From: Actinomycetes bacterium
GTDB taxonomy: Bacteria > Actinomycetota > Actinomycetes > Streptosporangiales > Streptosporangiaceae
Assembly (NCBI GenBank): GCA_021793235.1
Contig: JAJYTD010000001.1
Span: forward strand, 186,001-250,000
Length of the DNA stretch: 64,000 bases
Direction of reading: 5' to 3'
Below the pieces are notes generated by a model that saw nothing but the letters and a program-made list of their open reading frames with translations, ran no database searches and had not been told where the DNA came from. This document shows, one piece after another, positions 1 to 64,000 of this stretch (positions are counted from its first letter, which is position 1; each line of letters starts with the position of its first letter). The position numbers were made by a program, and so were the translations under genes.

Positions 1-432
1 GCTGGCGAGTGAGCGGGGAGAGGTCTCGATCGTACGGGCTCCGGACTCAGAGATCCGGGCGAGTTCCACCCACGCCGAGGACTCGGGCACCCACACATCC
101 GGAGCGACCGTGGAATCACTGGTCGGGCCTCCGGAGAGCTCGGTCATGACCCGGTGCGGCGGCGTCTCGTCGGCCTGGGCGAACACGCACGTCCCAGAGT
201 AGGTGTGACCCGCATCATTGAACTCGTCCGCGGCCTTCTGTACCACGGAAGCCATGCTCAGAGCCGTGGACACCCGCAAGTAGCGGGTCTCGCCGCACCC
301 CGAATAGCGGATGCCGAGCGGGATCGCGACGCTCAGGGCGACGATGAGTCCGACAGCGGCCGCGGCGATCCCCAATGGGGAGGCCGTCACTGTCTTGGTG
401 CGGGAGGGAATGCGGTGTCGGCCGGTGGGCAC
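1..432 (-). CDS. Substrate-binding/VWA-type extracellular protein, N-terminal part (cut by window edge)
   Basis: An open frame of 144 codons runs on the minus strand from a GTG at 432 off the left edge. A GGAGAAG ribosome site lies just upstream. The first ~20 residues are basic and polar, followed by one hydrophobic segment (about residues 20-40, rich in Ala/Val/Leu/Ile), so the protein is exported or membrane-anchored. Further on it reads PDVWVPESSAWVELAR, which resembles the N-lobe of actinobacterial extracellular solute-binding proteins, often fused to a C-terminal von Willebrand A domain. The C-terminal part is outside the window, so the VWA fusion is a family expectation only. The function and ligand are unknown. 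Confidence 0.6.
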   Translation of the reverse strand, partial: MPTGRHRIPSRTKTVTASPLGIAAAAVGLIVALSVAIPLGIRYSGCGETRYLRVSTALSMASVVQKAADEFNDAGHTYSGTCVFAQADETPPHRVMTELSGGPTSDSTVAPDVWVPESSAWVELARISESGARTIETSPRSLAS

Positions 433-753
433 ATCTTCTCCGGGTAGGTGGCACGTGTTTGGCGTGACCTTACTCGCTGGTAATGCGAGAGAGAAGAGTG
501 CGGTGCGTTGCGGGCCCGAACCTGAGGTCCGAATCGCCCGTCTTACTAAGCATGGGTAGTATGCGTCATCGGCTGATGCCGGTATCTTGCGTTGCACGCG
601 TCCGCGTCGCCGGGGGTCCCTGATCCCGGCAAAGGCCCCCGGTCGGGGGTGGGGTCGGCGGACGCGCAGGGGACCAGCGGGAATTCAGGGGTGCGGCGGA
701 TTTCATCCGTGTCGTGCCCCTATGCAATTATCCGAATTCATAGAGTGGCGGCC
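433..753. other. Intergenic region, divergent promoters
   Basis: 320 bases between the divergently transcribed genes at 432 and 754. No codon-biased reading frame was found. It contains two plus-strand minus-10-like hexamers, TAGTAT at 557-562 and TAGAGT at 741-746. The second sits at the correct distance from the next start codon. The 680-750 stretch is less GC-rich than its surroundings. Confidence 0.5.
741..746 (+). promoter_or_regulatory. Minus-10 hexamer (TAGAGT), leaderless start
   Basis: TAGAGT fits the actinobacterial TANNNT consensus and lies 7 bases before the ATG at 754. No Shine-Dalgarno sequence precedes that ATG. This spacing predicts transcription starting at or within a base of the start codon. 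Confidence 0.45.
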
Positions 754-1278
754 ATGTCCAAGGTGAACCCCCGACAAGGATCCTCCGGCTCAATCGGCAC
801 CGCGGTGCTCGGATCGCTCTGCCTGGGAGGAGCGCTCGCCTACGCCTTCGCCGTCGGCGGTTCTCTCATGGCCCAACAGCAGCCTGGGTCCCCGACCAAC
901 CCGGAAGTCGACACGGTGAGCGAGCTCAGCTCCCTGCCCGAGGCACCGGTCGGTCGACTGCAGATTCAGGTCATCGACCAGGGGCGCGCCTATGTCCAGA
1001 ACCTCACCTGTGAGGGCGATCCCGAGAGCGACCCTGCGGCCTGCGCCGAGATCGCCCAGATCGGGACTGAGCAGACCGAGGACCAGGATGGCGCCGAGAA
1101 CCCCTTCGCCGAGGTCAACGGCGACGCGGTGTGCGCCGAAGAAGAGTACGGTCCGCAGGAGGCCTTTATCACCGGTGTCTGGGCCGGCGAGGAGATCAAT
1201 ACCCAGGTCACCCGGATCGACTCCTGTGAAGAGGCCCGCTGGCAGCGGCTGCGCCCGGTGACCGATCCCTTGGGGTAG
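754..1278 (+). CDS. Subtilisin-inhibitor-like (SSI family) protein
   Basis: A 174-residue protein with a hydrophobic export or anchor segment at residues 14-38 and an SSI-like domain from about residue 66. The four Cys of the fold are present as C86/C97 and C127/C158, and the GVW motif that follows the reactive loop is at 141-143. SSI proteins are extracellular Kazal-like (standard-mechanism) inhibitors of serine proteases. The reactive loop is unusual: after C127 it reads AEEEYGP, one residue longer and far more acidic than the CTKEYxP or CPMVYDP loops of typical family members. The start was set at 754 rather than 592 because the upstream extension is not protein-like and TAGAGT is placed for a leaderless transcript. 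A divergent paralogue with lost inhibitory activity is possible. Confidence 0.75.
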   Translation: MSKVNPRQGSSGSIGTAVLGSLCLGGALAYAFAVGGSLMAQQQPGSPTNPEVDTVSELSSLPEAPVGRLQIQVIDQGRAYVQNLTCEGDPESDPAACAEIAQIGTEQTEDQDGAENPFAEVNGDAVCAEEEYGPQEAFITGVWAGEEINTQVTRIDSCEEARWQRLRPVTDPLG

Positions 1279-1298
1279 GGCGCCGATAATCGGTGGTC

Positions 1299-2120
1299 AT
1301 GCACATCATCGAGGTCGCTGATCCGAACGACGGACGGCTTGCCGACTACGTCCGGCTGCGCGACGTGAACCTGCGCAAGAGCCTTGAGGCGGAGCACGGG
1401 TTGTTCATGGCCGAAGGAGAGAAGGTCATCCGGCGGGCGCTGCGGGCCGGATTCGTTCCCCGATCGCTGCTGCTGACCGAGCGCCGACTGAAGGCCCTGG
1501 CCGACATCGCCGACTCAGCAGGTGTTCCGGTCTATGTGGTGGCCGAAGAGGTCGCCGAGGCGCTTGTCGGCTTCGACCTGCACCGGGGAGCACTAGCGTC
1601 GTTCCACCGGCGGCCCCTGGCCTCACCCGCCGAAGTGCTGAGCGGTGCGCGCAGGGTCGTCGTGCTGGAGGACATCGTCGACCACACCAACGTCGGCGCA
1701 ATATTCCGCAGTGCCGCGGGGCTGGGGATCGATGCGGTTCTGTTGGCGCCCCGCTGCGCCGACCCCCTCTACCGGCGCTCGATCAAAGTATCCATGGGTG
1801 CGGTGTTCACCCAGCCCTACAGTCGCCTCGATGACTGGTACAGCGGACTGGGGAGCCTGCGCGGTCAAGGATTCCGGTTGATGGCGCTGACGCCGGGCGC
1901 CGATTCGGCGCCGTTGGCGGAGGCGCTGGGCGGCGCTGCGCAGGACCAGCGGATCGCCCTGCTACTGGGTACCGAGGGCGACGGACTGTCCTCGCGCTGG
2001 CTGGACCAGGCCGACGTGAGGGTACGGATCCCCATGGCCGGCCGTGGCGTCGACTCCTTCAACGTCACGGCCGCCGCTGCGATCGCCTGTTACGAGCTGG
2101 TGCGCGGAGTCCACCGTTGA
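1299..2120 (+). CDS. TrmH/SpoU-family RNA 2'-O-methyltransferase
   Basis: A 273-residue SPOUT-class enzyme expected to transfer a methyl group from S-adenosylmethionine to a ribose 2'-OH of rRNA or tRNA. The N-terminal ~100 residues form the substrate-binding domain typical of this family (GLFMAEGEKVIRRAL). The C-terminal catalytic domain shows the three SpoU motifs: DHTNVGAIFRSA, the LLLGTEGDGLS stretch, and the RIPMAGRGVDSFNVTAAAAI motif that forms the trefoil knot and binds SAM. The target nucleotide cannot be deduced. A GTG at 1293 is an alternative start. The ATG at 1299 is preferred because the family usually begins just before this conserved region. Confidence 0.88.
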   Translation: MHIIEVADPNDGRLADYVRLRDVNLRKSLEAEHGLFMAEGEKVIRRALRAGFVPRSLLLTERRLKALADIADSAGVPVYVVAEEVAEALVGFDLHRGALASFHRRPLASPAEVLSGARRVVVLEDIVDHTNVGAIFRSAAGLGIDAVLLAPRCADPLYRRSIKVSMGAVFTQPYSRLDDWYSGLGSLRGQGFRLMALTPGADSAPLAEALGGAAQDQRIALLLGTEGDGLSSRWLDQADVRVRIPMAGRGVDSFNVTAAAAIACYELVRGVHR

Positions 2121-2203
2121 GCACCGTGCACGTTGACCGCTTTCGCCGGAGCGGCCCAGTACTGTGCTTCCTAACGCCGTGTTGAGGAGGGAGAGAATCG
2201 GTA

Positions 2204-3109
2204 GTGGAGGAGCGGGTTCTGGTTCCATGGCCGCAGAATGCAGAGAACGCGCCGGACGGTGTACACGTGAGCGTGTACACCGGTACGGGAGGGCCTTCCG
2301 TAGACCTTTCTGAGGTCGTCTTCTACGTGGTGCCCTACGGGCGCGACCAGCGTCTCGACCTGATCGAGAGAATGCCCCGGCTGCGGGTGGTCCAACTGCT
2401 CACAGCGGGATACGAGCATGCTCTCGGTGCCCTCCCGGAGGGAGTCGTGCTGGCCAACGGACGCGGGCTGCACGACGCGAGCACCGCCGAGCACGCGGTG
2501 GCCCTGCTCCTCGCCGCCCAGCGCGATCTGCCCCGGTGGGCGCGGGACCAGGCGGCACACCGGTGGAACCCCCACTACACTCGCTCGCTGGCCGAATCGC
2601 GGGTGCTCATCGTGGGATACGGAAGCATCGGCGCGGCCATCGAGGAACGGCTGCGGCCTTTTGCGACCGAGATCGTTCGGGTGGCCCGCCGCCCCCGGCC
2701 CGAACAGGACGTGTACGGGATCGAAGCACTGCCCCGGCTACTACCCGACGCCGACGCCGTGGTTCTGGTGGCTCCGCACACCCCCGATACCGAGGGCCTG
2801 ATCGGGGCCGCGGAACTCGCGCTGCTGGCCGACGGTGCGCTCGTAGTCAACGTGGGGCGCGGACCGCTGCTCGACACCGGCGCCCTGCTCGCCGAGAAGG
2901 GGCGGGTGCGGGCGGCCCTGGACGTCACCGATCCCGAGCCGCTACCCGCCGACCACCCGCTGTGGGAGGCGCCCGGTGTCATCATCACCCCGCACGTCGC
3001 CGGAGGATCGGACACCTTCTATCCGCGCGCCCGCCGGTTCGTCGACGACCAGTTGCGCCGATGGGCGACCGGCGAGCCGCTGCGCAACGTCGTACACCCC
3101 GGGGGTTGA
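2204..3109 (+). CDS. D-2-hydroxyacid dehydrogenase family protein
   Basis: A 301-residue NAD(P)-dependent oxidoreductase of the formate/glycerate dehydrogenase family, predicted to interconvert a 2-oxoacid and a D-2-hydroxyacid in the cytoplasm. The Rossmann motif is GYGSIG (about residue 137). The catalytic triad positions are visible: Arg in NVGRGPL, Glu in DVTDPEPL, and His near 263 in TPHVAG. The GTG start at 2204 has a purine-rich GGAGGGAG about 10 bases upstream, and the N-terminus matches the family (VLVPWP). A 24-bp inverted repeat lies inside the first 26 codons and is listed separately. The substrate is unknown, and its neighbours do not form an obvious pathway with it. Confidence 0.88.
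   Translation: MEERVLVPWPQNAENAPDGVHVSVYTGTGGPSVDLSEVVFYVVPYGRDQRLDLIERMPRLRVVQLLTAGYEHALGALPEGVVLANGRGLHDASTAEHAVALLLAAQRDLPRWARDQAAHRWNPHYTRSLAESRVLIVGYGSIGAAIEERLRPFATEIVRVARRPRPEQDVYGIEALPRLLPDADAVVLVAPHTPDTEGLIGAAELALLADGALVVNVGRGPLLDTGALLAEKGRVRAALDVTDPEPLPADHPLWEAPGVIITPHVAGGSDTFYPRARRFVDDQLRRWATGEPLRNVVHPGG
2258..2281. repeat. Inverted repeat GGTGTACACG-TGAG-CGTGTACACC
   Basis: Two perfect 10-bp arms with a 4-bp centre, located 54-77 bases downstream of the GTG start of the 2-hydroxyacid dehydrogenase and within its coding sequence. This geometry is typical of a dimeric repressor operator. It could also fold as an mRNA hairpin. Confidence 0.6.
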
Positions 3110-3257
3110 GGCTTTTACGGCCATGGCGGGTCGGGTGGGACCGCCCGCATCCGGTTCGGGGCGGGTGGAGCCCCGCTGGGGGCGGTACCACGCAGATCAG
3201 ACCGATCGGTCAGGTGGAAAAGCGGAGAATTTGGTATTCCACGGCAGACTGGAGCAT

Positions 3258-4943
3258 ATGCGCATAGCGGTGGTTTCCGATGGAGAGGGCGGAGGCCGGC
3301 TGCGGGAGCTCGGAAGCGGCAGTGGCCCGCACGGCGGTCTTTGGCAGGTCAGCGACCTCGCCGGGGCGATTTCCGATTACCAGGGGTATGCCGGCGGGTC
3401 GATTCGCTGGATCTGGGCGGCCACTGACGACCTGTACCCGGCGCTCATGGAGCACTCCCTGCGAATCCCCCGCTGCCATGACATCGCGCTCGTGGAGTCC
3501 CTGCTGCTGGCCTACCACGGACGGTTCGGGGAGGCGCGCTCCCTGGGCGCCGCGTGGGCCCGCCTGCACGGCCGCGACGTACCGCCCGACCCCGTGTCCC
3601 GCGCGGGGGAAGGAGCCGATCCCCAGCCGACCCTGTTCGAGCCCGACCGCAGTGCCATCCCGGCCGGTGTCGACCGCCTGGATGCGTTGATCGAGGTCCA
3701 CGCCGACCAGCAGCGCCGCATCGCGGAACTACCGCATCCCGGCCGTTTCGCGCTGCTGGCCTCAGTAGAGTCCGCCGGAGCGCTCGCCGCGGTCGAGATG
3801 AGCCATTCCGGGGTGCCGTGGCGGGCCGACATACACGATGCCGTGCTCACCGAGCACCTCGGCGCCCGCCCGCCCAGCGGGATGCGTCCGCCGGTTCTGG
3901 CCGAGCTCGCCGGTCGGATCTCCGAGGAGTTCGGCCGCCGGGTCAATCCCGATTCGCCTACGCAGCTCCTCAAGGCGTTCTCGGCAATCGGCCATCCGGT
4001 GCCCTCGACGCGCTCGTGGGTGATCAAGCAGGTCGACCACCCCGTGGTGCCGCTGCTGCTGCGCTATAAGGAATTGTCCCGACTGCACTCCGCCCACGGC
4101 TGGACATGGCTGGAGAACTGGGTCAGCCGCGGACGCTTCCGCCCGGATTATGTCGTCGGCGGAGTGGTGTCCGGGCGCTGGGCGACGCGTGGCGGCGGGG
4201 CGCTGCAGATCCCCAAAGCGATCCGCAAAGCCGTGGTCGCCGACCCCGAATGGACCCTTATCGCCGCAGACGCCGGCCAACTGGAACCACGCGTTCTCGC
4301 TGCGGTCTCCGGCGACGACGCGCTCGCCGCCGCAGCCGGCGGAGACGATCTCTATGCTCCTCTGGCGCGGTCGTTCGGCGGGGACCGGCAGCGAGCCAAG
4401 GTCGCGGTGCTGTCAGCGTTGTACGGGCAGACGGGCGGAGACGCTGCCCCACTGCTGCGTACGATGCGTCGGGACTACCCGAGTGCCTTGGCCTACGTCG
4501 ACTCCGCGGCGCAGGCGGGGGAGGAGGGAGGCCTGGTGCGTTCCTGGCTCGGCCGCACCTGCCCCCAGCCGTCCCAGATGTGGCGGCGCCTCGTTCTGGA
4601 CGGCACGGGCGGCGGACCAAGCCGCGACGGCGGTCGCAGTGCCAGGGAGCGGGGGCGGTTCACGCGCAATTTCGTCGTCCAGGCCACGGCAGCGGAGTGG
4701 GCGCTGGTCTTCATGGCCGCGGTGCGGCGCGGGCTCGCCGAACTCGGTTCCACCTACGGGACTCCGCAGATGGTCTTCTTCCAGCACGACGAACTCGTCC
4801 TGCACGTTCCCCGGCCGGTCGCCGACAGCGCGGTCGCGGTCCTCTACGCGGCCGCAGAGGAGGCCCGCACACTGATGTTCGGGGACATCTCTGTTCGGTT
4901 TCCGCTGGAGGTAGCTGTTGTCGACTGCTATGCGGATGCCTGA
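3258..4943 (+). CDS. Family-A DNA polymerase-like protein (bifunctional 3'-5' exonuclease/polymerase type)
   Basis: A 561-residue protein of the actinobacterial 'bifunctional 3'-5' exonuclease/DNA polymerase' group, separate from the main PolA. The three family-A polymerase motifs are present in order: motif A DAGQLEPRVL (about residue 338, for the usual DYSQIELR), motif B RAKVAVLSALYG (about 381), and motif C QHDE (about 510). The N-terminal 200 residues sit where the exonuclease domain should be. I cannot see the DEDD acidic residues there, so exonuclease activity is doubtful. The start is the ATG at 3258, 6 bases after GGAG. The in-frame extension back to 2976 overlaps the preceding gene and is not protein-like. 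A role in DNA repair is a family inference. Confidence 0.82.
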   Translation: MRIAVVSDGEGGGRLRELGSGSGPHGGLWQVSDLAGAISDYQGYAGGSIRWIWAATDDLYPALMEHSLRIPRCHDIALVESLLLAYHGRFGEARSLGAAWARLHGRDVPPDPVSRAGEGADPQPTLFEPDRSAIPAGVDRLDALIEVHADQQRRIAELPHPGRFALLASVESAGALAAVEMSHSGVPWRADIHDAVLTEHLGARPPSGMRPPVLAELAGRISEEFGRRVNPDSPTQLLKAFSAIGHPVPSTRSWVIKQVDHPVVPLLLRYKELSRLHSAHGWTWLENWVSRGRFRPDYVVGGVVSGRWATRGGGALQIPKAIRKAVVADPEWTLIAADAGQLEPRVLAAVSGDDALAAAAGGDDLYAPLARSFGGDRQRAKVAVLSALYGQTGGDAAPLLRTMRRDYPSALAYVDSAAQAGEEGGLVRSWLGRTCPQPSQMWRRLVLDGTGGGPSRDGGRSARERGRFTRNFVVQATAAEWALVFMAAVRRGLAELGSTYGTPQMVFFQHDELVLHVPRPVADSAVAVLYAAAEEARTLMFGDISVRFPLEVAVVDCYADA

Positions 4944-5078
4944 GCCCGAATCCGGGCAAGGAGGTGCGGGGGTGCGGATCATCCACGATTCACGATTTGG
5001 CTGCTTGAAAACCGTACGGGTGTGCATCCATGCTGTACGCAACGTTATCCACTGGGTGCGGGAGAACGAGGTTCCACG

Positions 5079-6260
5079 GTGCGGCATCGGTTGAGATCGT
5101 GTGCGGGGGCGACGGCGGCTTTCGCTGTGGCCTTCACCGCCTTCGGCGCTCCCGCATGGGCGGATCCCGAACCGAACGTGCAGGAGAGGCCCTCGATCGA
5201 CGCGCAACAGGAGAGCGCCACCGAACGCTCTGCCTCGCCCTCGTCCGGGGCTCCCCCCTCGCCTCCGGTAGCCGATACCGGTGACCTTGGCGAAGACGTC
5301 GAGGTCGCACCCTTCGACGAAGCGCGCTCGCGGGAGTACTTCGCCGTCAGTCCACAGTCCCTTCCACAGGAGACCGTCGAGAAGGTGAAGCAGCTCGACG
5401 GGGTGGAAGCCGTCGAGGTGGTCGATGCCGCCCGGGTGGATATCGACGGAAAGTCCACTTCGGTACTGGGTGTCGACCCGTCGGACTTCCGCAACTACGC
5501 CCCCGAACCCTCGGCGGAGTCCGACGACATCTGGCGGGGAATCGCTGAGGGGCGCATCGCCCTGTCCGATGAGGCCGGAAAACAGCGCAACCTGGAGGTG
5601 GGGCGTAACGTCCGCATCGCCGGAGCCAATGGGGAGGTGACCCGCGAAGTCTGGACGCACGCCACCTCCGGCGTGGCCGGGATCGACGCCCTGATCTCCC
5701 GCGAAGTGGCCGACGACCTCGGTTTCCCCGACGGCAACGCGCTTATCGTCTCCGCTCCCGACGCCGACCTGTGGGAGCTCAAGGACGAGCTCGAGGAGCT
5801 CTTGGGCGAAGACGCCTCCTTGCAGCTTCTTGCTGAGGACCCCGACCCCCGCCCCGCCGGCGCCGAAGGCGAACCGGTCGACCGGTCCACCATCGAGGAC
5901 ATGATCGCCGCTGCGGAGTCCCAGATCGGCGTGCCCTATGTGTGGGGTGGTGAATCCCTCGCCGAAGGCGGCTACGACTGCTCGGGCCTGGTGCAGTGGG
6001 CGTTCGCGCAGACCGGTGTGTCCGTGCCGCGCGTGACACACGACCAGTGGTACGCCGGGGAGCGCGTGGACTACGCCGACGCTCGGCGCGGCGACCTGAT
6101 CTTCTGGCGAAGCGACCCCACGGCTCCCGACTACATCTCCCACGTCGCCATCTACCTGGGTGACGGCAAGATGCTGGAGGCTCCGCGCACCGGTCTGGAC
6201 GTACGCGTCACCGATGTGCGCCTGGACAAGATGGCCGGCGTGGTCCGTGTCCACATCTGA
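5079..6260 (+). CDS. Secreted NlpC/P60 cysteine peptidase
   Basis: A 393-residue exported cell-wall hydrolase. A signal peptide spans about residues 1-30 (basic start, hydrophobic core, cleavage likely after APAWA). A long low-complexity acidic and Ser/Pro-rich linker and a middle domain follow, and the C-terminal NlpC/P60 domain starts near residue 275. The catalytic Cys301 lies in YDCSGLVQWAF and His355 in SHVAIYLGDG. Family members cleave peptide cross-bridges, usually the D-Glu to diamino acid bond, during growth or spore germination. The start is the GTG at 5079 with GGGAGAA about 10 bases upstream. An upstream in-frame GTG would put non-signal sequence before the signal peptide. A strong terminator follows. 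Confidence 0.88.
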   Translation: MRHRLRSCAGATAAFAVAFTAFGAPAWADPEPNVQERPSIDAQQESATERSASPSSGAPPSPPVADTGDLGEDVEVAPFDEARSREYFAVSPQSLPQETVEKVKQLDGVEAVEVVDAARVDIDGKSTSVLGVDPSDFRNYAPEPSAESDDIWRGIAEGRIALSDEAGKQRNLEVGRNVRIAGANGEVTREVWTHATSGVAGIDALISREVADDLGFPDGNALIVSAPDADLWELKDELEELLGEDASLQLLAEDPDPRPAGAEGEPVDRSTIEDMIAAAESQIGVPYVWGGESLAEGGYDCSGLVQWAFAQTGVSVPRVTHDQWYAGERVDYADARRGDLIFWRSDPTAPDYISHVAIYLGDGKMLEAPRTGLDVRVTDVRLDKMAGVVRVHI

Positions 6261-6330
6261 CATCCTTCCGGGGTGGAAGGGCCGGGACTTCCTGTTCCGC
6301 GGGTGTGGGGTCGGATTCGAGCGCAAGGTT

Positions 6331-6366
6331 GAAGGGGCGGCGCCGCGCCGGCACCGCCCCTTTTTC
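6331..6366 (+). terminator. Rho-independent terminator after the NlpC/P60 gene
   Basis: A GC-rich stem (GGGGCGG pairing with CCGCCCC, with extra pairing in the loop) is followed directly by TTTTT at 6361-6365. It begins about 70 bases after the peptidase stop codon. Confidence 0.85.
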
Positions 6367-7824
6367 TCCTGTCCGGAAACCAGCCGGGAGGGGGAGGCTG
6401 GGCTCGGACGGAGGGAATGCAGGGCGCGTCACACTGAGGGAGGGGGAGCCAGCGAAACCGGCCCTGCGTGTGGTCTATTCGACTATCGCACGATGCCCCC
6501 GAAATATAGAGCAGTATCGACTTCGGGATCTAGGTAAGCAGCGCTTGGCCATTTTGGCAAGAGCGGAGTGCATTGCCAGGATCACTCCCAAAGCAGTGAA
6601 GACCTCACCATTCTACGGCAAATCCCGTACTCTCTTTGGCTGATGCCCGGATCCGTTCACCGAGATCCCGGCGACCGCGCGCGTCCGGTGCCGGAGGTTC
6701 CGGGTGGACCACCGCGGACGGGGCCGTCTCGGTGGCCGGAACGGCCGCGGCGGCCACTGGGACATGTCCGGCAGCACCACACCCCAAGAGTACGCCCATT
6801 CCCGCTCGCGTACCAGGCCCACTTCCCGCGCTCGGCCTCGCGGAGGGCTTTCAGTGCACGGATGCCGCGATTGAGTGCCTGGGAGTGTGGACCGACCGGC
6901 CCGTGCCCGCTTGGCCGTCGGCTCGATGCTCTCAGTCAGCTCGCGGTCCGTTGGCACGGTGCGCTGGACACTGGGGCGGCCGGTGGGACCTTAGCCCCAT
7001 TGCGGCTGAGTAGGGACATTTCGGATGTAGGCTTCTTTTGGTTCTCTGTAGAGCGGATTTCGCCGCACTCTCGCGCCCGTGCTGACCAAGGAGCTGCCCG
7101 AAATCAGCAAAATAACCGGAAAAGGGCTATTTCCCTTCAAGGGTTTGATGCCGGGCAAAGGAGAACTGTACATAGGTGGTGAAAGTCACATCCGGGCTGG
7201 GTGGGGAATCCGGTGATCGGCTGAAGAGCTCGGCGTCTGGCCGAGTACCGTTCCACGGCTTTCGCTATCGCGAGCGTGCGCGGAGAGCAGGGAACACCGG
7301 CCAAGGCCCGAAAGGCGGCCGCAGGTTCCCGCCTCGGGTGGAGGCCCCCGCGCCCTGGCCGTCGCCGGCACCGCCGGGAATCACCGCGACGAAGAGGGGC
7401 ATCGCCGTGGTTCGGCGGTCCCGCGGCGGGCTCAGCGGCGAACCTGTGCCGTGCGGGGGCGGCCCGTCTCTCCAGCGGCGCACCCGTCCACAGAATCCGA
7501 TTCGGTGTTCCATGCGGCCTTTGACGGGGAAGGAGGATTCCGGGAGCACGTGGCGCCGGAGCGCCCGATCCGGTACCGCTTCCAAGGAAAGGACTTTCCC
7601 GATGCCCTACCGCCACGCAGTCGGCGAGCCGTCTCGTAACCGCCGCACCGTCCGGTGCCCCGACATCGGAGCCGAGGACGCCGGCTGCGCGTGGACGTGG
7701 GCGCGCTGAGAATGCGGCTGATGGGCACCGTCCGATCGGATCGGCACCTGCCGGAATGGTGGACGGGGCGTGGGGCCGAGCGCGGGAGTGCGGCCGCGCT
7801 CGGAAAGAACCGAGGAGCGCGGCT
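6367..7824. other. Gene-poor 1.46-kb stretch
   Basis: No frame here has the codon pattern of the surrounding genes, and none has a plausible start with a protein-like product. Several long open frames on both strands look like GC-rich noise (Arg/Pro/Gly/Ser only). The part around 6470-6620 and 7020-7200 is clearly less GC-rich. The only small frame with a good ribosome site is the 35-codon ORF at 7602, listed separately. The region may hold decayed genes or an unannotated RNA; I can identify neither. Confidence 0.45.
7602..7709 (+). CDS. Possible 35-residue peptide, DUF1059-like fragment
   Basis: A short frame starting with ATG after AAGGAAAGGA. The C-terminal half reads CPDIGAEDAGCAWTWAR, which faintly recalls the first motif of DUF1059 small proteins (C-R-D-x-G with a following C and W). 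It stops where a DUF1059 protein would continue for another 30-40 residues, so if related it is truncated. This may equally be chance. Confidence 0.2.
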   Translation: MPYRHAVGEPSRNRRTVRCPDIGAEDAGCAWTWAR

Positions 7825-8682
7825 GTGCCCGTAACGCAGCACGAAACGGCGGCGCAGATCCTGCTGCGCGGACTGATCGAGGACGCGGGGCTCTTCCCGC
7901 CCACCGCCCTGCGTATGCTGCAGGCGGTCGAGCGACACCGGACCGATCGGATCGTTGCCCATCCCATGCTGGCGCACCGGTTCCTGTGCCCGTCGAGCCG
8001 GTGGCCGGAACTGCTGTCGAGGCTGAACGGGGGTGGGCGGATCGATGTCGGTCTGACCCTGGACAGCGCCGGTCTCGCGGGCGGTCCGCCCGAGCCCGAT
8101 CCGCGGATCCGGATCGCACACTATGAGACCCGGGCGCGGCCGAAGGACCTTCGGATGGCGGCCGACCTGTTTCGCAGCAAAGGGATGAACGGTCGCGAGC
8201 GCACGGCGGTCTACTTCGAGATCGAACGCGTCCCCGGATGGCTGAACGCCGTGGCCGCCCTGAGCGGCGCCCGCCCACTCGGCGCGAAGATCCATTGTTC
8301 GGATCCGCACGCATCGGTGTCTCCCAGCCCCGCCGAACTCGGCGAATTCATCACCGCTTGCGTCGTCGGGGACGTACCGTTCACGGTCGGATCCGGGTGG
8401 CACCGTGCGGCCGGACACATCGACCCCCGGACGGGGTTTCGCCGCTACGGCTACCTGAACTTGCTGCTCGCCACCGCTACAGCGGTCGATTTCGGCCACG
8501 GTCGCGTGCAGAACGCTCTTACCAGCACCGACGAAGAATGGCTGGCCGCCGAGGTCGCGTCGGTCGCCCCATCGGTGGCCCGGCGTACCCGCGAACTGTT
8601 CGTCGGCTACGGATCTTGCAGTACCGGCGACCCGATGCGCGACGCCGCCCGACTGGGGCTGCTCGGTTCATGGGAGGTCTGA
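7825..8682 (+). CDS. Conserved protein of unknown function next to fumarylacetoacetase
   Basis: 285 residues, no signal peptide or membrane segment, so probably cytoplasmic. The GTG at 7825 was chosen because GAGGAG lies 7 bases upstream; the ATG at 7756 would add an Arg-rich stretch unlike the rest. The middle and C-terminal part (LGAKIHC, then FITACVVGDVPF, then YGYLNLLLATA) resembles a family of uncharacterised TIM-barrel-like proteins whose members normally carry a K-x-R-x-GG motif and a VPFKATAGLHHP motif. Here both are altered (GAKIHCSD; VPFTVGSGWHRA), so a catalytic role may be lost or changed. It lies 122 bases before fahA in the same direction and may share its transcript. Confidence 0.65.
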   Translation: MPVTQHETAAQILLRGLIEDAGLFPPTALRMLQAVERHRTDRIVAHPMLAHRFLCPSSRWPELLSRLNGGGRIDVGLTLDSAGLAGGPPEPDPRIRIAHYETRARPKDLRMAADLFRSKGMNGRERTAVYFEIERVPGWLNAVAALSGARPLGAKIHCSDPHASVSPSPAELGEFITACVVGDVPFTVGSGWHRAAGHIDPRTGFRRYGYLNLLLATATAVDFGHGRVQNALTSTDEEWLAAEVASVAPSVARRTRELFVGYGSCSTGDPMRDAARLGLLGSWEV

Positions 8683-8804
8683 GCCGAGCGCGGGCAGGTA
8701 CGCGCGGAGAGTGCGGCGCCAGTCCGTACGGCCTGCGCGACAGAGGCGGTGCAGCGCAGGCCTGTTCCGAACCCGACCGCGGAATCGACGACCCGAGGAG
8801 GAAT

Positions 8805-10001
8805 GTGACCACGACTTGGGTGCCCGGTGCCGACGACATCGGATACGGGGCCGACAACCTGCCCTACGGGGTGTTCACCCGGCCCGGTGGCGCACCCCGG
8901 GTCGGCGTGCGGGTGGGCGACCATGTCCTCGACCTGGCCGCGGCCCTGGGCGATGGGGAGTTCTTCGCGCCTTCCCTCAACCGGTTCATGTCACGCGGCT
9001 CCACGGCTTGGCGGGCCACGCGTGCCAAGGTCAGCGGCATGCTCAGTGCGGAGAAGGGGCGTGGGGCGGCCGAACCGCACCTGATTCCGCTCTCCGAGGT
9101 GGAGCTGCGGCCGCCGTTCGACGTCGCCGATTATGTGGATTTCTCCTGCTCGCTGGAGCATGCATCCAACATCGGCCGCATCTTCTGGCCCGAGGATCCG
9201 CCGCTCGAGCCGAATTGGCGGCATCTTCCGGTGGGCTACCACGGCCGTGCGGGAACAGTGGTGCCGTCCGGCACCGCCATCGTGCGTCCGGCGGGGCAGC
9301 GATGCCCGCCGGAGGGCGGCACCCCGGTATTCGGCCCGAGCCGCCGACTGGATATCGAGGCCGAACTGGGCTTCGTGGTGGGGACACCGACGTCGCTGGG
9401 GCGGACCGTGCCCGTCAGCGACTTCGCCGAGCACGTGTTCGGTGCCGTCCTGGTCAACGACTGGAGCGCCCGGGACATCCATGCCTGGGAGCAGGCACCG
9501 CTGGGGCCGTTCCTGGGCACGTCGTTCGCCACCTCGATCTCGCCGTGGGTGGTGCCGCTGGACGCCCTTGGCGCGGCCCGGATCGCCGGCCGGGAGCAGT
9601 CTCCCGCACCACTGCCCCACCTGGAACGTGTTGCCGACTGGGGGCTGGACGTGGCGCTCCGGATAGAGCTGAACGGGGAGACCGTTTCGCGGCCTCCTTA
9701 CTCCTGTATGTACTGGACCCCTGATCAGATGCTGGCCCACCTGACCAGCAACGGCGCTGTACTGCGGACAGGAGACCTGTACGCCTCGGGGGGCGTTTCC
9801 GGCACCGGCTCCGCTCGGCAGGGATCGCTGCTGGAGCTGACCTGGAACGGGGCAGAACCGCTGTCTCTGGAAGGGGGAGGGACGCGGACCTTTCTGGAGG
9901 ACGGCGACACGGTGACCATCAGTGGAACCGCGCGCGGCATGGGCGGCGGCATCATCTCCCTCGGAGCGGTGACGGGCACCGTCCAGCCGGGCAACGGCTG
10001 A
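8805..10001 (+). CDS. fahA: Fumarylacetoacetase
   Basis: A 398-residue enzyme for the last step of tyrosine/phenylalanine (homogentisate) breakdown: 4-fumarylacetoacetate + water to fumarate and acetoacetate. The N-terminal SH3-like domain (about residues 1-110) precedes the catalytic FAH beta-roll. Family signatures visible are FSCSLEHASNIGRIF, WRHLPVGYHGRA, DIEAELGFVVG and VLVNDWSARDIHAWEQ; the acidic residues in these bind the catalytic divalent metal. The GTG start at 8805 has GAGGAGGAAT directly upstream. No homogentisate dioxygenase or maleylacetoacetate isomerase is present here. An acetoacetate-CoA ligase that could use the product lies at 27988. Confidence 0.93.
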   Translation: MTTTWVPGADDIGYGADNLPYGVFTRPGGAPRVGVRVGDHVLDLAAALGDGEFFAPSLNRFMSRGSTAWRATRAKVSGMLSAEKGRGAAEPHLIPLSEVELRPPFDVADYVDFSCSLEHASNIGRIFWPEDPPLEPNWRHLPVGYHGRAGTVVPSGTAIVRPAGQRCPPEGGTPVFGPSRRLDIEAELGFVVGTPTSLGRTVPVSDFAEHVFGAVLVNDWSARDIHAWEQAPLGPFLGTSFATSISPWVVPLDALGAARIAGREQSPAPLPHLERVADWGLDVALRIELNGETVSRPPYSCMYWTPDQMLAHLTSNGAVLRTGDLYASGGVSGTGSARQGSLLELTWNGAEPLSLEGGGTRTFLEDGDTVTISGTARGMGGGIISLGAVTGTVQPGNG

Positions 10002-10016
10002 AGACCTTTGTCGACC

Positions 10017-10059
10017 GATGAGCGCGGCGGACCCGCTCGGGCCGCCGCGCCGGCTCATC
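10017..10059. terminator. Hairpin between convergent genes
   Basis: GATGAGC-GCGGCGG pairs with CCGCCGC-(GCCG)-GCTCATC in the 80-base gap between convergent fahA and the secreted protein gene. It lacks a T-run on either strand, so it is a probable bidirectional, non-canonical terminator. Confidence 0.5.
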
Positions 10060-10081
10060 GCGCCGCGGTCGAGCAGAGCGT

Positions 10082-10639
10082 CTACGTGGCGGATGAGGCC
10101 GTCGCGTGGCGGTGTTCCACGGAGGCGGCGAAGGCGGTCAGTTCCTCCGCTGTCCACTTCTCGGGTCGAAGGTAGACCGCCACGGCGAGTCCGGGTTCCT
10201 CGAGCCAGAAGATATCGCCGGTCCCCTCCGAGAGGTAGGCCGTCTTGCCTTCGTTATCCACCTTTTTCAGTGAGCCGGGGGCGAGGTGGGTGTAGTTCCT
10301 TTCTTGTAGGTCGCTGAGCGCCTTCAGGTACGGGGCCCGCAGTATCGAGACCTTCCCGTGGACCGTGTCGCCCCCTTCCACCCAGGTGATAGAGGACGAG
10401 CGCTCTCCATTGCCGTTCGCTACGGAGCGGGCCCGTACCCCGTATCGGTCCAGGCTGGGTGGTAGGTGGCCGATGTCGAAGCCGTCAAGGATGTGGGACG
10501 GGTTCTGCTGCCCGGCGGCGGGCCCGGTCGGCTGCGGTCGGTCTGCTGCCGCCGCGGTGCTGCCGAGGACACCGAGGCCGGCCAGGGAAATGGCGGTGGC
10601 GCCGGCCACCGCGATCCACCTCTTCTGGTGCTTGCGCAT
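10082..10639 (-). CDS. Secreted protein of unknown function
   Basis: 185 residues with a clear signal peptide (MRKHQKR, then a hydrophobic core, with cleavage likely after STAAA around residue 31). The mature part is hydrophilic, with one segment (GDIFWLEEPGLAVAVYLRPE, then TAEELTAFAASVE) that looks like a small beta-sheet and helix. Several actinobacterial lipoproteins and anti-sigma-like extracellular domains end this way, but I do not recognise the family. No lipobox Cys is present, so it is probably released. The ATG at 10639 follows GAGGGG by 6 bases; a longer in-frame extension has no ribosome site. Transcribed convergently to fahA. Confidence 0.7.
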   Translation of the reverse strand: MRKHQKRWIAVAGATAISLAGLGVLGSTAAAADRPQPTGPAAGQQNPSHILDGFDIGHLPPSLDRYGVRARSVANGNGERSSSITWVEGGDTVHGKVSILRAPYLKALSDLQERNYTHLAPGSLKKVDNEGKTAYLSEGTGDIFWLEEPGLAVAVYLRPEKWTAEELTAFAASVEHRHATASSAT

Positions 10640-10899
10640 GCGAGGACCCCTCGATTGACTACTAGGTGTAATTAGAGTGACACTATGAGTGATCGCATGT
10701 GCTGTCATCATCCAAAATCGCACACTAAGTAACCAATTTCTTTCTTTGGGTACTTCGTGTCGTGGGGGAGGCTGTTCGGGCGTCAACGGCACGGGGGAGT
10801 TCCAGGGCGTTGCACCAGTGGCTCGCTTTGCTGACACCCTGTGGTAACCGTGCGAATTGATCCTGGAACAGTCGGTGAATCCATCAACGAGGGAGTGAC

Positions 10900-11799
10900 A
10901 TGTTCCAACGGCTCGGATCCGCGGCCGCCATCATGGCGCTCGCCCTGCTGGGCGGCAGCGGAACCGCCGCGGCCATGCCCGAGGCGGACGCTCGCGCCGC
11001 GGAGGTGCAGAGGGCACCTGTATCCACCGGCGTGCTCGATGTCGCCCACCGAGGTGCATCGGCATATGCCCCGGAGAACACACTCGCAGCCATCGACGCC
11101 GCGCACGAGCATGAGGCCACCACCGTCGAACTGGATGTACAGCGCAGCAAGGACGGTGAACTCGTAATCGTCCACGACACCACACTGGCCCGCACGACCG
11201 ATGCCGAAGAGGTCTTCCCCGACCGAGCCCCCTACAACGTCGCCGACTTCACAATGAAGGAGATGAGGAGGCTCGACGCCGGATCCTGGTTCGACTCCGC
11301 CTACGCAGACGAACGGATCCCCACCCTCCAGGAGGCGCTGCAGCGGTTGCGCGAACATGACATGAACCTCCTGCTGGAGATCAAGTCGCCCGCCCTTTAC
11401 CCCGGAATCGAGGGCGACATCGCTGAGGCGCTGTCGAACGCCCCCGATTGGCTGACCGGTGCGAGGGCCGGGGGACCGGACCGGCTGACCATCCAGAGCT
11501 TCGACTGGATGTCCACGAAACGGTCGCACGACCGGTTGCCCTCTGTGCCGCACGGCCTGCTCGGTCTCGTTCCCGAAGACCAGATCGACGACTACGCCGC
11601 GTGGGCGGACCAGATCAACCCGAACCACACCACGATCGATGCCGACTACGTGGAAAAGGTGCACGAGGCCGACATGGAGGTTCTGACCTACACCGTCAAC
11701 AACGCCGATGACATGCGTTCTGCGATCGGCATGGGCGTCGACGGGATCATCTCTGACTACCCCGACGTCCTCCGCAAGGTCATCGCGGAGGAGCGGTAG
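10900..11799 (+). CDS. Secreted glycerophosphodiester phosphodiesterase
   Basis: A 299-residue exported GDPD-family TIM-barrel enzyme that hydrolyses glycerophosphodiesters (deacylated phospholipids or teichoic acid-like polymers) to sn-glycerol 3-phosphate and an alcohol. The signal peptide is at residues 1-25. Catalytic and metal residues are visible: H50-R51 (AHRGASAYAPENT), E77 and D79 (VELDV), and H92 (VHDTTLART), with the LLLEIKSP strand later. The ATG start follows GAGGGAG by 5 bases. It faces the hexosaminidase gene. No transporter for glycerol phosphate is adjacent. Function is from family membership; the preferred substrate is not known. Confidence 0.9.
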   Translation: MFQRLGSAAAIMALALLGGSGTAAAMPEADARAAEVQRAPVSTGVLDVAHRGASAYAPENTLAAIDAAHEHEATTVELDVQRSKDGELVIVHDTTLARTTDAEEVFPDRAPYNVADFTMKEMRRLDAGSWFDSAYADERIPTLQEALQRLREHDMNLLLEIKSPALYPGIEGDIAEALSNAPDWLTGARAGGPDRLTIQSFDWMSTKRSHDRLPSVPHGLLGLVPEDQIDDYAAWADQINPNHTTIDADYVEKVHEADMEVLTYTVNNADDMRSAIGMGVDGIISDYPDVLRKVIAEER

Positions 11800-11904
11800 A
11801 CGCCATCCGCCCGGCCTCCCGCTCCGGACGCACCACTTCGACGGTCGGAGCGGGGACCGATCGCCTCCCCGCGCGGCCTCGGCGGAAGGGTCGTGGACCA
11901 GGAC

Positions 11905-13479
11905 CTAGCTGCGGCCCGGGATCCCGGGCCGCAGCTGCCAGGGCCGTGGCCCGTCCAGGGGGCGGTACTCCACACCGGCGGCGTCCAGCCGGGCGAGATG
12001 GTCTGCCAAACGTGGCAGGAAATCTCCGTAGTCCCGCTGTCTAGACGACCACACGACCTCGGCGAACGCCGCCAGTCGGGGAAAGACCATGAAGTCGACC
12101 GTGCGCGGTGTGTCCATGTGCTCGGTCCATACATTCACCTGCGCTCCGAGGATCCGCTCCGCGCCCTTCTTTGCGAGCTCCGGCGGCACGGGGTCGGCGG
12201 CGTACACGTCGGCCAGGGAGAGGACGGTACCGACCGGGATGGGCTCCTCGTCGGCAGCGGACTGGCGGTAGTCCAGGTAGGACGTCGCGGTCGGGCACAT
12301 GACCACGTCGTGGCCTGCCCGGGCCGCCGCGATCCCGCCCTCGGTACCGCGCCATGAGACCACTGTGGCACCCGGAGCCAGCCCGCCCTGGAGGATCTCG
12401 TCCCACCCCAGTAGGCGCCGGCCGCGTTCGGTGAGGTAGCCGTCGAACTGTCGGATGAACCAGCTCTGCAGCTCATCCTCGTCGGCCAGCCCTTCCTCCC
12501 GGATCCGCCGCTGCGCCGTCTCGCTGGTGCGCCATTGCTTCTTCGGGCATTCGTCGCCGCCGACGCAGATGTAGCGGCTCGGAAACACCTCCAGAACCTC
12601 GTCGAAGACGTTGCGGTAGAACTCCAGCGTGGTGTCGGAGACGTTGAGAACGGTCTCGATGATGCCCCACTCCCGGCCCACCTCCACCGGATCGCCCTCC
12701 CCGAGCTCGGGGTAGGCCGCGATGGCGGCCTGGGAGTGGCCGGGGACATCGATCTCGGGCACCACGGTGATGTGCCGGGCCGCCGCGTAAGCCACGATTT
12801 CGCGGAGGTCGTCCTGAGTGTAGAAGCCGCCGTGTGGACGTCCGTCGAACACGGGCGGCTGGGCGGCCCCCACTTGGCTCTCCCTGCGCCATGCACCCGC
12901 CTCGGTGAGCCGGGGATAGCGCTTGATCTCCACACGCCAGCCCTGGTCGTCGGTGAGGTGCAGGTGGAGCACGTTGAGCTTGTGCATGGCCAGCAGATCG
13001 ATGAAGCGCAGTATGTCGTGCTTGGGCATGAAGTGCCGGGCCACATCGAGCATGCAGCCGCGCCAGCCGAAACGCGGCCGGTCGGTGATGCGCACGCTCG
13101 GCAGAACCCAGGCGGCCGAGCCCAGAGGGGCGCGCCGATAGGCGGCGGCGGGCAGGAGCTGGCGCAGTGTCTGCGCTCCGTAGAAGACACCGGCGGAGTC
13201 ATGCCCGACGATCAGGGCCTCTCCCTCATGGATGGCCAGCCGGTACCCTTCGGGGCCGAGGCCTGCCGCGGTGTCGACGCTCAGGCGAAGCTGCGCGTTC
13301 TGGTCTTTTCCGTGAAGCAGCGGGAGTCCGGTGGCCGCACCCAGTTCCGCGCGCAGCCACGCCTCGGTTCCGTGCGCCGCGTGATCAGCGTTGATCCGGG
13401 TGGACGGGGTCAGCACGAGGCCGGGACGGGTGTCGGCTGACATCTCGGACGGCCGCGGCAGGAGGGGATGAGCGGGCAC
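11905..13479 (-). CDS. Beta-N-acetylhexosaminidase, GH20
   Basis: A 524-residue glycoside hydrolase family 20 enzyme that removes terminal GlcNAc/GalNAc from chito-oligosaccharides by substrate-assisted catalysis. The GH20b-type N-terminal alpha/beta domain covers about residues 1-130, followed by the TIM barrel. The catalytic D309-E310 pair lies in GGDECPKKQW; HLTDDQGWR and VPEIDVPGHSQA are further signatures. No signal peptide is evident, so it is probably cytoplasmic and acts on imported chitobiose-type sugars. The GTG at 13479 follows AGGAGCG by 5 bases. A DasR-like operator lies 15-30 bases upstream. A 30-bp perfect palindrome covers the last nine codons and the stop. Confidence 0.92.
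   Translation of the reverse strand: MPAHPLLPRPSEMSADTRPGLVLTPSTRINADHAAHGTEAWLRAELGAATGLPLLHGKDQNAQLRLSVDTAAGLGPEGYRLAIHEGEALIVGHDSAGVFYGAQTLRQLLPAAAYRRAPLGSAAWVLPSVRITDRPRFGWRGCMLDVARHFMPKHDILRFIDLLAMHKLNVLHLHLTDDQGWRVEIKRYPRLTEAGAWRRESQVGAAQPPVFDGRPHGGFYTQDDLREIVAYAAARHITVVPEIDVPGHSQAAIAAYPELGEGDPVEVGREWGIIETVLNVSDTTLEFYRNVFDEVLEVFPSRYICVGGDECPKKQWRTSETAQRRIREEGLADEDELQSWFIRQFDGYLTERGRRLLGWDEILQGGLAPGATVVSWRGTEGGIAAARAGHDVVMCPTATSYLDYRQSAADEEPIPVGTVLSLADVYAADPVPPELAKKGAERILGAQVNVWTEHMDTPRTVDFMVFPRLAAFAEVVWSSRQRDYGDFLPRLADHLARLDAAGVEYRPLDGPRPWQLRPGIPGRS
11907..11936. repeat. 30-bp perfect palindrome overlapping the GH20 stop codon
   Basis: A 15-bp half-site (AGCTGCGGCCCGGGA) followed by its exact reverse complement, with no spacer. 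It encodes the C-terminal LRPGIPGRS of the hexosaminidase and part of its stop codon. It lies 107 bases from the end of the convergent GDPD gene, so it may act as a two-way transcription stop, though no T-run follows. Confidence 0.7.
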
Positions 13480-13493
13480 GGTACGCGCTCCTA

Positions 13494-13509
13494 TCCGGTC
13501 TAGACCAAC
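13494..13509. promoter_or_regulatory. DasR-responsive-element-like operator
   Basis: The minus strand reads GTTGGTCTAGACCGGA. The inner TGGTCTAGACC(A) core of the Streptomyces dre consensus (ACTGGTCTAGACCACT and variants) is matched at 11 of 12 bases. It sits 15-30 bases before the GH20 start codon. DasR, a GntR regulator sensing GlcN-6-P, is known to control hexosaminidase genes in streptomycetes. Confidence 0.7.
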
Positions 13510-13560
13510 CGCCATCCATGGTGCCACGCCGAGCCGCGGAAGAACACGGCAGCGGACCGG

Positions 13561-14463
13561 TTAAAGGTCGTACCTCTCCTTGATGCGGGAAAGGCAGATC
13601 CAGCTCTCGACCACCCGGATGCCGGACAGGGCGTTCAGGTGCTCGAAGACGGTGTGCAGGCCGGAAATGGAGTTCGCGGCCACGGTGCCGATGAGATCGG
13701 CGCGGCCCAGGCAGCGGGCGAGGAACTGGGTGTGCTCCCACGAGGCGATCTCCTTGATCGCGGTGCGGGAGTCGCCCTCTAGGCGGAGCGCGACACCGCC
13801 GTGCCTGGCCAGGCCGACCGCGCCCGGGTTGAGCAGGGCCGTCACCCGGACCGCGTGTCCGCGGATCAGCCGCATCACCCTGCTGCGCACCGCGCCGGCG
13901 GACAGGCCCACACGCCCGGCAAGTTCGGCGAAGGACAGCCGCCCGTCGCGTTCCAGCAAGGAGAGCAGGCGGAGGTCGGTCTCGTCGAGGCGGATGTGAG
14001 GGGATGTAGACGATGCGAGGTAGGGGTCCTTGAGGACGCTCGTGTAGACCGCGGTGTCGATCTCACGGACACCGGGAAGCATGCGGACTCGGTCTACAGC
14101 GGCGGTGAGCTGCTCCAGATCGCGCCCGCGTACTTCCGCGTTCAGCGGGAACCGGCCCGAGGTGAGGCTGACAAGGGGCACTTCTGCGAGTTCGGCGATC
14201 AGATCGGCGATCGGAGCCGCTGCGCCTTCGACGCTGATCGACAGGTGGGCCAGGGCACCGATGTCGCGCACGGCCGGATGCGCGACGCCGACCACCCGGA
14301 GCGTGTCCGTGTCGAGCAGCCGACGCACCCTCAGGCGGGCGGCCGCGCGAGACAGGCCGACACGACCGGCCAGCGCCTCGAAGGAGATCCTGCCGTCCAC
14401 CCGCAGCTCCCGCACGATCGCCGCGTCCGTGCCGTCCAGTTCCATAGTGCCCACCGCATTCAC
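13561..14463 (-). CDS. Lrp/AsnC-family regulator with two HTH-RAM units
   Basis: 300 residues built as a tandem duplication of the usual ~150-residue Lrp protein. The first HTH is at about residues 8-58 (AIVRELRVDGRISFEALAGR), with a ligand-binding RAM-like domain at 65-145. A second HTH is at about 152-205 (LRLLSLLERDGRLSFAELAG), with a second RAM domain at 215-295. Such double Lrp proteins in actinomycetes usually respond to amino acids. The start was kept at the GTG of 14463 (GAAGGAAG upstream, short spacing); an ATG at 14445 is possible. It is divergent from the DMT transporter, which may be its target. The effector is unknown. Confidence 0.85.
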   Translation of the reverse strand: MNAVGTMELDGTDAAIVRELRVDGRISFEALAGRVGLSRAAARLRVRRLLDTDTLRVVGVAHPAVRDIGALAHLSISVEGAAAPIADLIAELAEVPLVSLTSGRFPLNAEVRGRDLEQLTAAVDRVRMLPGVREIDTAVYTSVLKDPYLASSTSPHIRLDETDLRLLSLLERDGRLSFAELAGRVGLSAGAVRSRVMRLIRGHAVRVTALLNPGAVGLARHGGVALRLEGDSRTAIKEIASWEHTQFLARCLGRADLIGTVAANSISGLHTVFEHLNALSGIRVVESWICLSRIKERYDL

Positions 14464-14895
14464 CTACTTCCTTCGCCTGGGAAGTCCTTTGATCATGTCC
14501 GGCGGCGCCTTCATTTCGCCTTCACCACCGTTGGTGATGAAAGAAAGTCGATGTGTGAACAACCATGGTCCGCCGCTGAGGAAGGCGGCCGGCGGGACCG
14601 GCCGCCGAGCGAGAGCCGGAAACAAGGGCGAAGAGCCGAACCGTGCAGATGCCCCGGAAACGGGGTAGCGGAGGAAGCACCCGTTTCCGCGGGGACTTCA
14701 GGGCCGCACTCCTGTCCGGGGTGGGGCTGCCACCACCCCGGTTCGGGGGATGGCGGTATCGCCCTGCCCCCTGCCGTCTCCATAGCGTTCACCACATGGA
14801 CGGCGCAGTGCCGGCACTGACGGAGGCCATCAGAAGGGGGACACCGTGCCAAAGCACCCTGAAGGAAGTGGCCGGCCCCGTTGGAAGTGGTCGCC
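14464..14895. other. Divergent intergenic region with two inverted repeats
   Basis: No gene seen in 432 bases. Two symmetric elements stand out: TTCACCA-CCGT-TGGTGA at 14521-14537, close to the Lrp gene and less GC-rich, and CGGAAACGGG (14655-14664) with its exact complement CCCGTTTCCG (14680-14689), in the leader of the DMT gene. The first is a candidate Lrp operator; the second can form an RNA hairpin with a 15-base loop. Confidence 0.5.
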
Positions 14896-15867
14896 ATGTT
14901 GATCTGGTCTGTGCTGACCGCGCTGGGCGGTGCGTTCTGCCTGGCGCTGGGATCGGCGCTGCAGGAACGGGACGCTGTGCGCGCTCCGGGAGACAGGGTC
15001 GCCCGCCTGGGCTTTCTGGCCCATCTGGTTCAGCGTCCCCGGTGGGTCATCGGAACACTGGCCGCGGCGGCTGGAGTGTCCCTGCACTTGGTCGCGCTCA
15101 GCGGAGCACCGCTGACCATCATCCAGCCCATCGGCGTCACCGGCCTGCTGTTCGCCATCGTGCTGTCGGCGCTGTTCAACCGGCGCCGGATACGTGTCGG
15201 CCAGATCATCGCGGGAATGGCCGTCATGGCGGGGCTTGTCGGAGTACTGGTGCTGTTCCCGCACACGTCGGTCCCGCCGGTGCTGCCCGTGCCTACCGCG
15301 CTGCTGCTCGTAGGCTCCGTCGCGGCAGCGGGCTGCGTCGTCTACATCGCCGCCCATTGGGTCCCGGCCGGTCCGCGGGCGCTGCTACTCGCAGCGGCGG
15401 GCGGCGCCGCACTCGGTACTACCTCGGCGCTGGCACGGGTGGTGGCGGCCCAGACGGTGGCGGATCCGGCCGCGGTCATCAGTTGGCTGACAGTCCTGGC
15501 CGCCGTGATCGCGGTCTTGGGCGGACTGCTTCAGCAGAACGCCTACCGTACCGGGCACTTCGCCGCGGCCTACGCGACCCTGCTCGTCACCGATCCCATC
15601 ACAGGGGCGGGAATCGGTGCGCTGCTGCTCGGTGAGGGGCTGCCGGCCACTCCGCTGGACCGGCTTTCGGCGGCGGCCGCCGCGGTCCTGGCCATCGCGG
15701 GAACGGCGGCTCTGGCTCGGGCCAAGGACCGCAATCCCGATGCCGTACGGCGCTTCCGAGCCGCGGTCGGCGATCCGACCGTGTCCACACGACTCCAGGA
15801 GAAGCGATATGACCCTGTTGAACCAGCGAGCCCGTCTCCGCGCACGCGCAGCGAACACGGGAGATGA
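14896..15867 (+). CDS. DMT-superfamily (EamA/NIPA-like) membrane transporter
   Basis: 323 residues with about nine to ten hydrophobic helices covering residues 1-275, then a ~45-residue hydrophilic tail. The two-repeat layout and the QPIGVTGLLFAIVLSALF and VTDPITGAGIGALLLGE stretches are typical of drug/metabolite transporters, where such P/G-rich helix starts recur in each half. Substrate unknown; NIPA-type relatives move Mg2+, others export metabolites. The ATG at 14896 follows GGAAG by 8 bases and was preferred over the TTG at 14881. Its last 59 bases overlap the start of the glycosyltransferase gene, implying a joint transcript. A hairpin and a double-Lrp gene lie upstream. Confidence 0.8.
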   Translation: MLIWSVLTALGGAFCLALGSALQERDAVRAPGDRVARLGFLAHLVQRPRWVIGTLAAAAGVSLHLVALSGAPLTIIQPIGVTGLLFAIVLSALFNRRRIRVGQIIAGMAVMAGLVGVLVLFPHTSVPPVLPVPTALLLVGSVAAAGCVVYIAAHWVPAGPRALLLAAAGGAALGTTSALARVVAAQTVADPAAVISWLTVLAAVIAVLGGLLQQNAYRTGHFAAAYATLLVTDPITGAGIGALLLGEGLPATPLDRLSAAAAAVLAIAGTAALARAKDRNPDAVRRFRAAVGDPTVSTRLQEKRYDPVEPASPSPRTRSEHGR

Positions 15868-17119
15868 CTCCCCGATCCGTGTCCTGATCGCCACCGATAC
15901 CTATCCGCCCGACGTCAACGGAGCCGGCTACTTCACCCACCGGCTTGCTGCCGGGCTTGCTGAGCGCGGACACGACGTCCACGTCGTCTGCGCCTCGGCC
16001 ACGGGTCGCCCCGGTATCGAGCACGGCTGCGGCGTTACCGAGCACCGGCTGCGCTCGGTGCGGATGGTCGCGCACAGCGAGATGAGGACAGCGGTACCGA
16101 TGGGGATCAGCGGCCACATCGCGCGACTCGTCGACCGCTTCGCCCCGCACGTGGTGCACGCCCAGAGCCACTTCACCATCAGTCGTACCGCGATCCGGCG
16201 CGCCCGGCAGGCGGGCATCCCGGTCGTGCTGACCAACCACTTCATGCCGGAGAACCTGTTCGCCCACGCGCACATCCCCAAGAAGCTGCACGGCCTCGTC
16301 GGCGCGCTGGCGTGGCAGGACATGGTGCGGGTCGCCCACGAGGCCGACTACGTCACCACACCCACCCGACGTGCCGCCTCACTGCTCGCCGAGCAGGGGT
16401 TCGACCGCACGGTGGAAGCGGTGTCCTGCGGGATCGACCTGGAGCGCTTCCATCCGCGCCCCAGCGAGCGCGCGGCGGCGCGCGCCAAGTTCGGCCTTCC
16501 CGACCGCGACACCGCGGTGTTCGTGGGACGGCTGGACGAAGAGAAGCGCATCGATGACCTGATCCGCGCGCTGCCGGAGGTACTGCGCCACCGCGACCTG
16601 CAACTCGCCCTGGTGGGCATCGGGCAGCGGAAGGAGGAACTGCGGCGCCTGGCCACCGGACTGGGCGTTGCCGACCGCGTCCACTTCCTCGGATTCGTGT
16701 CCGACGCCGACCTTCCGCTGGCCTACGCCGCCGCGGACCTCTTCGCCATCTGCAGTGTGGCGGAACTGCAGAGCATCGCCACCCTGGAGGCCATGTCGAC
16801 CGGGCTGCCGATCGTGGCGGCCGACGCCCTCGCCCTTCCGCACCTGGTGGACCCGGGCAGGAACGGTTACCTCTACCCGCCGGGCGACATCCACGGGCTC
16901 TCCGAGGCCCTGCTCGCGGTCGTGGAATCCGCGGAGCGCCGGACGGCGATGGGGGCGGCCAGCAGGAAGATCGCCGGGACACACGACCACCGCAGCTCCC
17001 TTCGGCGGTTCGAGGAGATCTACACCCGGATCCGCACCAGGCCCGCGGCGGGCCTTGGCCGGTCCTCGACCGGCGTACCCGCCGAGCAGCGGAGCCAAAG
17101 GCAGGCCATCGCAGCCTGA
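15809..17119 (+). CDS. Glycosyltransferase family 4 (GT-B fold)
   Basis: A 436-residue cytoplasmic retaining glycosyltransferase related to actinobacterial mannosyl/glucosyltransferases that build glycolipids. The N-terminal acceptor domain starts ATDTYPPDVNGAGYFTHRLAAGL in character, with the glycine-rich GAGYFTHRLA turn. The C-terminal nucleotide-sugar domain shows AVFVGRLDEEKR and the E-x7-E motif (ELQSIATLE), followed by AMSTGLPIVAADALALPHLV. No signal peptide or transmembrane helix. The ATG at 15809 has AGGAGAAG 6 bases upstream and overlaps the DMT gene by 59 bases. A lipid acceptor such as phosphatidylinositol mannoside or diacylglycerol is possible but not shown. Confidence 0.88.
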   Translation: MTLLNQRARLRARAANTGDDSPIRVLIATDTYPPDVNGAGYFTHRLAAGLAERGHDVHVVCASATGRPGIEHGCGVTEHRLRSVRMVAHSEMRTAVPMGISGHIARLVDRFAPHVVHAQSHFTISRTAIRRARQAGIPVVLTNHFMPENLFAHAHIPKKLHGLVGALAWQDMVRVAHEADYVTTPTRRAASLLAEQGFDRTVEAVSCGIDLERFHPRPSERAAARAKFGLPDRDTAVFVGRLDEEKRIDDLIRALPEVLRHRDLQLALVGIGQRKEELRRLATGLGVADRVHFLGFVSDADLPLAYAAADLFAICSVAELQSIATLEAMSTGLPIVAADALALPHLVDPGRNGYLYPPGDIHGLSEALLAVVESAERRTAMGAASRKIAGTHDHRSSLRRFEEIYTRIRTRPAAGLGRSSTGVPAEQRSQRQAIAA

Positions 17120-17251
17120 ACGTGCGGAAGGGGCGAAGGGGCGCCACAGGAGCGACCGCGGAAGGCGGACTCCCCACCGGCGAAATGTCACTTTCCGTAT
17201 TTTTTGTTCGCCTGTCGGTGATGATCCTTGTCTTCGGGATAGACCACAGAT

Positions 17252-17578
17252 GTGTGGTTCGTTGGGCCAGGACGGTCACGCGGAGGGGCGGACGCAGAGA
17301 GCGTCGCCGCCCAGCTTCGCAGGACCGAGTGCGAGATCGGCGAACACGAGGCCGCGCTCACCATCTTCAAACACGCCCACCGTGAACTCGACCAGCGTGT
17401 CCGCCGAATGGAAGAAGACCTGGAAACCCTGCGCAGGGAGCGTCTGGAGGCCTATGTCCGGTGGTGGAACGAGCGCGAGGACCGGGACCGGGCACGCCAT
17501 GTCGCACGGCGGTTGCGCCGCCGACTCCACCGTGTCCGGCGGCGTATCCGCCCCATGGGCGGATACGCCGAAGGCTGA
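17252..17578 (+). CDS. Small charged coiled-coil protein
   Basis: 108 residues from a GTG at 17252. Residues ~20-100 form one long amphipathic, highly charged helix (ELDQRVRRMEEDLETLRRERLEAY in character), with heptad-like spacing of Leu/Val/Met and no Pro, ending in a very Arg-rich segment (RRLRRRLHRVRRR). This pattern is not what random GC-rich frames give, so I think it is a real gene, though it has no good ribosome site. It may bind nucleic acid or another protein through the basic end. Its 3' end contains a 13-bp-stem hairpin. No known family. Confidence 0.5.
   Translation: MWFVGPGRSRGGADAESVAAQLRRTECEIGEHEAALTIFKHAHRELDQRVRRMEEDLETLRRERLEAYVRWWNEREDRDRARHVARRLRRRLHRVRRRIRPMGGYAEG
17541..17569. 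terminator. 13-bp-stem hairpin inside the 3' end of the coiled-coil gene
   Basis: GGCGTATCCGCCC, loop CAT, then GGGCGGATACGCC: 13 perfect base pairs. It encodes the last residues of the small protein and lies 55 bases from the end of the convergent LysR gene. It is a candidate bidirectional terminator without a T-run. Confidence 0.55.
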
Positions 17579-17624
17579 GCGCCGGGGCGGTGGCCCAGGG
17601 GCGCGGGAGGAGCGGTGCCGGACG

Positions 17625-18572
17625 TCACTCCGCGGAGGCTTCTTCCAAGGCCTCGCCCAGTGCCCGGCGGACCTCCCCGGCCGCGGCCTGAAGCGCCTGG
17701 AGAGTGGCGTCGATCGCCGGTCGGCGGATACTGGACGCCCGGACGACCGCGTAGACCTCGCGGACGGGGACGGACCCCGGAAGACGTCGGAAGGTCAGGC
17801 CCGGTGTGCCCGCGGTCAGCGCGAGAGCAGGCACGGCCGCGATGCCGATGCCGCGGGCCACCAGGCTCAGGATGGTGCCGAGCCCTTCGAACTCCCAAGC
17901 CGCCGCGGGCGCGCCGCCCACGTCGGCCAGAAGTCGGTCGGTGGCCGCGCGGGACGGTTCGCCATGTGGGGCCATGATCCACGCGGCGTCGAGCAGGCGG
18001 TGCAGTTCCACCGGTCGGTCCGGGCACGCCAGTGGATGGTCCGCGGGTACAGCGAGCACCATGGGATCGCGCATCAGGCGAATATGGCGCAGTTTTCCCG
18101 CAGTGTCATCCGGCCTGCGGCCGGACCAGTCATCTACCAGGGCGATATCCACCTCGGCAGCGCTTACCTGCCGCGTCCCGGTGCCCTCCATCGTCTGGCG
18201 CAACACCAGCTGCATGCCCTCGTGGCGGCGCAGGCTCTGCGCCAGCAAGGGCGCGAAAGCCACAGCGGCGGTGGGAAAGGCGGTCACCGTCACCCGGCCG
18301 ATGGCGAGGTCGGTCTGCGCGGCCAGGGCGGATTCGGCCGCCTCCACCATCGCGAGGATCTGCTCGGCGTATTCGGCCAGTACGCGCCCGGTATCGGTCA
18401 GTTCCGCGCTGCGCGCAGTGCGGTCCAGAAGCGGGGTGCCGGTCTCGCGTTCCAGGGCCGAAAGCTGCTGGGAAACGGCCGAGGGGGTGTATCCCAGCAC
18501 CGATGCTGTAGCCGCGATCGAGCCCTGTTCTGCGAATTCCCTGAGGATCTGCAACCGCCGGAGGTCGAGCAT
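17625..18572 (-). CDS. LysR-family transcriptional regulator
   Basis: 315 residues. The N-terminal winged HTH is at residues 1-60 (RRLQILREFAEQGSIAATASVLGYTPSAVSQQ), followed by a linker helix and a two-lobed periplasmic-binding-like effector domain (about 90-300). Divergent from an aminotransferase gene, which by LysR custom is the likely target. Its ATG has no ribosome site. Instead TAAGAT lies 6 bases before it, so the message is probably leaderless. The palindrome TAAGA-ATA-TCTTA covers this promoter and start, suggesting autoregulation. Effector unknown. Confidence 0.9.
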   Translation of the reverse strand: MLDLRRLQILREFAEQGSIAATASVLGYTPSAVSQQLSALERETGTPLLDRTARSAELTDTGRVLAEYAEQILAMVEAAESALAAQTDLAIGRVTVTAFPTAAVAFAPLLAQSLRRHEGMQLVLRQTMEGTGTRQVSAAEVDIALVDDWSGRRPDDTAGKLRHIRLMRDPMVLAVPADHPLACPDRPVELHRLLDAAWIMAPHGEPSRAATDRLLADVGGAPAAAWEFEGLGTILSLVARGIGIAAVPALALTAGTPGLTFRRLPGSVPVREVYAVVRASSIRRPAIDATLQALQAAAGEVRRALGEALEEASAE

Positions 18573-18584
18573 AAGAATATCTTA
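18572..18584 (-). promoter_or_regulatory. LysR promoter minus-10 within a small palindrome
   Basis: On the minus strand TAAGAT (18579-18584) is followed by 6 bases and the LysR ATG. The element TAAGA-ATA-TCTTA (18572-18584) is symmetric, so a repressor bound here would block the minus-10 and start site. Confidence 0.5.
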
Positions 18585-18702
18585 CTCTGTCCATCGAAAA
18601 GATTCGCTTGTACTGATGGGTGGATGTGGGCAGTGTGAACCGTAGACGCCGCGGTTCCCCGCTGGCGCTCTCATCACCACACGATGCGGAGTTGATTTCT
18701 CC

Positions 18703-20016
18703 ATGTCTGTCACCGTGTCCGCGACTCTTGCAGTCAACGAGGCACTGACTGAGAAACGGCGCCAGGGCGTCCCTGTGCTGCCTCTCGGTTTCGGCGAGGC
18801 CGGACTCCCCGTGCACCCCGCCATGCGGGATGCCTTGTCAGAGGGAGGCGGCAGAAACGCCTACGGCCCGGTCGCCGGTGCCGCTGAACTCCGTGAGGCA
18901 GCTGCCGGTTACTGGAGCCGCCGCGGTCTGCCCACGGATCCCGATCTGGTGGTCGCCGGGCCGGGCAGTAAGCCCCTGCTCTACAGCCTGCTGCTGAGCA
19001 TCGGCGGAGACGTCGCCATCGCCGCACCGAGCTGGGTGAGTTATGCGGCGCAGACGCACCTCGCCGGCCACCGGCCGGTCCCGGTCCCCACCGCGCCGGG
19101 GCAGGGAGGCGTCCCGCAGCCCGACCTGCTGGCCGCGGCCGTTGCCGACGCCCGCGCCCAGGGCCGCGACGTCCGATCCGTTGTCGTCACCACGCCCGAC
19201 AACCCTACGGGGACCGTCGCCTCCCGCGGCACCGTCCGCAGGATCGCCGAGGTCGCCCGCGATCTGGACTTGGTGATCATCTCCGATGAGATCTACCGCG
19301 ACCTGGTGTATGACACCGCGGTCACCGTGCACAGCCCGGCGGAGTTCGCCCCCGAGCGCACCGTGGTCTCCACGGGCCTGAGCAAGAACCTGGCGCTCGG
19401 CGGATGGCGCTTGGGCGTCACCCGCCTCCCCGAAGGCGCTGTCGGACAGCGGTTGCGCGCCGAACTGCTCGGGGTGGCCAGCGAGATCTGGTCCAGCCCG
19501 GCCGGCCCCGTCCAGCAGGCCGCCGCCTACGCCTTTGCTGAGCCGCCCGAGCTCACCGACCACATCGCGCGCAGCCGCAGACTGCACGGTATCGTCGCGC
19601 GCGCCGTCACCGACCGGTTCGTGGCCGCAGGTGCCACGGTGATGGCCCCGCAAGCCGCTTTCTACCTCTATCCGGACTTCGACGCGTGGCGGGACCTGCT
19701 CGCCGCCGACCACAGCGTCACCACCGGACCCCAGTTCGCCGACCTGCTGCTGGAGAGGTACGGGATGGGGGTGCTACCGGGCGTGGAGTTCGGGGAGAGC
19801 GAGCAGGCACTGCGAATACGGGTCGCTACGAGTCTGCTCTACGGCGAGACCGAGACGCAGCGCTACGCGGCTCTGGCCGCGGACGATCCCACGGTACTGC
19901 CGTGGATCCGCGCCCACCTGGACCGGCTCAGCGAGGTGCTCGACGCGGTGAACGGGAGCGGCGCGGAAGGCCCGTCGGATCGCGGTGCGGAGGCGGCCTG
20001 GGCACGGGTGAGCTGA
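18703..20016 (+). CDS. PLP-dependent class I/II aminotransferase
   Basis: 437 residues with fold type I aminotransferase features: the substrate-binding YGPVAGAAELREAAAGY stretch, TTPDNPTGTVAS, ISDEIYRDLVY (Asp and Tyr contacting the cofactor ring), and the Schiff-base Lys near residue 228 in STGLSKNLALGGWRLG. It converts an amino acid and a 2-oxoacid in the cytoplasm; the amino acid cannot be told from sequence, though the group includes valine-pyruvate- and aspartate-like enzymes. The ATG at 18703 lacks a strong ribosome site. It is divergent from the LysR regulator and followed by a strong hairpin. The C-terminal ~30 residues after VLDAV are low complexity. Confidence 0.88.
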   Translation: MSVTVSATLAVNEALTEKRRQGVPVLPLGFGEAGLPVHPAMRDALSEGGGRNAYGPVAGAAELREAAAGYWSRRGLPTDPDLVVAGPGSKPLLYSLLLSIGGDVAIAAPSWVSYAAQTHLAGHRPVPVPTAPGQGGVPQPDLLAAAVADARAQGRDVRSVVVTTPDNPTGTVASRGTVRRIAEVARDLDLVIISDEIYRDLVYDTAVTVHSPAEFAPERTVVSTGLSKNLALGGWRLGVTRLPEGAVGQRLRAELLGVASEIWSSPAGPVQQAAAYAFAEPPELTDHIARSRRLHGIVARAVTDRFVAAGATVMAPQAAFYLYPDFDAWRDLLAADHSVTTGPQFADLLLERYGMGVLPGVEFGESEQALRIRVATSLLYGETETQRYAALAADDPTVLPWIRAHLDRLSEVLDAVNGSGAEGPSDRGAEAAWARVS

Positions 20017-20066
20017 GGAGCGCCGGTCGAAAAGGACCAACGGAGAACCAGGGGGCGCGGGGGCGA

Positions 20067-20106
20067 GGAACGGGGCCGGTCATTGCGGAAGGGCCGGCCC
20101 CGTTCC
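20067..20106 (+). terminator. Hairpin terminator after the aminotransferase
   Basis: A 13-bp perfect stem, GGAACGGGGCCGG with CCGGCCCCGTTCC, separated by 14 bases and located 50 bases after the stop codon. No T-run, as is common in actinobacteria. Confidence 0.65.
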
Positions 20107-20343
20107 CTACCGCGGGCCACCCTAGCGAGGATCGAACGCGCGGACGGACTCGGGGCGCCGGGGCGCCGGGCCGGCGAACGGTGGTGACCGATGAGTTCTC
20201 CTGAGGCAGGGGACTCCCGACCCGCAACTCGGACGCGCCGAATGAACCCGTTCCCACCGGTGGTGGGCGTCCGGACGACGGTCCGTCTTCGCCGAATACG
20301 GTCCTCGTGGACGAGGCTGTCCGTCGTGCGCCCGGTTCGGCCG

Positions 20344-20349
20344 TAGGAT
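20344..20349 (+). promoter_or_regulatory. Minus-10 hexamer (TAGGAT) for the DUF6457 gene
   Basis: TAGGAT fits TANNNT and is 37 bases before the ATG, with an AGGAG ribosome site between them. No clear minus-35 is seen. Confidence 0.35.
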
Positions 20350-20386
20350 CGCGAACTGTCGTTCCAGCACGCCAAGAGGAGCCAGG

Positions 20387-20638
20387 ATGACCCTCGTCGA
20401 ATGGGCGCAGCGCGCCTGCGCCGAATTGGAGCTCTCCGAGGAGATCGGCAAGGCCGATGTCGACCGCGTCCTCGACCTCGCCAAGGACGCCGCCCACTCG
20501 GTGGTCCGCCCCGCGGCGCCGCTCACCACGTACCTGCTCGGCATCGCTGTCGGTCGGGGGGCCGACCCTGCGCAGGCGGCCGCGGCGCTGAGTGCGCTCG
20601 CCGTGGCCCAGGCGGACGCTGACGGCGACAGCCGGTGA
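20387..20638 (+). CDS. DUF6457-type small protein
   Basis: 83 residues, all-helical, cytoplasmic. It follows the actinobacterial pattern of these proteins: W near residue 6, a D-x-VLDLAKDAAH helix, then RPAAPLTTYLLGIAVGRG. Relatives are often found fused to or beside MobA-like molybdenum cofactor guanylyltransferases, which suggests a link to molybdopterin metabolism, but no such gene is in this window. The ATG at 20387 follows AGGAGCC by 4 bases. Function unknown. Confidence 0.72.
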   Translation: MTLVEWAQRACAELELSEEIGKADVDRVLDLAKDAAHSVVRPAAPLTTYLLGIAVGRGADPAQAAAALSALAVAQADADGDSR

Positions 20639-20645
20639 TCGGCGT

Positions 20646-20715
20646 TGAACCGGTTCAGCCGTCTAGATGGCAGGCGCAACCAGTGCGTCAAGTAAACGTG
20701 ACGCATATGTGACGC
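20646..20715. promoter_or_regulatory. Operator-like array upstream of the alanine symporter
   Basis: Three features in 70 bases: the 12-bp perfect palindrome TGAACCGGTTCA (20646-20657); inverted arms TGCGTCA (20684-20690) and TGACGCA (20699-20705); and GTGACGC repeated directly at 20698 and 20709, exactly 11 bases apart, about one helical turn. The region is less GC-rich than the flanks. Confidence 0.5.
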
Positions 20716-20852
20716 CGTGGTGCAAATCTAGCGAATGCTCCGCCGTACACCACAATGTCGCTGAGCATGCTCCCGCCGTCGGCTTCGCAATGGGCGGACC
20801 CCGGGGACGCGGGACTTCCTTCCCTCCGGATCAGATCGATATGGAGTAGTTG

Positions 20853-22271
20853 ATGGAACAACTCCAGGACATCCTGGGCCTGATCTCAGAGATCATCTGG
20901 GGCCCATGGGTCCTCATCCCCCTGCTGCTGCTCACCGGGTTGTTCCTCACGGTGCGGCTCGGCCTGCTGCAGTTCACCAAGCTGTTCCACGCCCTGTGGC
21001 TGGCGCTCATCCGGCGTAAGGAGAAGGATGGCGTCGCGGGCGACATCTCCCATTACCAGGCGCTGAGCACTGCGCTCGCAGCGACGGTGGGTGTCGGCAA
21101 CATCGCCGGCGCGGGTCTGGCGATCGGCATCGGCGGCCCCGGGGCGCTCTTCTGGATGTGGATGACCGGCCTGGTCGGTATGGCCACCAAGTACTCTGAA
21201 GCGCTCCTCGGTGTGAAGTACCGCCGCACCGACGCCGCTGGAGAGCAGAGCGGCGGCCCCATGTTCTACCTGCGCAACGGCCTCCCCGGTGGACTGGGCA
21301 CGACCCTGGGCATGCTGTTCGCCGTGTTCGGCGCCATCGCCGCGTTCGGCATCGGCAATGGCACCCAGGCCAACACCGTCGCCGCCCAGCTCGAAAGCGT
21401 CTGGAATGTGCCGCCCCTGTGGTCGGGCATCGCCATGATGGTCGTGGTCGGCGTGGTCATCCTCGGCGGCATCAAGAGCATCGGGCGGGTCGCCGCCGGT
21501 GTGGTCCCGATCATGATCGTCCTCTACATCGGCATCACCCTGCTCGTCCTGATCGTCCACGTCGGCGACATCCCCGCCGCACTGGCGCTGGTGGTCACCG
21601 ACGCCTTCACCGGCACGGCCGCGACCGGCGGCTTCGTCGGGTCCACGGTCCTCATCGCGATCCAGATGGGCGTGGCGCGCGGCATCTTCTCCAACGAGTC
21701 GGGCCTGGGCACCGGCGGTATCGCCGCCGCCTCGGCAAAGACCGACCAGCCCGTGCGCCAGGCGATGGTGTCGATGACCCAGACCTTCATCGACACCATC
21801 ATCGTCGTCACCATGACCTGCATGGTCATCATCGTGACGGGCGTCTGGTCGGTGGAGGAGGCCGAGGACGGGTCGCTGCTGACCTCGCAGGCGCTCGCTG
21901 AGGGCCTGTCCACGATCTCGCCGGCACTCGCCCCGTGGGGCGAGTACAGCGTCGCACTCGCGGTCATGACCTTCGCCATCACCACGGTCTTCGGCTGGTC
22001 CTACTTCGGCGAGCGCTGCATGGACTTCCTCATCGGCCGCGTCGCGGTCGTGCCGTACCGTATCGTGTTCGTGCTCGTGGTGTTCATCGGAGCCACCGTC
22101 TCGCTGGACACGATCTGGCTGTTCAGCGACATCGCCAACGGCCTCATGGCCCTGCCCAACCTGATCGGGCTGCTGCTGCTCTCGCCAGTGGTGGCCGCGG
22201 AGACCAAGAAGTACTTCGCGAACCCGAACTGGAAGGACCCCGACGCCCCGATCCCGGACGTGCGGGCCTGA
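20853..22271 (+). CDS. Alanine/glycine:cation symporter (AGCS family)
   Basis: A 472-residue integral membrane protein with about 10-11 transmembrane helices that imports alanine or glycine with Na+ (or H+). Family signatures are present: GNIAGAGLAIGIGGPGALFWMW, the TKYSEALLGVKYR stretch after it, GMATKYSEA, and the ANGLMALPNLIGLLLLS end region. The ATG at 20853 follows GGAG by 6 bases. Stand-alone transcription unit: an operator-like array precedes it and a 14-bp-stem terminator follows. Regulation by an amino-acid-responsive factor is plausible. Confidence 0.93.
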   Translation: MEQLQDILGLISEIIWGPWVLIPLLLLTGLFLTVRLGLLQFTKLFHALWLALIRRKEKDGVAGDISHYQALSTALAATVGVGNIAGAGLAIGIGGPGALFWMWMTGLVGMATKYSEALLGVKYRRTDAAGEQSGGPMFYLRNGLPGGLGTTLGMLFAVFGAIAAFGIGNGTQANTVAAQLESVWNVPPLWSGIAMMVVVGVVILGGIKSIGRVAAGVVPIMIVLYIGITLLVLIVHVGDIPAALALVVTDAFTGTAATGGFVGSTVLIAIQMGVARGIFSNESGLGTGGIAAASAKTDQPVRQAMVSMTQTFIDTIIVVTMTCMVIIVTGVWSVEEAEDGSLLTSQALAEGLSTISPALAPWGEYSVALAVMTFAITTVFGWSYFGERCMDFLIGRVAVVPYRIVFVLVVFIGATVSLDTIWLFSDIANGLMALPNLIGLLLLSPVVAAETKKYFANPNWKDPDAPIPDVRA

Positions 22272-22289
22272 CCCGCGGATCAACGGCAG

Positions 22290-22326
22290 GAAGGGGCCGC
22301 CCCCACCGGGGCGGCCCCTTCTCCTT
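22290..22326. terminator. Strong terminator, symporter versus thiD
   Basis: A 14-bp perfect stem (GAAGGGGCCGCCCC with GGGGCGGCCCCTTC) with loop CACC, then CTCCTTT. It lies between the convergent symporter and thiD genes and could serve both strands. Confidence 0.85.
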
Positions 22327-22348
22327 TCCCGTCCGGAGCCGGGGCGGC

Positions 22349-23158
22349 CTATGCCGGCCACCAGGAATGGAAGTGATGGACCGGGCCTGTTCCGCGGCCC
22401 ACATCGAGTTCTTCGGCGCGGTGCAGGGCCTCGGTGAGGTAGGACTTGGCGTCGCGCACCGCCTCGCGGAAGTCGGGGCGGCGGGGGCGCAGCGCCGCAA
22501 TGGCCGACGACAGGGTGCAGCCGGTGCCGTGGGTGTTCGCGGTGTGGACTCGCTCAGCGGTGAAGTCCTCTGCCGGCGCGTCCCGGGCGGCCAGCAGGTC
22601 GGTACTGGTCCGGCCGCCGAGGTGACCGCCCTTGAGCAGCACCTGTGAGGCGCCGAGTTCGATCAGGCGGTCGGCCTGGCCCCGCATGGCGGACAGGTCG
22701 CTCGCCTCGTCCTCACCGAGCAGCTCGGCCGCCTCGGGAAGGTTGGGCGTAATGAGGTGGACCCGCGGCAGCAGCTCGGTACGGACCGCCTCGATCGCCT
22801 CGGGAGCAAGGAGGCGGTCTCCGCTCTTTGCCACCATGACGGGGTCGAGCACCACGTTCGGCGGCCGGTGGGTGTCGAGGACGGCGGCCACCGCGTCGAT
22901 GGTGCCCGTGCCGCCCAGCATGCCGATCTTCACCGCGTCCACCCGCACGTCACGCAGCAGTGTTTCGAGCTGGTGCGCGACGAACTCCGGTGGGACCTCG
23001 TGGACACCGGTGACACCGGTCGTGGACTGGGCCGTGAGGGCCGTGATCACGGCCATCCCATAACCGCCCAGGGCGGAGAACGTCTTCAGATCGGCCTGGA
23101 TCCCCGCCCCTCCGCTCGGGTCGCTTCCGGCGATGGACAGGATGTTGCAACTCTTCAT
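22349..23158 (-). CDS. thiD: Hydroxymethylpyrimidine/phosphomethylpyrimidine kinase
   Basis: 269 residues, ribokinase-like fold. It phosphorylates HMP to HMP-P and then HMP-PP, the pyrimidine precursor of thiamine. Signatures: AGSDPSGGAGIQADLKTFSA near the N-terminus, MVAKSGDRLL in the middle, and the ATP/anion-hole motif NTHGTGCTLSSAIAA near residue 215. The ATG is at 23158, directly after a TPP riboswitch whose 3' part contains the GAAGGA ribosome site. thiD stands alone here (no thiE, thiM or thiC next to it), 135 bases after the kinase gene and in the same direction. Confidence 0.95.
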   Translation of the reverse strand: MKSCNILSIAGSDPSGGAGIQADLKTFSALGGYGMAVITALTAQSTTGVTGVHEVPPEFVAHQLETLLRDVRVDAVKIGMLGGTGTIDAVAAVLDTHRPPNVVLDPVMVAKSGDRLLAPEAIEAVRTELLPRVHLITPNLPEAAELLGEDEASDLSAMRGQADRLIELGASQVLLKGGHLGGRTSTDLLAARDAPAEDFTAERVHTANTHGTGCTLSSAIAALRPRRPDFREAVRDAKSYLTEALHRAEELDVGRGTGPVHHFHSWWPA

Positions 23159-23240
23159 GGCGTTCCTTCGCTAGTACAACCTAGATCAGGTTCGACGGGT
23201 CTGCTCTCAGCCGGTGCGAACCGGCACCCCGCGCCTTGCG
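23159..23240 (-). ncRNA. TPP riboswitch
   Basis: On the minus strand the conserved THI-element pieces appear in order: GCGGGGTGCCGG, CCGGCTGAGAG, ACCCGTCGAACCTGATC, AGGTTGTACTAGCGAAGGA. P1 can be formed by GGCG (23232-23235) with CGCC (23159-23162). The 3' strand of P1 abuts the thiD ATG and the ribosome site lies inside the aptamer, so TPP binding should hide the start: translational control. Confidence 0.93.
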
Positions 23241-23293
23241 CTCTTGGGTTGTGGTCCTGCTGTGCCCCTGCGCTTTGGGCGGGGACGCGTTCG

Positions 23294-24856
23294 TCAGGAG
23301 CGCCGCAGCGACTCCAGTGCGGTACGGCGGGTATCAGCGGTGGGCTCCCACTGGTCGGGGCCGGTGCTGTAGACCACCATCGCGGCCGCTCCGTCCCCGG
23401 TCTGCAGAAGCATCCCGCTGAACATTCTCAACGCACCGTTCTCGCTGGCCTCGTAGGTCCAGCGGGCGGCCTCGCCCTGGGGGTGCTCGGTGTCCTCCAG
23501 GGTGATGCTGCGAAACCCCGGGACATCGGACTGCTCCTGCTGGAGGGATTCCAGGTGCTCCAGCGGGGTGTCACCGCCGAGGTCCACACTGTGCATCCGG
23601 ATGGAGCTGACCGCGTCGGGGGAGGTCATGGTCACCCCGTCTCCGGTGTCGTCGGCGCTCCAGTCCTGCGGAGCCGCGACGGTGAAGCCGCTGCCGCTGT
23701 GCTCGGTGTAGCCCTCGGGGAGGGTGAACGGCGCCGGATCCCGGGCCGGGTTGGCGCGGTCAGGGGCTGTGCTCTCAAGCGACGGGGACGATCCGGGTTC
23801 CTCGTCCTCGATGAGGACGCTGGACAGATACTCGACCAGCAATGGCGCGAGGATCAGCGTGATCAGGCCGGCGAGTATCGACAGCAGCAGCCGCACCCAT
23901 CTGCGCCGCCCGAGTCCGCTGCCGGCGGACGCGGTCATCCTCGCGCCGACAGGCATGGGGATGCTCGGTCCCGTTCCGCCCGGTGCCACGGGCAGCTCAT
24001 CGGAGACGTCGAGTTGGGTGGGGGTGAGGTCGTCGGTGGTGGAACCGCTGATCACCCTGGCCAGGGCCGCGTCCAGCGCCGGACCGCAGAGCCGGTGCTC
24101 GGGGTCGTGCTGCAGCATCCCGTTGAGTACGGGCCGCAGCGCGCCGGCGCGCTGGGCGGGGTCGGGCGCGTCTTCGATGGCCGCGGTGAGCCGTGCGGCG
24201 TTGGTGGGCCGTTCGAAGGCCGGCCTCCCCTCGACGGCGAAGTACAGCGTGGCGCCCAGCGACCACACGTCGGCCGCGGGGGTCATGGCGTTGCTCTTCA
24301 GCCGCTCCGGGGCGACATAGCCGGGGGAGCCGGGAAGATTCCCGGTGAGGGTGAGCTTGTCCTCGGAGTCTGATACCGCGATGCCGAAGTCGGACAGCAG
24401 GGCGCGGCCGTCGGCCAGCAGCATGACATTGGCGGGTTTGACGTCGCGATGCAGCACTCCGCCCTCGTGTGCCGTGTTCAGTGCGTCGAACAGTTGGCGG
24501 CCGATCTCTGCGGTGCGCCGCGGGGACAGGGGGCCGTCCTCGGCTACGACACGGTCCAGCCCGCGGCCCGAGACCAGTTCCATGACGATCCACGGTCGCT
24601 CGTTCTCCTGCACGACATCGTGGATGGTGACGATGGAGGGATGAGTGCTCAGCCCGGCGCTGATGCGCGCCTCGCGCATGGTGCGGGCCAGGAGCTCGTC
24701 GCGCTTCTCGGGCTCGAGGTCACGGGCGACCCGAACCTCCTTGATCGCGATCTGGCGGTGCAGGAGCCGGTCTTCCGCGCGCCATACGGTGCCCATGCCG
24801 CCTTGGCCGATCGGCTCAAGGAGCCGATAGCGGTCAGCGAGTAGGTGGGAGGACAT
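23294..24856 (-). CDS. Membrane-anchored Ser/Thr protein kinase (PknB-like)
   Basis: 520 residues. The N-terminal cytoplasmic kinase domain (about 8-265) has GQGGMGTVW (P-loop), catalytic Lys39 in AIKEV, HRDVKPANV with Asp138, DFG Asp156, and an activation loop ending in GSPGYVAPERL. A single transmembrane helix is at about 322-346, then an extracellular ~170-residue domain (FTLPEGYTEHSGSGF onwards) without PASTA repeats. That domain resembles a small sensor domain seen in actinomycete kinases. The ATG at 24856 lies 8 bases after TAAGGT and has no ribosome site, so it is probably leaderless; an upstream GTG at 24862 is possible. The stimulus is unknown. Confidence 0.92.
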   Translation of the reverse strand: MSSHLLADRYRLLEPIGQGGMGTVWRAEDRLLHRQIAIKEVRVARDLEPEKRDELLARTMREARISAGLSTHPSIVTIHDVVQENERPWIVMELVSGRGLDRVVAEDGPLSPRRTAEIGRQLFDALNTAHEGGVLHRDVKPANVMLLADGRALLSDFGIAVSDSEDKLTLTGNLPGSPGYVAPERLKSNAMTPAADVWSLGATLYFAVEGRPAFERPTNAARLTAAIEDAPDPAQRAGALRPVLNGMLQHDPEHRLCGPALDAALARVISGSTTDDLTPTQLDVSDELPVAPGGTGPSIPMPVGARMTASAGSGLGRRRWVRLLLSILAGLITLILAPLLVEYLSSVLIEDEEPGSSPSLESTAPDRANPARDPAPFTLPEGYTEHSGSGFTVAAPQDWSADDTGDGVTMTSPDAVSSIRMHSVDLGGDTPLEHLESLQQEQSDVPGFRSITLEDTEHPQGEAARWTYEASENGALRMFSGMLLQTGDGAAAMVVYSTGPDQWEPTADTRRTALESLRRS

Positions 24857-24864
24857 GCCCACAG

Positions 24865-24870
24865 ACCTTA
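24865..24870 (-). promoter_or_regulatory. Minus-10 hexamer (TAAGGT) of the kinase gene
   Basis: TAAGGT on the minus strand, 8 bases before the ATG. It fits TANNNT and predicts a leaderless or near-leaderless message. Confidence 0.4.
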
Positions 24871-25191
24871 GCGTCAGGCGGCGCGTGTGTGGATCGCGCG
24901 AAGGTCACCGCTTGGAGACGTCGTGCGCGCATCCCCCGACCGGGAAGAGCCGTGTTCTCCCGGATCTTTGCGGATGCCTTGGGCGCGGGTCGGGCGGGAA
25001 CCGGGTTCCTGTACAGCAGGGCACTGAAGAGCCCGGCCGCAGCGCCGGACGCGCCGCACTCGGGCCTTCTCGCCCCGTCGGGGCGGCTGCCGGCCGACCC
25101 CTGAAGGACACCCGCACACGTGCTTTGCGCGTCATCCGAGCGGGTATCCAAAGATCGAACAACGATCAATGGCGATCGGAAGGGAACCTGG
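24871..25191. other. Divergent intergenic region, kinase and rocD
   Basis: No convincing gene. Close to rocD the sequence becomes less GC-rich and carries three CGATC/GATCG copies between 25152 and 25178 (AGATCGAAC, ACGATCAAT, GCGATCGGA), which may be regulator contacts. Nothing else recognised. Confidence 0.35.
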
Positions 25192-26469
25192 ATGGGCGAC
25201 ACCCGCGATCTAGGTCGAGATGGCAGCGATCCTGCCAGATCCATCACTTCGACCACCGACCACATCGGCCTGGCCGAGCTGCATTCCGCACACAACTACA
25301 ACCCGCTGCCCGTCGTGATCGCCGAAGGCGACGGGGCCTGGGTCACCGACGTGGAGGGGCGGCGCTACCTCGACTGCCTGGCCGGCTACTCGGCGATGAA
25401 CTTCGGCCATCACAACCCCGACCTGCTGGCCGCCGCGCATCACCAGCTGGACCGCGTGACACTGACCAGCCGCGCCTTCTACAACGACCAGTTCGGGCCG
25501 TTTGCCACGGATCTTGCCGGCCTTGTCGGCAAGGAGAAGGTACTGCCGATGAACACCGGCGCCGAAGCCGTCGAGACCGCCATCAAGGTCGCCCGCCGGT
25601 GGGCCTACGACGTGAAGGGTGTTCCTGACGGCCACGCCACCATCATCGTTGCGGACGGCAACTTCCACGGCCGCACCACTACCATCGTCTCATTCTCCCA
25701 GGACCCCGACGCCTACAGCGGGTTCGGCCCCTACACCCCCGGCTTCCGGGTCGTCCCGTTCGGCGATGCGGCGGCCATCGCCGAGGCCATCGACGCGACC
25801 ACGGCCGCTGTGCTCATCGAGCCGATCCAGGGCGAGGCCGGTGTCATCGTTCCGCCGTCGGATTACCTGCCGCGGGTTCGGGAAATCTGCGACCGCGAAC
25901 AGGTACTGTTCATCGCCGATGAGGTGCAGTCGGGGCTCGGCCGGACCGGGACTGTCGGGGCGTGCGAGCACAGCGGTGTCGTCCCCGACGCGTACGTGTT
26001 CGGTAAAGCCCTTGGCGGCGGGATCCTGCCCGTTTCGGCCGTCGTCGCCAACGAGGACGTTCTGGGCGTGATCGAACCCGGCCAGCATGGCAGCACGTTC
26101 GGCGGCAACCCGCTGGCCTGCGCCATAGGGCGCACCGTCGTACGGATGCTGCGTGAAGGCCCGTACCTGGCGAACGCCCGGCGTCTGGGTGAGGTGCTTC
26201 GCGCCCGGCTCAAGGAGTTCACCGGCAACGGCATCGTGTCCGCGCGCAGTGTCGGGCTGTGGGCGGGCATCGACGTCGACGAATCCCTCGCCGGCGGGCG
26301 CGACCTGTGCGAGCGTCTTGCTCAGCGCGGTGTCCTGGTGAAGGACACCCACGGTTCCACCATCCGGCTGTCCCCGCCGCTGGTCGTTGCCGAGGAGGAC
26401 CTCCACTGGGCGCTGGACCAGCTCGGATCCGTCCTCGATGACCTCCGGTCGCAAGAAAGGGCGCGTTGA
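25192..26469 (+). CDS. rocD: Ornithine aminotransferase
   Basis: A 425-residue class III PLP aminotransferase that converts ornithine and 2-oxoglutarate to glutamate 5-semialdehyde and glutamate, in arginine breakdown and proline formation. Signatures: HNYNPLPVVIAEGDGAWV near the N-terminus, NTGAEAVETAIKVARRW, IEPIQGEAGVIVPP, FIADEVQSGLGRTG, and the Schiff-base Lys272 in FGKALGGG. The length and the GAEAVETAIK motif fit RocD better than acetylornithine or GABA aminotransferases. The ATG follows GGAAGGG by about 8 bases. No arginase or rocA gene is adjacent. Confidence 0.9.
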   Translation: MGDTRDLGRDGSDPARSITSTTDHIGLAELHSAHNYNPLPVVIAEGDGAWVTDVEGRRYLDCLAGYSAMNFGHHNPDLLAAAHHQLDRVTLTSRAFYNDQFGPFATDLAGLVGKEKVLPMNTGAEAVETAIKVARRWAYDVKGVPDGHATIIVADGNFHGRTTTIVSFSQDPDAYSGFGPYTPGFRVVPFGDAAAIAEAIDATTAAVLIEPIQGEAGVIVPPSDYLPRVREICDREQVLFIADEVQSGLGRTGTVGACEHSGVVPDAYVFGKALGGGILPVSAVVANEDVLGVIEPGQHGSTFGGNPLACAIGRTVVRMLREGPYLANARRLGEVLRARLKEFTGNGIVSARSVGLWAGIDVDESLAGGRDLCERLAQRGVLVKDTHGSTIRLSPPLVVAEEDLHWALDQLGSVLDDLRSQERAR

Positions 26470-26510
26470 CACCCTCCCGTTTCTCCGAGCTCGGCGATAA
26501 AGGAGTGTCC

Positions 26511-27617
26511 CTAGTCGATTTCTGAGGCGAGTACCTCCGGGCTCGCGTTCTCCAGGGTCTCGCGCGCCGCATACAGAGGGCGCTCCGGGCCGTCGTCGAT
26601 CTGGTCGGACACCCGGTCGCCGAACGCGCTCTGCCCGAGGGCATTGGGGTGGAAGGTGCTGCGGTCGATCGTGATGCCGCCGGTCAGGTCGGCCAGCAGC
26701 ACCCCGTTGAGCCACGGCTCCTCGGTGCCCACCTCGTGTCCTTCCAGGGAGTTGTAGACGTCGATGTACTCCACGCTGCCCACCTGCCGGTCGTCGACGA
26801 TCTCGGCGTCTGCCTCGGCGGCGGCCTCCTTGATCTGTTCGTTGAACCGCTTGGTCATCCGGTTCAGCCACTGCTGATCGGTGACCGTGAGCGTGTAGTA
26901 CATGCCCGTGGGTTCGGCGGGGAACAGCCGCGGGTAACCGAGCACGAGTATCCGGGCATCCGGTGCCCGTACGCGGATCTCGGCGATCAGATCCTCGAAA
27001 GTGGACTCGAAGACCCCCATCCGCTGCTCGATGTCCGGCTCCTGGTCGACGCAGACGTGGGACTCGACCACGGGCAGGCGCATCATGCAGGTGCGCAGAA
27101 TCGACGTGAACCCCAGGTCGTTCCCGCCGATGCCGAGTGTGACCAGGGAGGAGTGAGTGCTGACCCGGTCGAGCTGGGAGTCCGCCGAGCCGAGGTCCTC
27201 CAGCATCGCATTCCCCTTCTGGCTGCTGCAGGCAAAAAAGCCCAGCTCCCCCGCGAAGTCGTAGGCCGCTGCGATCTTCTCCGGGTAGGCGTTGGCCGAA
27301 CGTCGGCATCCCCCCTCACCGGTGGTTCCGGGAGCGTAGTCGTCGGCACCATGGCCTGAAGAGTAGGAATCGCCCAGCGCAACGTAGTTTCCCCAAATGG
27401 CGGCCTCAACCGGGGACAGTTGTGTGCGCCAGCCGGAACTCCCGGATTCCTCGTGGCGGCCCGGTGCCGCTCCACAACCCGAACCGGTGAGGTCGCACCA
27501 GGCGTCGAGCACGCCACTACGGGTGGTCGGTATGGCGAGTACGGCGATGCAGAGGAGGACGAGCAGCCCTGCGATTCCGGGAATGAGGGTGCGCCTGCTG
27601 ATCTCCGGTATTCGCAC
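26511..27617 (-). CDS. Exported SGNH/GDSL hydrolase
   Basis: 368 residues. One N-terminal hydrophobic helix (about 13-33) acts as signal or anchor; the rest is an extracellular SGNH esterase/lipase domain. Catalytic blocks: GDSYSSG (block I, Ser), the TLGIGGNDLGF Gly and Asn blocks, and the C-terminal His in STFHPNALGQSAF. Several Cys (in GGCRRS, FFACSS, LRTCMM, SHVCVD) suggest disulfides. Relatives are secreted lipases or carbohydrate esterases of streptomycetes. The substrate is unknown. It is convergent with rocD. Confidence 0.87.
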   Translation of the reverse strand: MRIPEISRRTLIPGIAGLLVLLCIAVLAIPTTRSGVLDAWCDLTGSGCGAAPGRHEESGSSGWRTQLSPVEAAIWGNYVALGDSYSSGHGADDYAPGTTGEGGCRRSANAYPEKIAAAYDFAGELGFFACSSQKGNAMLEDLGSADSQLDRVSTHSSLVTLGIGGNDLGFTSILRTCMMRLPVVESHVCVDQEPDIEQRMGVFESTFEDLIAEIRVRAPDARILVLGYPRLFPAEPTGMYYTLTVTDQQWLNRMTKRFNEQIKEAAAEADAEIVDDRQVGSVEYIDVYNSLEGHEVGTEEPWLNGVLLADLTGGITIDRSTFHPNALGQSAFGDRVSDQIDDGPERPLYAARETLENASPEVLASEID

Positions 27618-27987
27618 CGTCCGCTCTGCCTCTCGCTTTCTCGCGTCTGCCCGCCACGACGAAGATTACCGGGAACACACGGAAAAACCGCCTGACAGAG
27701 CCGGTACAGGCCAACCGAAAGGGGTGTGGGGCGGGCCGCGTTGATGGTGTGCCGCCTGTGTCGGCCATGGGCCGTACCGCTCTTTCCCCGCGGCCGGGCG
27801 GGGCCGCCGGCGTCAAGGCCGACAGCGGTACCCGGCGGTAAGGGGACGCATGGGTATACCGGCGCACCCCCAGAGGCCCCGACCGCCCCCCGGTGTTGTT
27901 AGATGATGAGCGTCACATCCGCACCCGACTGGGGCTTTGCCCACCTGCGCGGGTCGCTCATTGTGCAGCAGAAGGAGGGGCACGAGA
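27618..27987. other. Divergent intergenic region with a large stem
   Basis: No gene seen in 370 bases. The inverted arms GTACCGCT (27774-27781) and AGCGGTAC (27824-27831) enclose a smaller CCCCG/CGGGG hairpin, giving a long structured element roughly midway between the divergent starts. Confidence 0.4.
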
Positions 27988-29991
27988 ATGTCGCAGCGGA
28001 CACAGCCACCGGTGCTCTGGGAGCCCGACACCCAGCGACGGGAGCGCGCGAACATCACGGCCTTCGCCCGTTGGGCATGGGAGAACCGGGACTCCTACCG
28101 GCGAGCCTGCGGGCAAGCGGAGCCGGCCGCCTATGACACGCTGTGGCGCTGGTCGGTGACCGACCTGGACGGTTTCTGGTCGGCCGTTTGGGAGTACTAC
28201 GGCGTGCGAGCGGACACCCCGTACGAGCAGGTACTGGCGGACCGCTCGATGCCCGGGGCGGTGTGGTTCCCCGGTGCGCGGCTGAACTACGCGCGCCACA
28301 TCTTCGAGGGCAAGGACGACGACGCCGTGGCCATCCGGCACGCCTCCGAACTGCGGGTCCTGGGGGAGTGGACCTGGGGCGAACTCAAACGCCGCACCGC
28401 CGCCATCGCGACCGGCCTGCGCCAGCTCGGGGTCCGCCCCGGCGACCGCGTCGTCGCCTACCTGCCCAACATCGCCGAGTCTGTTGCCGCGTTCTACGCC
28501 TGTGCCTCCATCGGCGCGGTGTGGTCGTCATGCTCGCCGGACTTCGGAGTCCGCAGCGTCGTCGACCGCTTCGCACAGATCGAACCGAAGGTGCTGCTCG
28601 CCGTCGACGGCTACCGCTACGGCGGCAAGGACTTCGACCGCACCGGCGTCGTCGCTGAACTGCGTGCACAGCTTCCGACGGTCGAGCACACCATTGTCCT
28701 CCCCTACCTGTACGACCGACCGGTGGAAGGCACCCTCGCCTGGGAGGAACTGGAATCGGCCGGAGGCGGAGCCGAACCGGAGTTCACACCTCTGCCGTTC
28801 GACCACCCGCTGTGGGTGCTCTACTCCTCCGGTACCACGGGCCTGCCCAAGGCCATCGTCCACGGGCACGGCGGCATCCTGCTGGAGCAGGTGAAGAACC
28901 TGAACCTGCACTTGGACGCGCACAGCGACGACCGGGTCCTCTGGTTCACCACTACGGGATGGATGATGTGGAACTTCCTGGTCAGCGTGCTGCTGACCGA
29001 TGCTTCCATCGTCCTGTACGACGGCTCACCGGGCTACCCTGACCTCGGGGTGCTGTGGGACCTGGCCGAACGCGCCGGCGTCACGATCTTCGGCACCAGT
29101 GCGGGGTACCTCGCGAGCTGCATGAAAGCCGGAATCCACCCCACCGAGGGCCGCGACCTGTCCCGGATGCACGCGATCGGCTCCACCGGGTCTCCGCTCA
29201 GCCCTGAAGGGTTCGACTGGTGCTACCGTGAGTTCGGCGACGGCTTGTGGCTCTTCTCCACCAGCGGCGGTACCGACATCTGCAGTTGCCTGGTCGGCGG
29301 TGTCCCGACACTTCCGGTGTACGAGGGTGAAATCCAGGCGCGCTGTCTCGGCATGGCCGTCGCCTCGTGGGATTCCGAGGGCGCGCGGCTCATCGGTGAG
29401 GTCGGTGAACTGGTCGTAACCGAGCCGGCCCCCTCGATGCCGATCTACTTCTGGGGCGATCCTGACGGTGAACGGTTGCGCGACAGCTACTTCTCGATGT
29501 ACCCGGGCACCTGGCGGCACGGCGACTGGATCGAGATCACCGAGCGCGGCACCGCCGTCATCTACGGCCGTTCCGACTCCACCATCAACCGCGGCGGGAT
29601 CCGCATGGGCACCAGTGAGATCTACCGGGCTGTGCTCGCGCTGGACGAGATCGTCGACGCGCTCGTAGTGGACGTGCCCCGATCCGACGGCGGCTCCCGC
29701 ATCGAGCTGTTCGTTGTGGTCCGCGAAGGGGCGGTGCTGGACGATGGGCTGACGTCGCGTCTGGAGCGGCGCATCAGGGAGGACTGCTCGCCGCGCCACG
29801 TGCCCGACGAGGTGCACGCCATCTCCGAAGTGCCGCGCACACTCTCCGGAAAGGTGCTGGAGGTACCGGTCAAGCGGATCCTGATGGGGGAGGAGCCGGA
29901 CAAGGTGGCCAGCCGCGACTCGCTCGCCAATCCGCAGGCCCTTGACTTCTTCAGTCGGCTCGCACAACAGGGGCGCGGTCGGCCGGAGTAG
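27988..29991 (+). CDS. aacS: Acetoacetate-CoA ligase
   Basis: A 667-residue adenylate-forming enzyme of the acyl-CoA synthetase family that makes acetoacetyl-CoA from acetoacetate, ATP and CoA. The length and N-terminal WEPDTQRRERANITAFARW fit acetoacetate-CoA ligases rather than acetyl-CoA synthetase. Motifs: the P-loop YSSGTTGLPKAIVHGHGG (about residue 290), FSTSGGTDICS, WRHGDWIEIT, the GRSDSTINRGGIRMG hinge, and the catalytic Lys in TLSGKVLEVPVK. The ATG has AGGAGGGG about 9 bases upstream. It could use the acetoacetate made by fumarylacetoacetase or from leucine breakdown. Confidence 0.93.
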   Translation: MSQRTQPPVLWEPDTQRRERANITAFARWAWENRDSYRRACGQAEPAAYDTLWRWSVTDLDGFWSAVWEYYGVRADTPYEQVLADRSMPGAVWFPGARLNYARHIFEGKDDDAVAIRHASELRVLGEWTWGELKRRTAAIATGLRQLGVRPGDRVVAYLPNIAESVAAFYACASIGAVWSSCSPDFGVRSVVDRFAQIEPKVLLAVDGYRYGGKDFDRTGVVAELRAQLPTVEHTIVLPYLYDRPVEGTLAWEELESAGGGAEPEFTPLPFDHPLWVLYSSGTTGLPKAIVHGHGGILLEQVKNLNLHLDAHSDDRVLWFTTTGWMMWNFLVSVLLTDASIVLYDGSPGYPDLGVLWDLAERAGVTIFGTSAGYLASCMKAGIHPTEGRDLSRMHAIGSTGSPLSPEGFDWCYREFGDGLWLFSTSGGTDICSCLVGGVPTLPVYEGEIQARCLGMAVASWDSEGARLIGEVGELVVTEPAPSMPIYFWGDPDGERLRDSYFSMYPGTWRHGDWIEITERGTAVIYGRSDSTINRGGIRMGTSEIYRAVLALDEIVDALVVDVPRSDGGSRIELFVVVREGAVLDDGLTSRLERRIREDCSPRHVPDEVHAISEVPRTLSGKVLEVPVKRILMGEEPDKVASRDSLANPQALDFFSRLAQQGRGRPE

Positions 29992-30042
29992 TACGGGGAC
30001 GCCTTCCTGCGGTCCGATAGGACAAACCACGTCAATACGCTC

Positions 30043-30048
30043 TAGTCT
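30043..30048 (+). promoter_or_regulatory. Minus-10 hexamer (TAGTCT), leaderless start
   Basis: TAGTCT is 6 bases before the GTG at 30055. No ribosome site precedes that codon, so a leaderless message is likely. Confidence 0.45.
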
Positions 30049-30054
30049 GGGCGC

Positions 30055-31323
30055 GTGTCCCAGCAGATCCCCGATGCGGCGGAAGAAGAGGCAGCCGCTC
30101 CCCGAAGCGACCGGATCGTCGGTGTGGACGTGGCCCGCGCTCTCGCGGTGTTCGGCATGTTCACCGTCCACCTCGGGGTGGGAGCGATCGGCGTGTTCGG
30201 CGACGGCGCGGCCGATACGCTCCACGAGATCACCCGCGGGCGGTCCTCGGCGCTCTTCGCCTTCTTGGCCGGAGTCTCCCTGGCACTGATGACGGGGCGC
30301 ACCCTGCCGCTGAGGGGGCAGGCAGTGCAACGGGCACGAGCGCGCATCCTGGTCCGCGCGCTCGTGCTCGCCCTCCTGGGAGGCGTCCTGGATACGCTGG
30401 GCGCCCCCATCGCCGTCATCCTCACCTACTACGGGGGGTTCTTCCTCCTCGCCCTCCCACTGCTGCGGCTGCGCGCGCTCGCGCTGACGGCGACCGCGGC
30501 CGCGGTGGCGCTCCTCGGCCCGCAGGTGTCGTTCCTGGTGCGCTCGGCGATGGAGGAGGATCCCTACCGGCCCACGTCCATCGGCGGGGTCGCCGACTTC
30601 CTGCTCACCGGCTACTATCCGGCGTGCACCTTCATGGCCTTCGTAATCGCGGGGATGGCCGTCGGCCGCCTCGACCTGGGCTCCGTCCGGGTCAGGGCCG
30701 GGATGGCCGGTACCGGCGCGGGGCTGGCCGCGTTGGGCTACGGCGGCTCCTGGGTACTGATGAATCCGCTCGGCGGCCTGGACCGGCTGGTGGCAGCGCA
30801 GATTCTCTGGGCCGACGGCGCCGCTGCCGCGGAGGCCGATCCCGCTCTACTGGCGTCGGTACGCCAGTGGACGATCGATCAGATCGGCGGCCTGCACGGC
30901 CAGGTTCCCGCTGACAGCGCATGGTGGCTGCTGGTGGCCTCGCCGCACAGCGGGACCACGTTCGAGATCGCCGGGGCTATCGGTACCTCCCTGCTGGTAC
31001 TCGCCGCCTGCGTGGCGGTGGCCGACATCGCCGGGCCGCCGCTGTATCCGCTCGCCGCTGCCGGGGCGATGGCGCTCACCGTCTACACCGGCCACATCAT
31101 GGTCATCGCCGGGTTCGGCTTCTCCCATGAGGACACCGCGCCGTTCCGACTGGAGGCGTTCATCGTCGGTGCGCTCGTCCTGGCCGCCCTGTGGCGGCTG
31201 CTGTTGGGCCGCGGTCCGTTGGAGCGCGCCCTTGGGCGGCTCACCGACCGTGTGAGCCGCCTCGTTCCCCTGGAAGAAGGCGCGGGACCGGGGCGCGCGG
31301 GCCCCGGACACCTCCGCGGGTGA
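30055..31323 (+). CDS. DUF418/HGSNAT-like integral membrane protein
   Basis: 422 residues with about nine to ten transmembrane helices. It opens with RIVGVDVARALAVFGMFTVH, the motif of heparan-alpha-glucosaminide acetyltransferase-like and DUF418 proteins (acyltransferase-3 relatives), followed by GRSSALFAFLAGVSLAL. The C-terminal half resembles DUF418 (MALTVYTGHIMVIAGFGF). Family members are thought to be involved in acyl transfer across the membrane or in transport; no direct role is known. It starts at the GTG of 30055, 63 bases after aacS, with its own minus-10. The C-terminal ~30 residues are hydrophilic. Confidence 0.8.
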   Translation: MSQQIPDAAEEEAAAPRSDRIVGVDVARALAVFGMFTVHLGVGAIGVFGDGAADTLHEITRGRSSALFAFLAGVSLALMTGRTLPLRGQAVQRARARILVRALVLALLGGVLDTLGAPIAVILTYYGGFFLLALPLLRLRALALTATAAAVALLGPQVSFLVRSAMEEDPYRPTSIGGVADFLLTGYYPACTFMAFVIAGMAVGRLDLGSVRVRAGMAGTGAGLAALGYGGSWVLMNPLGGLDRLVAAQILWADGAAAAEADPALLASVRQWTIDQIGGLHGQVPADSAWWLLVASPHSGTTFEIAGAIGTSLLVLAACVAVADIAGPPLYPLAAAGAMALTVYTGHIMVIAGFGFSHEDTAPFRLEAFIVGALVLAALWRLLLGRGPLERALGRLTDRVSRLVPLEEGAGPGRAGPGHLRG

Positions 31324-31381
31324 CCTCCACCGCACACCGACCAAAGGACGGATCCCGGCGGCCCCGCCCCCGGGACCGGCG

Positions 31382-32872
31382 TCAATCGCCCTCCTTATCC
31401 TCTTTTTTCGCCTCGGCCCGTGCCGCGAGTGCCGCCTCGTGGCGGGCGCCCGGATCCCAGCCGGTATCAACGGCCCTCTTCTGCACCAGGATCGCGGCGG
31501 TGAGCAGTAGGGCGGCCAGAAGCAGCGCCACGACCACCCCGGCGATGTCCCCGGCCCGGAACGAGTACCCGATCACGATGCCGAACCAACCGAAGTCGGT
31601 GTCTCCGAAGGTGGTGTTGGCCGTTCCGAAGCTGCCGAGCACACCGAGCAGGAACGCCGGCAGCAGGGTGATGAGCACGCCGTTGACGAACGCTCCGAGC
31701 ACCGCGCCCCGGCGGCCGCCCGTCGCGTTGCCGAAGACGCCGGCGGCCCCACCGGTGAAGAAGTGCGGAACCAGGCCGGGCAGGATCAGCGCGAACCCGA
31801 ACAACGGGCTGACGGCGAAGGCCATGACAGCGAGGGTCGCCAGGCCGCCGACGAAGCTGGACAGAAACCCGATGAGGACCGCGTTCTGCGCGAACGGGAA
31901 CACGATCGGGGCGTCCAGCGCCGGAACCGCGCCCGGGACGATCCGTTCGGCAATGCCCTGGAAGGCCGGGACGAGCTCGCCCAGGATGGTCCGCACACCG
32001 AAGAGGATCACCGCGACGCCGATACCGAACCGCAGGCCCTGCATCGCCGACTGCATCAGAAAGTGCCCGATCGTGGGGTCCACGCCTTCTGCGGGCGGGA
32101 ACATGTCCAGGGCCGCCCTGGTGCCTTCACTCACCCAGAACACCATGGCGACGGCGATGTAGACGAGCACCATGGACAGTGCTGTCGCCACCATCGAGTC
32201 GCGGAGGAAACGCAGGCCTTCGGGCAGCTTCATGTCCTCAGTGCTGCGGCTGGTGCGCCCGACGAGCTGCCCGGTCGCGCCCGCGGCGACATAGCCGAGT
32301 GTGCCGAAGTGCCCAATGGCGATCTTTCCGTCGCCGCCGACCCGACGTGTCCACGGCTGAGCCAGCGCGGGCATGGCCACCATCACCACCGCGAGCAGGA
32401 ACGCGCCGAGCGGGACCGTGGCGACCGCCGGAAGCGAGGTCGTGGCCAGCACCATGGTCAGCAGAGTCGCCATGAAGAGGGTGTGGTGGCCGGTCAGGAA
32501 CACATAGCGCAGGGGGGTGAACCGGGCCAGGAGCAGGCTGAGCGCAAAGCCCGCGATCATGATCCAGGCCACCTGGGAACCGAACTGCTCCTGGGCGATG
32601 GCGACGATGGCCTCGTTGGTCGGTACGACGCCTTGGGCACCCGCGGAATCCTGGATCATCACGCCGAGCGGGTCCAGCGCCGCCACGACCAGTCCGGCAC
32701 CCGCATCGATCAGCAGGAATCCCAGGATCGCCTTGATACCGCCGCCGATGATCTGGCCGGCGGATCTGCGCAGCGCTATCAATCCGGCCGCGGTGATCAG
32801 GCCGACCATGTAGGCGGGAACGCTCAGGATCTCGTTGACGGTGAATTGGACGACAGCGACAGTCCATTCCAT
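31382..32872 (-). CDS. PTS ascorbate-type permease, EIIC (UlaA/SgaT family)
   Basis: A 496-residue membrane component of a phosphotransferase system with about 10-11 transmembrane helices. The N-terminal GGGIKAILGFLLIDAGAGLV and the central VFLTGHHTLFMATL and IGHFGTLGYVAAGATGQLVG stretches match the UlaA family, which imports L-ascorbate or other sugar acids and phosphorylates them through EIIB. The ATG at 32872 follows AGGAGCG by 4 bases; an upstream in-frame GTG extension is Pro-rich and lacks support. It is the last gene of the A-B-C operon, with a 143-base gap and a hairpin before it. No catabolic ula genes are present, so the substrate is open. Confidence 0.9.
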   Translation of the reverse strand: MEWTVAVVQFTVNEILSVPAYMVGLITAAGLIALRRSAGQIIGGGIKAILGFLLIDAGAGLVVAALDPLGVMIQDSAGAQGVVPTNEAIVAIAQEQFGSQVAWIMIAGFALSLLLARFTPLRYVFLTGHHTLFMATLLTMVLATTSLPAVATVPLGAFLLAVVMVAMPALAQPWTRRVGGDGKIAIGHFGTLGYVAAGATGQLVGRTSRSTEDMKLPEGLRFLRDSMVATALSMVLVYIAVAMVFWVSEGTRAALDMFPPAEGVDPTIGHFLMQSAMQGLRFGIGVAVILFGVRTILGELVPAFQGIAERIVPGAVPALDAPIVFPFAQNAVLIGFLSSFVGGLATLAVMAFAVSPLFGFALILPGLVPHFFTGGAAGVFGNATGGRRGAVLGAFVNGVLITLLPAFLLGVLGSFGTANTTFGDTDFGWFGIVIGYSFRAGDIAGVVVALLLAALLLTAAILVQKRAVDTGWDPGARHEAALAARAEAKKEDKEGD

Positions 32873-32922
32873 GAACCGCTCCTTTGCGAAGACCACAGTC
32901 GAGGTGGACACGGGCGCCGCAG

Positions 32923-32946
32923 GAGGGGGCGGCACGCCGCCCTCCC
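32923..32946. repeat. Intra-operon hairpin between EIIB and EIIC
   Basis: GGAGGGGGCGGC pairs with GCCGCCCTCC (one bulge, 2-base loop) 51 bases before the EIIC start. It may protect the mRNA end or attenuate transcription inside the operon. There is no T-run. Confidence 0.45.
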
Positions 32947-33015
32947 GGCAGGGGCCTTGACGGGGGCGCGGCCAAGGGGGCTGTCTCCTGGCGGGTGCCC
33001 GTCAACGAGCGGATG

Positions 33016-33291
33016 TCAGTGGTCGACCGCCTTTCCGAGCTTGTCACGTATTTCGGCGCCGTCGACGAAGTTGTCGATGACCACGACGGGGACGCCCACA
33101 TCGCCGAGCTCGGAGGCGAGCTCGCTGGAAGTCAGTACTACGTCAGCGGTCGCGGCGGCGCCGCGGGCCGTGCCGATGTCGGCGACCTCCACGTCGGCGT
33201 CCAGACCAAGGTCCTGGGCCGCCCTTTCCGCGTTGCTCTTGAGAATCACACTGGTCCCGATACCCATACCGCACACAGCGAGGATCTTCAT
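33016..33291 (-). CDS. PTS EIIB, ascorbate-type
   Basis: A 91-residue soluble phosphocarrier. The phosphorylated Cys7 lies in the P-loop AVCGMGIGTS, typical of lactose/ascorbate-type IIB. It takes phosphate from EIIA and passes it to the sugar bound to EIIC. The ATG at 33291 overlaps the EIIA stop by 4 bases, showing translational coupling. Confidence 0.92.
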   Translation of the reverse strand: MKILAVCGMGIGTSVILKSNAERAAQDLGLDADVEVADIGTARGAAATADVVLTSSELASELGDVGVPVVVIDNFVDGAEIRDKLGKAVDH

Positions 33292-33758
33292 CCCGTGCTC
33301 ATTTCGTACTTGGTGATGACGGAGCGGACCTGCTCCGGGGCCGATGCGCTTTTCAGTGCTTCCAGTCGTGCGGGGTCGGCGAGCATCCGGGCGAGCCGGG
33401 ACAGCGCCGAAGAATGCCCGTCATGGTCGATGGCCGCAAGACCGACGACCAGGCGGACGGGATCGTTGTGAGCGTGCCCGAACCGCACCGGGGCGGCGAG
33501 CCCGGTCCACGACAGGCCGGTGCGCAGCACGGCCGATGAGGGGCGGGAGTGCGCGAGCGCGAGCCCGGGCGCGATGACGATGTAGGGGCCGTACTCCTCC
33601 ACCGCTTCCTGCATCTGGTGCACGTATGCTTCGGTGGTGATTCCCGTGGTGACCAGCAGCTCCCCGGCGGCCCTGATCGCTTCCCGCCAGTCCGCCACGC
33701 GGACACCGGTGGTGATCGCCTCGATCGGTAGCAGCTGCGACAGGGACGGTTCCTCCAT
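33288..33758 (-). CDS. PTS EIIA (mannitol/fructose/ascorbate type)
   Basis: A 156-residue soluble phosphocarrier that receives phosphate from HPr. The active-site His70 lies in APGLALAHSRP, as in PTS_EIIA type-2 domains. The ATG at 33758 has a near-perfect AAGGAGGTG 4 bases upstream, so the longer in-frame frame to 33818 was rejected. First gene of the operon; it overlaps EIIB by 4 bases. No EI or HPr gene and no dedicated regulator (for example a PRD activator) lies nearby. Confidence 0.92.
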   Translation of the reverse strand: MEEPSLSQLLPIEAITTGVRVADWREAIRAAGELLVTTGITTEAYVHQMQEAVEEYGPYIVIAPGLALAHSRPSSAVLRTGLSWTGLAAPVRFGHAHNDPVRLVVGLAAIDHDGHSSALSRLARMLADPARLEALKSASAPEQVRSVITKYEMSTG

Positions 33759-34108
33759 GGGCACCTCCTTATGGCGCGTCCTGCTCGCCACGTCCGCTAC
33801 ACGGACACCAACGGCCATCCGTCTCCCACGCTATGGCGCGGTCGAACGAATGTAACGCAAGGAACTCTGCGATGTCGCGGGTTAATGTGGCGTTGTTCCG
33901 CCAGAACCCGATGACCTGGGCGCTGGAGCACGAGGAGCACCTGGGTACAGGGCCGTTTCCGCCGGGTGAGCCCCATCGGCGCGTTGACGAAGTTCGGCCG
34001 AGCCCGGTCGGTCTCTGCGGGCGTGAGCGCCGAGACGGCGATGGGCGGTGCCCGGTGCGGGTTTCGCGGCAGCGGCCGGGGCCGCCCCGTCAGGGACGGG
34101 GTACCGGC
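33759..34108. other. Intergenic region upstream of the PTS operon
   Basis: 350 bases with no gene I can support. A plus-strand frame opening at 33872 gives a locally protein-like stretch (NPMTWALEHEEHLGTGPFPPG) but then runs antisense into the next gene. No DasR-like site is present. Confidence 0.35.
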
Positions 34109-34789
34109 CTACCTCTTGGGCCGGGTGATGTGGGCGGCGGTCCGGTCACGGTGCTGCAGGGTATCGCTGGTCGTGCGGGACTGCACACGCATCAGCCGCC
34201 GGGCGTCATCGGCCGCGTCCCGTGCGGTTTGCGGGCTGGCGGCCTGTCCGCGCTGCGGAGGGTGGTCGTCGGGCACCCCGATGCCGGAGGGCAGTCCGGC
34301 ACGGCCGAGAACGCGCAGTTGCGCGTTCTCCTGGGAGACCGACGGGCGGATGTCGCCGGTCGGCGACTTCCAGTTCCGTAGTCGGTGCTGCAGCCACTCG
34401 ATGCCCGCATAGCCTTCGCCCCGGGGCCAGGGGGTGCCGTCGTGCCGGTGGCCGAGGGCATGCAGCAGGTCCGTGATCGTCCAGCCGGCGGAGAAGAAGC
34501 GTGCCGCTTCGTCGCGCAGTGCGGTGAAATCCACCCCCCGTAGAGAGGGGTCGCGGTGGTGCAGCAGTTCACAGGCTCGATGCACGTCGCTTCGGGTGTG
34601 CACGGGCCGCTTCAGCGGGTCGGGTGCGGGCTGGTTCAGCAGCGCGTCGTCCACCGTGAGGATCACGTCGCCGTCGCGGTTCTCCCAGATGCCCACCTGG
34701 TCGCGCGGCCACCCCTGCGATTCGGCGAGTGCTGCGGCCAGGCGCCGCAGATCGAATCCGTCGCCGGAGGCGATGCGGATCTCTGCCAC
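34109..34789 (-). CDS. Protein of unknown function (replication/plasmid-like flavour uncertain)
   Basis: 226 residues, no signal peptide or membrane helix. The N-terminal ~70 residues look like a small alpha/beta domain with acidic patches (GIWENRDGDVILTVDD). The middle (HRACELLHHRDPSLRGVDFTALRDEAARFF, then AGWTITDLLHALGHRHDG) is helical and could include a helix-turn-helix. The C-terminal 60 residues are Arg/Gln-rich and probably disordered. The GTG at 34789 was chosen because GGGGAGGT lies 6 bases upstream; the open frame extends far upstream without a good start. Short blocks recall hypothetical proteins of Nocardiopsis-like genomes, but I do not recognise a family. Confidence 0.6.
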   Translation of the reverse strand: MAEIRIASGDGFDLRRLAAALAESQGWPRDQVGIWENRDGDVILTVDDALLNQPAPDPLKRPVHTRSDVHRACELLHHRDPSLRGVDFTALRDEAARFFSAGWTITDLLHALGHRHDGTPWPRGEGYAGIEWLQHRLRNWKSPTGDIRPSVSQENAQLRVLGRAGLPSGIGVPDDHPPQRGQAASPQTARDAADDARRLMRVQSRTTSDTLQHRDRTAAHITRPKR

Positions 34790-35184
34790 GGTGTACCTCC
34801 CCTTCCCGGTCGGGGCCGATGCCCTGCCGTCCATGATGCACGATGCAAAGGCGCCGAATCCGGAGCCGGGGCCCGGCGGATCGCTCCATACCCCCGTGCC
34901 TGAGGGGACGGCACTATGGTTTCGTTGAACGAGGCCAACCACGCGGCCCTCCGCGCCCACCTCGCCGGGGGCTTCGCGCGAACCGGCCGCCGCTACCTCG
35001 GCGGCGACGCCGGGCCCCAGCTTGTCCTGCGCAGGCCCGTAGGGTGCCCGGCTTGTCGGCAGACGTGAGCAGCAGCCGGTTCCGGGCATGCGGGCGATTC
35101 GGCATTGCCCGAACAGGCGGTACCGGGCCAAGATCGCTGCGCAGGCCGAACTGCGGCCCGCACCGACCGTGAGGAGACCCGACC
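34790..35184. other. Divergent intergenic region
   Basis: 395 bases holding only the doubtful small frame at 34916. GAGGAG before the purine nucleoside phosphorylase GTG lies at its right end. No symmetric element stood out. Confidence 0.35.
34916..35068 (+). CDS. Possible 50-residue peptide
   Basis: Starts with ATG 7 bases after GAGGGGA. The product (MVSLNEANHAALRAHLA at its start) has a plausible amphipathic N-terminal helix and ends with CPACRQT, a possible metal-binding pair of Cys. Nothing else supports it, and its codon use is only weakly biased. Confidence 0.25.
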   Translation: MVSLNEANHAALRAHLAGGFARTGRRYLGGDAGPQLVLRRPVGCPACRQT

Positions 35185-35982
35185 GTGCGTACCGACCCCC
35201 GGCAGACCGCTCAAAAGGCAGCCGAGGAGCTGCGCTCACGCAGCGGAGTCGACTCCTACGACGTCGCTCTGGTCATGGGCTCCGGCTGGGCTCCGGCCGC
35301 CGACGCGCTCGGCAGCGCCGGAACCGAGTTCCCGGTGACCGACTTCGCCGGGTTCGCGCCGCCTGCGGTCGCCGGGCACGCGGGGACCGTCCGCAGCCTG
35401 CAGGATGGCCGGCGCGACCTCCTCGTCTTCATCGGCCGTACCCACCTCTACGAAGGCCACAGCGTCGACACCGTGGTGCACAACGTGCGCACCGCCATCG
35501 CCGCCGGTGCCTCCACGGTCATCCTGACCAATGCGGCGGGCTCACTGCGCAGTGACCTCACTGTGGGAAGCCCCGTGCTCATCAGCGACCACATCAACCT
35601 CACCGCGCGTTCGCCGCTCACCGGAGCGAACTTCGTCGACCTCACCGGCACCTACAGTCCGGCCCTGCGCGCGCTCGCCCGGCGGGTCGACCCCTCCCTC
35701 GCGGAAGGCGTGTACGCCGCCATGCCCGGCCCGCAGTTCGAGACCCCCGCCGAGATCCGGATGCTCCGCGTCATGGGCGCGGACCTGGTCGGCATGTCCA
35801 CCGCGCTGGAAGCCGTCTCCGCCCGTGAGTACGGAGCCGCGGTCCTGGGCATTTCCCTGGTGACCAACGTCGCCGCAGGCCTGACCGGCGAGCCGCTCGA
35901 CCATGAGGAGGTCCTGGCCACCGGCCGCGACGCCGCTCCCGACGTCGGCGGGCTGCTGGCCGCTGTCGTCAAGGAGCTCTGA
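35185..35982 (+). CDS. punA: Purine nucleoside phosphorylase
   Basis: A 265-residue trimeric-type (PNP class II) enzyme: purine nucleoside + phosphate to base + (deoxy)ribose 1-phosphate. Signatures include [14 protein letters not shown] near the N-terminus, [70 protein letters not shown] and LVTNVAAG. These contact phosphate, ribose and base. The GTG start has GAGGAGAC 6 bases upstream. The phosphomutase gene starts 54 bases downstream on the same strand. Confidence 0.93.
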
Positions 35983-36036
35983 CCCGACGGTCCGAATCGG
36001 TTGCGCGGACATGCGCCCTGGGAAGGACGAGACGAC

Positions 36037-37689
36037 ATGGGTGAGCCCTACCGTGAGCAGGCCCTTGCCTGGTTGGCGCAGGACCCCGACCCGCAGACGC
36101 GTGCAGAGCTGCGCGCTCTTCTCGATGCCGGCGACGACGACGCTCTGGCCGACAGGTTCGGCTCCCGGCTGGAGTTCGGCACGGCCGGGCTGCGCGGCGC
36201 ACTCGGTGCCGGACCGAACCGGATGAACAGGGTGACCGTCATGCGCGCCGCAGCAGGCGTCGCCCACTGGCTCGGTCCCGGACGGACCGTCGTCATCGGC
36301 TACGACGCCCGGCACCGCTCCGCGGACTTCGCCCGCGACACGGCGGCCGTGCTCACCGGTGCCGGCTGCACCGCACTGATGCTTCCGGGCCCCCTCCCCA
36401 CGCCCGTACTCGTCCACGCGGTCCGCGAACAGGGCGCCGATGCCGGAATCATGGTCACCGCCAGCCACAATCCGCCGCAGGACAACGGGTACAAGGTGTA
36501 TATCGGAGGCACCGGGCCGCACGCCGGGAGCCAGATAGCTCCCCCCGTCGACACGGAGATCTCCGCGGCCATCGACACGGTCGGCCCGGTCGACGAACTG
36601 GAACTCGGTACGGATTGGACGGTGCTCGACGACCAGGTCGTGGATCACTACCTCGACGCCATCACCGATCTCCCGTTGGGCGCTGAGCGGGATGCCACTG
36701 TTGTCTACACACCCCTGCACGGCATCGGTCGCGACACCCTGGTCAAAGCGTTCGAGTGGACGGGGTTTCCACCGCCGACGGTGGTGCTGGAACAGGCCGA
36801 TCCCGACCCGGACTTCCCGACGGTGGCGTTTCCCAACCCGGAGGAACCGGGGGCCATGGACCTGGTGCTGGCCGCGGGGCGCCGCGTCGGCGCCGATGTG
36901 CTCCTGGCCAACGACCCCGACGCCGACCGGCTGGCGGTGGCCGTGCCCGAGCGCCGGAGGCTCACCGGCGACGAGGTCGGCGGGCTGCTGGCCGAGCATG
37001 TCCTGAACGCCACGTCAGGCCAGGACCGCTTGGTGGCGACGACGATCGTCTCGGCCGGGCTGCTGGCCAAGATCGCAGCCGCGCACGGCGTCCGGTACGC
37101 CGAGACCCTCACGGGGTTCAAATGGCTGATCCGGGCGGGCGGGCCAGGTGATCGCGGCGTGTTCGCCTACGAGGAAGCGCTCGGCTACTGCCTGGGCGAC
37201 GACAACGGGCGCCCGGTCGCGGACAAGGACGGTATCAGCGCCGCCTTGGCCGTCGCCGGCCTGGCCGCCGAGGCCAAACGGGAAGGGCGTACTCTGTGCG
37301 ACCTCGCCGATGACCAAGCCCGCCGCTACGGCCTGCACGCCACCGGTCAGGTGGCGCTGCGGGTCGAGGACCGCACGCAGATCACTGCGGTGATGAACCG
37401 GCTGCGCACCGAGCCGCCCCGTTCCTTTGGGCCCTTGGCGGTCGAGGTCGTCGAGGACTTCGCAGCCGGCCGCAACGGGCTACCCCCCGCCGATGCCCTG
37501 CGCTACCGGCTCGGCGGCCCCGCCCGGGCCCGGGTGGCCCTGCGCCCGTCGGGAACCGAGCCCAAACTCAAGGCCTACCTCGAGGTGGTCCTGCCCGTCG
37601 ACGCGGATATCCACCCGGTGCGCGCTGCGGCCGCCCGCCACCTCGGCGACCTCGAACACGCCGTCAAACGCCTCTTCCCACAGGACTGA
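36037..37689 (+). CDS. Phosphohexo-/phosphopentomutase (alpha-D-phosphohexomutase family)
   Basis: A 550-residue four-domain enzyme that moves phosphate between C1 and C6 (or C5) of sugars. The phosphoserine loop is TASHNPPQDNGYKVY, the Mg2+ loop NDPDADRLAVAVP, the sugar-binding loop EALGYCLGDD, and the phosphate-binding loop SGTEPKLKAYLE. Its place right after purine nucleoside phosphorylase suggests it turns ribose 1-phosphate into ribose 5-phosphate, as PGM2-like mutases do. Phosphoglucomutase activity is the other option. The ATG at 36037 follows GGAAGGA by about 10 bases. Confidence 0.9.
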   Translation: MGEPYREQALAWLAQDPDPQTRAELRALLDAGDDDALADRFGSRLEFGTAGLRGALGAGPNRMNRVTVMRAAAGVAHWLGPGRTVVIGYDARHRSADFARDTAAVLTGAGCTALMLPGPLPTPVLVHAVREQGADAGIMVTASHNPPQDNGYKVYIGGTGPHAGSQIAPPVDTEISAAIDTVGPVDELELGTDWTVLDDQVVDHYLDAITDLPLGAERDATVVYTPLHGIGRDTLVKAFEWTGFPPPTVVLEQADPDPDFPTVAFPNPEEPGAMDLVLAAGRRVGADVLLANDPDADRLAVAVPERRRLTGDEVGGLLAEHVLNATSGQDRLVATTIVSAGLLAKIAAAHGVRYAETLTGFKWLIRAGGPGDRGVFAYEEALGYCLGDDNGRPVADKDGISAALAVAGLAAEAKREGRTLCDLADDQARRYGLHATGQVALRVEDRTQITAVMNRLRTEPPRSFGPLAVEVVEDFAAGRNGLPPADALRYRLGGPARARVALRPSGTEPKLKAYLEVVLPVDADIHPVRAAAARHLGDLEHAVKRLFPQD

Positions 37690-37757
37690 CCCGGACGAAG
37701 GCACCGGTGGCCGAACACCGCTTCCCGAAGCCTCCGGGAAAGTCCGGCCTTGCCAGA

Positions 37758-38507
37758 TCAGACCGCGGAAAATGCGGCAGGGGCGCGGGCGAGGAATTCC
37801 ACGGCGCTTTTCTTGAAGGCCTGCGCCGATACGGTGGTGCGGTGATCGCGCCGGGCGACGCGCAGCGCCCCGGCTGCGCCGGTGTCCTGGGCGAGCCGTT
37901 CCATGCCGTCCGCGAGCCCGTCCCGTTCCCCGGCGACAAAGAGCAGCGGGGTGCCCGCGGGTGCGGGGACCGCGGTGAACGGGTGGGCGGCCTGGCCCCG
38001 TGTGCACGCGGCGAGGGCCGCGGGGTCGTTGCCGGGCAGCGCCGCGGCGGCGCGGTGGACCTGCCCGAAGGGGCTCTGGTCGGTGCCGGGCCGATCCAGG
38101 TCGGCGCCTGCGAAGGCGTTCACCGGCCCGAAACCGCCGAGAACGGCGCGGCGCACCCGGTCAGGCCGGGCCAGGGCGAGCTCCCACGCCAGCCGGGAGC
38201 CCATGGAGTAGCCGATGATGTCGACGCGTTCGATCCCCAATGCGTCCAGAAGCAGCACGATATCGGTGACGAACACCGAAGGCGTGTACGCCTCGTCGGT
38301 GTGCGGCTTGCCACTGTTTCCGTGTCCGCGCAGGTCGAGGCCGACGGTCGGGAACCCCTCCAGCGCCCGCCCCCACCCTGTGCGGACCCAGTTCGACTCA
38401 TGGCTCGAACCGAAGCCGTGCAGCAGCAGTACCGGAACCGGATGCCGTGCCGATCCGGGGGCGGTGGTGTAGCGCAGCGGCACGTCCGCGGGAAGTATCC
38501 GGTACAT
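37758..38507 (-). CDS. Alpha/beta hydrolase in the 2-oxoacid dehydrogenase operon
   Basis: 249 residues, cytoplasmic. The nucleophile Ser101 is in GYSMGSR, the oxyanion strand is LLLHGFGSSHESNW, the acid residue is probably in AGERDGLADG, and the catalytic His is in RRDHRTTVS. The ATG at 38507 has GGAGGAAG 2-3 bases upstream of its spacer. It is the last gene of the E1-alpha/E1-beta/lipoyl operon, 77 bases after the lipoyl gene. In acetoin dehydrogenase E2 (AcoC) a lipoyl domain is fused to just such a hydrolase fold. Here the two parts are separate genes, which suggests, without proof, that this protein is the acyl-handling half of a split E2. A thioesterase is an alternative. Confidence 0.82.
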   Translation of the reverse strand: MYRILPADVPLRYTTAPGSARHPVPVLLLHGFGSSHESNWVRTGWGRALEGFPTVGLDLRGHGNSGKPHTDEAYTPSVFVTDIVLLLDALGIERVDIIGYSMGSRLAWELALARPDRVRRAVLGGFGPVNAFAGADLDRPGTDQSPFGQVHRAAAALPGNDPAALAACTRGQAAHPFTAVPAPAGTPLLFVAGERDGLADGMERLAQDTGAAGALRVARRDHRTTVSAQAFKKSAVEFLARAPAAFSAV

Positions 38508-38584
38508 CGCTTCCTCCACTCGTCTGTACGGCCGGGACGCCCAGCGTTCCGTTGCCGGCGGGCCGCGCGGGATCCGGCGGCGGA

Positions 38585-38908
38585 TCATTCCGCGGGCGGC
38601 CGCAACCGGACCCGGCGGGACGGCCTCTCCTCCTCCCGGGGGACCGTGCCGACGATCCCGGCCGCCTGTTCGGTCTCGAAGGTCACCAGGGCGGCGCCGA
38701 CCTGGACGACCGCGCCCTCTTCGGCGTGCAGCCGGACGATGACGCCGGAGTGCGGGGAGGGGATCTCCACTGCCGACTTGGTCGTCTCCAGCTCCACCAG
38801 CGGCTGGTTGCGCTCGATGCGTTCGCCCGGCTCCGCCAGCCATTCCAGGACGGTCGCCTCGACGAGCCCTTCGCCGAGGTCGGGGAGCGTGAACGTCTGT
38901 TCGGCCAT
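38585..38908 (-). CDS. Stand-alone lipoyl domain protein (E2-type, no catalytic domain)
   Basis: 107 residues: a complete biotinyl/lipoyl domain (residues 3-78) with the modification Lys44 in ELETTKSAVEIPSP, followed by a ~25-residue charged tail resembling an E2 linker. A normal branched-chain E2 has about 400-500 residues with a peripheral-subunit-binding domain and an acyltransferase domain; neither is present, and no remnant of them follows the stop codon. It lies 5 bases after E1-beta in the same operon, so it should accept acyl groups from this E1. The acyl acceptor step must be done by another protein. Confidence 0.88.
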   Translation of the reverse strand: MAEQTFTLPDLGEGLVEATVLEWLAEPGERIERNQPLVELETTKSAVEIPSPHSGVIVRLHAEEGAVVQVGAALVTFETEQAAGIVGTVPREEERPSRRVRLRPPAE

Positions 38909-38913
38909 TGTCG

Positions 38914-39960
38914 TCAGAACTCCAGGGTCCGCTGCACCGCGAGCAGGATGCGGTCGATCGTGGGCAGGTACTGCGGTTCGAGGGGGCCCGCAGGGTAGGG
39001 GACGTCGAATCCGGTCACCCGTTGCACCGGTGCCGCGAGGTCGCAGAACACCCGTTCGGTGATGAGCGAGGAGACCTCGGCCCCCAGGCCGGCGGTGAGC
39101 GGGGCCTCGTGCACCACGACCGCGCGCCGGGTGCGAGAGACGGAAGCGGCCAGGCCGTCGGTGTCGATCGGTTTGAGCCAGCGCAGGTCGAGCACTTCGA
39201 GGTCGACGCCGTCCTCGGCGGCGAGTTCGGCGACCCGCAGACAGCGGTGCACCATCGCGCCCCAGGCCACCAGCGTGGCGTGCCGGCCGGGCCGGGCGAT
39301 CCGGCTGGCTCCGATCGGATCGCCACCGGTGTCCGCGGCCTGGGCGCGGGCCCCGTCCAGCACCACCTGCCGCCGGTCCCAGTAGCGGGCCTTGGGCTCC
39401 ATATAGATCACGGGGTCGTCGGAGCGGATCGACTGCAGCAGCAGGCGGTAGGCGTCGTTCGGGTCGGAAGGCGCCACGACCTTGAGGCCCGGTACGTGGG
39501 CGAACAGGGCCTCAAGGCTCTCGCCGTGGTGCTCGGGCGCCTGGATGCCGCCGAAGCTGGGCAGCCGCACGGTGATCGGCATCGAAGCGGCGCCGCGTGA
39601 ACGGTAGTGCATCCGCGCCATCTGGTTGACGATCTGGTCCACGGCAGGGTAAGCGAACCCGTCGAACTGCAGTTCCGGTATGGGGCGCCAGCCGTTCATG
39701 GCCAAGCCGACAGCCAGCCCCACGATTCCGGACTCGGCGAGCGGGGTGTCGAAGACCCGGTTCTGCCCGTATGCGGCCTGCAGGCCGTCGGTGACGCGGA
39801 AGACGCCACCGAGACGGCCCACATCCTCGCCGAACACGAGTGTGGCGGGATCCTCGCGCAGGGCAGTGTCGAGTGCGCGGTTGATGGCCTGCTGCATCGT
39901 CATCTCGACGAGGGCGGCGCCGTTCGCGCCCCGCCCCTCTCCCACGAGGGCTTCAGTCAA
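38914..39960 (-). CDS. 2-oxoacid dehydrogenase E1 beta subunit (branched-chain type)
   Basis: 348 residues, transketolase-like pyrimidine-binding and C-terminal domains. Signatures: VFGEDVGRLGGVFRVTDGL, FDTPLAESGIVGLAVGLAMNG, MPITVRLPSFGGIQAPEHHGESLEALFAHVPGL, and VVVHEAPLTAGLGAEVSSLI. These fit BCKDH/BkdA2-type more than pyruvate-type E1 beta. The likely start is TTG at 39960, with AGGAGGT 6 bases upstream and overlapping the E1-alpha stop (TTGA); an internal ATG at 39903 would truncate the conserved N-terminus. With E1-alpha it decarboxylates a 2-oxoacid on ThDP and loads the lipoyl arm. Confidence 0.92.
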   Translation of the reverse strand: MTEALVGEGRGANGAALVEMTMQQAINRALDTALREDPATLVFGEDVGRLGGVFRVTDGLQAAYGQNRVFDTPLAESGIVGLAVGLAMNGWRPIPELQFDGFAYPAVDQIVNQMARMHYRSRGAASMPITVRLPSFGGIQAPEHHGESLEALFAHVPGLKVVAPSDPNDAYRLLLQSIRSDDPVIYMEPKARYWDRRQVVLDGARAQAADTGGDPIGASRIARPGRHATLVAWGAMVHRCLRVAELAAEDGVDLEVLDLRWLKPIDTDGLAASVSRTRRAVVVHEAPLTAGLGAEVSSLITERVFCDLAAPVQRVTGFDVPYPAGPLEPQYLPTIDRILLAVQRTLEF

Positions 39961-41000
39961 GGCTCGACCTCCTCGCGCCAGAGCCGCTGCTGGCGGGCGA
40001 GCTCCTCGGTGGGCTCGCGGTAGACATAGGTGAACAGGTCTGATCCGGCGGGAGGCGGCGCGGTGGCGATCCCGTCGCGGATCCGCTCCACCGCGGCCCG
40101 GGCACCGTCCTCGATCTGTTCGAAGAAAGCGGTGTCGGCGTGGCCGGCTTCCTCCAGAGCGGTGCCCAGGCGGGGCAGCGGATCGCGTTCCTGCCAGGCG
40201 TGCTCCTCACCGCGGTCGCGGTAACGGGTGGTGTCGTCGGATGTGGAGTGGGGCGCGAGCCGGTAGGTGAGCGCCTCGATCAGCGTGGGCCCGCCGCCGG
40301 AGCGCGCCCTGTCCAGGGCCGAGCGCGTGGCGTTGTGGACCGCTGCGGCATCGTTGCCGTCGACGGTGATGCCGGGCATCCCGTAGCCGGCGGCGCGTGC
40401 CGCGATGGAGCCGCCGGCGATTTGGCGCTCATTGGGCACCGACAGCGCCCAGCGGTTGTTCTGGCAGAAGAACACGACAGGGGAGCCGAAGACACCGGCG
40501 AAGTTCAGCGCCTCATGGACGTCCCCCTGGGAACTCGCCCCATCGCCGAAGTAGGCGATCGCGCAGCCGGTCTCGCCGCGCAGCCGCTCTCCGAGGGCCC
40601 AGCCCACCGCGTGCGGTACGGGGCCGCCTACCACCGCGTTGATGGATCCGAACCGTGAGGCGATCGGGTCGTAGCGGCCACCGTGCCACAGCGCGCGGTG
40701 GCTCGCCAGGTAGCCGACCATGTCCACGCCGAGGGTGAGGGCGACGGCCATCTCGCGATAGGTCGGGAAGGCGAAGTCCCGGTCGCGGTCGAGCGCCGCG
40801 GCGCTGGCCACCTGGGCCGCTTCCTGGCCGCGCAGGGAGACGTAGGCGGGGAAGACCCCCTGGCGCTGGAGGGCGATGGCCTCTGTGTCCAGCAGGCGGG
40901 CGGTGAGCATATCGCGGTAGATGCGGCGCGCCGACTCCGCCGGGAGCGCTCCGGTGCGGTCGGGCGTGGAGCCGGCGCCCGGTGGCGCGTGGGTCTGCAT
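39957..41000 (-). CDS. 2-oxoacid dehydrogenase E1 alpha subunit (branched-chain type)
   Basis: 347 residues. The ThDP/Mg2+ motif is GDGASSQGDVHEALNFAG, ending in CQNNRW. Other signatures are FPTYREMAVALTLGVDM, GPVPHAVGWALGERLRG, and the C-terminal RLAPHSTSDDTTRYR loop typical of branched-chain E1 alpha. Substrates are probably 2-oxo acids of Val/Leu/Ile. The ATG at 41000 has GAGGGAG 8-9 bases upstream; another in-frame ATG at 41018 would place that site inside the coding sequence. First gene of the four-gene operon. The upstream 60 bases carry a 14-bp perfect inverted repeat. No E3 gene is in the window. Confidence 0.93.
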   Translation of the reverse strand: MQTHAPPGAGSTPDRTGALPAESARRIYRDMLTARLLDTEAIALQRQGVFPAYVSLRGQEAAQVASAAALDRDRDFAFPTYREMAVALTLGVDMVGYLASHRALWHGGRYDPIASRFGSINAVVGGPVPHAVGWALGERLRGETGCAIAYFGDGASSQGDVHEALNFAGVFGSPVVFFCQNNRWALSVPNERQIAGGSIAARAAGYGMPGITVDGNDAAAVHNATRSALDRARSGGGPTLIEALTYRLAPHSTSDDTTRYRDRGEEHAWQERDPLPRLGTALEEAGHADTAFFEQIEDGARAAVERIRDGIATAPPPAGSDLFTYVYREPTEELARQQRLWREEVEP

Positions 41001-41060
41001 GGCCGGCGACTCCCTCATTAATCGGGCACGGACGGATCAGGGGTGGACGGCCCTGACGGT

Positions 41061-41143
41061 TCAGCCTTGATTGTCTGCAATGAATCGACACTTTATCTAG
41101 ATATACGAATAAGATCGATACATACGAGTACAATCAAGGCTGA
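41061..41143. repeat. 14-bp perfect inverted repeat spanning an AT-rich segment upstream of E1 alpha
   Basis: TCAGCCTTGATTGT (41061-41074) and its exact complement ACAATCAAGGCTGA (41130-41143) are separated by 55 bases that are unusually AT-rich for this DNA. These include the palindrome TATCTAGATA (41094-41103). It begins 61 bases upstream of the E1-alpha start and is likely regulatory: paired operators for a looping or Lrp-type octameric regulator, or a long RNA hairpin. Confidence 0.6.
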
Positions 41144-41260
41144 TATGTGCGTTTCCGTCTAGATGAGCGGAGTTCGGGGTGGGGAAAAGGACACACCGCG
41201 CCACCCGGGGGCGTTGTGGGAGGTGCCGGGATGGGCGGGTGGGAATGCGGCCTCGGGCGG

Positions 41261-41620
41261 TCAAAGATCCGGGAGTGGATCGGGGGGCAGCGCCTCGCGG
41301 CCGGCGAGCTCGGCATCGCAGGCATTGACCACCGACACGTACTCGTCGTCGATCTCGAAGGTGTGGCCGCCGAGGTCGAAGGTGGGGATGAGGTGGGTGT
41401 CCACCGGGCCGATGCGCACGTTGCGCGGGAAGACGCGCCAGATGCCCTTCGGGCGCGTGCGGCTCCAGAACCGGTTCACCAGCACCGTGACGGCCGAATC
41501 GGTCACCACGAAGACGAAGAACATCGACTCGTTCCACGACGCGGGGAAGATGTAGCGGATCTCGGCTCCGGCGGGCAGGAAGCCCCGCGCTCGCTCTCGG
41601 ACGTTCGGGGAAACGGGCAC
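41261..41620 (-). CDS. Small conserved-looking protein of unknown function
   Basis: 119 residues. Without a signal peptide, it has a hydrophobic beta strand (SMFFVFVVTDSAVTVLVNRFW) and a second half rich in alternating strands (RIGPVDTHLIPTFDLGGHTFEIDDEYV). This resembles PH-like or bacterial small beta-barrel proteins that sense or bind at the membrane, but I do not recognise the family. The GTG at 41620 has AAGGGGG 5 bases upstream; the longer frame to 41683 adds Arg-rich sequence. It lies between the E1-alpha regulatory region and an Lrp gene, with no obvious partner. Confidence 0.65.
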   Translation of the reverse strand: MPVSPNVRERARGFLPAGAEIRYIFPASWNESMFFVFVVTDSAVTVLVNRFWSRTRPKGIWRVFPRNVRIGPVDTHLIPTFDLGGHTFEIDDEYVSVVNACDAELAGREALPPDPLPDL

Positions 41621-41838
41621 GGCGACCCCCTTGCGTTCAGGCGTGCGTCCGCGCCATGCACGAGGGCGGACCTGATCGGACAATGCTAGATCCGGGCAGC
41701 GCGAAAGGGGAGGGGTGGAAAAGGAGGCCGCCCTCCGGCCCTGGGGCGCTGTTCGTCTCGAAAAGTGAGATTTGAATGGACGTAGGCGCCTGTCTCCTGT
41801 TACCTCGTTGCTTACCGTCTAAGACACTGGGAGTGGGC

Positions 41839-42429
41839 ATGGGCCAGAGGGAGCAGGAGCGCCTGCGGCGCGTCCGGGAGAGCGCGGCAGCCGGTGTCGA
41901 ACGCCGCGCGCCGGACAGCGCCGCCGATGCGGCGAACGGGGAACGCGAGCGCGGACGCCAGGGCCGGTCCGGCCGGCTCCCGGATGCCACCGACGAGACG
42001 ATCATCGGCGCACTCGCCGACGACGCCCGGACCGGGGTCACCGAGATCGCCGCGATGGCCAACATCTCCCGGGCCACGGCCTACAACCGCATCAGGCGGC
42101 TGACCGACGACGGCGTCATCCGCGGATACTCCGTGGTCACCGACCACGCCAAGATGGGTCTCGGCGTCACCGCCCTGGTACTGATCTCGGGCAGCCAGCC
42201 CGACTGGCGGGCCAACCGGGAGATCCTGTCCTCCTATCCCGAGATCGAGTACTGCTGGTACGTGGTCGGGTCCGCAGACATCGTGCTGCTGGTGCGGGTG
42301 GCCGACACCAACCAGTTGCGCGACCTGATCCTGACACGGCTGCAGGCACTTCCCGGGGTGACCGCCACCCAGACCCTCACCGTCATCGACGAGGTCGTCC
42401 ACCGTCCCGTCGTCCGCCCCACCGGCTGA
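41839..42429 (+). CDS. Lrp/AsnC-family regulator (BkdR-like candidate)
   Basis: 196 residues. A ~50-residue charged N-terminal extension precedes a winged HTH (about 53-105, TDETIIGALADDARTGVTEIAAMANISRATAYNRIRR in character) and a C-terminal RAM domain (115-190, with YCWYVVGSADIVLLVRVAD). In other bacteria, Lrp proteins placed beside branched-chain 2-oxoacid dehydrogenase genes (BkdR) activate them in response to branched-chain amino acids. Its location 0.8 kb from the E1-alpha start, with an operator-like repeat in between, fits that role. It may also act on the operon downstream. The ATG at 41839 follows GGGAG by 5 bases. Confidence 0.87.
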   Translation: MGQREQERLRRVRESAAAGVERRAPDSAADAANGERERGRQGRSGRLPDATDETIIGALADDARTGVTEIAAMANISRATAYNRIRRLTDDGVIRGYSVVTDHAKMGLGVTALVLISGSQPDWRANREILSSYPEIEYCWYVVGSADIVLLVRVADTNQLRDLILTRLQALPGVTATQTLTVIDEVVHRPVVRPTG

Positions 42430-42454
42430 GCGGTCTCCATCGCCCGAGGAACGA

Positions 42455-42496
42455 GCCCGGAGAAAAACAAGCACGCGTGCTTGTTTTTCTCCGGGC
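42455..42496. repeat. 42-bp perfect palindrome (terminator and candidate operator)
   Basis: Two 21-bp halves are exactly complementary with no spacer. The core is AACAAGCACGCGTGCTTGTT and the outer arms are GCCCGGAGAAA and its complement TTTCTCCGGGC. It lies 25 bases after the Lrp stop and ends 20 bases before the AtuA start. As RNA it gives a strong hairpin with U5 within its 3' arm. As DNA it covers a TTGTTT minus-35-like element (42481-42486). Confidence 0.75.
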
Positions 42497-42516
42497 GGGC
42501 TGCCACGCTCAAGGCC

Positions 42517-44232
42517 ATGGACGCCACACCCGTCGTGCGGATCGGCAACGCCTCGGGCTTCTACGGTGACCGCTTCGCCGCGATGCGCGAAATGCTCAGC
42601 GACGGCCCCCTGGACGTTCTGACAGGGGACTACCTGGCCGAACTCACCATGCTCATCCTGGGCCGGGACCGGCTCGGGGATCAGGAGCGGGGATATGCGC
42701 GGACGTTTCTACGGCAGCTGGAAGAATGCCTCGGACTCGCTGTCGAGCGGGGTGTCCCGATCGTCAGCAACGCCGGAGGACTCAACCCCGCCGCCCTGGC
42801 CGCGCGGTTGACAGAGCTCGCCGACCGCCTGGGCCTGCGCGTGCGCGTGGCCCGCGTCGAGGGGGACGACCTGCGCACCAGGGAATTCGGCGGCAAAGGC
42901 GCCGTCACCGCCAACGCCTACCTCGGCGCCCAGGGCATCGCGGCGTGCCTGCGCGCCGGTGCCGACATCGTCGTCACCGGCCGGGTCACCGACGCATCGC
43001 TCGTCGCCGGACCGGCCGCCGCGCATTTCGGCTGGAGCCCGGACGACCACGACGCCCTCGCCGGGGCGATCACCGCCGGACACATCATCGAATGCGGTGC
43101 TCAGGCCACCGGCGGCAACTACGCGTTCTTCACCGAGCTCCAAGCCGAAGGCCGCGACCTGACCCGCCCCGGCTTCCCCATCGCCGAGATCAGCGCCGAC
43201 GGCTCCTCGGTCATCACCAAGCACGACGGCACCGGTGGGGCGGTCACCGTCGGGACGGTCACCGCGCAACTGGTGTACGAGGTCGCGGGTGCGCGCTACC
43301 CCAATCCCGACGCCACCGTCCGCCTCGACACGGTCCGGCTCATTCAGGAGGGGCCCGACCGGGTGCGCGTCAGTGGGGTGCGGGGCGAGGCGCCGCCGCC
43401 GGACCTCAAGGTCGGCCTCACCCGCATGGCCGGGTTCCGCAACGACATGGCGCTCGTGCTCACCGGGCTCGACATCGAGGAGAAGGCCGCACTGGCCGAA
43501 CGCCAGATCCGTACCGCGCTCCACGGCCGCGAACCCCGCCACCTGGAGTTCCGCCTCTCACGACAGGGCGACCCGGACGCCCCCACGCAGGAGGGGGCGA
43601 GCGCCCGACTGTCCATCGAGGCGCGCGACAGCGACCCGGATGCCGTGGGCCGCGCCTTCAGCGCCGCCGTCGTCGAAGCGGCCCTGGCGAGCTACCCCGG
43701 TTTCCACGCGACATCCCCGCCCAAAGACGCCCGCCCCGACGGGGCCGTATTCGCTGCCGCCGAGGTCCCGGCCGGCCTTGTCGACCACGTCGCGGTGCTG
43801 CCCGACGGCACCCGTGTCGGCATCGACCCGCCCGCCGCCACCCGCGCCCTCGCCGAGGTCGCCGAACCGCCGCTGCCCGATGCTTTGCCGTCCGGCCCCA
43901 CCCGGCGCGCCCCGCTGGGGCTGATCGCCGGCGCCCGCAGCGGCGACAAGGGATCCGATGCCAACGTGGGGGTGTGGGTGCGCACCGACGAGGAATGGCG
44001 GTGGCTGGTCCACACTCTCACCACTGCCGAGTTCCAGCGGCTGCTGCCCGAGACCGCTCCTTTGCCCGTCACCCGGCACGTGTTCGCCAACCTGCGCGCT
44101 CTCAACTTCGTCGTGGCGGGCCTGCTCGGCGACGGCACCGGAGGCGGTACCCGTTCCGACCCCCAGGCCAAGGCACTCGGCGAGTGGCTCCGCGGCCGCT
44201 GCATGGACATCCCGGAGGTGCTGCTGCCGTGA
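42517..44232 (+). CDS. AtuA-family protein (DUF1446 + AtuA C-terminal domain)
   Basis: 571 residues of the acyclic terpene utilisation AtuA family. The large N-terminal domain (about 1-450) includes VRIGNASGFYGDR at the start, SNAGGLNPAALAARLTELA, and CGAQATGGNYAFF. The C-terminal ~110 residues form the small AtuA ferredoxin-like domain, marked by LGLIAGARSGDKGSDANVGVWV. Biochemical function is not known even in Pseudomonas, where atuA is needed for citronellol/geraniol breakdown. It is the first gene of a five-gene operon; its stop overlaps the carboxylase start (GTGA). The ATG at 42517 lacks a strong ribosome site and may be leaderless. Confidence 0.9.
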   Translation: MDATPVVRIGNASGFYGDRFAAMREMLSDGPLDVLTGDYLAELTMLILGRDRLGDQERGYARTFLRQLEECLGLAVERGVPIVSNAGGLNPAALAARLTELADRLGLRVRVARVEGDDLRTREFGGKGAVTANAYLGAQGIAACLRAGADIVVTGRVTDASLVAGPAAAHFGWSPDDHDALAGAITAGHIIECGAQATGGNYAFFTELQAEGRDLTRPGFPIAEISADGSSVITKHDGTGGAVTVGTVTAQLVYEVAGARYPNPDATVRLDTVRLIQEGPDRVRVSGVRGEAPPPDLKVGLTRMAGFRNDMALVLTGLDIEEKAALAERQIRTALHGREPRHLEFRLSRQGDPDAPTQEGASARLSIEARDSDPDAVGRAFSAAVVEAALASYPGFHATSPPKDARPDGAVFAAAEVPAGLVDHVAVLPDGTRVGIDPPAATRALAEVAEPPLPDALPSGPTRRAPLGLIAGARSGDKGSDANVGVWVRTDEEWRWLVHTLTTAEFQRLLPETAPLPVTRHVFANLRALNFVVAGLLGDGTGGGTRSDPQAKALGEWLRGRCMDIPEVLLP

Positions 44233-45824
44233 CGGTTCTTCGGTCCCGACTCGATACCGCCGCGCCGGGGTTCGCCGAAGCGCGGGAATCGATGCTGGCC
44301 AAGCTCGCCGAACTGGATACCGAACACGCCAAGGCGCTGGCCGGTGGCGGGTCGGCCTACATCGACCGGCACCGCGGCCGCGGCAAGCTGCTCGCCCGGG
44401 AACGGATCGAGCTCCTCCTCGACCCCGATTCGCCCTTCCTGGAGCTGTCACCGCTGGCCGCATGGGGAAGCGACTATCCGGTGGGCGCCAGCGTCGTCAC
44501 CGGCGTCGGCGTTGTCGAAGGCACCGAGTGCGTCGTCATCGCCAACGACCCGACCGTCCGCGGCGGTGCCAGCAACCCCTGGACCGGCAAGAAGACGATG
44601 CGCGCGATGGAGATCGCCGAGCAGAACCGGATGCCGTTGATCAACCTCGTCGAATCCGGGGGAGCCGACCTGCCCAGCCAGAAGGAGATCTTCATCCCCG
44701 GCGGGCGGATGTTCCGCGACCTCACCCGCTTCTCCGCGGCCGGCATCCCCACCGTCGCGCTGGTGTTCGGCAATTCCACCGCCGGCGGCGCCTATGTACC
44801 GGGAATGTCGGACCACGTCGTCATGGTCCGAGAGCGCTCCAAGGTGTTCCTCGGCGGGCCGCCGCTGGTGAAGATGGCGACCGGAGAGGAGAGCGACGAC
44901 GAGTCGCTGGGCGGTGCCGAGATGCACGCCCGCGTCTCCGGCCTGGCCGACTACCTCGCCGCCGACGAGGCCGACGCCATCCGGACCGGGCGGCGGATCG
45001 TGGCACGACTCAACCGGCGCAAACCGGGGCCCCGCCCCGCGGCTTCCGTGGAGCCCCGCTACGACGCGGAGGAACTGCTCGGCATCGTCCCCAGCGACCT
45101 CAAGATCCCCTTCGACCCGCGCGAAGTGATCGCCCGTGTCGTCGACGGCTCCGATTTCGACGAGTTCAAACCCGCCTACGGCGCGGGACTTGCCACTGGT
45201 TGGGCGCGCCTGCACGGCTACCCGGTCGGTGTGCTGGCCAACGCCCACGGAGTGCTGTTCAGCGAGGAGTCACAGAAAGCGGCCCAATTCATCCAGCTCG
45301 CCAACCGGGCCGACACCCCGCTGATCTTCCTGCACAACACCACCGGGTACATGGTCGGCCGCGACTACGAACAGGGCGGCATCATCAAGCACGGCGCGAT
45401 GATGATCAACGCGGTCTCCAACAGCACTGTGCCGCACTTGTCGGTACTGGTGGGCGCCTCCTACGGCGCCGGACACTACGGGATGTGCGGGCGCGCCTAC
45501 GACCCCCGGTTCCTGTTCGCCTGGCCCAGCGCGAAGGCCGCCGTCATGGGACCGCAGCAGCTCGCCGGCGTGCTGTCGATCGTGGCTCGGCAGTCCGCCG
45601 CGGCAAAGGGCCGCGACTACAGCGAGGAACAGGACGCCGCGATGCGGGAAATGGTGGAGAACCAGATCGAGGCCGAGTCGCTGCCGATGTTCCTGTCCGG
45701 CCGGGTCTATGACGACGGCGTCATCGACCCCCGCGACACCCGCACAGTGCTGGGGCTGTGCCTGTCGGCCGCCCACAACGCCCCCGTACGCGGCGCCGAC
45801 GGTTTCGGCGTCTTCCGGATGTAG
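44229..45824 (+). CDS. Acyl-CoA carboxylase, carboxyltransferase (beta) subunit, MCC/GCC-like
   Basis: 531 residues, two crotonase-fold halves. It transfers carboxyl from biotin to a branched acyl-CoA. Signatures: LAGGGSAYIDRHRGRGKLL near residue 40, GASNPWTGKKTMRAMEIAEQ, LVESGGADLPSQKEIF, GNSTAGGAYVPGMSD, FLGGPPLVKMATGEE, and the C-terminal NTTGYMVGRDYE and SYGAGHYGMCGRAYDP that bind CoA. These match methylcrotonyl-/geranyl-CoA carboxylase beta (LiuB/AtuC) rather than propionyl-CoA carboxylase. The GTG at 44229 overlaps the AtuA stop by 4 bases. Confidence 0.92.
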   Translation: MTVLRSRLDTAAPGFAEARESMLAKLAELDTEHAKALAGGGSAYIDRHRGRGKLLARERIELLLDPDSPFLELSPLAAWGSDYPVGASVVTGVGVVEGTECVVIANDPTVRGGASNPWTGKKTMRAMEIAEQNRMPLINLVESGGADLPSQKEIFIPGGRMFRDLTRFSAAGIPTVALVFGNSTAGGAYVPGMSDHVVMVRERSKVFLGGPPLVKMATGEESDDESLGGAEMHARVSGLADYLAADEADAIRTGRRIVARLNRRKPGPRPAASVEPRYDAEELLGIVPSDLKIPFDPREVIARVVDGSDFDEFKPAYGAGLATGWARLHGYPVGVLANAHGVLFSEESQKAAQFIQLANRADTPLIFLHNTTGYMVGRDYEQGGIIKHGAMMINAVSNSTVPHLSVLVGASYGAGHYGMCGRAYDPRFLFAWPSAKAAVMGPQQLAGVLSIVARQSAAAKGRDYSEEQDAAMREMVENQIEAESLPMFLSGRVYDDGVIDPRDTRTVLGLCLSAAHNAPVRGADGFGVFRM

Positions 45825-45837
45825 CCAGGAGGCGCAC

Positions 45838-47832
45838 GTGATCAGCACCCTGCTCGTCGCCAACCGCGGGGAGGTCGCCCGGCGGATCCTGCGCACCTGC
45901 CGCGGCCTCGGTATCGGCACCGTCGCGGTCTGCTCCGACCCCGACACCGACGCCCCGCACACCCGCGAAGCCGATGCCGCCGTCCGGCTCCCCGGGCGCG
46001 CTCCCGCAGACACCTACCTGTGCGCCGAGGCGATCATCGCGGCCGCGCAGCAGGCCGGCGCCGACGCCCTCCACCCCGGATACGGGTTCCTCGCAGAGAA
46101 CGCGTCGTTCGCCCGCGACGTGATCAAAGCCGGGCTGGTCTGGGTCGGGCCGCGGCCCGAGGCGATCGAAGCCATGGGCACCAAGATCAGCGCCAAGGAA
46201 CTCGCCGCCCGGGCCGGGGTGCCGGTGTTCGGCGGCCTCGTCCCCGAATCCGTCACCGAAGACGACCTGCCGGTGCTGGTCAAAGCGTCCTCGGGCGGCG
46301 GCGGCCGGGGCATGCGGGTCGTTCGCGACCTCGCCGATCTACCCGGCGCGGTCGAAGCCGCACGCTCCGAGGCCGCTGCCGCGTTCGGCGACGCGGCCGT
46401 GTTCTGCGAACCCTACGTCGAACGGGGACGGCACATCGAGGTGCAGCTCCTCGCCGACGCTCAGGGCACCGTCTGGGCGGTGGGAGAGCGCGACTGCTCC
46501 ATCCAGCGGCGGTACCAGAAGGTCATCGAGGAGGCCCCGGCCCCCGGTATCTCCGCCGATCTGCGCGAACGGCTGCACGACGCGGCCCGCCGAATGGCCG
46601 CCGCCATCGGCTACACCGGCGCGGGCACCGCCGAGTTCCTCGTGGCCGAGAACGGGGCGGCCTCCTTCTTGGAGATGAACACCCGGCTCCAGGTGGAGCA
46701 CCCCGTCACCGAGTGCGTCACCGGCCTGGACCTGGTGGAGTGGCAGCTCCGCATCTCCGAAGGGGAGGCACTGCCCGCCGGAGGGCCGCCGCCCGCCCGC
46801 GGCCACGCGATCGAGGCCCGGCTCTACGCAGAGGACCCCGCGCACGACTGGCGCCCGCAGAGCGGCACCGTGCACGCGTTCTCCGTGCCCGCGGCAGTCG
46901 CGGAATTCACCGCACCGGCGCACCACGGGATCCGGGTCGACAGCGGGGTGAAGGACGGCGCCGCCGTCGGCGTCGACTACGATCCCATGCTCGCCAAAGT
47001 CATCGCCTGGGGCGCCACCAGGGCCGACGCCGCCCGCAGACTGGCCGTGGCGCTGGCCGGAGCAAAGCTGCACGGCCTCGGCAACAACCGGGACCTGCTC
47101 GTGCGCATCCTGCGCCACCCCGCCTTCGGCGCCGGCGAGGTGCACACCGGCTTCCTCACCGACCACGGCGCCGCTGAACTCGCCCGGCCACTGGCAGACG
47201 CCGAAACCACGCGCCTTGCGGCACTGGCGGCGGCACTGGCCGACGCGGCGGCCAACCGCGAACGGGCCCCCGTCCTGGGCACCCTGCCTCCCGGGTGGCG
47301 CAACCTGCCGTCGCAACCGCAGACCAAGCGGTACCGGACCGCCGACGGGGAAGAGCCGGCGGTCGCCTACCACTGCACCCGCGACGGGTTCCAGGCGGAT
47401 CGCCCCAGCGGTGTGCACGTAGTCCGGGTCGCGCCCGGCGAGGTGGTGCTCGAAACAGGCGGGGTGCGCCGCACCTTCACCGCCGCGACCTATCCCGGGC
47501 CACTCACCTGCGTGGATTCGCCTCTCGGCGCTGTCTCGCTGTTTCCCGTCGACCGGTTTCCCGCTCCAGAGGACACCACCGAGCCAGGAGCCCTGCTCGC
47601 ACCCATGCCGGGAGCGATCGGCAGGGTCGTGGTCGCCGAGGGCGACCGGGTGCGCGAAGGGGACCTGCTGATGTGGCTGGAAGCCATGAAGATGGAGCAC
47701 CGGATCACCGCCCCCGCAGACGGCGTGGTCACCGAACTGCCGGCTGCGCCGGGCGGCAGGGTCGAGGCCGGCGCGGTACTGGCGGTCGTGGACGAAGCAG
47801 CCGCGGAAGACGAGGAAAGGGGCAGACCATGA
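45838..47832 (+). CDS. Acyl-CoA carboxylase, biotin-carrying (alpha) subunit
   Basis: 664 residues. The biotin carboxylase domain (1-445) begins STLLVANRGEVARRILR and includes the ATP-grasp loop KASSGGGGRGMRVV, ERDCSIQRRYQKVIEEAP and FLEMNTRLQVEHPVTE. A linker region (about 450-580) follows, then the C-terminal biotin-carrier domain with the biotinylated Lys in LEAMKMEHRI. It forms an alpha-beta complex with the preceding gene. The GTG at 45838 has AGGAGG 6 bases upstream. The last 4 bases overlap the acyl-CoA dehydrogenase start (ATGA), so the operon is translationally coupled. Confidence 0.94.
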   Translation: MISTLLVANRGEVARRILRTCRGLGIGTVAVCSDPDTDAPHTREADAAVRLPGRAPADTYLCAEAIIAAAQQAGADALHPGYGFLAENASFARDVIKAGLVWVGPRPEAIEAMGTKISAKELAARAGVPVFGGLVPESVTEDDLPVLVKASSGGGGRGMRVVRDLADLPGAVEAARSEAAAAFGDAAVFCEPYVERGRHIEVQLLADAQGTVWAVGERDCSIQRRYQKVIEEAPAPGISADLRERLHDAARRMAAAIGYTGAGTAEFLVAENGAASFLEMNTRLQVEHPVTECVTGLDLVEWQLRISEGEALPAGGPPPARGHAIEARLYAEDPAHDWRPQSGTVHAFSVPAAVAEFTAPAHHGIRVDSGVKDGAAVGVDYDPMLAKVIAWGATRADAARRLAVALAGAKLHGLGNNRDLLVRILRHPAFGAGEVHTGFLTDHGAAELARPLADAETTRLAALAAALADAAANRERAPVLGTLPPGWRNLPSQPQTKRYRTADGEEPAVAYHCTRDGFQADRPSGVHVVRVAPGEVVLETGGVRRTFTAATYPGPLTCVDSPLGAVSLFPVDRFPAPEDTTEPGALLAPMPGAIGRVVVAEGDRVREGDLLMWLEAMKMEHRITAPADGVVTELPAAPGGRVEAGAVLAVVDEAAAEDEERGRP

Positions 47833-48986
47833 GCTTCACCGAACCCGCGGAGCGGGTGGCGCTCCGCGAGGCCGTCGCCGGGTTCGCCGGCGACTACGGT
47901 GCACAGTACTTCCAACGGAAAGCCCGGGCGGGGGAGTACCTCACCGAACTGTGGGCGGCGGCCGGGAAGCTCGGCTACCTCGGCGTCAACCTGCCCGAGG
48001 AGTTCGGCGGCGGAGGCGGCGGCATCGGCGACCTCGCCGCTGTCCTCGAAGAGCTCAGCGCCGCAGGCTGCCCCACTCTGATGATGGTGGTGTCCCCGGC
48101 CATCTGCGGCACCGTGCTGGCCCGCTTCGGCACCCCCGAACAGCAGCAGCGCTGGCTTCCCGGAATCGCCTCCGGGCAGAGCATCCTCGCCTTCGCCATC
48201 ACCGAGCCTGACGCGGGCTCCAACTCCCACAACATCACCACCACCGCGCGGCGCGACGGCGCGGACTGGCTCCTCACCGGACGCAAGACCTTCATCTCCG
48301 GTGTGGACGTCGCCGACGCGGTGCTCATCGTCGGCCGTACCGAGGACGCCGCGACGGGCAGGCTCAAACCCGCGCTCTTCGTGGTCCCGACCGACACCGC
48401 CGGGTTCGAGGCCCGGCCCATCGAGATGGACTTGGTCAGCCCGGACCACCAGTTCGGCCTGTTCCTGGACGATGTCCGGCTGCCCGCCGATGCGCTGGTG
48501 GGCGACCCCGACAGCGGGCTGCTCCACCTGTTCGCCGGGCTCAACCCCGAACGCATCATGGCGGCGTCCCTGGCGACCGGATCGGCCCGACACGCGCTCT
48601 CACGCGCGGTCGCCTACGCCAACGAGCGCGAGGTGTGGGGCAGGCCCATCGGCGCCCACCAAGGGTTGGCGCATCCGCTCGCCCAGGTCAAGGTCGAGTT
48701 GGAGCTGGCCCGGCTGATGACCCAGAAAGCCGCCGCCCTCTACGATTCCGGTGACGACGCCGGAGCCGGAGAGGCCGCGAACATGGCCAAGTACGCCGCC
48801 GGTGAGGTAGCGGTACGCGCCGTCGACCAGGCCGTGCAGACCCTGGGCGGCAACGGGCTGGCCAGCGAGTACGGCCTGGGCGCCGCGATCGCGACATCGC
48901 GCCTGGGGCGCATCGCACCGGTGAGCCGCGAGATGGTCCTGAACTTCGTGGCCCAGCACTCACTCGGCCTACCGAAGTCCTACTGA
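47829..48986 (+). CDS. Acyl-CoA dehydrogenase (branched-chain type candidate)
   Basis: 385 residues, FAD-dependent. N-terminal helical domain, middle beta domain (FAITEPDAGSNSHNITTTA; FISGVDVADAVLIVGRT), and C-terminal helices with ANEREVWGRPIGAHQGLAHPLA and VQTLGGNGLASEYGLGAAIATSRLGRIAPVSREMVLNFVAQ. The catalytic Glu is probably in ASEYG. In an Atu/Liu-type pathway it would make the alpha,beta-unsaturated acyl-CoA (for example isovaleryl- or citronellyl-CoA type) that the carboxylase then uses. The ATG at 47829 overlaps the alpha-subunit stop. Confidence 0.92.
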   Translation: MSFTEPAERVALREAVAGFAGDYGAQYFQRKARAGEYLTELWAAAGKLGYLGVNLPEEFGGGGGGIGDLAAVLEELSAAGCPTLMMVVSPAICGTVLARFGTPEQQQRWLPGIASGQSILAFAITEPDAGSNSHNITTTARRDGADWLLTGRKTFISGVDVADAVLIVGRTEDAATGRLKPALFVVPTDTAGFEARPIEMDLVSPDHQFGLFLDDVRLPADALVGDPDSGLLHLFAGLNPERIMAASLATGSARHALSRAVAYANEREVWGRPIGAHQGLAHPLAQVKVELELARLMTQKAAALYDSGDDAGAGEAANMAKYAAGEVAVRAVDQAVQTLGGNGLASEYGLGAAIATSRLGRIAPVSREMVLNFVAQHSLGLPKSY

Positions 48987-49002
48987 AAGGAGTCGGGCAC
49001 AC

Positions 49003-49644
49003 GTGGACGCACCGGGCGCTGCGCCCGCGGACCGGGGACCGCAGCAGGAGCGCAGCCGGGCCACGCGGCAGCGGCTGTTGGAGGCTGCGGTGGAGTGCCT
49101 CGCGCAGACCGGAGCCGCCGGGAGCACCGTCGGCGCCGTGGCCGAGCGCGCCGGCGTGTCGCGCGGGGCCGCCCAGCACCACTTCCGCACCCGGGAGGAC
49201 CTGTTCACCGCGGCGCTGCGGCACATGAGCCAGACCAGACTGGATGACCTGCGGTGCCGCGCCGCCGGTCTGCCCGAGGGGAGAAGCCGCACCGAGGCTG
49301 TCGTCGAGATGCTCGTCGACGCCTACAGCGGACCGGAGTTCGACGCGGCCCTGCAGTTGTGGTCGGCCGCGGCCAACGACCCCCGGCTGCGTACCCACGT
49401 GATCCCCCTGGAAGAGCACATCGGCCGGGAGGCGCACCGCGCCGCCGTGGAGCTGCTGGGGGCCGACGAGTCAAAGCCCGGTGTGCGGGAGGCGGTGCGG
49501 GCCACCCTGGACCTCGCCCGCGGCCTTGGGCTGGCCGGCCTCCTCACCGACGACCGCGCCCGCCGCCGCGGCGTCATCCGCCAATGGGCCGCCATGCTGG
49601 AACGGGAACTCGCAGAGAAGCGGCGAGACAGTGGGCGACGGTAA
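49003..49644 (+). CDS. TetR-family repressor, operon-encoded
   Basis: 213 residues. The N-terminal HTH (about residues 18-65) includes RLLEAAVECLAQTGAAGSTVGAVAERAGVSRGAAQHHF, which is typical TetR; a helical effector domain follows. It starts at GTG 49003, 16 bases after the acyl-CoA dehydrogenase stop with AAAGGAG 7 bases upstream, so it is the last gene of the AtuA operon. Like AtuR in Pseudomonas it probably represses its own operon; the 42-bp palindrome before atuA is the obvious candidate site, and an acyl-CoA the likely inducer. Confidence 0.9.
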   Translation: MDAPGAAPADRGPQQERSRATRQRLLEAAVECLAQTGAAGSTVGAVAERAGVSRGAAQHHFRTREDLFTAALRHMSQTRLDDLRCRAAGLPEGRSRTEAVVEMLVDAYSGPEFDAALQLWSAAANDPRLRTHVIPLEEHIGREAHRAAVELLGADESKPGVREAVRATLDLARGLGLAGLLTDDRARRRGVIRQWAAMLERELAEKRRDSGRR

Positions 49645-49710
49645 GCAGCGGTACATTGAGGCGGCCGGTCCGGCCCTGCTTTCCCCAGGGCCGAACCGGT
49701 CTGCTGGTGA

Positions 49711-50136
49711 TCACGCCCCCGGCGTACCGGCGAACGTGCACCAGACTTCGCGCCCCAGGTAGTTGCCCCGGTGGCCGAAGGAGTCGGCCAGGTATTCCAC
49801 CAGCGCCAGCCCCCGGCCGCCCTCGGCGTCGATGCCCGCGCCACCGACCGTGGGCACCTCGTCGGAGCCGTTGTCGCGGACGGTGATGCGCAGGTGGTCG
49901 GGGTGGAATTCGACCCGCACCCATACCACCCCGCCCGCCCACGTGGAGCGGGTGTGGGTGACGGCGTTGGTGACGAGTTCGCTGACGCACAGTTCGGCAT
50001 CCGCGACGAGGTCGTCGCCGTAGTCGCACAGGACCATGCGCACCCAGGCGCGAGCGGCGGCGACCTGGTCGAGCGAGCCCGCGAAACAGCCGCACTTGAC
50101 CCAAGTCGGAGAGGAGCCGGTGAACCGTCCGGTCAT
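49711..50136 (-). CDS. HATPase_c-type ATP-binding protein (RsbW/SpoIIAB-like)
   Basis: 141 residues, GHKL fold. The N-box is ELCVSELVTNAVTHT, the G1 box RDNGSDEVP and the G2 box GGRGLALVEYLADSFGH. Such small ATP-binding proteins act as anti-sigma kinases or, in streptomycetes, are linked to differentiation regulators. The ATG at 50136 has GAGGTGAT 4 bases upstream. It is divergent from the Scr1-type regulator gene across a promoter region with two inverted repeats. A direct partner sigma factor is not present here. Confidence 0.88.
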   Translation of the reverse strand: MTGRFTGSSPTWVKCGCFAGSLDQVAAARAWVRMVLCDYGDDLVADAELCVSELVTNAVTHTRSTWAGGVVWVRVEFHPDHLRITVRDNGSDEVPTVGGAGIDAEGGRGLALVEYLADSFGHRGNYLGREVWCTFAGTPGA

Positions 50137-50169
50137 AGGTATCACCTCAAGCGGTGGAGAGATAGGGGT

Positions 50170-50224
50170 CACACCCTGTGCGGGTGTGCTCACACCAGAA
50201 ATATAGACCTCTAATGTGAGAGGT
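50170..50224. promoter_or_regulatory. Divergent promoter with two inverted repeats
   Basis: CACACCC-TGTGC-GGGTGTG (50170-50188) and ACCTCT-AATGTG-AGAGGT (50207-50224). Also TCACACC occurs twice in direct orientation. TATAGA lies between the two repeats. Probably the operator of the Scr1-type HTH protein, controlling both directions. Confidence 0.5.
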
Positions 50225-50290
50225 GCAGTTGAACATCGAAAAACTGTGGACTCTTTGTGGGAGCCGAGTCGTCCGGCCATGATTGACCTC

Positions 50291-51124
50291 ATGGCGACGA
50301 ACCCGACGATCGGACGTTGGCAACTGGCGTTCGAGCTCAAGCGGCTACGAGGCGGCAAGACGCGCGATTCGGTCGCCCGGGGCATCGAGGTCGCACCTAC
50401 GAGCATCACGCGCTGGGAGGACCCCGCCCAGACACTGCCGCGCCTCCGGGATCTGAAGGCTCTGCTGAGCTACTACGAAGTAGCGGAAGGCGACGCACAG
50501 CGCCTGCTTGATCTCTACGCGCAGGCGAAAAAGCGAGGTTGGTGGCAGACCTACGGGGTGGAGAAGCGGTACGGAACGTACATCGGACTGGAAGCCGCGG
50601 CTACTCGGATCGAGACCTTCGAGAGCGAGCTGGTCCCCGGCCTCTTCCAGACCGAGGATTACGCCCGCGCAGTCACAGCGAAGACAGCGCCGCACACCAC
50701 GGCCGAAGAAATCGAGGCCAACGTCAAGGTCCGATTGGAGCGGCAGAGGACCTGGCACGAATCGCAGCCGGAAACGTGGGCGATACTCGCCGAGCCCGCG
50801 ATCCGGCACTACGTCGGCGGGGCGGCCGTCATGCGAGACCAGCTCGAACGGCTCGTGGAGTTGTCGTATGAGCCGCATGTCGATGTGCAGGTCATCCCGT
50901 TCAGCGCGGGTGGCCACGCTGCATTGGAGCGGGGATCGTTCGTGCTGCTGCACCTTGATGACATATTCGTTGTCTACACCGAGGGAGTCGCCAGTAATCT
51001 CTTCCAGGACCGCCCCGAAGACCTCGAGAGCCATCGAAAGATCTTGGACAAGCTGCGAGCGGATGCCATCAGCCCGGAACAGAGCCGCGTGCTCATACAG
51101 GCAGCAGCGCGTGACATGGAATGA
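50291..51124 (+). CDS. Scr1-type (WhiJ/AbaA-like) helix-turn-helix regulator
   Basis: 277 residues. Xre-like HTH at about 8-60 (RWQLAFELKRLRGGKTRDSVARGIEVAPTSITRWE), followed by the DUF5753 domain of the Scr1/WhiJ family (SELVPGLFQTEDYARAV; then HVDVQVIPFSAGGHAALERGSFVLLHLDD). In streptomycetes these proteins occur in many copies with a DUF397 partner and an ATPase and influence development and antibiotic production, in an antitoxin-like pairing. The ATG at 50291 was chosen from family alignment; another ATG at 50279 is possible and neither has a clear ribosome site. The DUF397 gene follows 16 bases later. Confidence 0.88.
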   Translation: MATNPTIGRWQLAFELKRLRGGKTRDSVARGIEVAPTSITRWEDPAQTLPRLRDLKALLSYYEVAEGDAQRLLDLYAQAKKRGWWQTYGVEKRYGTYIGLEAAATRIETFESELVPGLFQTEDYARAVTAKTAPHTTAEEIEANVKVRLERQRTWHESQPETWAILAEPAIRHYVGGAAVMRDQLERLVELSYEPHVDVQVIPFSAGGHAALERGSFVLLHLDDIFVVYTEGVASNLFQDRPEDLESHRKILDKLRADAISPEQSRVLIQAAARDME

Positions 51125-51140
51125 GTGCCAAGGAGGCAAC

Positions 51141-51344
51141 GTGTCGACAACCGAGTTCCGCAGTGCCACATGGCGGAAGTCCACGTACAGCGGTTCAGGA
51201 GGCAACTGCGTCGAGGTCGCGGACCTCGTGGGGGTGCATGCTGTCCGGGATTCGAAGCGGCCGGATGCGGCGGAGCTGAGGTTCTCTCCGGCTGAATGGG
51301 GTGCGTTCCTCAGAGCCGTGAAGGGCCTCGGGTCGGGATTCTGA
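51141..51344 (+). CDS. DUF397 small protein, partner of the Scr1-type regulator
   Basis: 67 residues with the typical DUF397 pattern: ATWRKSTYSGSGGNCVEVADL, then VHAVRDSKRPDAAELRFSPAEWGAFLRAVKGLGSGF in character. These small proteins bind the adjacent HTH regulator. The GTG at 51141 has AGGAGG 5 bases upstream. Not membrane or secreted. Confidence 0.93.
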   Translation: MSTTEFRSATWRKSTYSGSGGNCVEVADLVGVHAVRDSKRPDAAELRFSPAEWGAFLRAVKGLGSGF

Positions 51345-51460
51345 GTCTCCTAAGCGGACACAGCGCGCATTTCACCGACCTTGGACAGCGTTATGGCCGG
51401 TATGCCGGGATCCGCGCATCCATTGTCGTTTTATTGCCACCCCACCCACCAGTCCGGCAA

Positions 51461-51501
51461 CGCGATGGGCGCCCGCCCTTCCAGGGCGGGCGCCCATCGC
51501 G
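51461..51501. terminator. 19-bp-stem hairpin between convergent genes
   Basis: CGCGATGGGCGCCCGCCCT, loop TCC, then its exact complement (51483-51501): 19 perfect GC-rich pairs. It lies between the DUF397 stop (51344) and the membrane-protein stop (51519), so it probably ends both transcripts. No T-run. Confidence 0.75.
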
Positions 51502-51518
51502 GGCCGGGTGCGTAGGGC

Positions 51519-52058
51519 TCAGATGGGCACCATGAGGTAGGTGGTCACCGAGATCAGCACGAAGACCGTGCCGACCACGACGGCGGCCATGGCCGCCCAC
51601 CGCGCCCACGGCCGACTGGCCTCGTTGGCGAGCACCAGGCTGAGCAGGCCGAGGACCACGCCCAGCAGCGCGGTCGCACCGTCACCCAGGATCACCGAGG
51701 TGAGGGCGGAGACCTGGTCCACCGCCCGGACACTCGCATACATTTCGGCGAGCCGGGTGCCGACGAGCGCGGCCGCCACCATCAGCAGCGCCGCGATACC
51801 GAAGGTCTCCGCCGAGACCACCCCGGCGGTCGGGGGCGTCCCCAGCGGCCAGCCGTCCCCCGCAATGTAGTCGTCCTCGGCCTCTTCGGCCCCTTCAGCC
51901 GAGTCGGCCTCTTCGGACGTGCCCTGGGCCGCCGTGCCGCCGGTGTCGCCGTCGGCCGCGTCGGCCCGGCCGCGCTCTTCCGCCTCTGCCGGGGCCGCGG
52001 TGCCCTCGGCGGCGGGCTCTTCTGTCGTCTCCGTGCTGTCTTTCGCAGGCATGTACAT
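51519..52058 (-). CDS. Membrane protein with acidic disordered N-terminus
   Basis: 179 residues. Residues 1-75 are strongly acidic and low-complexity (Glu/Ala/Thr/Asp) and must be disordered. Three hydrophobic segments follow (about 85-107, 118-145 and 153-177, ending TTYLMVPI). No family recognised. The start is ATG 52058 with AGGA 4 bases before it; the ATG two codons later (52052) is as good. An 18-bp inverted repeat lies in its upstream region. It is downstream of, and codirectional with, the acyl-CoA oxidase. Confidence 0.75.
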   Translation of the reverse strand: MYMPAKDSTETTEEPAAEGTAAPAEAEERGRADAADGDTGGTAAQGTSEEADSAEGAEEAEDDYIAGDGWPLGTPPTAGVVSAETFGIAALLMVAAALVGTRLAEMYASVRAVDQVSALTSVILGDGATALLGVVLGLLSLVLANEASRPWARWAAMAAVVVGTVFVLISVTTYLMVPI

Positions 52059-52164
52059 CAGTTCCTGTGTGGGGGTGCGCCAAGGGTGCCGTCGGCAGCG
52101 GTCTTTCGGGTCGGTCGACGGTGGACGCTCGCGGCACCCGAGGGCCAACCTACCGTTCCGCACC

Positions 52165-52182
52165 GTGCGAGTGTGCTCGCAC
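52165..52182. repeat. Inverted repeat GTGCGAG-TGTG-CTCGCAC
   Basis: Perfect 7-bp arms with a 4-bp centre, 107-124 bases upstream of the membrane-protein start and just upstream of TAGGTT on the minus strand, a possible minus-10. Likely operator for an unknown repressor or activator. Confidence 0.5.
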
Positions 52183-52215
52183 AGCGCGATCACCGGGCCG
52201 GTCCGTGAACGGGGA

Positions 52216-54174
52216 TCAGCGATCCGCCTGCTGGACCTCCTGCCGGGCGGCCTCGGCGCCTAGCGCGATAGGGGCGGCCAGCCATTCGTCGGGCAGGCCG
52301 AAGGCATCGGTGAGGGCGACGGCATAGGGGCGCAGTTCGCGGCAGAGCGTGTTGACCGCCTCGGTGACGGCCTTCGCACGGGGAGCGGTGAGCCGCTCGT
52401 GCTCCAGGAACCAGGCGCGGTCCTCCTCGATGATGGAGAGCACGTAGAGATCGCAGAGCCGGTCCAGAAGGGCCCGGGTCCCGGTGTCGGTGCACCGGTC
52501 GATGCCGGCGACGAACGCCTCCAAGACGATGCGATCGATGTGCGCCCGGCCCGCGTGGAGCACGTGGTCCTGAGCGCCGTTGAAAACGTCGAAGGCGTCG
52601 GCGCCGTCGGATCCGGCCCGCCGCAGCCGCCGCGCCAGCCCGTCGATGATGTGCTCCTCGCGGTCCTCCAGCAGCTTGAGCTGCCAGCCGCGGTCGCGCA
52701 GATCGGCGTCGTCGCCGCGCCCGGGAGCCGCGCTCACCAGGCGGTCGATCAGCGAGCGGGCGGCGGTGCGCTCGATGACGGCGCCGAAGAACTGGCCCGC
52801 CGCGAAGCGGGCCATTCCCAGCGGGTCCAAGTCGCTGAAGGCGTCCCGGTAATCCGTCAGCAGGCCCTTGGCGACGAGTTGGAGCAGGACCGTGTTGTCG
52901 CCCTCGAAGGTGGTGAAGACATCGGTGTCCGCCTTGAGCTGGGGGAGGCGGTTCTCGGAGAGGTAGCCGGCGCCGCCGCACGCTTCCCGGCAGGTCTGGA
53001 TGGCGGCGGTGGCATGCCAGGTGGAGACGGCCTTCAGCCCGGCGGCGCGGGACTCCAGCTCGCGCTGGGCGCGCTCGTTGAGCGGCACCGCTCCGGTCTG
53101 GCTGTCGTGCAGGGTGGAGACCAGTTCCTCCTGCGCGAAGCGCAGGGCATAGGTCCGGGCCAGCGCGGGCAGCAGCCGGCGCTGGTGGGCGAGGTAGTCC
53201 AGCAGCACGACCTCCTCTCCGGTCCCGGGCCGGTCGAACTGGCGGCGGGTGTCCGCGTAGCGGAGTGCGATCGCCAGCGCCGCCGCGGTCGCGGTTCCGG
53301 CGCCCCCGGCGACGCTGATCCGGCCGCGTACGAGTGTGCCCAGCATGGTGAAGAAGCGCCGATTCGGGTTGTCGATGGGACTGGTGTAGGTGCCGTCGGG
53401 GGCGACGTCGCCATAGCGGTTGAGCAGCGCGGTCCGCGGCACCCGGACCCGGTCGAACCAGATCCGGCCATTGTCCACGCCGTTGAGTCCGGCTTTGGGG
53501 CCGCAGTCCTCGATGCCCACATCGGACAGCGGCCGCCCCTCGCTGTCGCGGATCGGCACCAGCAGCGCGTGCACCCCGTGGTTCGAGCCCTCGGTGATGA
53601 GCTGGGCGAACACGACGGCCATGCGGCCGTCGCGGGCGGCGTTGCCGATGTAGTCCTTGCGCGCCGCCTCGTCGGGCGTGTGCACCACGAACTCCTCGGT
53701 GGCCGGGTCGTATTCCGCGGTGGTCCGCAACCGCTGCACGTCAGAGCCGTGACCGGTCTCGGTCATCGCGAAGCAGCCTGGGAGGTCCAATGAGATGACG
53801 CGGGGCAGGTACACGGCGTGGTGCTGTTCGGTTCCCAGCGCCTGGATCGCTCCGCCGAACAGGCCCCATTGCACACCGACTTTGACCATCAAGGAGAGGT
53901 CGCTCACCAGCATCTCGAACGCCGCGACGGAACCGCCCACGTCGTCGGCGCCGCCGTAGGCGGACGGGAACCCGTAGGTGGGGATCTCGGTCGCCGCGAT
54001 GGCCCTGAGCTGCTCCATGACGCGTTCGCGGTGCTCGGCGGTCCCGAGCCCGGCGACGGGGGCGAACAGGTCGCCACGCACCTGCTCACGGACCAGCCGC
54101 CGCACGCGCCCCCACCGCCCGTCCAGCAGTTCGCGCAGTACGGGCCCGTTGATCTGGAACTGCGGATCGGCCAT
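52216..54174 (-). CDS. Acyl-CoA oxidase/dehydrogenase (ACOX-like)
   Basis: 652 residues, much longer than ordinary acyl-CoA dehydrogenases and matching acyl-CoA oxidases, which make trans-2-enoyl-CoA with reduction of O2 to H2O2. FAD-binding part: FAMTETGHGSDVQRLRTTA, KDYIGNAA, FAQL. ACOX hallmark near the catalytic region: REACGGAGYLSENRLPQLKADTDVFTTFEGDNTVLLQLVAKGLL in character (the catalytic Glu is in FEGDN), followed by a C-terminal helical domain. The ATG at 54174 has AGGAG 6 bases upstream. The reading frame stays open for about 1.4 kb upstream, but that is chance on the strand opposite dapB. Confidence 0.92.
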   Translation of the reverse strand: MADPQFQINGPVLRELLDGRWGRVRRLVREQVRGDLFAPVAGLGTAEHRERVMEQLRAIAATEIPTYGFPSAYGGADDVGGSVAAFEMLVSDLSLMVKVGVQWGLFGGAIQALGTEQHHAVYLPRVISLDLPGCFAMTETGHGSDVQRLRTTAEYDPATEEFVVHTPDEAARKDYIGNAARDGRMAVVFAQLITEGSNHGVHALLVPIRDSEGRPLSDVGIEDCGPKAGLNGVDNGRIWFDRVRVPRTALLNRYGDVAPDGTYTSPIDNPNRRFFTMLGTLVRGRISVAGGAGTATAAALAIALRYADTRRQFDRPGTGEEVVLLDYLAHQRRLLPALARTYALRFAQEELVSTLHDSQTGAVPLNERAQRELESRAAGLKAVSTWHATAAIQTCREACGGAGYLSENRLPQLKADTDVFTTFEGDNTVLLQLVAKGLLTDYRDAFSDLDPLGMARFAAGQFFGAVIERTAARSLIDRLVSAAPGRGDDADLRDRGWQLKLLEDREEHIIDGLARRLRRAGSDGADAFDVFNGAQDHVLHAGRAHIDRIVLEAFVAGIDRCTDTGTRALLDRLCDLYVLSIIEEDRAWFLEHERLTAPRAKAVTEAVNTLCRELRPYAVALTDAFGLPDEWLAAPIALGAEAARQEVQQADR

Positions 54175-55266
<1,092 letters not shown>

Positions 55267-55399
55267 CCGCCCTGGGCGGCACGCGGCCCCTCCGACAGCC
55301 CGTACGGCATACCGCCGCGTTCCGCCCGATACGGCTGAATGACGACATTGGCGATAGGAACGAGCAGAGCGGGCACAGTGCCGGATCTCGCGGCGGAGC

Positions 55400-56272
55400 T
55401 CAGCCCAGTGCCAGACCCCCACTGAACAGCAGGCCGAAGACCATTTGCAGGCGGCCGGTCTCGCCCAGGCCCGCGACCAGGTCCCGCCCTGTCTGCCCGC
55501 CCGCGACCCGCCGGATCGGACCGAGCGCCAACGGCAGTGCGAGCAGTACAAGGGCCGCCCAAGGGGCCGCCGGGAAGGTCCCCAGAGCGATGGCGAAGGC
55601 GCCGACCAGGCAGCCGAGGTAGAGCCTCCGGGTGGGGCGGTCGCCGAGGCGTACGGCCAGGGTGACCTTTCCGGTCGCGGAGTCGGTCGGGATGTCCCGC
55701 AGGTTGTTGATCACCAGTACCGAGCAGGAGAGCAGCCCTATCGGCACAGCGGCCACCCAACCGTGCCAGGGAACCGACCCGACCTGGACGAACACCGTAC
55801 CGACCACCGCGACCAGGCCGAAGAACACGAACACCGACACCTCGCCGAGGCCGCGGTAGCCGTAAGGGGTGTTCCCTCCGGTGTAGAACCAGGCGGCCAC
55901 GATCGCGGCCGCTCCCACCAGCAGCAGCCACCAGGACGAGACCGCCACCACGGCCAGGCCGAGCACTGCGGCCAGGGCGAAGCACGCCCACGCGGCCACG
56001 AGTACCTGCCGCGGCGCGGCCAACCGCGCGGCGGTCAACCGGGTCGGCCCGGTCCGTTCCTCGGTGTCGGTCCCCCGAATCCCGTCGCTGTAGTCGTTGG
56101 CGTAGTTCACCCCGACCTGCAGGGCCAGGGCGACACCCAGCGCGAGCAGCGCCGCCCACCACACCGCGCCGCCCACTCCGATGGCGACGCCGGTCCCGGT
56201 TGCCACCGGGACGACCGAATTCGGCAATGTGCGCGGGCGCGCCCCCGCGACCCACTGGCTGACCGTGGCCAC
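55400..56272 (-). CDS. menA: 1,4-dihydroxy-2-naphthoate polyprenyltransferase
   Basis: A 290-residue UbiA-family membrane enzyme with about eight to nine helices that attaches a polyprenyl chain to DHNA and decarboxylates it, giving demethylmenaquinone. First Asp-rich motif NYANDYSDGIRGTDTEERTGP (two acidic DxxxD-type sites binding Mg-diphosphate); second motif INNLRDIPTDSATGK. The GTG at 56272 follows GAAGGA by 7 bases. Menaquinone is the expected respiratory quinone. It is convergent with dapB. Confidence 0.94.
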   Translation of the reverse strand: MATVSQWVAGARPRTLPNSVVPVATGTGVAIGVGGAVWWAALLALGVALALQVGVNYANDYSDGIRGTDTEERTGPTRLTAARLAAPRQVLVAAWACFALAAVLGLAVVAVSSWWLLLVGAAAIVAAWFYTGGNTPYGYRGLGEVSVFVFFGLVAVVGTVFVQVGSVPWHGWVAAVPIGLLSCSVLVINNLRDIPTDSATGKVTLAVRLGDRPTRRLYLGCLVGAFAIALGTFPAAPWAALVLLALPLALGPIRRVAGGQTGRDLVAGLGETGRLQMVFGLLFSGGLALG

Positions 56273-56359
56273 GCCTACGTCCTTCTCTCTTCGCGGCGAT
56301 CCGGGTTGTACATCAACGGTAGTGCCGCTTTGACCTCCCCCGGACGCCTCCCCGGCGCG

Positions 56360-56902
56360 TCAGCCGCCGATAGCCGCATGCAGCCGGATCATCGGGAGCG
56401 GCGCCCCCACGTCCAGCTCGCGGCGTGCCCCGTCCGGCCGCCACCCGACGGCCTCCAGGAAACCGCGCAGCGGGTTCTCGCTTTCGAGGACCCATGCGTG
56501 CACCGTGTGGAACCCGTCGTCGACCAGGTGATCCACCGCGGCGTTGAGCAGGCGGCTGCCGTGCCCCGCCCCGACATGGTCGGGGTGGACGTGCAGCGCG
56601 TAGAGCTCCGCGTCGGTGCCCGGCCAGCGGTCGGCGTCCTCGGCCGGGCCGAGCGCCGTGAACCCCGCGACCGCACGGTCGTCGGTGGCGACGAGGACCC
56701 GGTGCCGCGAGGTGGGCGGGCTCTCCACTGCGGCACGCCACTGCTCGCGGAACCGCAGCCCCGCCTCCTCACCGGCGAGTTCGGCGAGTACGGAGCCGGG
56801 CAGCGCCGCTCCGTACATCGACTGCCACGCCGCTACCTGGATATCCACGACGGCGCTGATATCCCCAGCACGGGCAGATCTGACAAAACGCTGTGTCGAC
56901 AC
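56360..56902 (-). CDS. GNAT-family N-acetyltransferase
   Basis: 180 residues. Acetyl-CoA pyrophosphate loop at HVHPDHVGAGHGSRLLNAAV (Q/RxxGxG/A pattern), plus the YALHVHPDHVG beta4 strand and the FLEAVGWRPDG end motif. The substrate may be a protein N-terminus, amine or antibiotic. The GTG at 56902 has GAGGG 8 bases upstream. Its neighbours give no clue. Confidence 0.88.
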   Translation of the reverse strand: MSTQRFVRSARAGDISAVVDIQVAAWQSMYGAALPGSVLAELAGEEAGLRFREQWRAAVESPPTSRHRVLVATDDRAVAGFTALGPAEDADRWPGTDAELYALHVHPDHVGAGHGSRLLNAAVDHLVDDGFHTVHAWVLESENPLRGFLEAVGWRPDGARRELDVGAPLPMIRLHAAIGG

Positions 56903-57135
56903 GGGGAGGCCCTCATCGGATCGGTGGACGGCAGTGTGACAGGCATGTTCCCAGCCCGCACGCACTTCGGGCAAAACCGCCTTGCCGAGCGGGACCGGAA
57001 CCGGGACCGGACGGTGCCTGGGCGGCTTTGCCCGGAAGGAGGGACCCGGAGGGCGCTACCCGTGGAATCCCTGACTTCTCCCCCGATAAGGGCTGTCCGG
57101 TAGGAGGGCGGGCCCATCCGTGAGACCATCGAGGG

Positions 57136-57513
57136 GTGAGCATCATCATTCGAATCGTCGTGAACGCGATCGCGCTCGGGGCAGCGGTGTTCCTGGTCGA
57201 GGGGATCAATGTCACCGCTGAGTCGACGGCCGACAAGGTCGTGGTCTACCTCGCCCTCGGCGTGATCTTCGGCGTCGTCAACGCCGTCATCAAACCGATC
57301 GTGAAAACCGTCGGGTGTGCCTTCTACATCCTCACCCTCGGATTGATCGCGCTGGTCGTCAACGCTCTTCTGCTGCTGCTCACCGAGTGGATGGCCGGTC
57401 TGTTCGGCCTCGGCTTCACCATCGACGGCTTCTGGGCGGCGTTTTGGGGCGCGATCGTCATCGCCGTCGTGAGCTGGCTGCTCAGCATGTTCCTCCCGGA
57501 CAAGGATGATTGA
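57136..57513 (+). CDS. Small membrane protein, phage-holin-family-4/YvlD type
   Basis: 125 residues, four hydrophobic helices: residues 3-24, 33-55 (with the conserved VVNAVIKPIVK motif), 60-82 and 95-118. Family 4 proteins (YvlD-like) are widespread in bacteria and their function is unknown; despite the Pfam name they are not phage genes here. It has a GTG start without a ribosome site; GACCAT lies 6 bases upstream. dapA follows in the same direction after 125 bases. Confidence 0.85.
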   Translation: MSIIIRIVVNAIALGAAVFLVEGINVTAESTADKVVVYLALGVIFGVVNAVIKPIVKTVGCAFYILTLGLIALVVNALLLLLTEWMAGLFGLGFTIDGFWAAFWGAIVIAVVSWLLSMFLPDKDD

Positions 57514-57626
57514 CCTGCTTACTCGGTGTGGTGTGAGACACGCTGATGAGTGGTGGAAGACGGGTAAACGTCCCGGAAAATCCACTTCGACCGGTGTACA
57601 TGGCCGCAGGTAGGGTCCAGGCGCGG

Positions 57627-57632
57627 TACGTT
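57627..57632 (+). promoter_or_regulatory. Minus-10 hexamer (TACGTT) for dapA
   Basis: TACGTT is 6 bases before the dapA ATG with no Shine-Dalgarno between, fitting a leaderless transcript. Confidence 0.45.
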
Positions 57633-57638
57633 TTCCCT

Positions 57639-58616
57639 ATGTCAGCCAGCACTACGCCGAATGCGCCCTTCGGTCAGATGTTGACCGCCATGGTCACGCC
57701 CATGCAGGAGAACGGTGACGTCGACTACGACGGCGCCGCCCGGCTGGCCGCGTACCTGGTCGATGAGCAGCGCAATGACGGCCTTGTTGTCAGCGGTACC
57801 ACGGGTGAGTCGCCTACGATGAGCGACGAGGAAAAGGACCGGTTGCTGCGGGCCGTGCTGGAGGCCGTCGGCGACCGCGCCACCATTGTCGCCGGCGTCG
57901 GCACCAACGACACACGGCACAGCATCGAACTGGCCAAAGCGGCCGAGCGCGCCGGCGCCCATGGTCTGCTCACTGTAACTCCGTACTACAACAAGCCCCC
58001 GCAGGAAGGACTGATCCGGCACTTCACCGCGATCGCCGACGCCACCGGGCTCCCGGTGATGCTGTACGACATCCCGGGCCGTACCGGCACCCCCATCGCA
58101 TCGGAGACGCTGGTCCGGCTGGCCGAGCACCCCAGGATCGTCGCGAACAAGGACGCCAAGGACGACATCGGTGCCAGCTCCTGGGTCATGGAGCGCACCG
58201 GACTCGCCTACTACTGCGGCTCCGACATGCTGAACCTGCCGCTGCTGTCTGTGGGAGCGGCCGGGTTCGTCAGTGTCGTGGGACACATCGTCGGAGCCGA
58301 CCTGCACGACATGATCGACGCCTACGAGGCCGGCGACGTCGCCCATGCCCTGGCCATCCACCGTCGCCTGACCCCTGTCTACACCGGCATCTTCCGCACC
58401 CAGGGCGTCATCACCAGCAAGGCGGTGCTGAACATGTTCGGATTGCCCGGCGGTCCGGTGCGGACCCCGCTGGCCGACGCGTCCGCCGAGCTGCAGGCGC
58501 TGCTCCGCGAGGACCTGGCCGCGGCGGGCGTGAAAGGGCCGATCGGTCTGGCTCCGCACCAGGCGGTTCCGGCCAGTGTGGTGGGCGTCGAACGGTTGAC
58601 GGAAGGATCCGCATGA
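57639..58616 (+). CDS. dapA: 4-hydroxy-tetrahydrodipicolinate synthase
   Basis: A 325-residue TIM-barrel class I aldolase that condenses pyruvate and aspartate semialdehyde at the entry to lysine/DAP synthesis. Signatures: VSGTTGESPTMS, TPYYNKPPQEGL (catalytic Tyr), LYDIPGRTG, and the Schiff-base Lys near 171 in ANKDAKDDI. The ATG at 57639 is preferred over upstream in-frame starts because TACGTT is correctly placed. The stop overlaps the RNase J start by 4 bases (ATGA), so the two are cotranslated, as in many actinobacteria. Confidence 0.95.
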   Translation: MSASTTPNAPFGQMLTAMVTPMQENGDVDYDGAARLAAYLVDEQRNDGLVVSGTTGESPTMSDEEKDRLLRAVLEAVGDRATIVAGVGTNDTRHSIELAKAAERAGAHGLLTVTPYYNKPPQEGLIRHFTAIADATGLPVMLYDIPGRTGTPIASETLVRLAEHPRIVANKDAKDDIGASSWVMERTGLAYYCGSDMLNLPLLSVGAAGFVSVVGHIVGADLHDMIDAYEAGDVAHALAIHRRLTPVYTGIFRTQGVITSKAVLNMFGLPGGPVRTPLADASAELQALLREDLAAAGVKGPIGLAPHQAVPASVVGVERLTEGSA

Positions 58617-60298
58617 GTCATCCGCACCCTGAACTCGGCCCGCCGCCGCCGCTCGCGGACGGGGCCCTGAGAATCGTCGCTCTTGGCGGTCTCGGCGAGA
58701 TCGGCCGGAATATGACGGTCTTCGAGTACGGCGGCAAACTGCTCATCGTCGACTGCGGCGTGCTGTTCCCCGAGGAGGAACAGCCCGGGGTCGACCTGAT
58801 CCTGCCCGACTTCGACTTCATCCGGGACCGTCTCGGCGACGTCGAGGCGCTCGTTCTCACCCACGGGCACGAGGACCACATCGGCGCCGTACCGTTCCTG
58901 CTGCGCGAGCGCCCCGACATTCCACTGGTGGGTTCGCGGCTCACCTTGGCCCTGCTCTCGGCCAAGCTGGGCGAGCACCGCATCAAGCCGGAAACGGTGC
59001 AGGTCGAGGAGGGCGACCGGTGCTCCTTCGGCCGGTTCGACTTGGAATTCCTCTCGGTCAACCACTCCATCCCCGACGCGCTCGCCGTCGCGATCCGTAC
59101 CCCGGCCGGGACGCTGCTGCACACCGGCGACTTCAAGATGGACCAGTTGCCGCTGGACGGCCGCCTCACCGATCTCGCCGGGTTCGCCCGGCTCGGCGCC
59201 GAGGGGGTCGACCTGCTGCTGGCCGACTCCACCAACGCCGAGGTCCCCGGCTTCGTCACCAGCGAGCGCGACATCGCGCCGGTGATCGACGAGGTCTTCG
59301 ACCAGGCCGAGCAGCGCATCATCGTCGCCTGCTTCGCCTCGCACATCCACCGCGTGCAGCAGGTGCTCGACTCCGCTAAGGCGCACGGCCGCAAGGTGGC
59401 GTTCGTCGGCCGCTCAATGGTCCGCAACATGAACATCGCGCGCGACCTCGGGTACCTGACCGTCCCCGGCGACCTGCTCGTGGACATCAAGCAGCTCGAC
59501 GACCTGCGACCGAACGAAGCCGTGCTGATCTCCACCGGTTCCCAGGGCGAGCCGATGTCGGCGCTGACCCGCATGGCCAACCGCGACCACCAGATCCGCA
59601 TCGAGAAAGGCGACACCGTGCTGCTCGCCTCCTCGCTGATCCCGGGCAACGAGAACTCGGTCAACCGGGTGATCAACGGGCTGACCCGCTGGGGAGCCAA
59701 GGTCGTGCACAAGGGCAACGCGCTGGTGCACGTCTCCGGGCACGCGCCGGCGGGCGAACTGCTCTATGTGCACAACATGGTCAAGCCGCGCAACTTCATA
59801 CCGGTGCACGGCGAATGGCGGCACATGCGGGCACACGCCCGGCTGGCCGAACTGGCCGGACTGGACGAGGACCGCATCTGCATCGCCGAGGACGGCGTGG
59901 TCGTCGACCTGGTCGAGGGCCGGGCGCGCATCACCGGCGCCGTGCCCGCAGGCTATGTCTACGTGGACGGTGCCTCGGTCGGCGACGTCACCGAGTCGGC
60001 GCTCAAGGACCGCCGGATCCTCGGGGAGGAGGGCTTCATCTCGGTCATCGTCGCGGTCGACTCCACCTCGGGCAAGATCGTCGGTGAGCCGGAGATCCAT
60101 ACCCGCGGCGCCGGTATCGACGTCGACGCCTACGATGACGTCATCCCGAAGATCCAGGACGCGCTGGAGCGTGCGGCCGCCGACGGCATCACCGACCCCG
60201 CCCAGATGCGCCAGCTGGTACGCCGGGGGATCGGTCGCTGGGTGAACGAGACCTACCGGCGCCGTCCGATGATCGTCCCGGTGATCGTGGAAATCTGA
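58613..60298 (+). CDS. rnj: Ribonuclease J
   Basis: A 561-residue metallo-beta-lactamase/beta-CASP nuclease that processes and degrades RNA with 5'-3' exo- and endonuclease activity. Zn-binding motif THGHEDHIGA (His84 region), GEIGRNMTVFEYG at the N-terminus, HTGDFKMDQ, ADSTNAE, ISTGSQGEPMSALTRM (beta-CASP), and HVSGHAPAGEL. An RNase J C-terminal domain ends MIVPVIVEI. It overlaps dapA by 4 bases. Confidence 0.95.
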   Translation: MSHPHPELGPPPPLADGALRIVALGGLGEIGRNMTVFEYGGKLLIVDCGVLFPEEEQPGVDLILPDFDFIRDRLGDVEALVLTHGHEDHIGAVPFLLRERPDIPLVGSRLTLALLSAKLGEHRIKPETVQVEEGDRCSFGRFDLEFLSVNHSIPDALAVAIRTPAGTLLHTGDFKMDQLPLDGRLTDLAGFARLGAEGVDLLLADSTNAEVPGFVTSERDIAPVIDEVFDQAEQRIIVACFASHIHRVQQVLDSAKAHGRKVAFVGRSMVRNMNIARDLGYLTVPGDLLVDIKQLDDLRPNEAVLISTGSQGEPMSALTRMANRDHQIRIEKGDTVLLASSLIPGNENSVNRVINGLTRWGAKVVHKGNALVHVSGHAPAGELLYVHNMVKPRNFIPVHGEWRHMRAHARLAELAGLDEDRICIAEDGVVVDLVEGRARITGAVPAGYVYVDGASVGDVTESALKDRRILGEEGFISVIVAVDSTSGKIVGEPEIHTRGAGIDVDAYDDVIPKIQDALERAAADGITDPAQMRQLVRRGIGRWVNETYRRRPMIVPVIVEI

Positions 60299-60448
60299 TT
60301 CCGGTTCCCGAGCGTGCCCGGTCCCGTGTCCGGCGCTTTGCGGGCGTCTATGGGGCCGTGCGGGGCACCGGACACGGCCGGCGAAGGCCCGAGCAGGCTG
60401 ACACGCCCGAGAGAGGGCGAAAAACCGCGCCTCGCGGGCGAGCGCTAG

Positions 60449-60454
60449 TAAGGT
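60449..60454 (+). promoter_or_regulatory. Minus-10 hexamer (TAAGGT) for ftsK
   Basis: TAAGGT is 7 bases before the ftsK ATG with no ribosome site, so a leaderless message is likely. Confidence 0.4.
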
Positions 60455-60461
60455 GCCCAGC

Positions 60462-62975
60462 ATGGCCACCCGTGCGCCCAAAACCCCTCGGCGAGATGGC
60501 GGTGCGTCTCGGAACAGCGGCTCGGGCACCAGGAACACCACTGGGAAGAAGCCACCGGCCCGCCGGACAACGCGGCCGTCTGCGCCACGGAAGGCTCCGC
60601 AGAAGAGCACCGCTGCGGAAGGACCCATCGCCCTGCTCTTCATCTGGCTGGGCCGCAGCCTGCTGCTGGTCTGGAAGTTGCTCGCGCACACGGTCGGCGG
60701 GCTGGCGCGCGCCGCCGGACGCAGCGCCCGCGACCTCGACCCGGACCTGCGTCGCGATGGGGCCGGCCTGGTGCTGCTCGCCCTGGGCCTGCTCATCGCC
60801 GCCGCGGTCTGGTGGGAAACCGAAGGGCCGCTCCCAGAGGTCACCCGGACCGTGGTCGTCGGTGCGTTCGGCACCTTCTCACCGGTTCTGCCGCTGCTGT
60901 TCCTGCCTTTCGCCTGGCGGCTGATGCGCACTCCGGGCAGCGGTGAGACGGACGTCGGCCGGCTGTTCATCGGCTCCACGGCGCTGCTGGCAGGCCTGCT
61001 CGGTCTGATCCACATCGGGCACGGCATCCCCTGGCCGGCTGACGGCCAGGAAGCGATGCACCGGGCCGGCGGGCTCATCGGTTTTGCGGCCTCAGGCCCG
61101 CTCAGCATGCTCATCACACCGTGGGTCACCGGTGTGCTGCTGTGCCTGCTTCTTGTCTTCGGGCTGCTGGTGGTCACCGCCACCCCCGTCCACCGCATCC
61201 CCGAACGCATGCGCGCGCTGTTCGGCGGACTGATGGAGCGCGACAGCGGGCCAAGCGCGGGGATGGACATCTTCGGTGGCGCGTCGGGCGGTACCGAGGC
61301 TGCGGAGCAGCCGAAGCGCAGGCGCAAGCCCCGGCCGAAGCCGGCCGAGGAGGCCGCGACCGTGGCGGGGGACAACGAGCGCCCCTACGACACCCCCGTG
61401 GTCGCCACCACCGAGCAGAAGGCCGAGCCGGCTCCAGCCCCCCTGCCCGAACCGACACCGGCCCCTGCGGCCGCAGAGCAGCTGTCGATTCCCTCGCGTG
61501 TGGTCGAAGGCGACTACGAGCTGCCCGCGCCGCAGATGCTCAAGCCCGGAACTCCGGCCAAACCGCGTACCAAGGCCAACGACGCCGTGGTCGAGGCGCT
61601 CACTGGTGTCCTGGAGCAGTTCAACATCGACGCCCACGTCACCGGATTCACCCGCGGGCCCACGGTGACCCGCTACGAGATCGAGCTGGGACCGGCGGTC
61701 AAGGTCGAGAAGGTCACCGCGCTGACCAAGAACATCTCGCTCGCGGTGAAGAGCGCGGATGTGCGGATCCAGTCGCCGATCCCCGGAAAGTCGGCCATCG
61801 GTGTGGAGATCCCCAACACCGACAAGGACATCGTCAGCCTCGGTGATGTCATGCGGTCGACATCGGCCACATCCGACGACCATCCGATGCTGGTCGGCCT
61901 GGGCAAGGACATCGAAGGCGCCAATGTCGTGGCCAACCTGGCGAAGATGCCGCACGTCCTGGTCGCCGGTGCCACCGGCGCCGGAAAGTCGACCTGCATC
62001 AACGGCTTCATCACGTCGATCATGATGCGCGCCACCCCTGACGAGGTACGGCTCATCCTCGTCGACCCCAAGCGGGTGGAGCTCACCATGTACGAGGGCA
62101 TCCCGCACCTGATCACGCCGATCATCACCAGCCCGAAGAAAGCCGCGGACGCACTGCAGTGGGTGGTCGGCGAGATGGACCGCCGCTACGACGACCTCGC
62201 CGCGTCCGGCTACCGGCACATCGACGACTTCAACGCCGCCGTGCGCGCGGGCGAGCTCACCGCTCCGCCGGGCAGCGAACGCGAGTACGAGGCCTACCCC
62301 TACCTGCTGGTCATCGTGGATGAACTGGCCGACCTGATGATGGTCGCGCCGCGCGACGTCGAGGACGCCATCGTCCGCATCACCCAGCTCGCCCGCGCGG
62401 CGGGCATCCACCTGGTACTGGCCACCCAGCGGCCCAGCGTCGACGTCGTCACCGGGTTGATCAAGGCGAATGTCCCCTCCCGGCTCGCGTTCGCCACCTC
62501 CAGCCTCTCCGACAGCCGGGTCATCCTGGATCAGCCGGGAGCCGAGAAGCTCGTCGGCAAGGGCGACGCGCTCTTCCTGCCCATGGGCGCGGGCAAGCCG
62601 ATCCGGTTGCAGAACGCGTGGGTCACCGAGAAGGAGATCCGGGCGATCGTCGACCACTGCAAGAAACAGGCCGCGCCCAGCTACCGGGATGATGTCGGTA
62701 CCGCCGAGGCGAAGAAGAAGGAGATCGACGAGGAGGTCGGCGACGACCTCGACCTACTGCTCCAGGCCATCGAACTCGTGGTCACCACCCAGTTCGGTTC
62801 CACATCGATGCTGCAGCGCAAACTGCGGGTCGGTTTCGCCAAGGCCGGGCGCCTCATGGACCTTATGGAAAGCCGCGGCGTCGTGGGTCCCAGCGAGGGT
62901 TCCAAAGCCCGCGACGTCCTTGTCAAACCCGACGACCTCCCCGGCGTCCTCGCGGAGCTGCGCGGGAGCGGATGA
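60462..62975 (+). CDS. ftsK: DNA translocase FtsK/SpoIIIE
   Basis: 837 residues. A basic N-terminal tail (1-50), about four transmembrane helices (50-260), a Pro/Ala-rich linker, then the RecA-like motor. Walker A is AGATGAGKST (Lys near 509), Walker B LLVIVDELADLM near 619; a FtsK gamma winged helix at the C-terminus (TQFGSTSMLQRKLRVGFAKAGRLMD) should read polarity sequences. It pumps chromosome DNA across septa, which matters in sporulation septation of actinomycetes. An HTH-domain gene follows. Confidence 0.95.
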   Translation: MATRAPKTPRRDGGASRNSGSGTRNTTGKKPPARRTTRPSAPRKAPQKSTAAEGPIALLFIWLGRSLLLVWKLLAHTVGGLARAAGRSARDLDPDLRRDGAGLVLLALGLLIAAAVWWETEGPLPEVTRTVVVGAFGTFSPVLPLLFLPFAWRLMRTPGSGETDVGRLFIGSTALLAGLLGLIHIGHGIPWPADGQEAMHRAGGLIGFAASGPLSMLITPWVTGVLLCLLLVFGLLVVTATPVHRIPERMRALFGGLMERDSGPSAGMDIFGGASGGTEAAEQPKRRRKPRPKPAEEAATVAGDNERPYDTPVVATTEQKAEPAPAPLPEPTPAPAAAEQLSIPSRVVEGDYELPAPQMLKPGTPAKPRTKANDAVVEALTGVLEQFNIDAHVTGFTRGPTVTRYEIELGPAVKVEKVTALTKNISLAVKSADVRIQSPIPGKSAIGVEIPNTDKDIVSLGDVMRSTSATSDDHPMLVGLGKDIEGANVVANLAKMPHVLVAGATGAGKSTCINGFITSIMMRATPDEVRLILVDPKRVELTMYEGIPHLITPIITSPKKAADALQWVVGEMDRRYDDLAASGYRHIDDFNAAVRAGELTAPPGSEREYEAYPYLLVIVDELADLMMVAPRDVEDAIVRITQLARAAGIHLVLATQRPSVDVVTGLIKANVPSRLAFATSSLSDSRVILDQPGAEKLVGKGDALFLPMGAGKPIRLQNAWVTEKEIRAIVDHCKKQAAPSYRDDVGTAEAKKKEIDEEVGDDLDLLLQAIELVVTTQFGSTSMLQRKLRVGFAKAGRLMDLMESRGVVGPSEGSKARDVLVKPDDLPGVLAELRGSG

Positions 62976-63192
62976 GATAGTTCAGCAGCAAACGCCCGGG
63001 TTGACCGATTTTTCACCCTTTCCTGGACTGCGCCATGGTGCCCTGCCACGACAGGAACACGCAGAGTGGGGTGAGGAGGCACGCAACGGTTCGCCCGGGA
63101 GCGTTCCGCGGGCCCGGTTTCCCCGCCCACACCGCCTCGGTCGGGGAGGATCCGCGGGAAGCGCCCCGGCATCCTTGAACAAGGGGGCGGGA

Positions 63193-63597
63193 ATGGCGAC
63201 GATAGGCCACACCCTGGCCACGGCCCGAGAGCAGTCCGGGTACGCGCTTGCCGAGCTGAGCGCGCGGACGTGTATCCGCAAAGCGATTCTCGCGGCAATG
63301 GAGAACGACGACTTCAGCCCGTGCGGCGGGGATTTCTACGCCCGGGGGCACATTCGGGCGGTGTGCAAGGAACTGGGCACCGATCCCGAGCCGCTGATCG
63401 AGCGCTTCGAACGGGATGGCGACCGCCCCAGGCCGAAGCCGTCGTTTCCGGACCGCGCGGTGCTGGCGCGGCCCTGGATCGACCGCGAAACCGAGAAAGG
63501 ACCGAAACCGTCCGATCCCTGTGAACACGTCCATGTGCTGACCTCGGAGGAACCGCAGAAGCCACCGGCGTTCCTGGCCGACGGGGATGCCGTGTGA
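63193..63597 (+). CDS. RodZ-type HTH protein (cytoplasmic domain only)
   Basis: 134 residues. The N-terminal 1-65 is the Xre-like HTH of RodZ/YmfM proteins (GHTLATAREQSGYALAELS, then ARGHIRAVCKELG), which in full RodZ binds MreB. The rest is polar, without the transmembrane helix of RodZ, and seems disordered. The ATG at 63193 has AAGGGGGCGGG just upstream. The gene order ftsK - HTH protein - rimO is a common actinobacterial arrangement. Confidence 0.85.
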   Translation: MATIGHTLATAREQSGYALAELSARTCIRKAILAAMENDDFSPCGGDFYARGHIRAVCKELGTDPEPLIERFERDGDRPRPKPSFPDRAVLARPWIDRETEKGPKPSDPCEHVHVLTSEEPQKPPAFLADGDAV

Positions 63598-63852
63598 GGG
63601 CGGCACCGTACCCGGCGGGCCGGCCCGCCGGGTATATGGAAGAGCGCGAGAACGCGCACGTCAGCAACCCCGAGCCGGGGCCCGGGCCTGCTGAAACGGG
63701 CGGTGGAGCAGCAATGGCGGGGGGAGCACGGCTACCCTGCGGCAGGTCGGCGGCCGTACCGGACACGCATCGGGCCGAAGCCCATGAACGGAGGATCTAC
63801 CCTGGTAACTGTGGCAACCGCCGCACACCAGTCCTCCCTTAGCTTGGAAGTC

Positions 63853-64000
63853 ATGTCATCGCGCCGTACTGTTTCGCTCGTCACGCTCGGATGCGCGCGA
63901 AATGAGGTTGATTCCGAAGAACTCGCCGGACGGCTCGCAGCCGACGGCTGGGATCTGGTCGACTCCGACAATGGAGAAAAGGCCGATGTCGTCGTCGTGA
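63853..64000 (+). CDS. rimO: Ribosomal protein S12 methylthiotransferase RimO, N-terminus (cut by window edge)
   Basis: 49 codons are visible. The product begins [20 protein letters not shown], with the first Cys of the UPF0004 domain in [18 protein letters not shown], a hallmark of methylthiotransferases; RimO is the member following ftsK/RodZ in actinobacteria. The ATG at 63853 has GGAAG only 2 bases before it; a GTG at 63811 is an alternative start in frame. The radical-SAM and TRAM parts are beyond the window. Confidence 0.88.

Follow-up and report, generated by a model that had tools for sequence, protein, structure and literature searches.

The acyclic terpene utilisation cluster that is controlled by AtuR in Pseudomonas includes a biotin-dependent acyl-CoA carboxylase. 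AtuR itself is described as a TetR-type repressor of this cluster (Forster-Fromme and Jendrossek 2010, in PMC3511530), and it binds two 13-bp inverted repeats in the 280-bp intergenic region between the divergent genes atuA and atuR (PMC3511530). For mycobacteria, the description of BkaR (Rv2506 / MSMEG_4718) is that of an autoregulatory TetR repressor of a branched-chain catabolic operon of the accD/accA/fadE type, with a 24-bp palindromic operator whose core reads GTTA(N)T(N4)A(N)TAAC (PMC3920632). A survey in Streptomyces additionally presents TetR-family regulators whose single operator lies between two divergently oriented genes (PMC3511530).

In the 64-kb stretch of actinobacterial DNA analysed here (the window), a gene for an Lrp/AsnC-family regulator is followed by a palindrome and then by genes for an AtuA-family protein, a carboxyl transferase, a biotin carboxylase, an acyl-CoA dehydrogenase, and a TetR-family regulator (Table 1). 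From AtuA to TetR the genes overlap or are separated by gaps of at most 16 bp, which is consistent with one operon, and the TetR gene is indeed its last gene, as the first-pass annotation had stated. The TetR protein carries the N-terminal helix-turn-helix domain TetR_N (46.7 bits, where 24 is the cut-off), and no close relative of it was found among the solved structures. In the same comparison the carboxyl transferase scored 565 bits against methylcrotonyl-CoA carboxylase beta and 491 bits against geranyl-CoA carboxylase. Based on this best likeness, the encoded pathway is plausibly one of branched-chain or terpenoid acid breakdown. Elsewhere in the window, on the minus strand at 37758-38908 and beside genes for E1 alpha and beta (38914-41018), a 107-aa protein consisting of a lipoyl domain only takes the E2 position, and a distinct alpha/beta hydrolase comes next. 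In the acetoin dehydrogenase E2 model NF011457, the first of the two corresponds to the front part and the second to the back part, like a split E2.

Table 1. Features of the palindrome, the predicted promoter, and the neighbouring genes (positions in the window).
Feature	Position	Strand	Basis or remark
42-bp perfect palindrome	42455..42496	.	sequence
Conserved operator core AAAACAAGCACGCGTGCTTGTTTT, 24 bp, consensus AAAACAAKCANGCNTGMTTGTTTT; putative TetR dimer site	42464..42487	.	comparison
Left outer arm GCCCGGAGA; pairs with the right arm in this genome only	42455..42463	.	
Right outer arm TCTCCGGGC; lies within the predicted promoter's spacer	42488..42496	.	
Predicted -35 TTGTTT, within the operator's right half	42481..42486	+	constant distance from the -10 in related loci
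Predicted extended -10 TGCCACGCT (TGN + CANNNT), 17-nt spacer	42501..42509	+	fixed offset in related loci
Lrp/AsnC-family regulator, upstream	41839..42429	+	matched in 1 of 80 related loci (L004)
AtuA-family protein (PF07287); opens the operon, start predicted to be leaderless	42517..44232	+	
Acyl-CoA carboxylase carboxyl transferase	44229..45824	+	closest solved structure: methylcrotonyl-CoA carboxylase beta
Biotin carboxylase / biotin carrier subunit	45838..47832	+	
Acyl-CoA dehydrogenase	47829..48986	+	
TetR-family regulator (PF00440); putative binder of the operator and repressor of its own operon	49003..49644	+	

The palindrome starts 25 bp past the lrp stop (42429), and the ATG of AtuA follows at 42517. 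Its arms (42455-42475 and 42476-42496) of 21 nt each are 100% complementary with zero spacer, and no longer perfect palindrome occurs within the 64-kb window, so that the spacer-free 42-bp perfect palindrome noted before AtuA in the first-pass annotation was confirmed. At the base composition of the window, 2.6 × 10−7 perfect palindromes of 42 bp are expected by chance per 64 kb, compared to 0.02 for a perfect 24-bp core taken by itself, and the probability that the nine outer pairs arise by chance is 1.3 × 10−5. When up to three mismatches were allowed, the 20-bp core occurred once in the 4.8-Mb genome. A second good operator site was not found in this genome, where matches with three mismatches, this site excepted, were at the level of the controls, and those of a looser 16-mer pattern with one mismatch were at or below it. 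A search of positions 41000-50500 against Rfam gave zero matches. Another long palindrome, of 46 bp with perfect 23-nt arms, was seen in a Streptomyces locus (L078), where it lies away from the operator.

Conservation of the core and its linkage to tetR

Eighty related loci with the TetR protein were gathered from named genomes, and 75 of them contain three or more of the four remaining operon genes. A symmetric 24-position matrix with a maximum of 49.5 bits was built from seven sites of other genomes; the site in the window scored 44.1 bits with this matrix, whose seven seed sites were drawn from the same species set as the loci scored. Matrix sites precede the operon in most of the TetR loci that cover this region, and versions of the core were found before the orthologous operon or tetR in Nocardiopsis, Actinomadura, Kitasatospora, Streptomyces, and Amycolatopsis. 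The site is centred upstream of AtuA, at a distance of approximately 30-50 bp for Nocardiopsis and Actinomadura and of 51-99 bp for Kitasatospora-type loci, while in Amycolatopsis and most Streptomyces the site precedes an additional first gene. In L036 the first gene behind the operator (192) encodes a TIGR03084 protein of the maleylpyruvate isomerase group, and the genes behind the operator in L020 (3520), L023 (559), and L025 (1775) are similar to it in sequence. In most Actinomadura loci tetR is divergent from atuA, with one site between them serving both. In four loci of this genus (L035, L043, L046, and L075) tetR is 2-4 kb away from atuA, and a copy of the operator is present at each of the two genes. 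The recognition region of the TetR protein, RAGV-RGAAQHHF, is invariant in the 80 orthologues, a conservation that is inflated because QHHFRTRE was one of the six seeds with which the orthologues were fetched.

TetR orthologues scoring at least 155 bits were present in 53 of the 198 genomes of the class. A consensus site, defined by at most one mismatch and a distance of at most 15 kb from tetR, was linked to tetR in 31 of these. The consensus is missing in two families, and the six loci that were read there show the variant CAGGCTTGACTGTTTG, or a sequence near it, directly upstream of tetR. A match to the variant pattern CAGGCTTGACTGTTT was then found approximately 20-60 bp upstream of tetR in 18 out of the 18 genomes of the two families that had earlier been without a site, six of these genomes being the loci that supplied the pattern. 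In two more genomes a weaker form of the site is present approximately 6.7 kb upstream of tetR, as in the window. Altogether, a site was linked to the TetR orthologue in 51 of the 53 TetR genomes among the 198 examined; in the remaining two, the site was either absent (G146) or located on a different contig from tetR (G030). In L150-L155 and further genomes of the two families, the half-site CAGTCA / TGACTG replaces CAAKCA just upstream of tetR, which makes these families a natural case for studying how repressor and operator change together. Away from tetR, palindromic copies of either form of the operator were also seen (G173:C33:234744, G025:C52:13892, G082:C23:288903, and G169:C1:3185397) and are possible further targets of the regulator.

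In AtuA-bearing genomes, drawn mainly from the family, approximately 1.5 kb on each side of AtuA was scored with the matrix at a threshold of at least 28. A site was found near AtuA in 11 of the 13 genomes with TetR and in none of the 16 without it (Fisher P = 2 × 10−6), a test that is partly confounded by phylogeny as the TetR-less genomes mostly have more distant AtuA genes. G208 and G210 possess TetR and show no good match near AtuA. The way in which the site tracks the position of tetR is free of that confounding. In summary, the palindromic core is conserved together with the regulator gene and overlaps the predicted promoter of its presumed target. The first-pass annotation had proposed a TetR operator here, and this proposal gains strong support from the conservation of the core and the co-occurrence of the TetR gene. 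Judged by these comparisons, the inner 24 bp are very probably the operator of the operon's own TetR, by which the AtuA operon would be repressed.

Predicted promoter and model of repression

The hexamer CACGCT at 42504-42509 begins 17 nt past TTGTTT and ends 7 nt before the AtuA ATG. With TGC in front of the hexamer, the arrangement TTGTTT-17-CACGCT has the spacing of 16-18 nt, the TGN motif, and the conserved position of a sigma-70-type extended -10 promoter, with a -10 hexamer that begins with C and not T (CANNNT) and is thus a weak match to the usual TANNNT. It is missing from the list returned by a generic promoter consensus scan. Of the 68 sites in the related loci, 66 have TGNCANNNT downstream of the operator at a fixed offset, which is 13 nt in 55, 14 nt in 3, and 9 nt in the 8 sites where the operator match is in a shifted register. 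On shuffled right flanks it appeared in 1.5% of cases and on the mirrored left flanks in 0 of 68, and on the latter count a second promoter of this type, reading divergently from the minus strand of the palindrome, was rejected. The first start codon is located 6-7 nt past the -10 in 44 loci, from which the AtuA mRNA is predicted to begin at the start codon and to be leaderless. The variant sites have the same geometry, for instance TTGACT-17-CATGCT-6-ATG in L150. This fixed geometry is observed directly, as are the sequence, its conservation, and the co-occurrence with TetR. With the extended -10 at a fixed place and the predicted -35 inside the operator, the occluded promoter that had been suggested 7 bases before the AtuA ATG is also supported.

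From these observations we infer TetR binding, repression, ligand, and start site as follows. A TetR dimer would bind the 24-bp core and cover the TTGTTT -35 in its right arm, and with the -35 covered, RNA polymerase would be blocked from the TGCCACGCT promoter. This would switch off the genes for AtuA, the carboxylase, and the acyl-CoA dehydrogenase and also tetR, the last amounting to negative autoregulation. TetR would be released by a small molecule, for which an acyl-CoA intermediate from the encoded pathway of branched-chain or terpenoid acids is a plausible candidate, and upon release transcription would start at or next to the AtuA ATG and yield a leaderless mRNA. The TetR operator is well supported and apparently undescribed; no paper on it was found in the open-access literature, although a description published elsewhere may be missed. 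A TetR regulator common to at least five actinobacterial families thereby gains an operator, a promoter, and a predicted start site that can be put to the test. The presumed target is an acyl-CoA carboxylase operon of uncertain substrate, and the releasing ligand would point to the pathway.

Outer arms and alternative readings of the palindrome

As RNA, the palindrome has the shape A5-stem-U5. The 42-mer was predicted to form a 19-bp stem closed by a 4-nt loop (-33.5 kcal/mol), and the folding of the 96-nt region is 4.4 sd below that of shuffles (z = -4.4). The palindrome had initially been read as one element that may also terminate the lrp transcript. In related genomes the two parts came apart, with the core conserved and the outer arms not. 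The outer arms are not complementary in the relatives, no U-tract follows the full stem (GGGCTGCC is present instead), and the core is kept where tetR and AtuA are divergent, all of which speaks against a terminator after Lrp. A terminator scan also listed nothing at the palindrome. When the 20-nt flanks of 65 loci were re-paired among the loci, the complementarity of the real outer arms was no better than that of the re-paired ones (P = 0.58 for divergent and P = 0.44 for co-directional loci), and conservation of the outer arms as an RNA stem was rejected. These 9-bp arms are peculiar to this genome, and the terminator reading, attractive as it is, rests on this feature of one genome.

The closest relative, L004, has the same order of lrp and AtuA. 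Its outer arms are unpaired, and a separate G+C-rich hairpin is located between lrp and the operator. The right flank is common to the window and L004, with CTCCGGG and CGGG in both, and the left arm is new. As only the right flank is common, it is plausible, though unproved, that the palindrome was lengthened when its right arm was copied. We give an even chance to the explanation that the outer arms arose by such a template-switch extension of an existing palindrome and are functionless, which is compatible with a TetR operator in the core. A right arm copied into the left fits the flanks described above, and no selection on arm pairing is seen in the relatives; the change, however, is seen in a single genome of the genus.

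Alternatively, the core could be the TetR operator while the extended palindrome, in this lineage, also ends or blocks lrp read-through as a hairpin. The strength of the stem, its place shortly past the lrp stop with no other strong hairpin predicted between lrp and AtuA here, and the low chance probability of the nine outer pairs all agree with such a dual element. Nevertheless we consider it unlikely, given the full stem without a U-tract, the negative terminator scan, the lack of complementary arms in relatives, and the hairpin that L004, with the same gene order, keeps separate from its operator. A palindrome working on two levels in this lineage, as a DNA operator and as RNA arms that end or insulate lrp, with repressor binding and termination coupled, would be a quite improbable arrangement.

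Another regulator could bind the site instead of TetR, for example the adjacent Lrp, whose gene adjoins the site in this genome and in L004. Lrp is, however, not beside the other orthologous sites, and it was rejected as the binder for this reason; moreover, the TetR gene accompanies the site in nearly all TetR genomes, and a detached tetR carries its own duplicate of the site, which leaves this reading very improbable. Finally, hardly any probability remains for a palindrome that is no operator and acts mainly as an intrinsic terminator after lrp, possibly in both directions, as its A5-stem-U5 shape and place behind lrp would allow. The core is conserved in sequence beyond pairing alone, and it persists between divergent tetR and atuA, a place that no transcript enters. 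Lrp adjoins the site in just 1 of 80 related loci, and the presence of the site follows that of TetR. The comparative data already largely refute this terminator reading.

Relation to described TetR systems

With the core as a TetR operator, the locus can be set beside the described systems. BkaR, as it is presented in PMC3920632, shares with it a 24-bp palindromic operator, a TetR repressor, and an acyl-CoA operon of branched-chain type in an actinobacterium. The half-site differs, being ACAAKCA here, and AtuA is not mentioned for the BkaR operon in the part of PMC3920632 used for this comparison. An operator of the BkaR type was rejected on sequence, the core in the window being ACAAGCACGCGTGCTTGT as against GTTA(N)T(N4)A(N)TAAC (PMC3920632).

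The Actinomadura orthologues, with one site between tetR and atuA, show exactly the arrangement given in the Streptomyces survey (PMC3511530), whereas tetR in the window is the last gene of the operon that it would control. Compared by description, the locus is unlike the AtuR system in that a single 24-bp core is situated within 62 bp of AtuA, while tetR closes the operon. It is like AtuR in combining a TetR-family repressor, a cluster with atuA, and an inverted-repeat operator before atuA.
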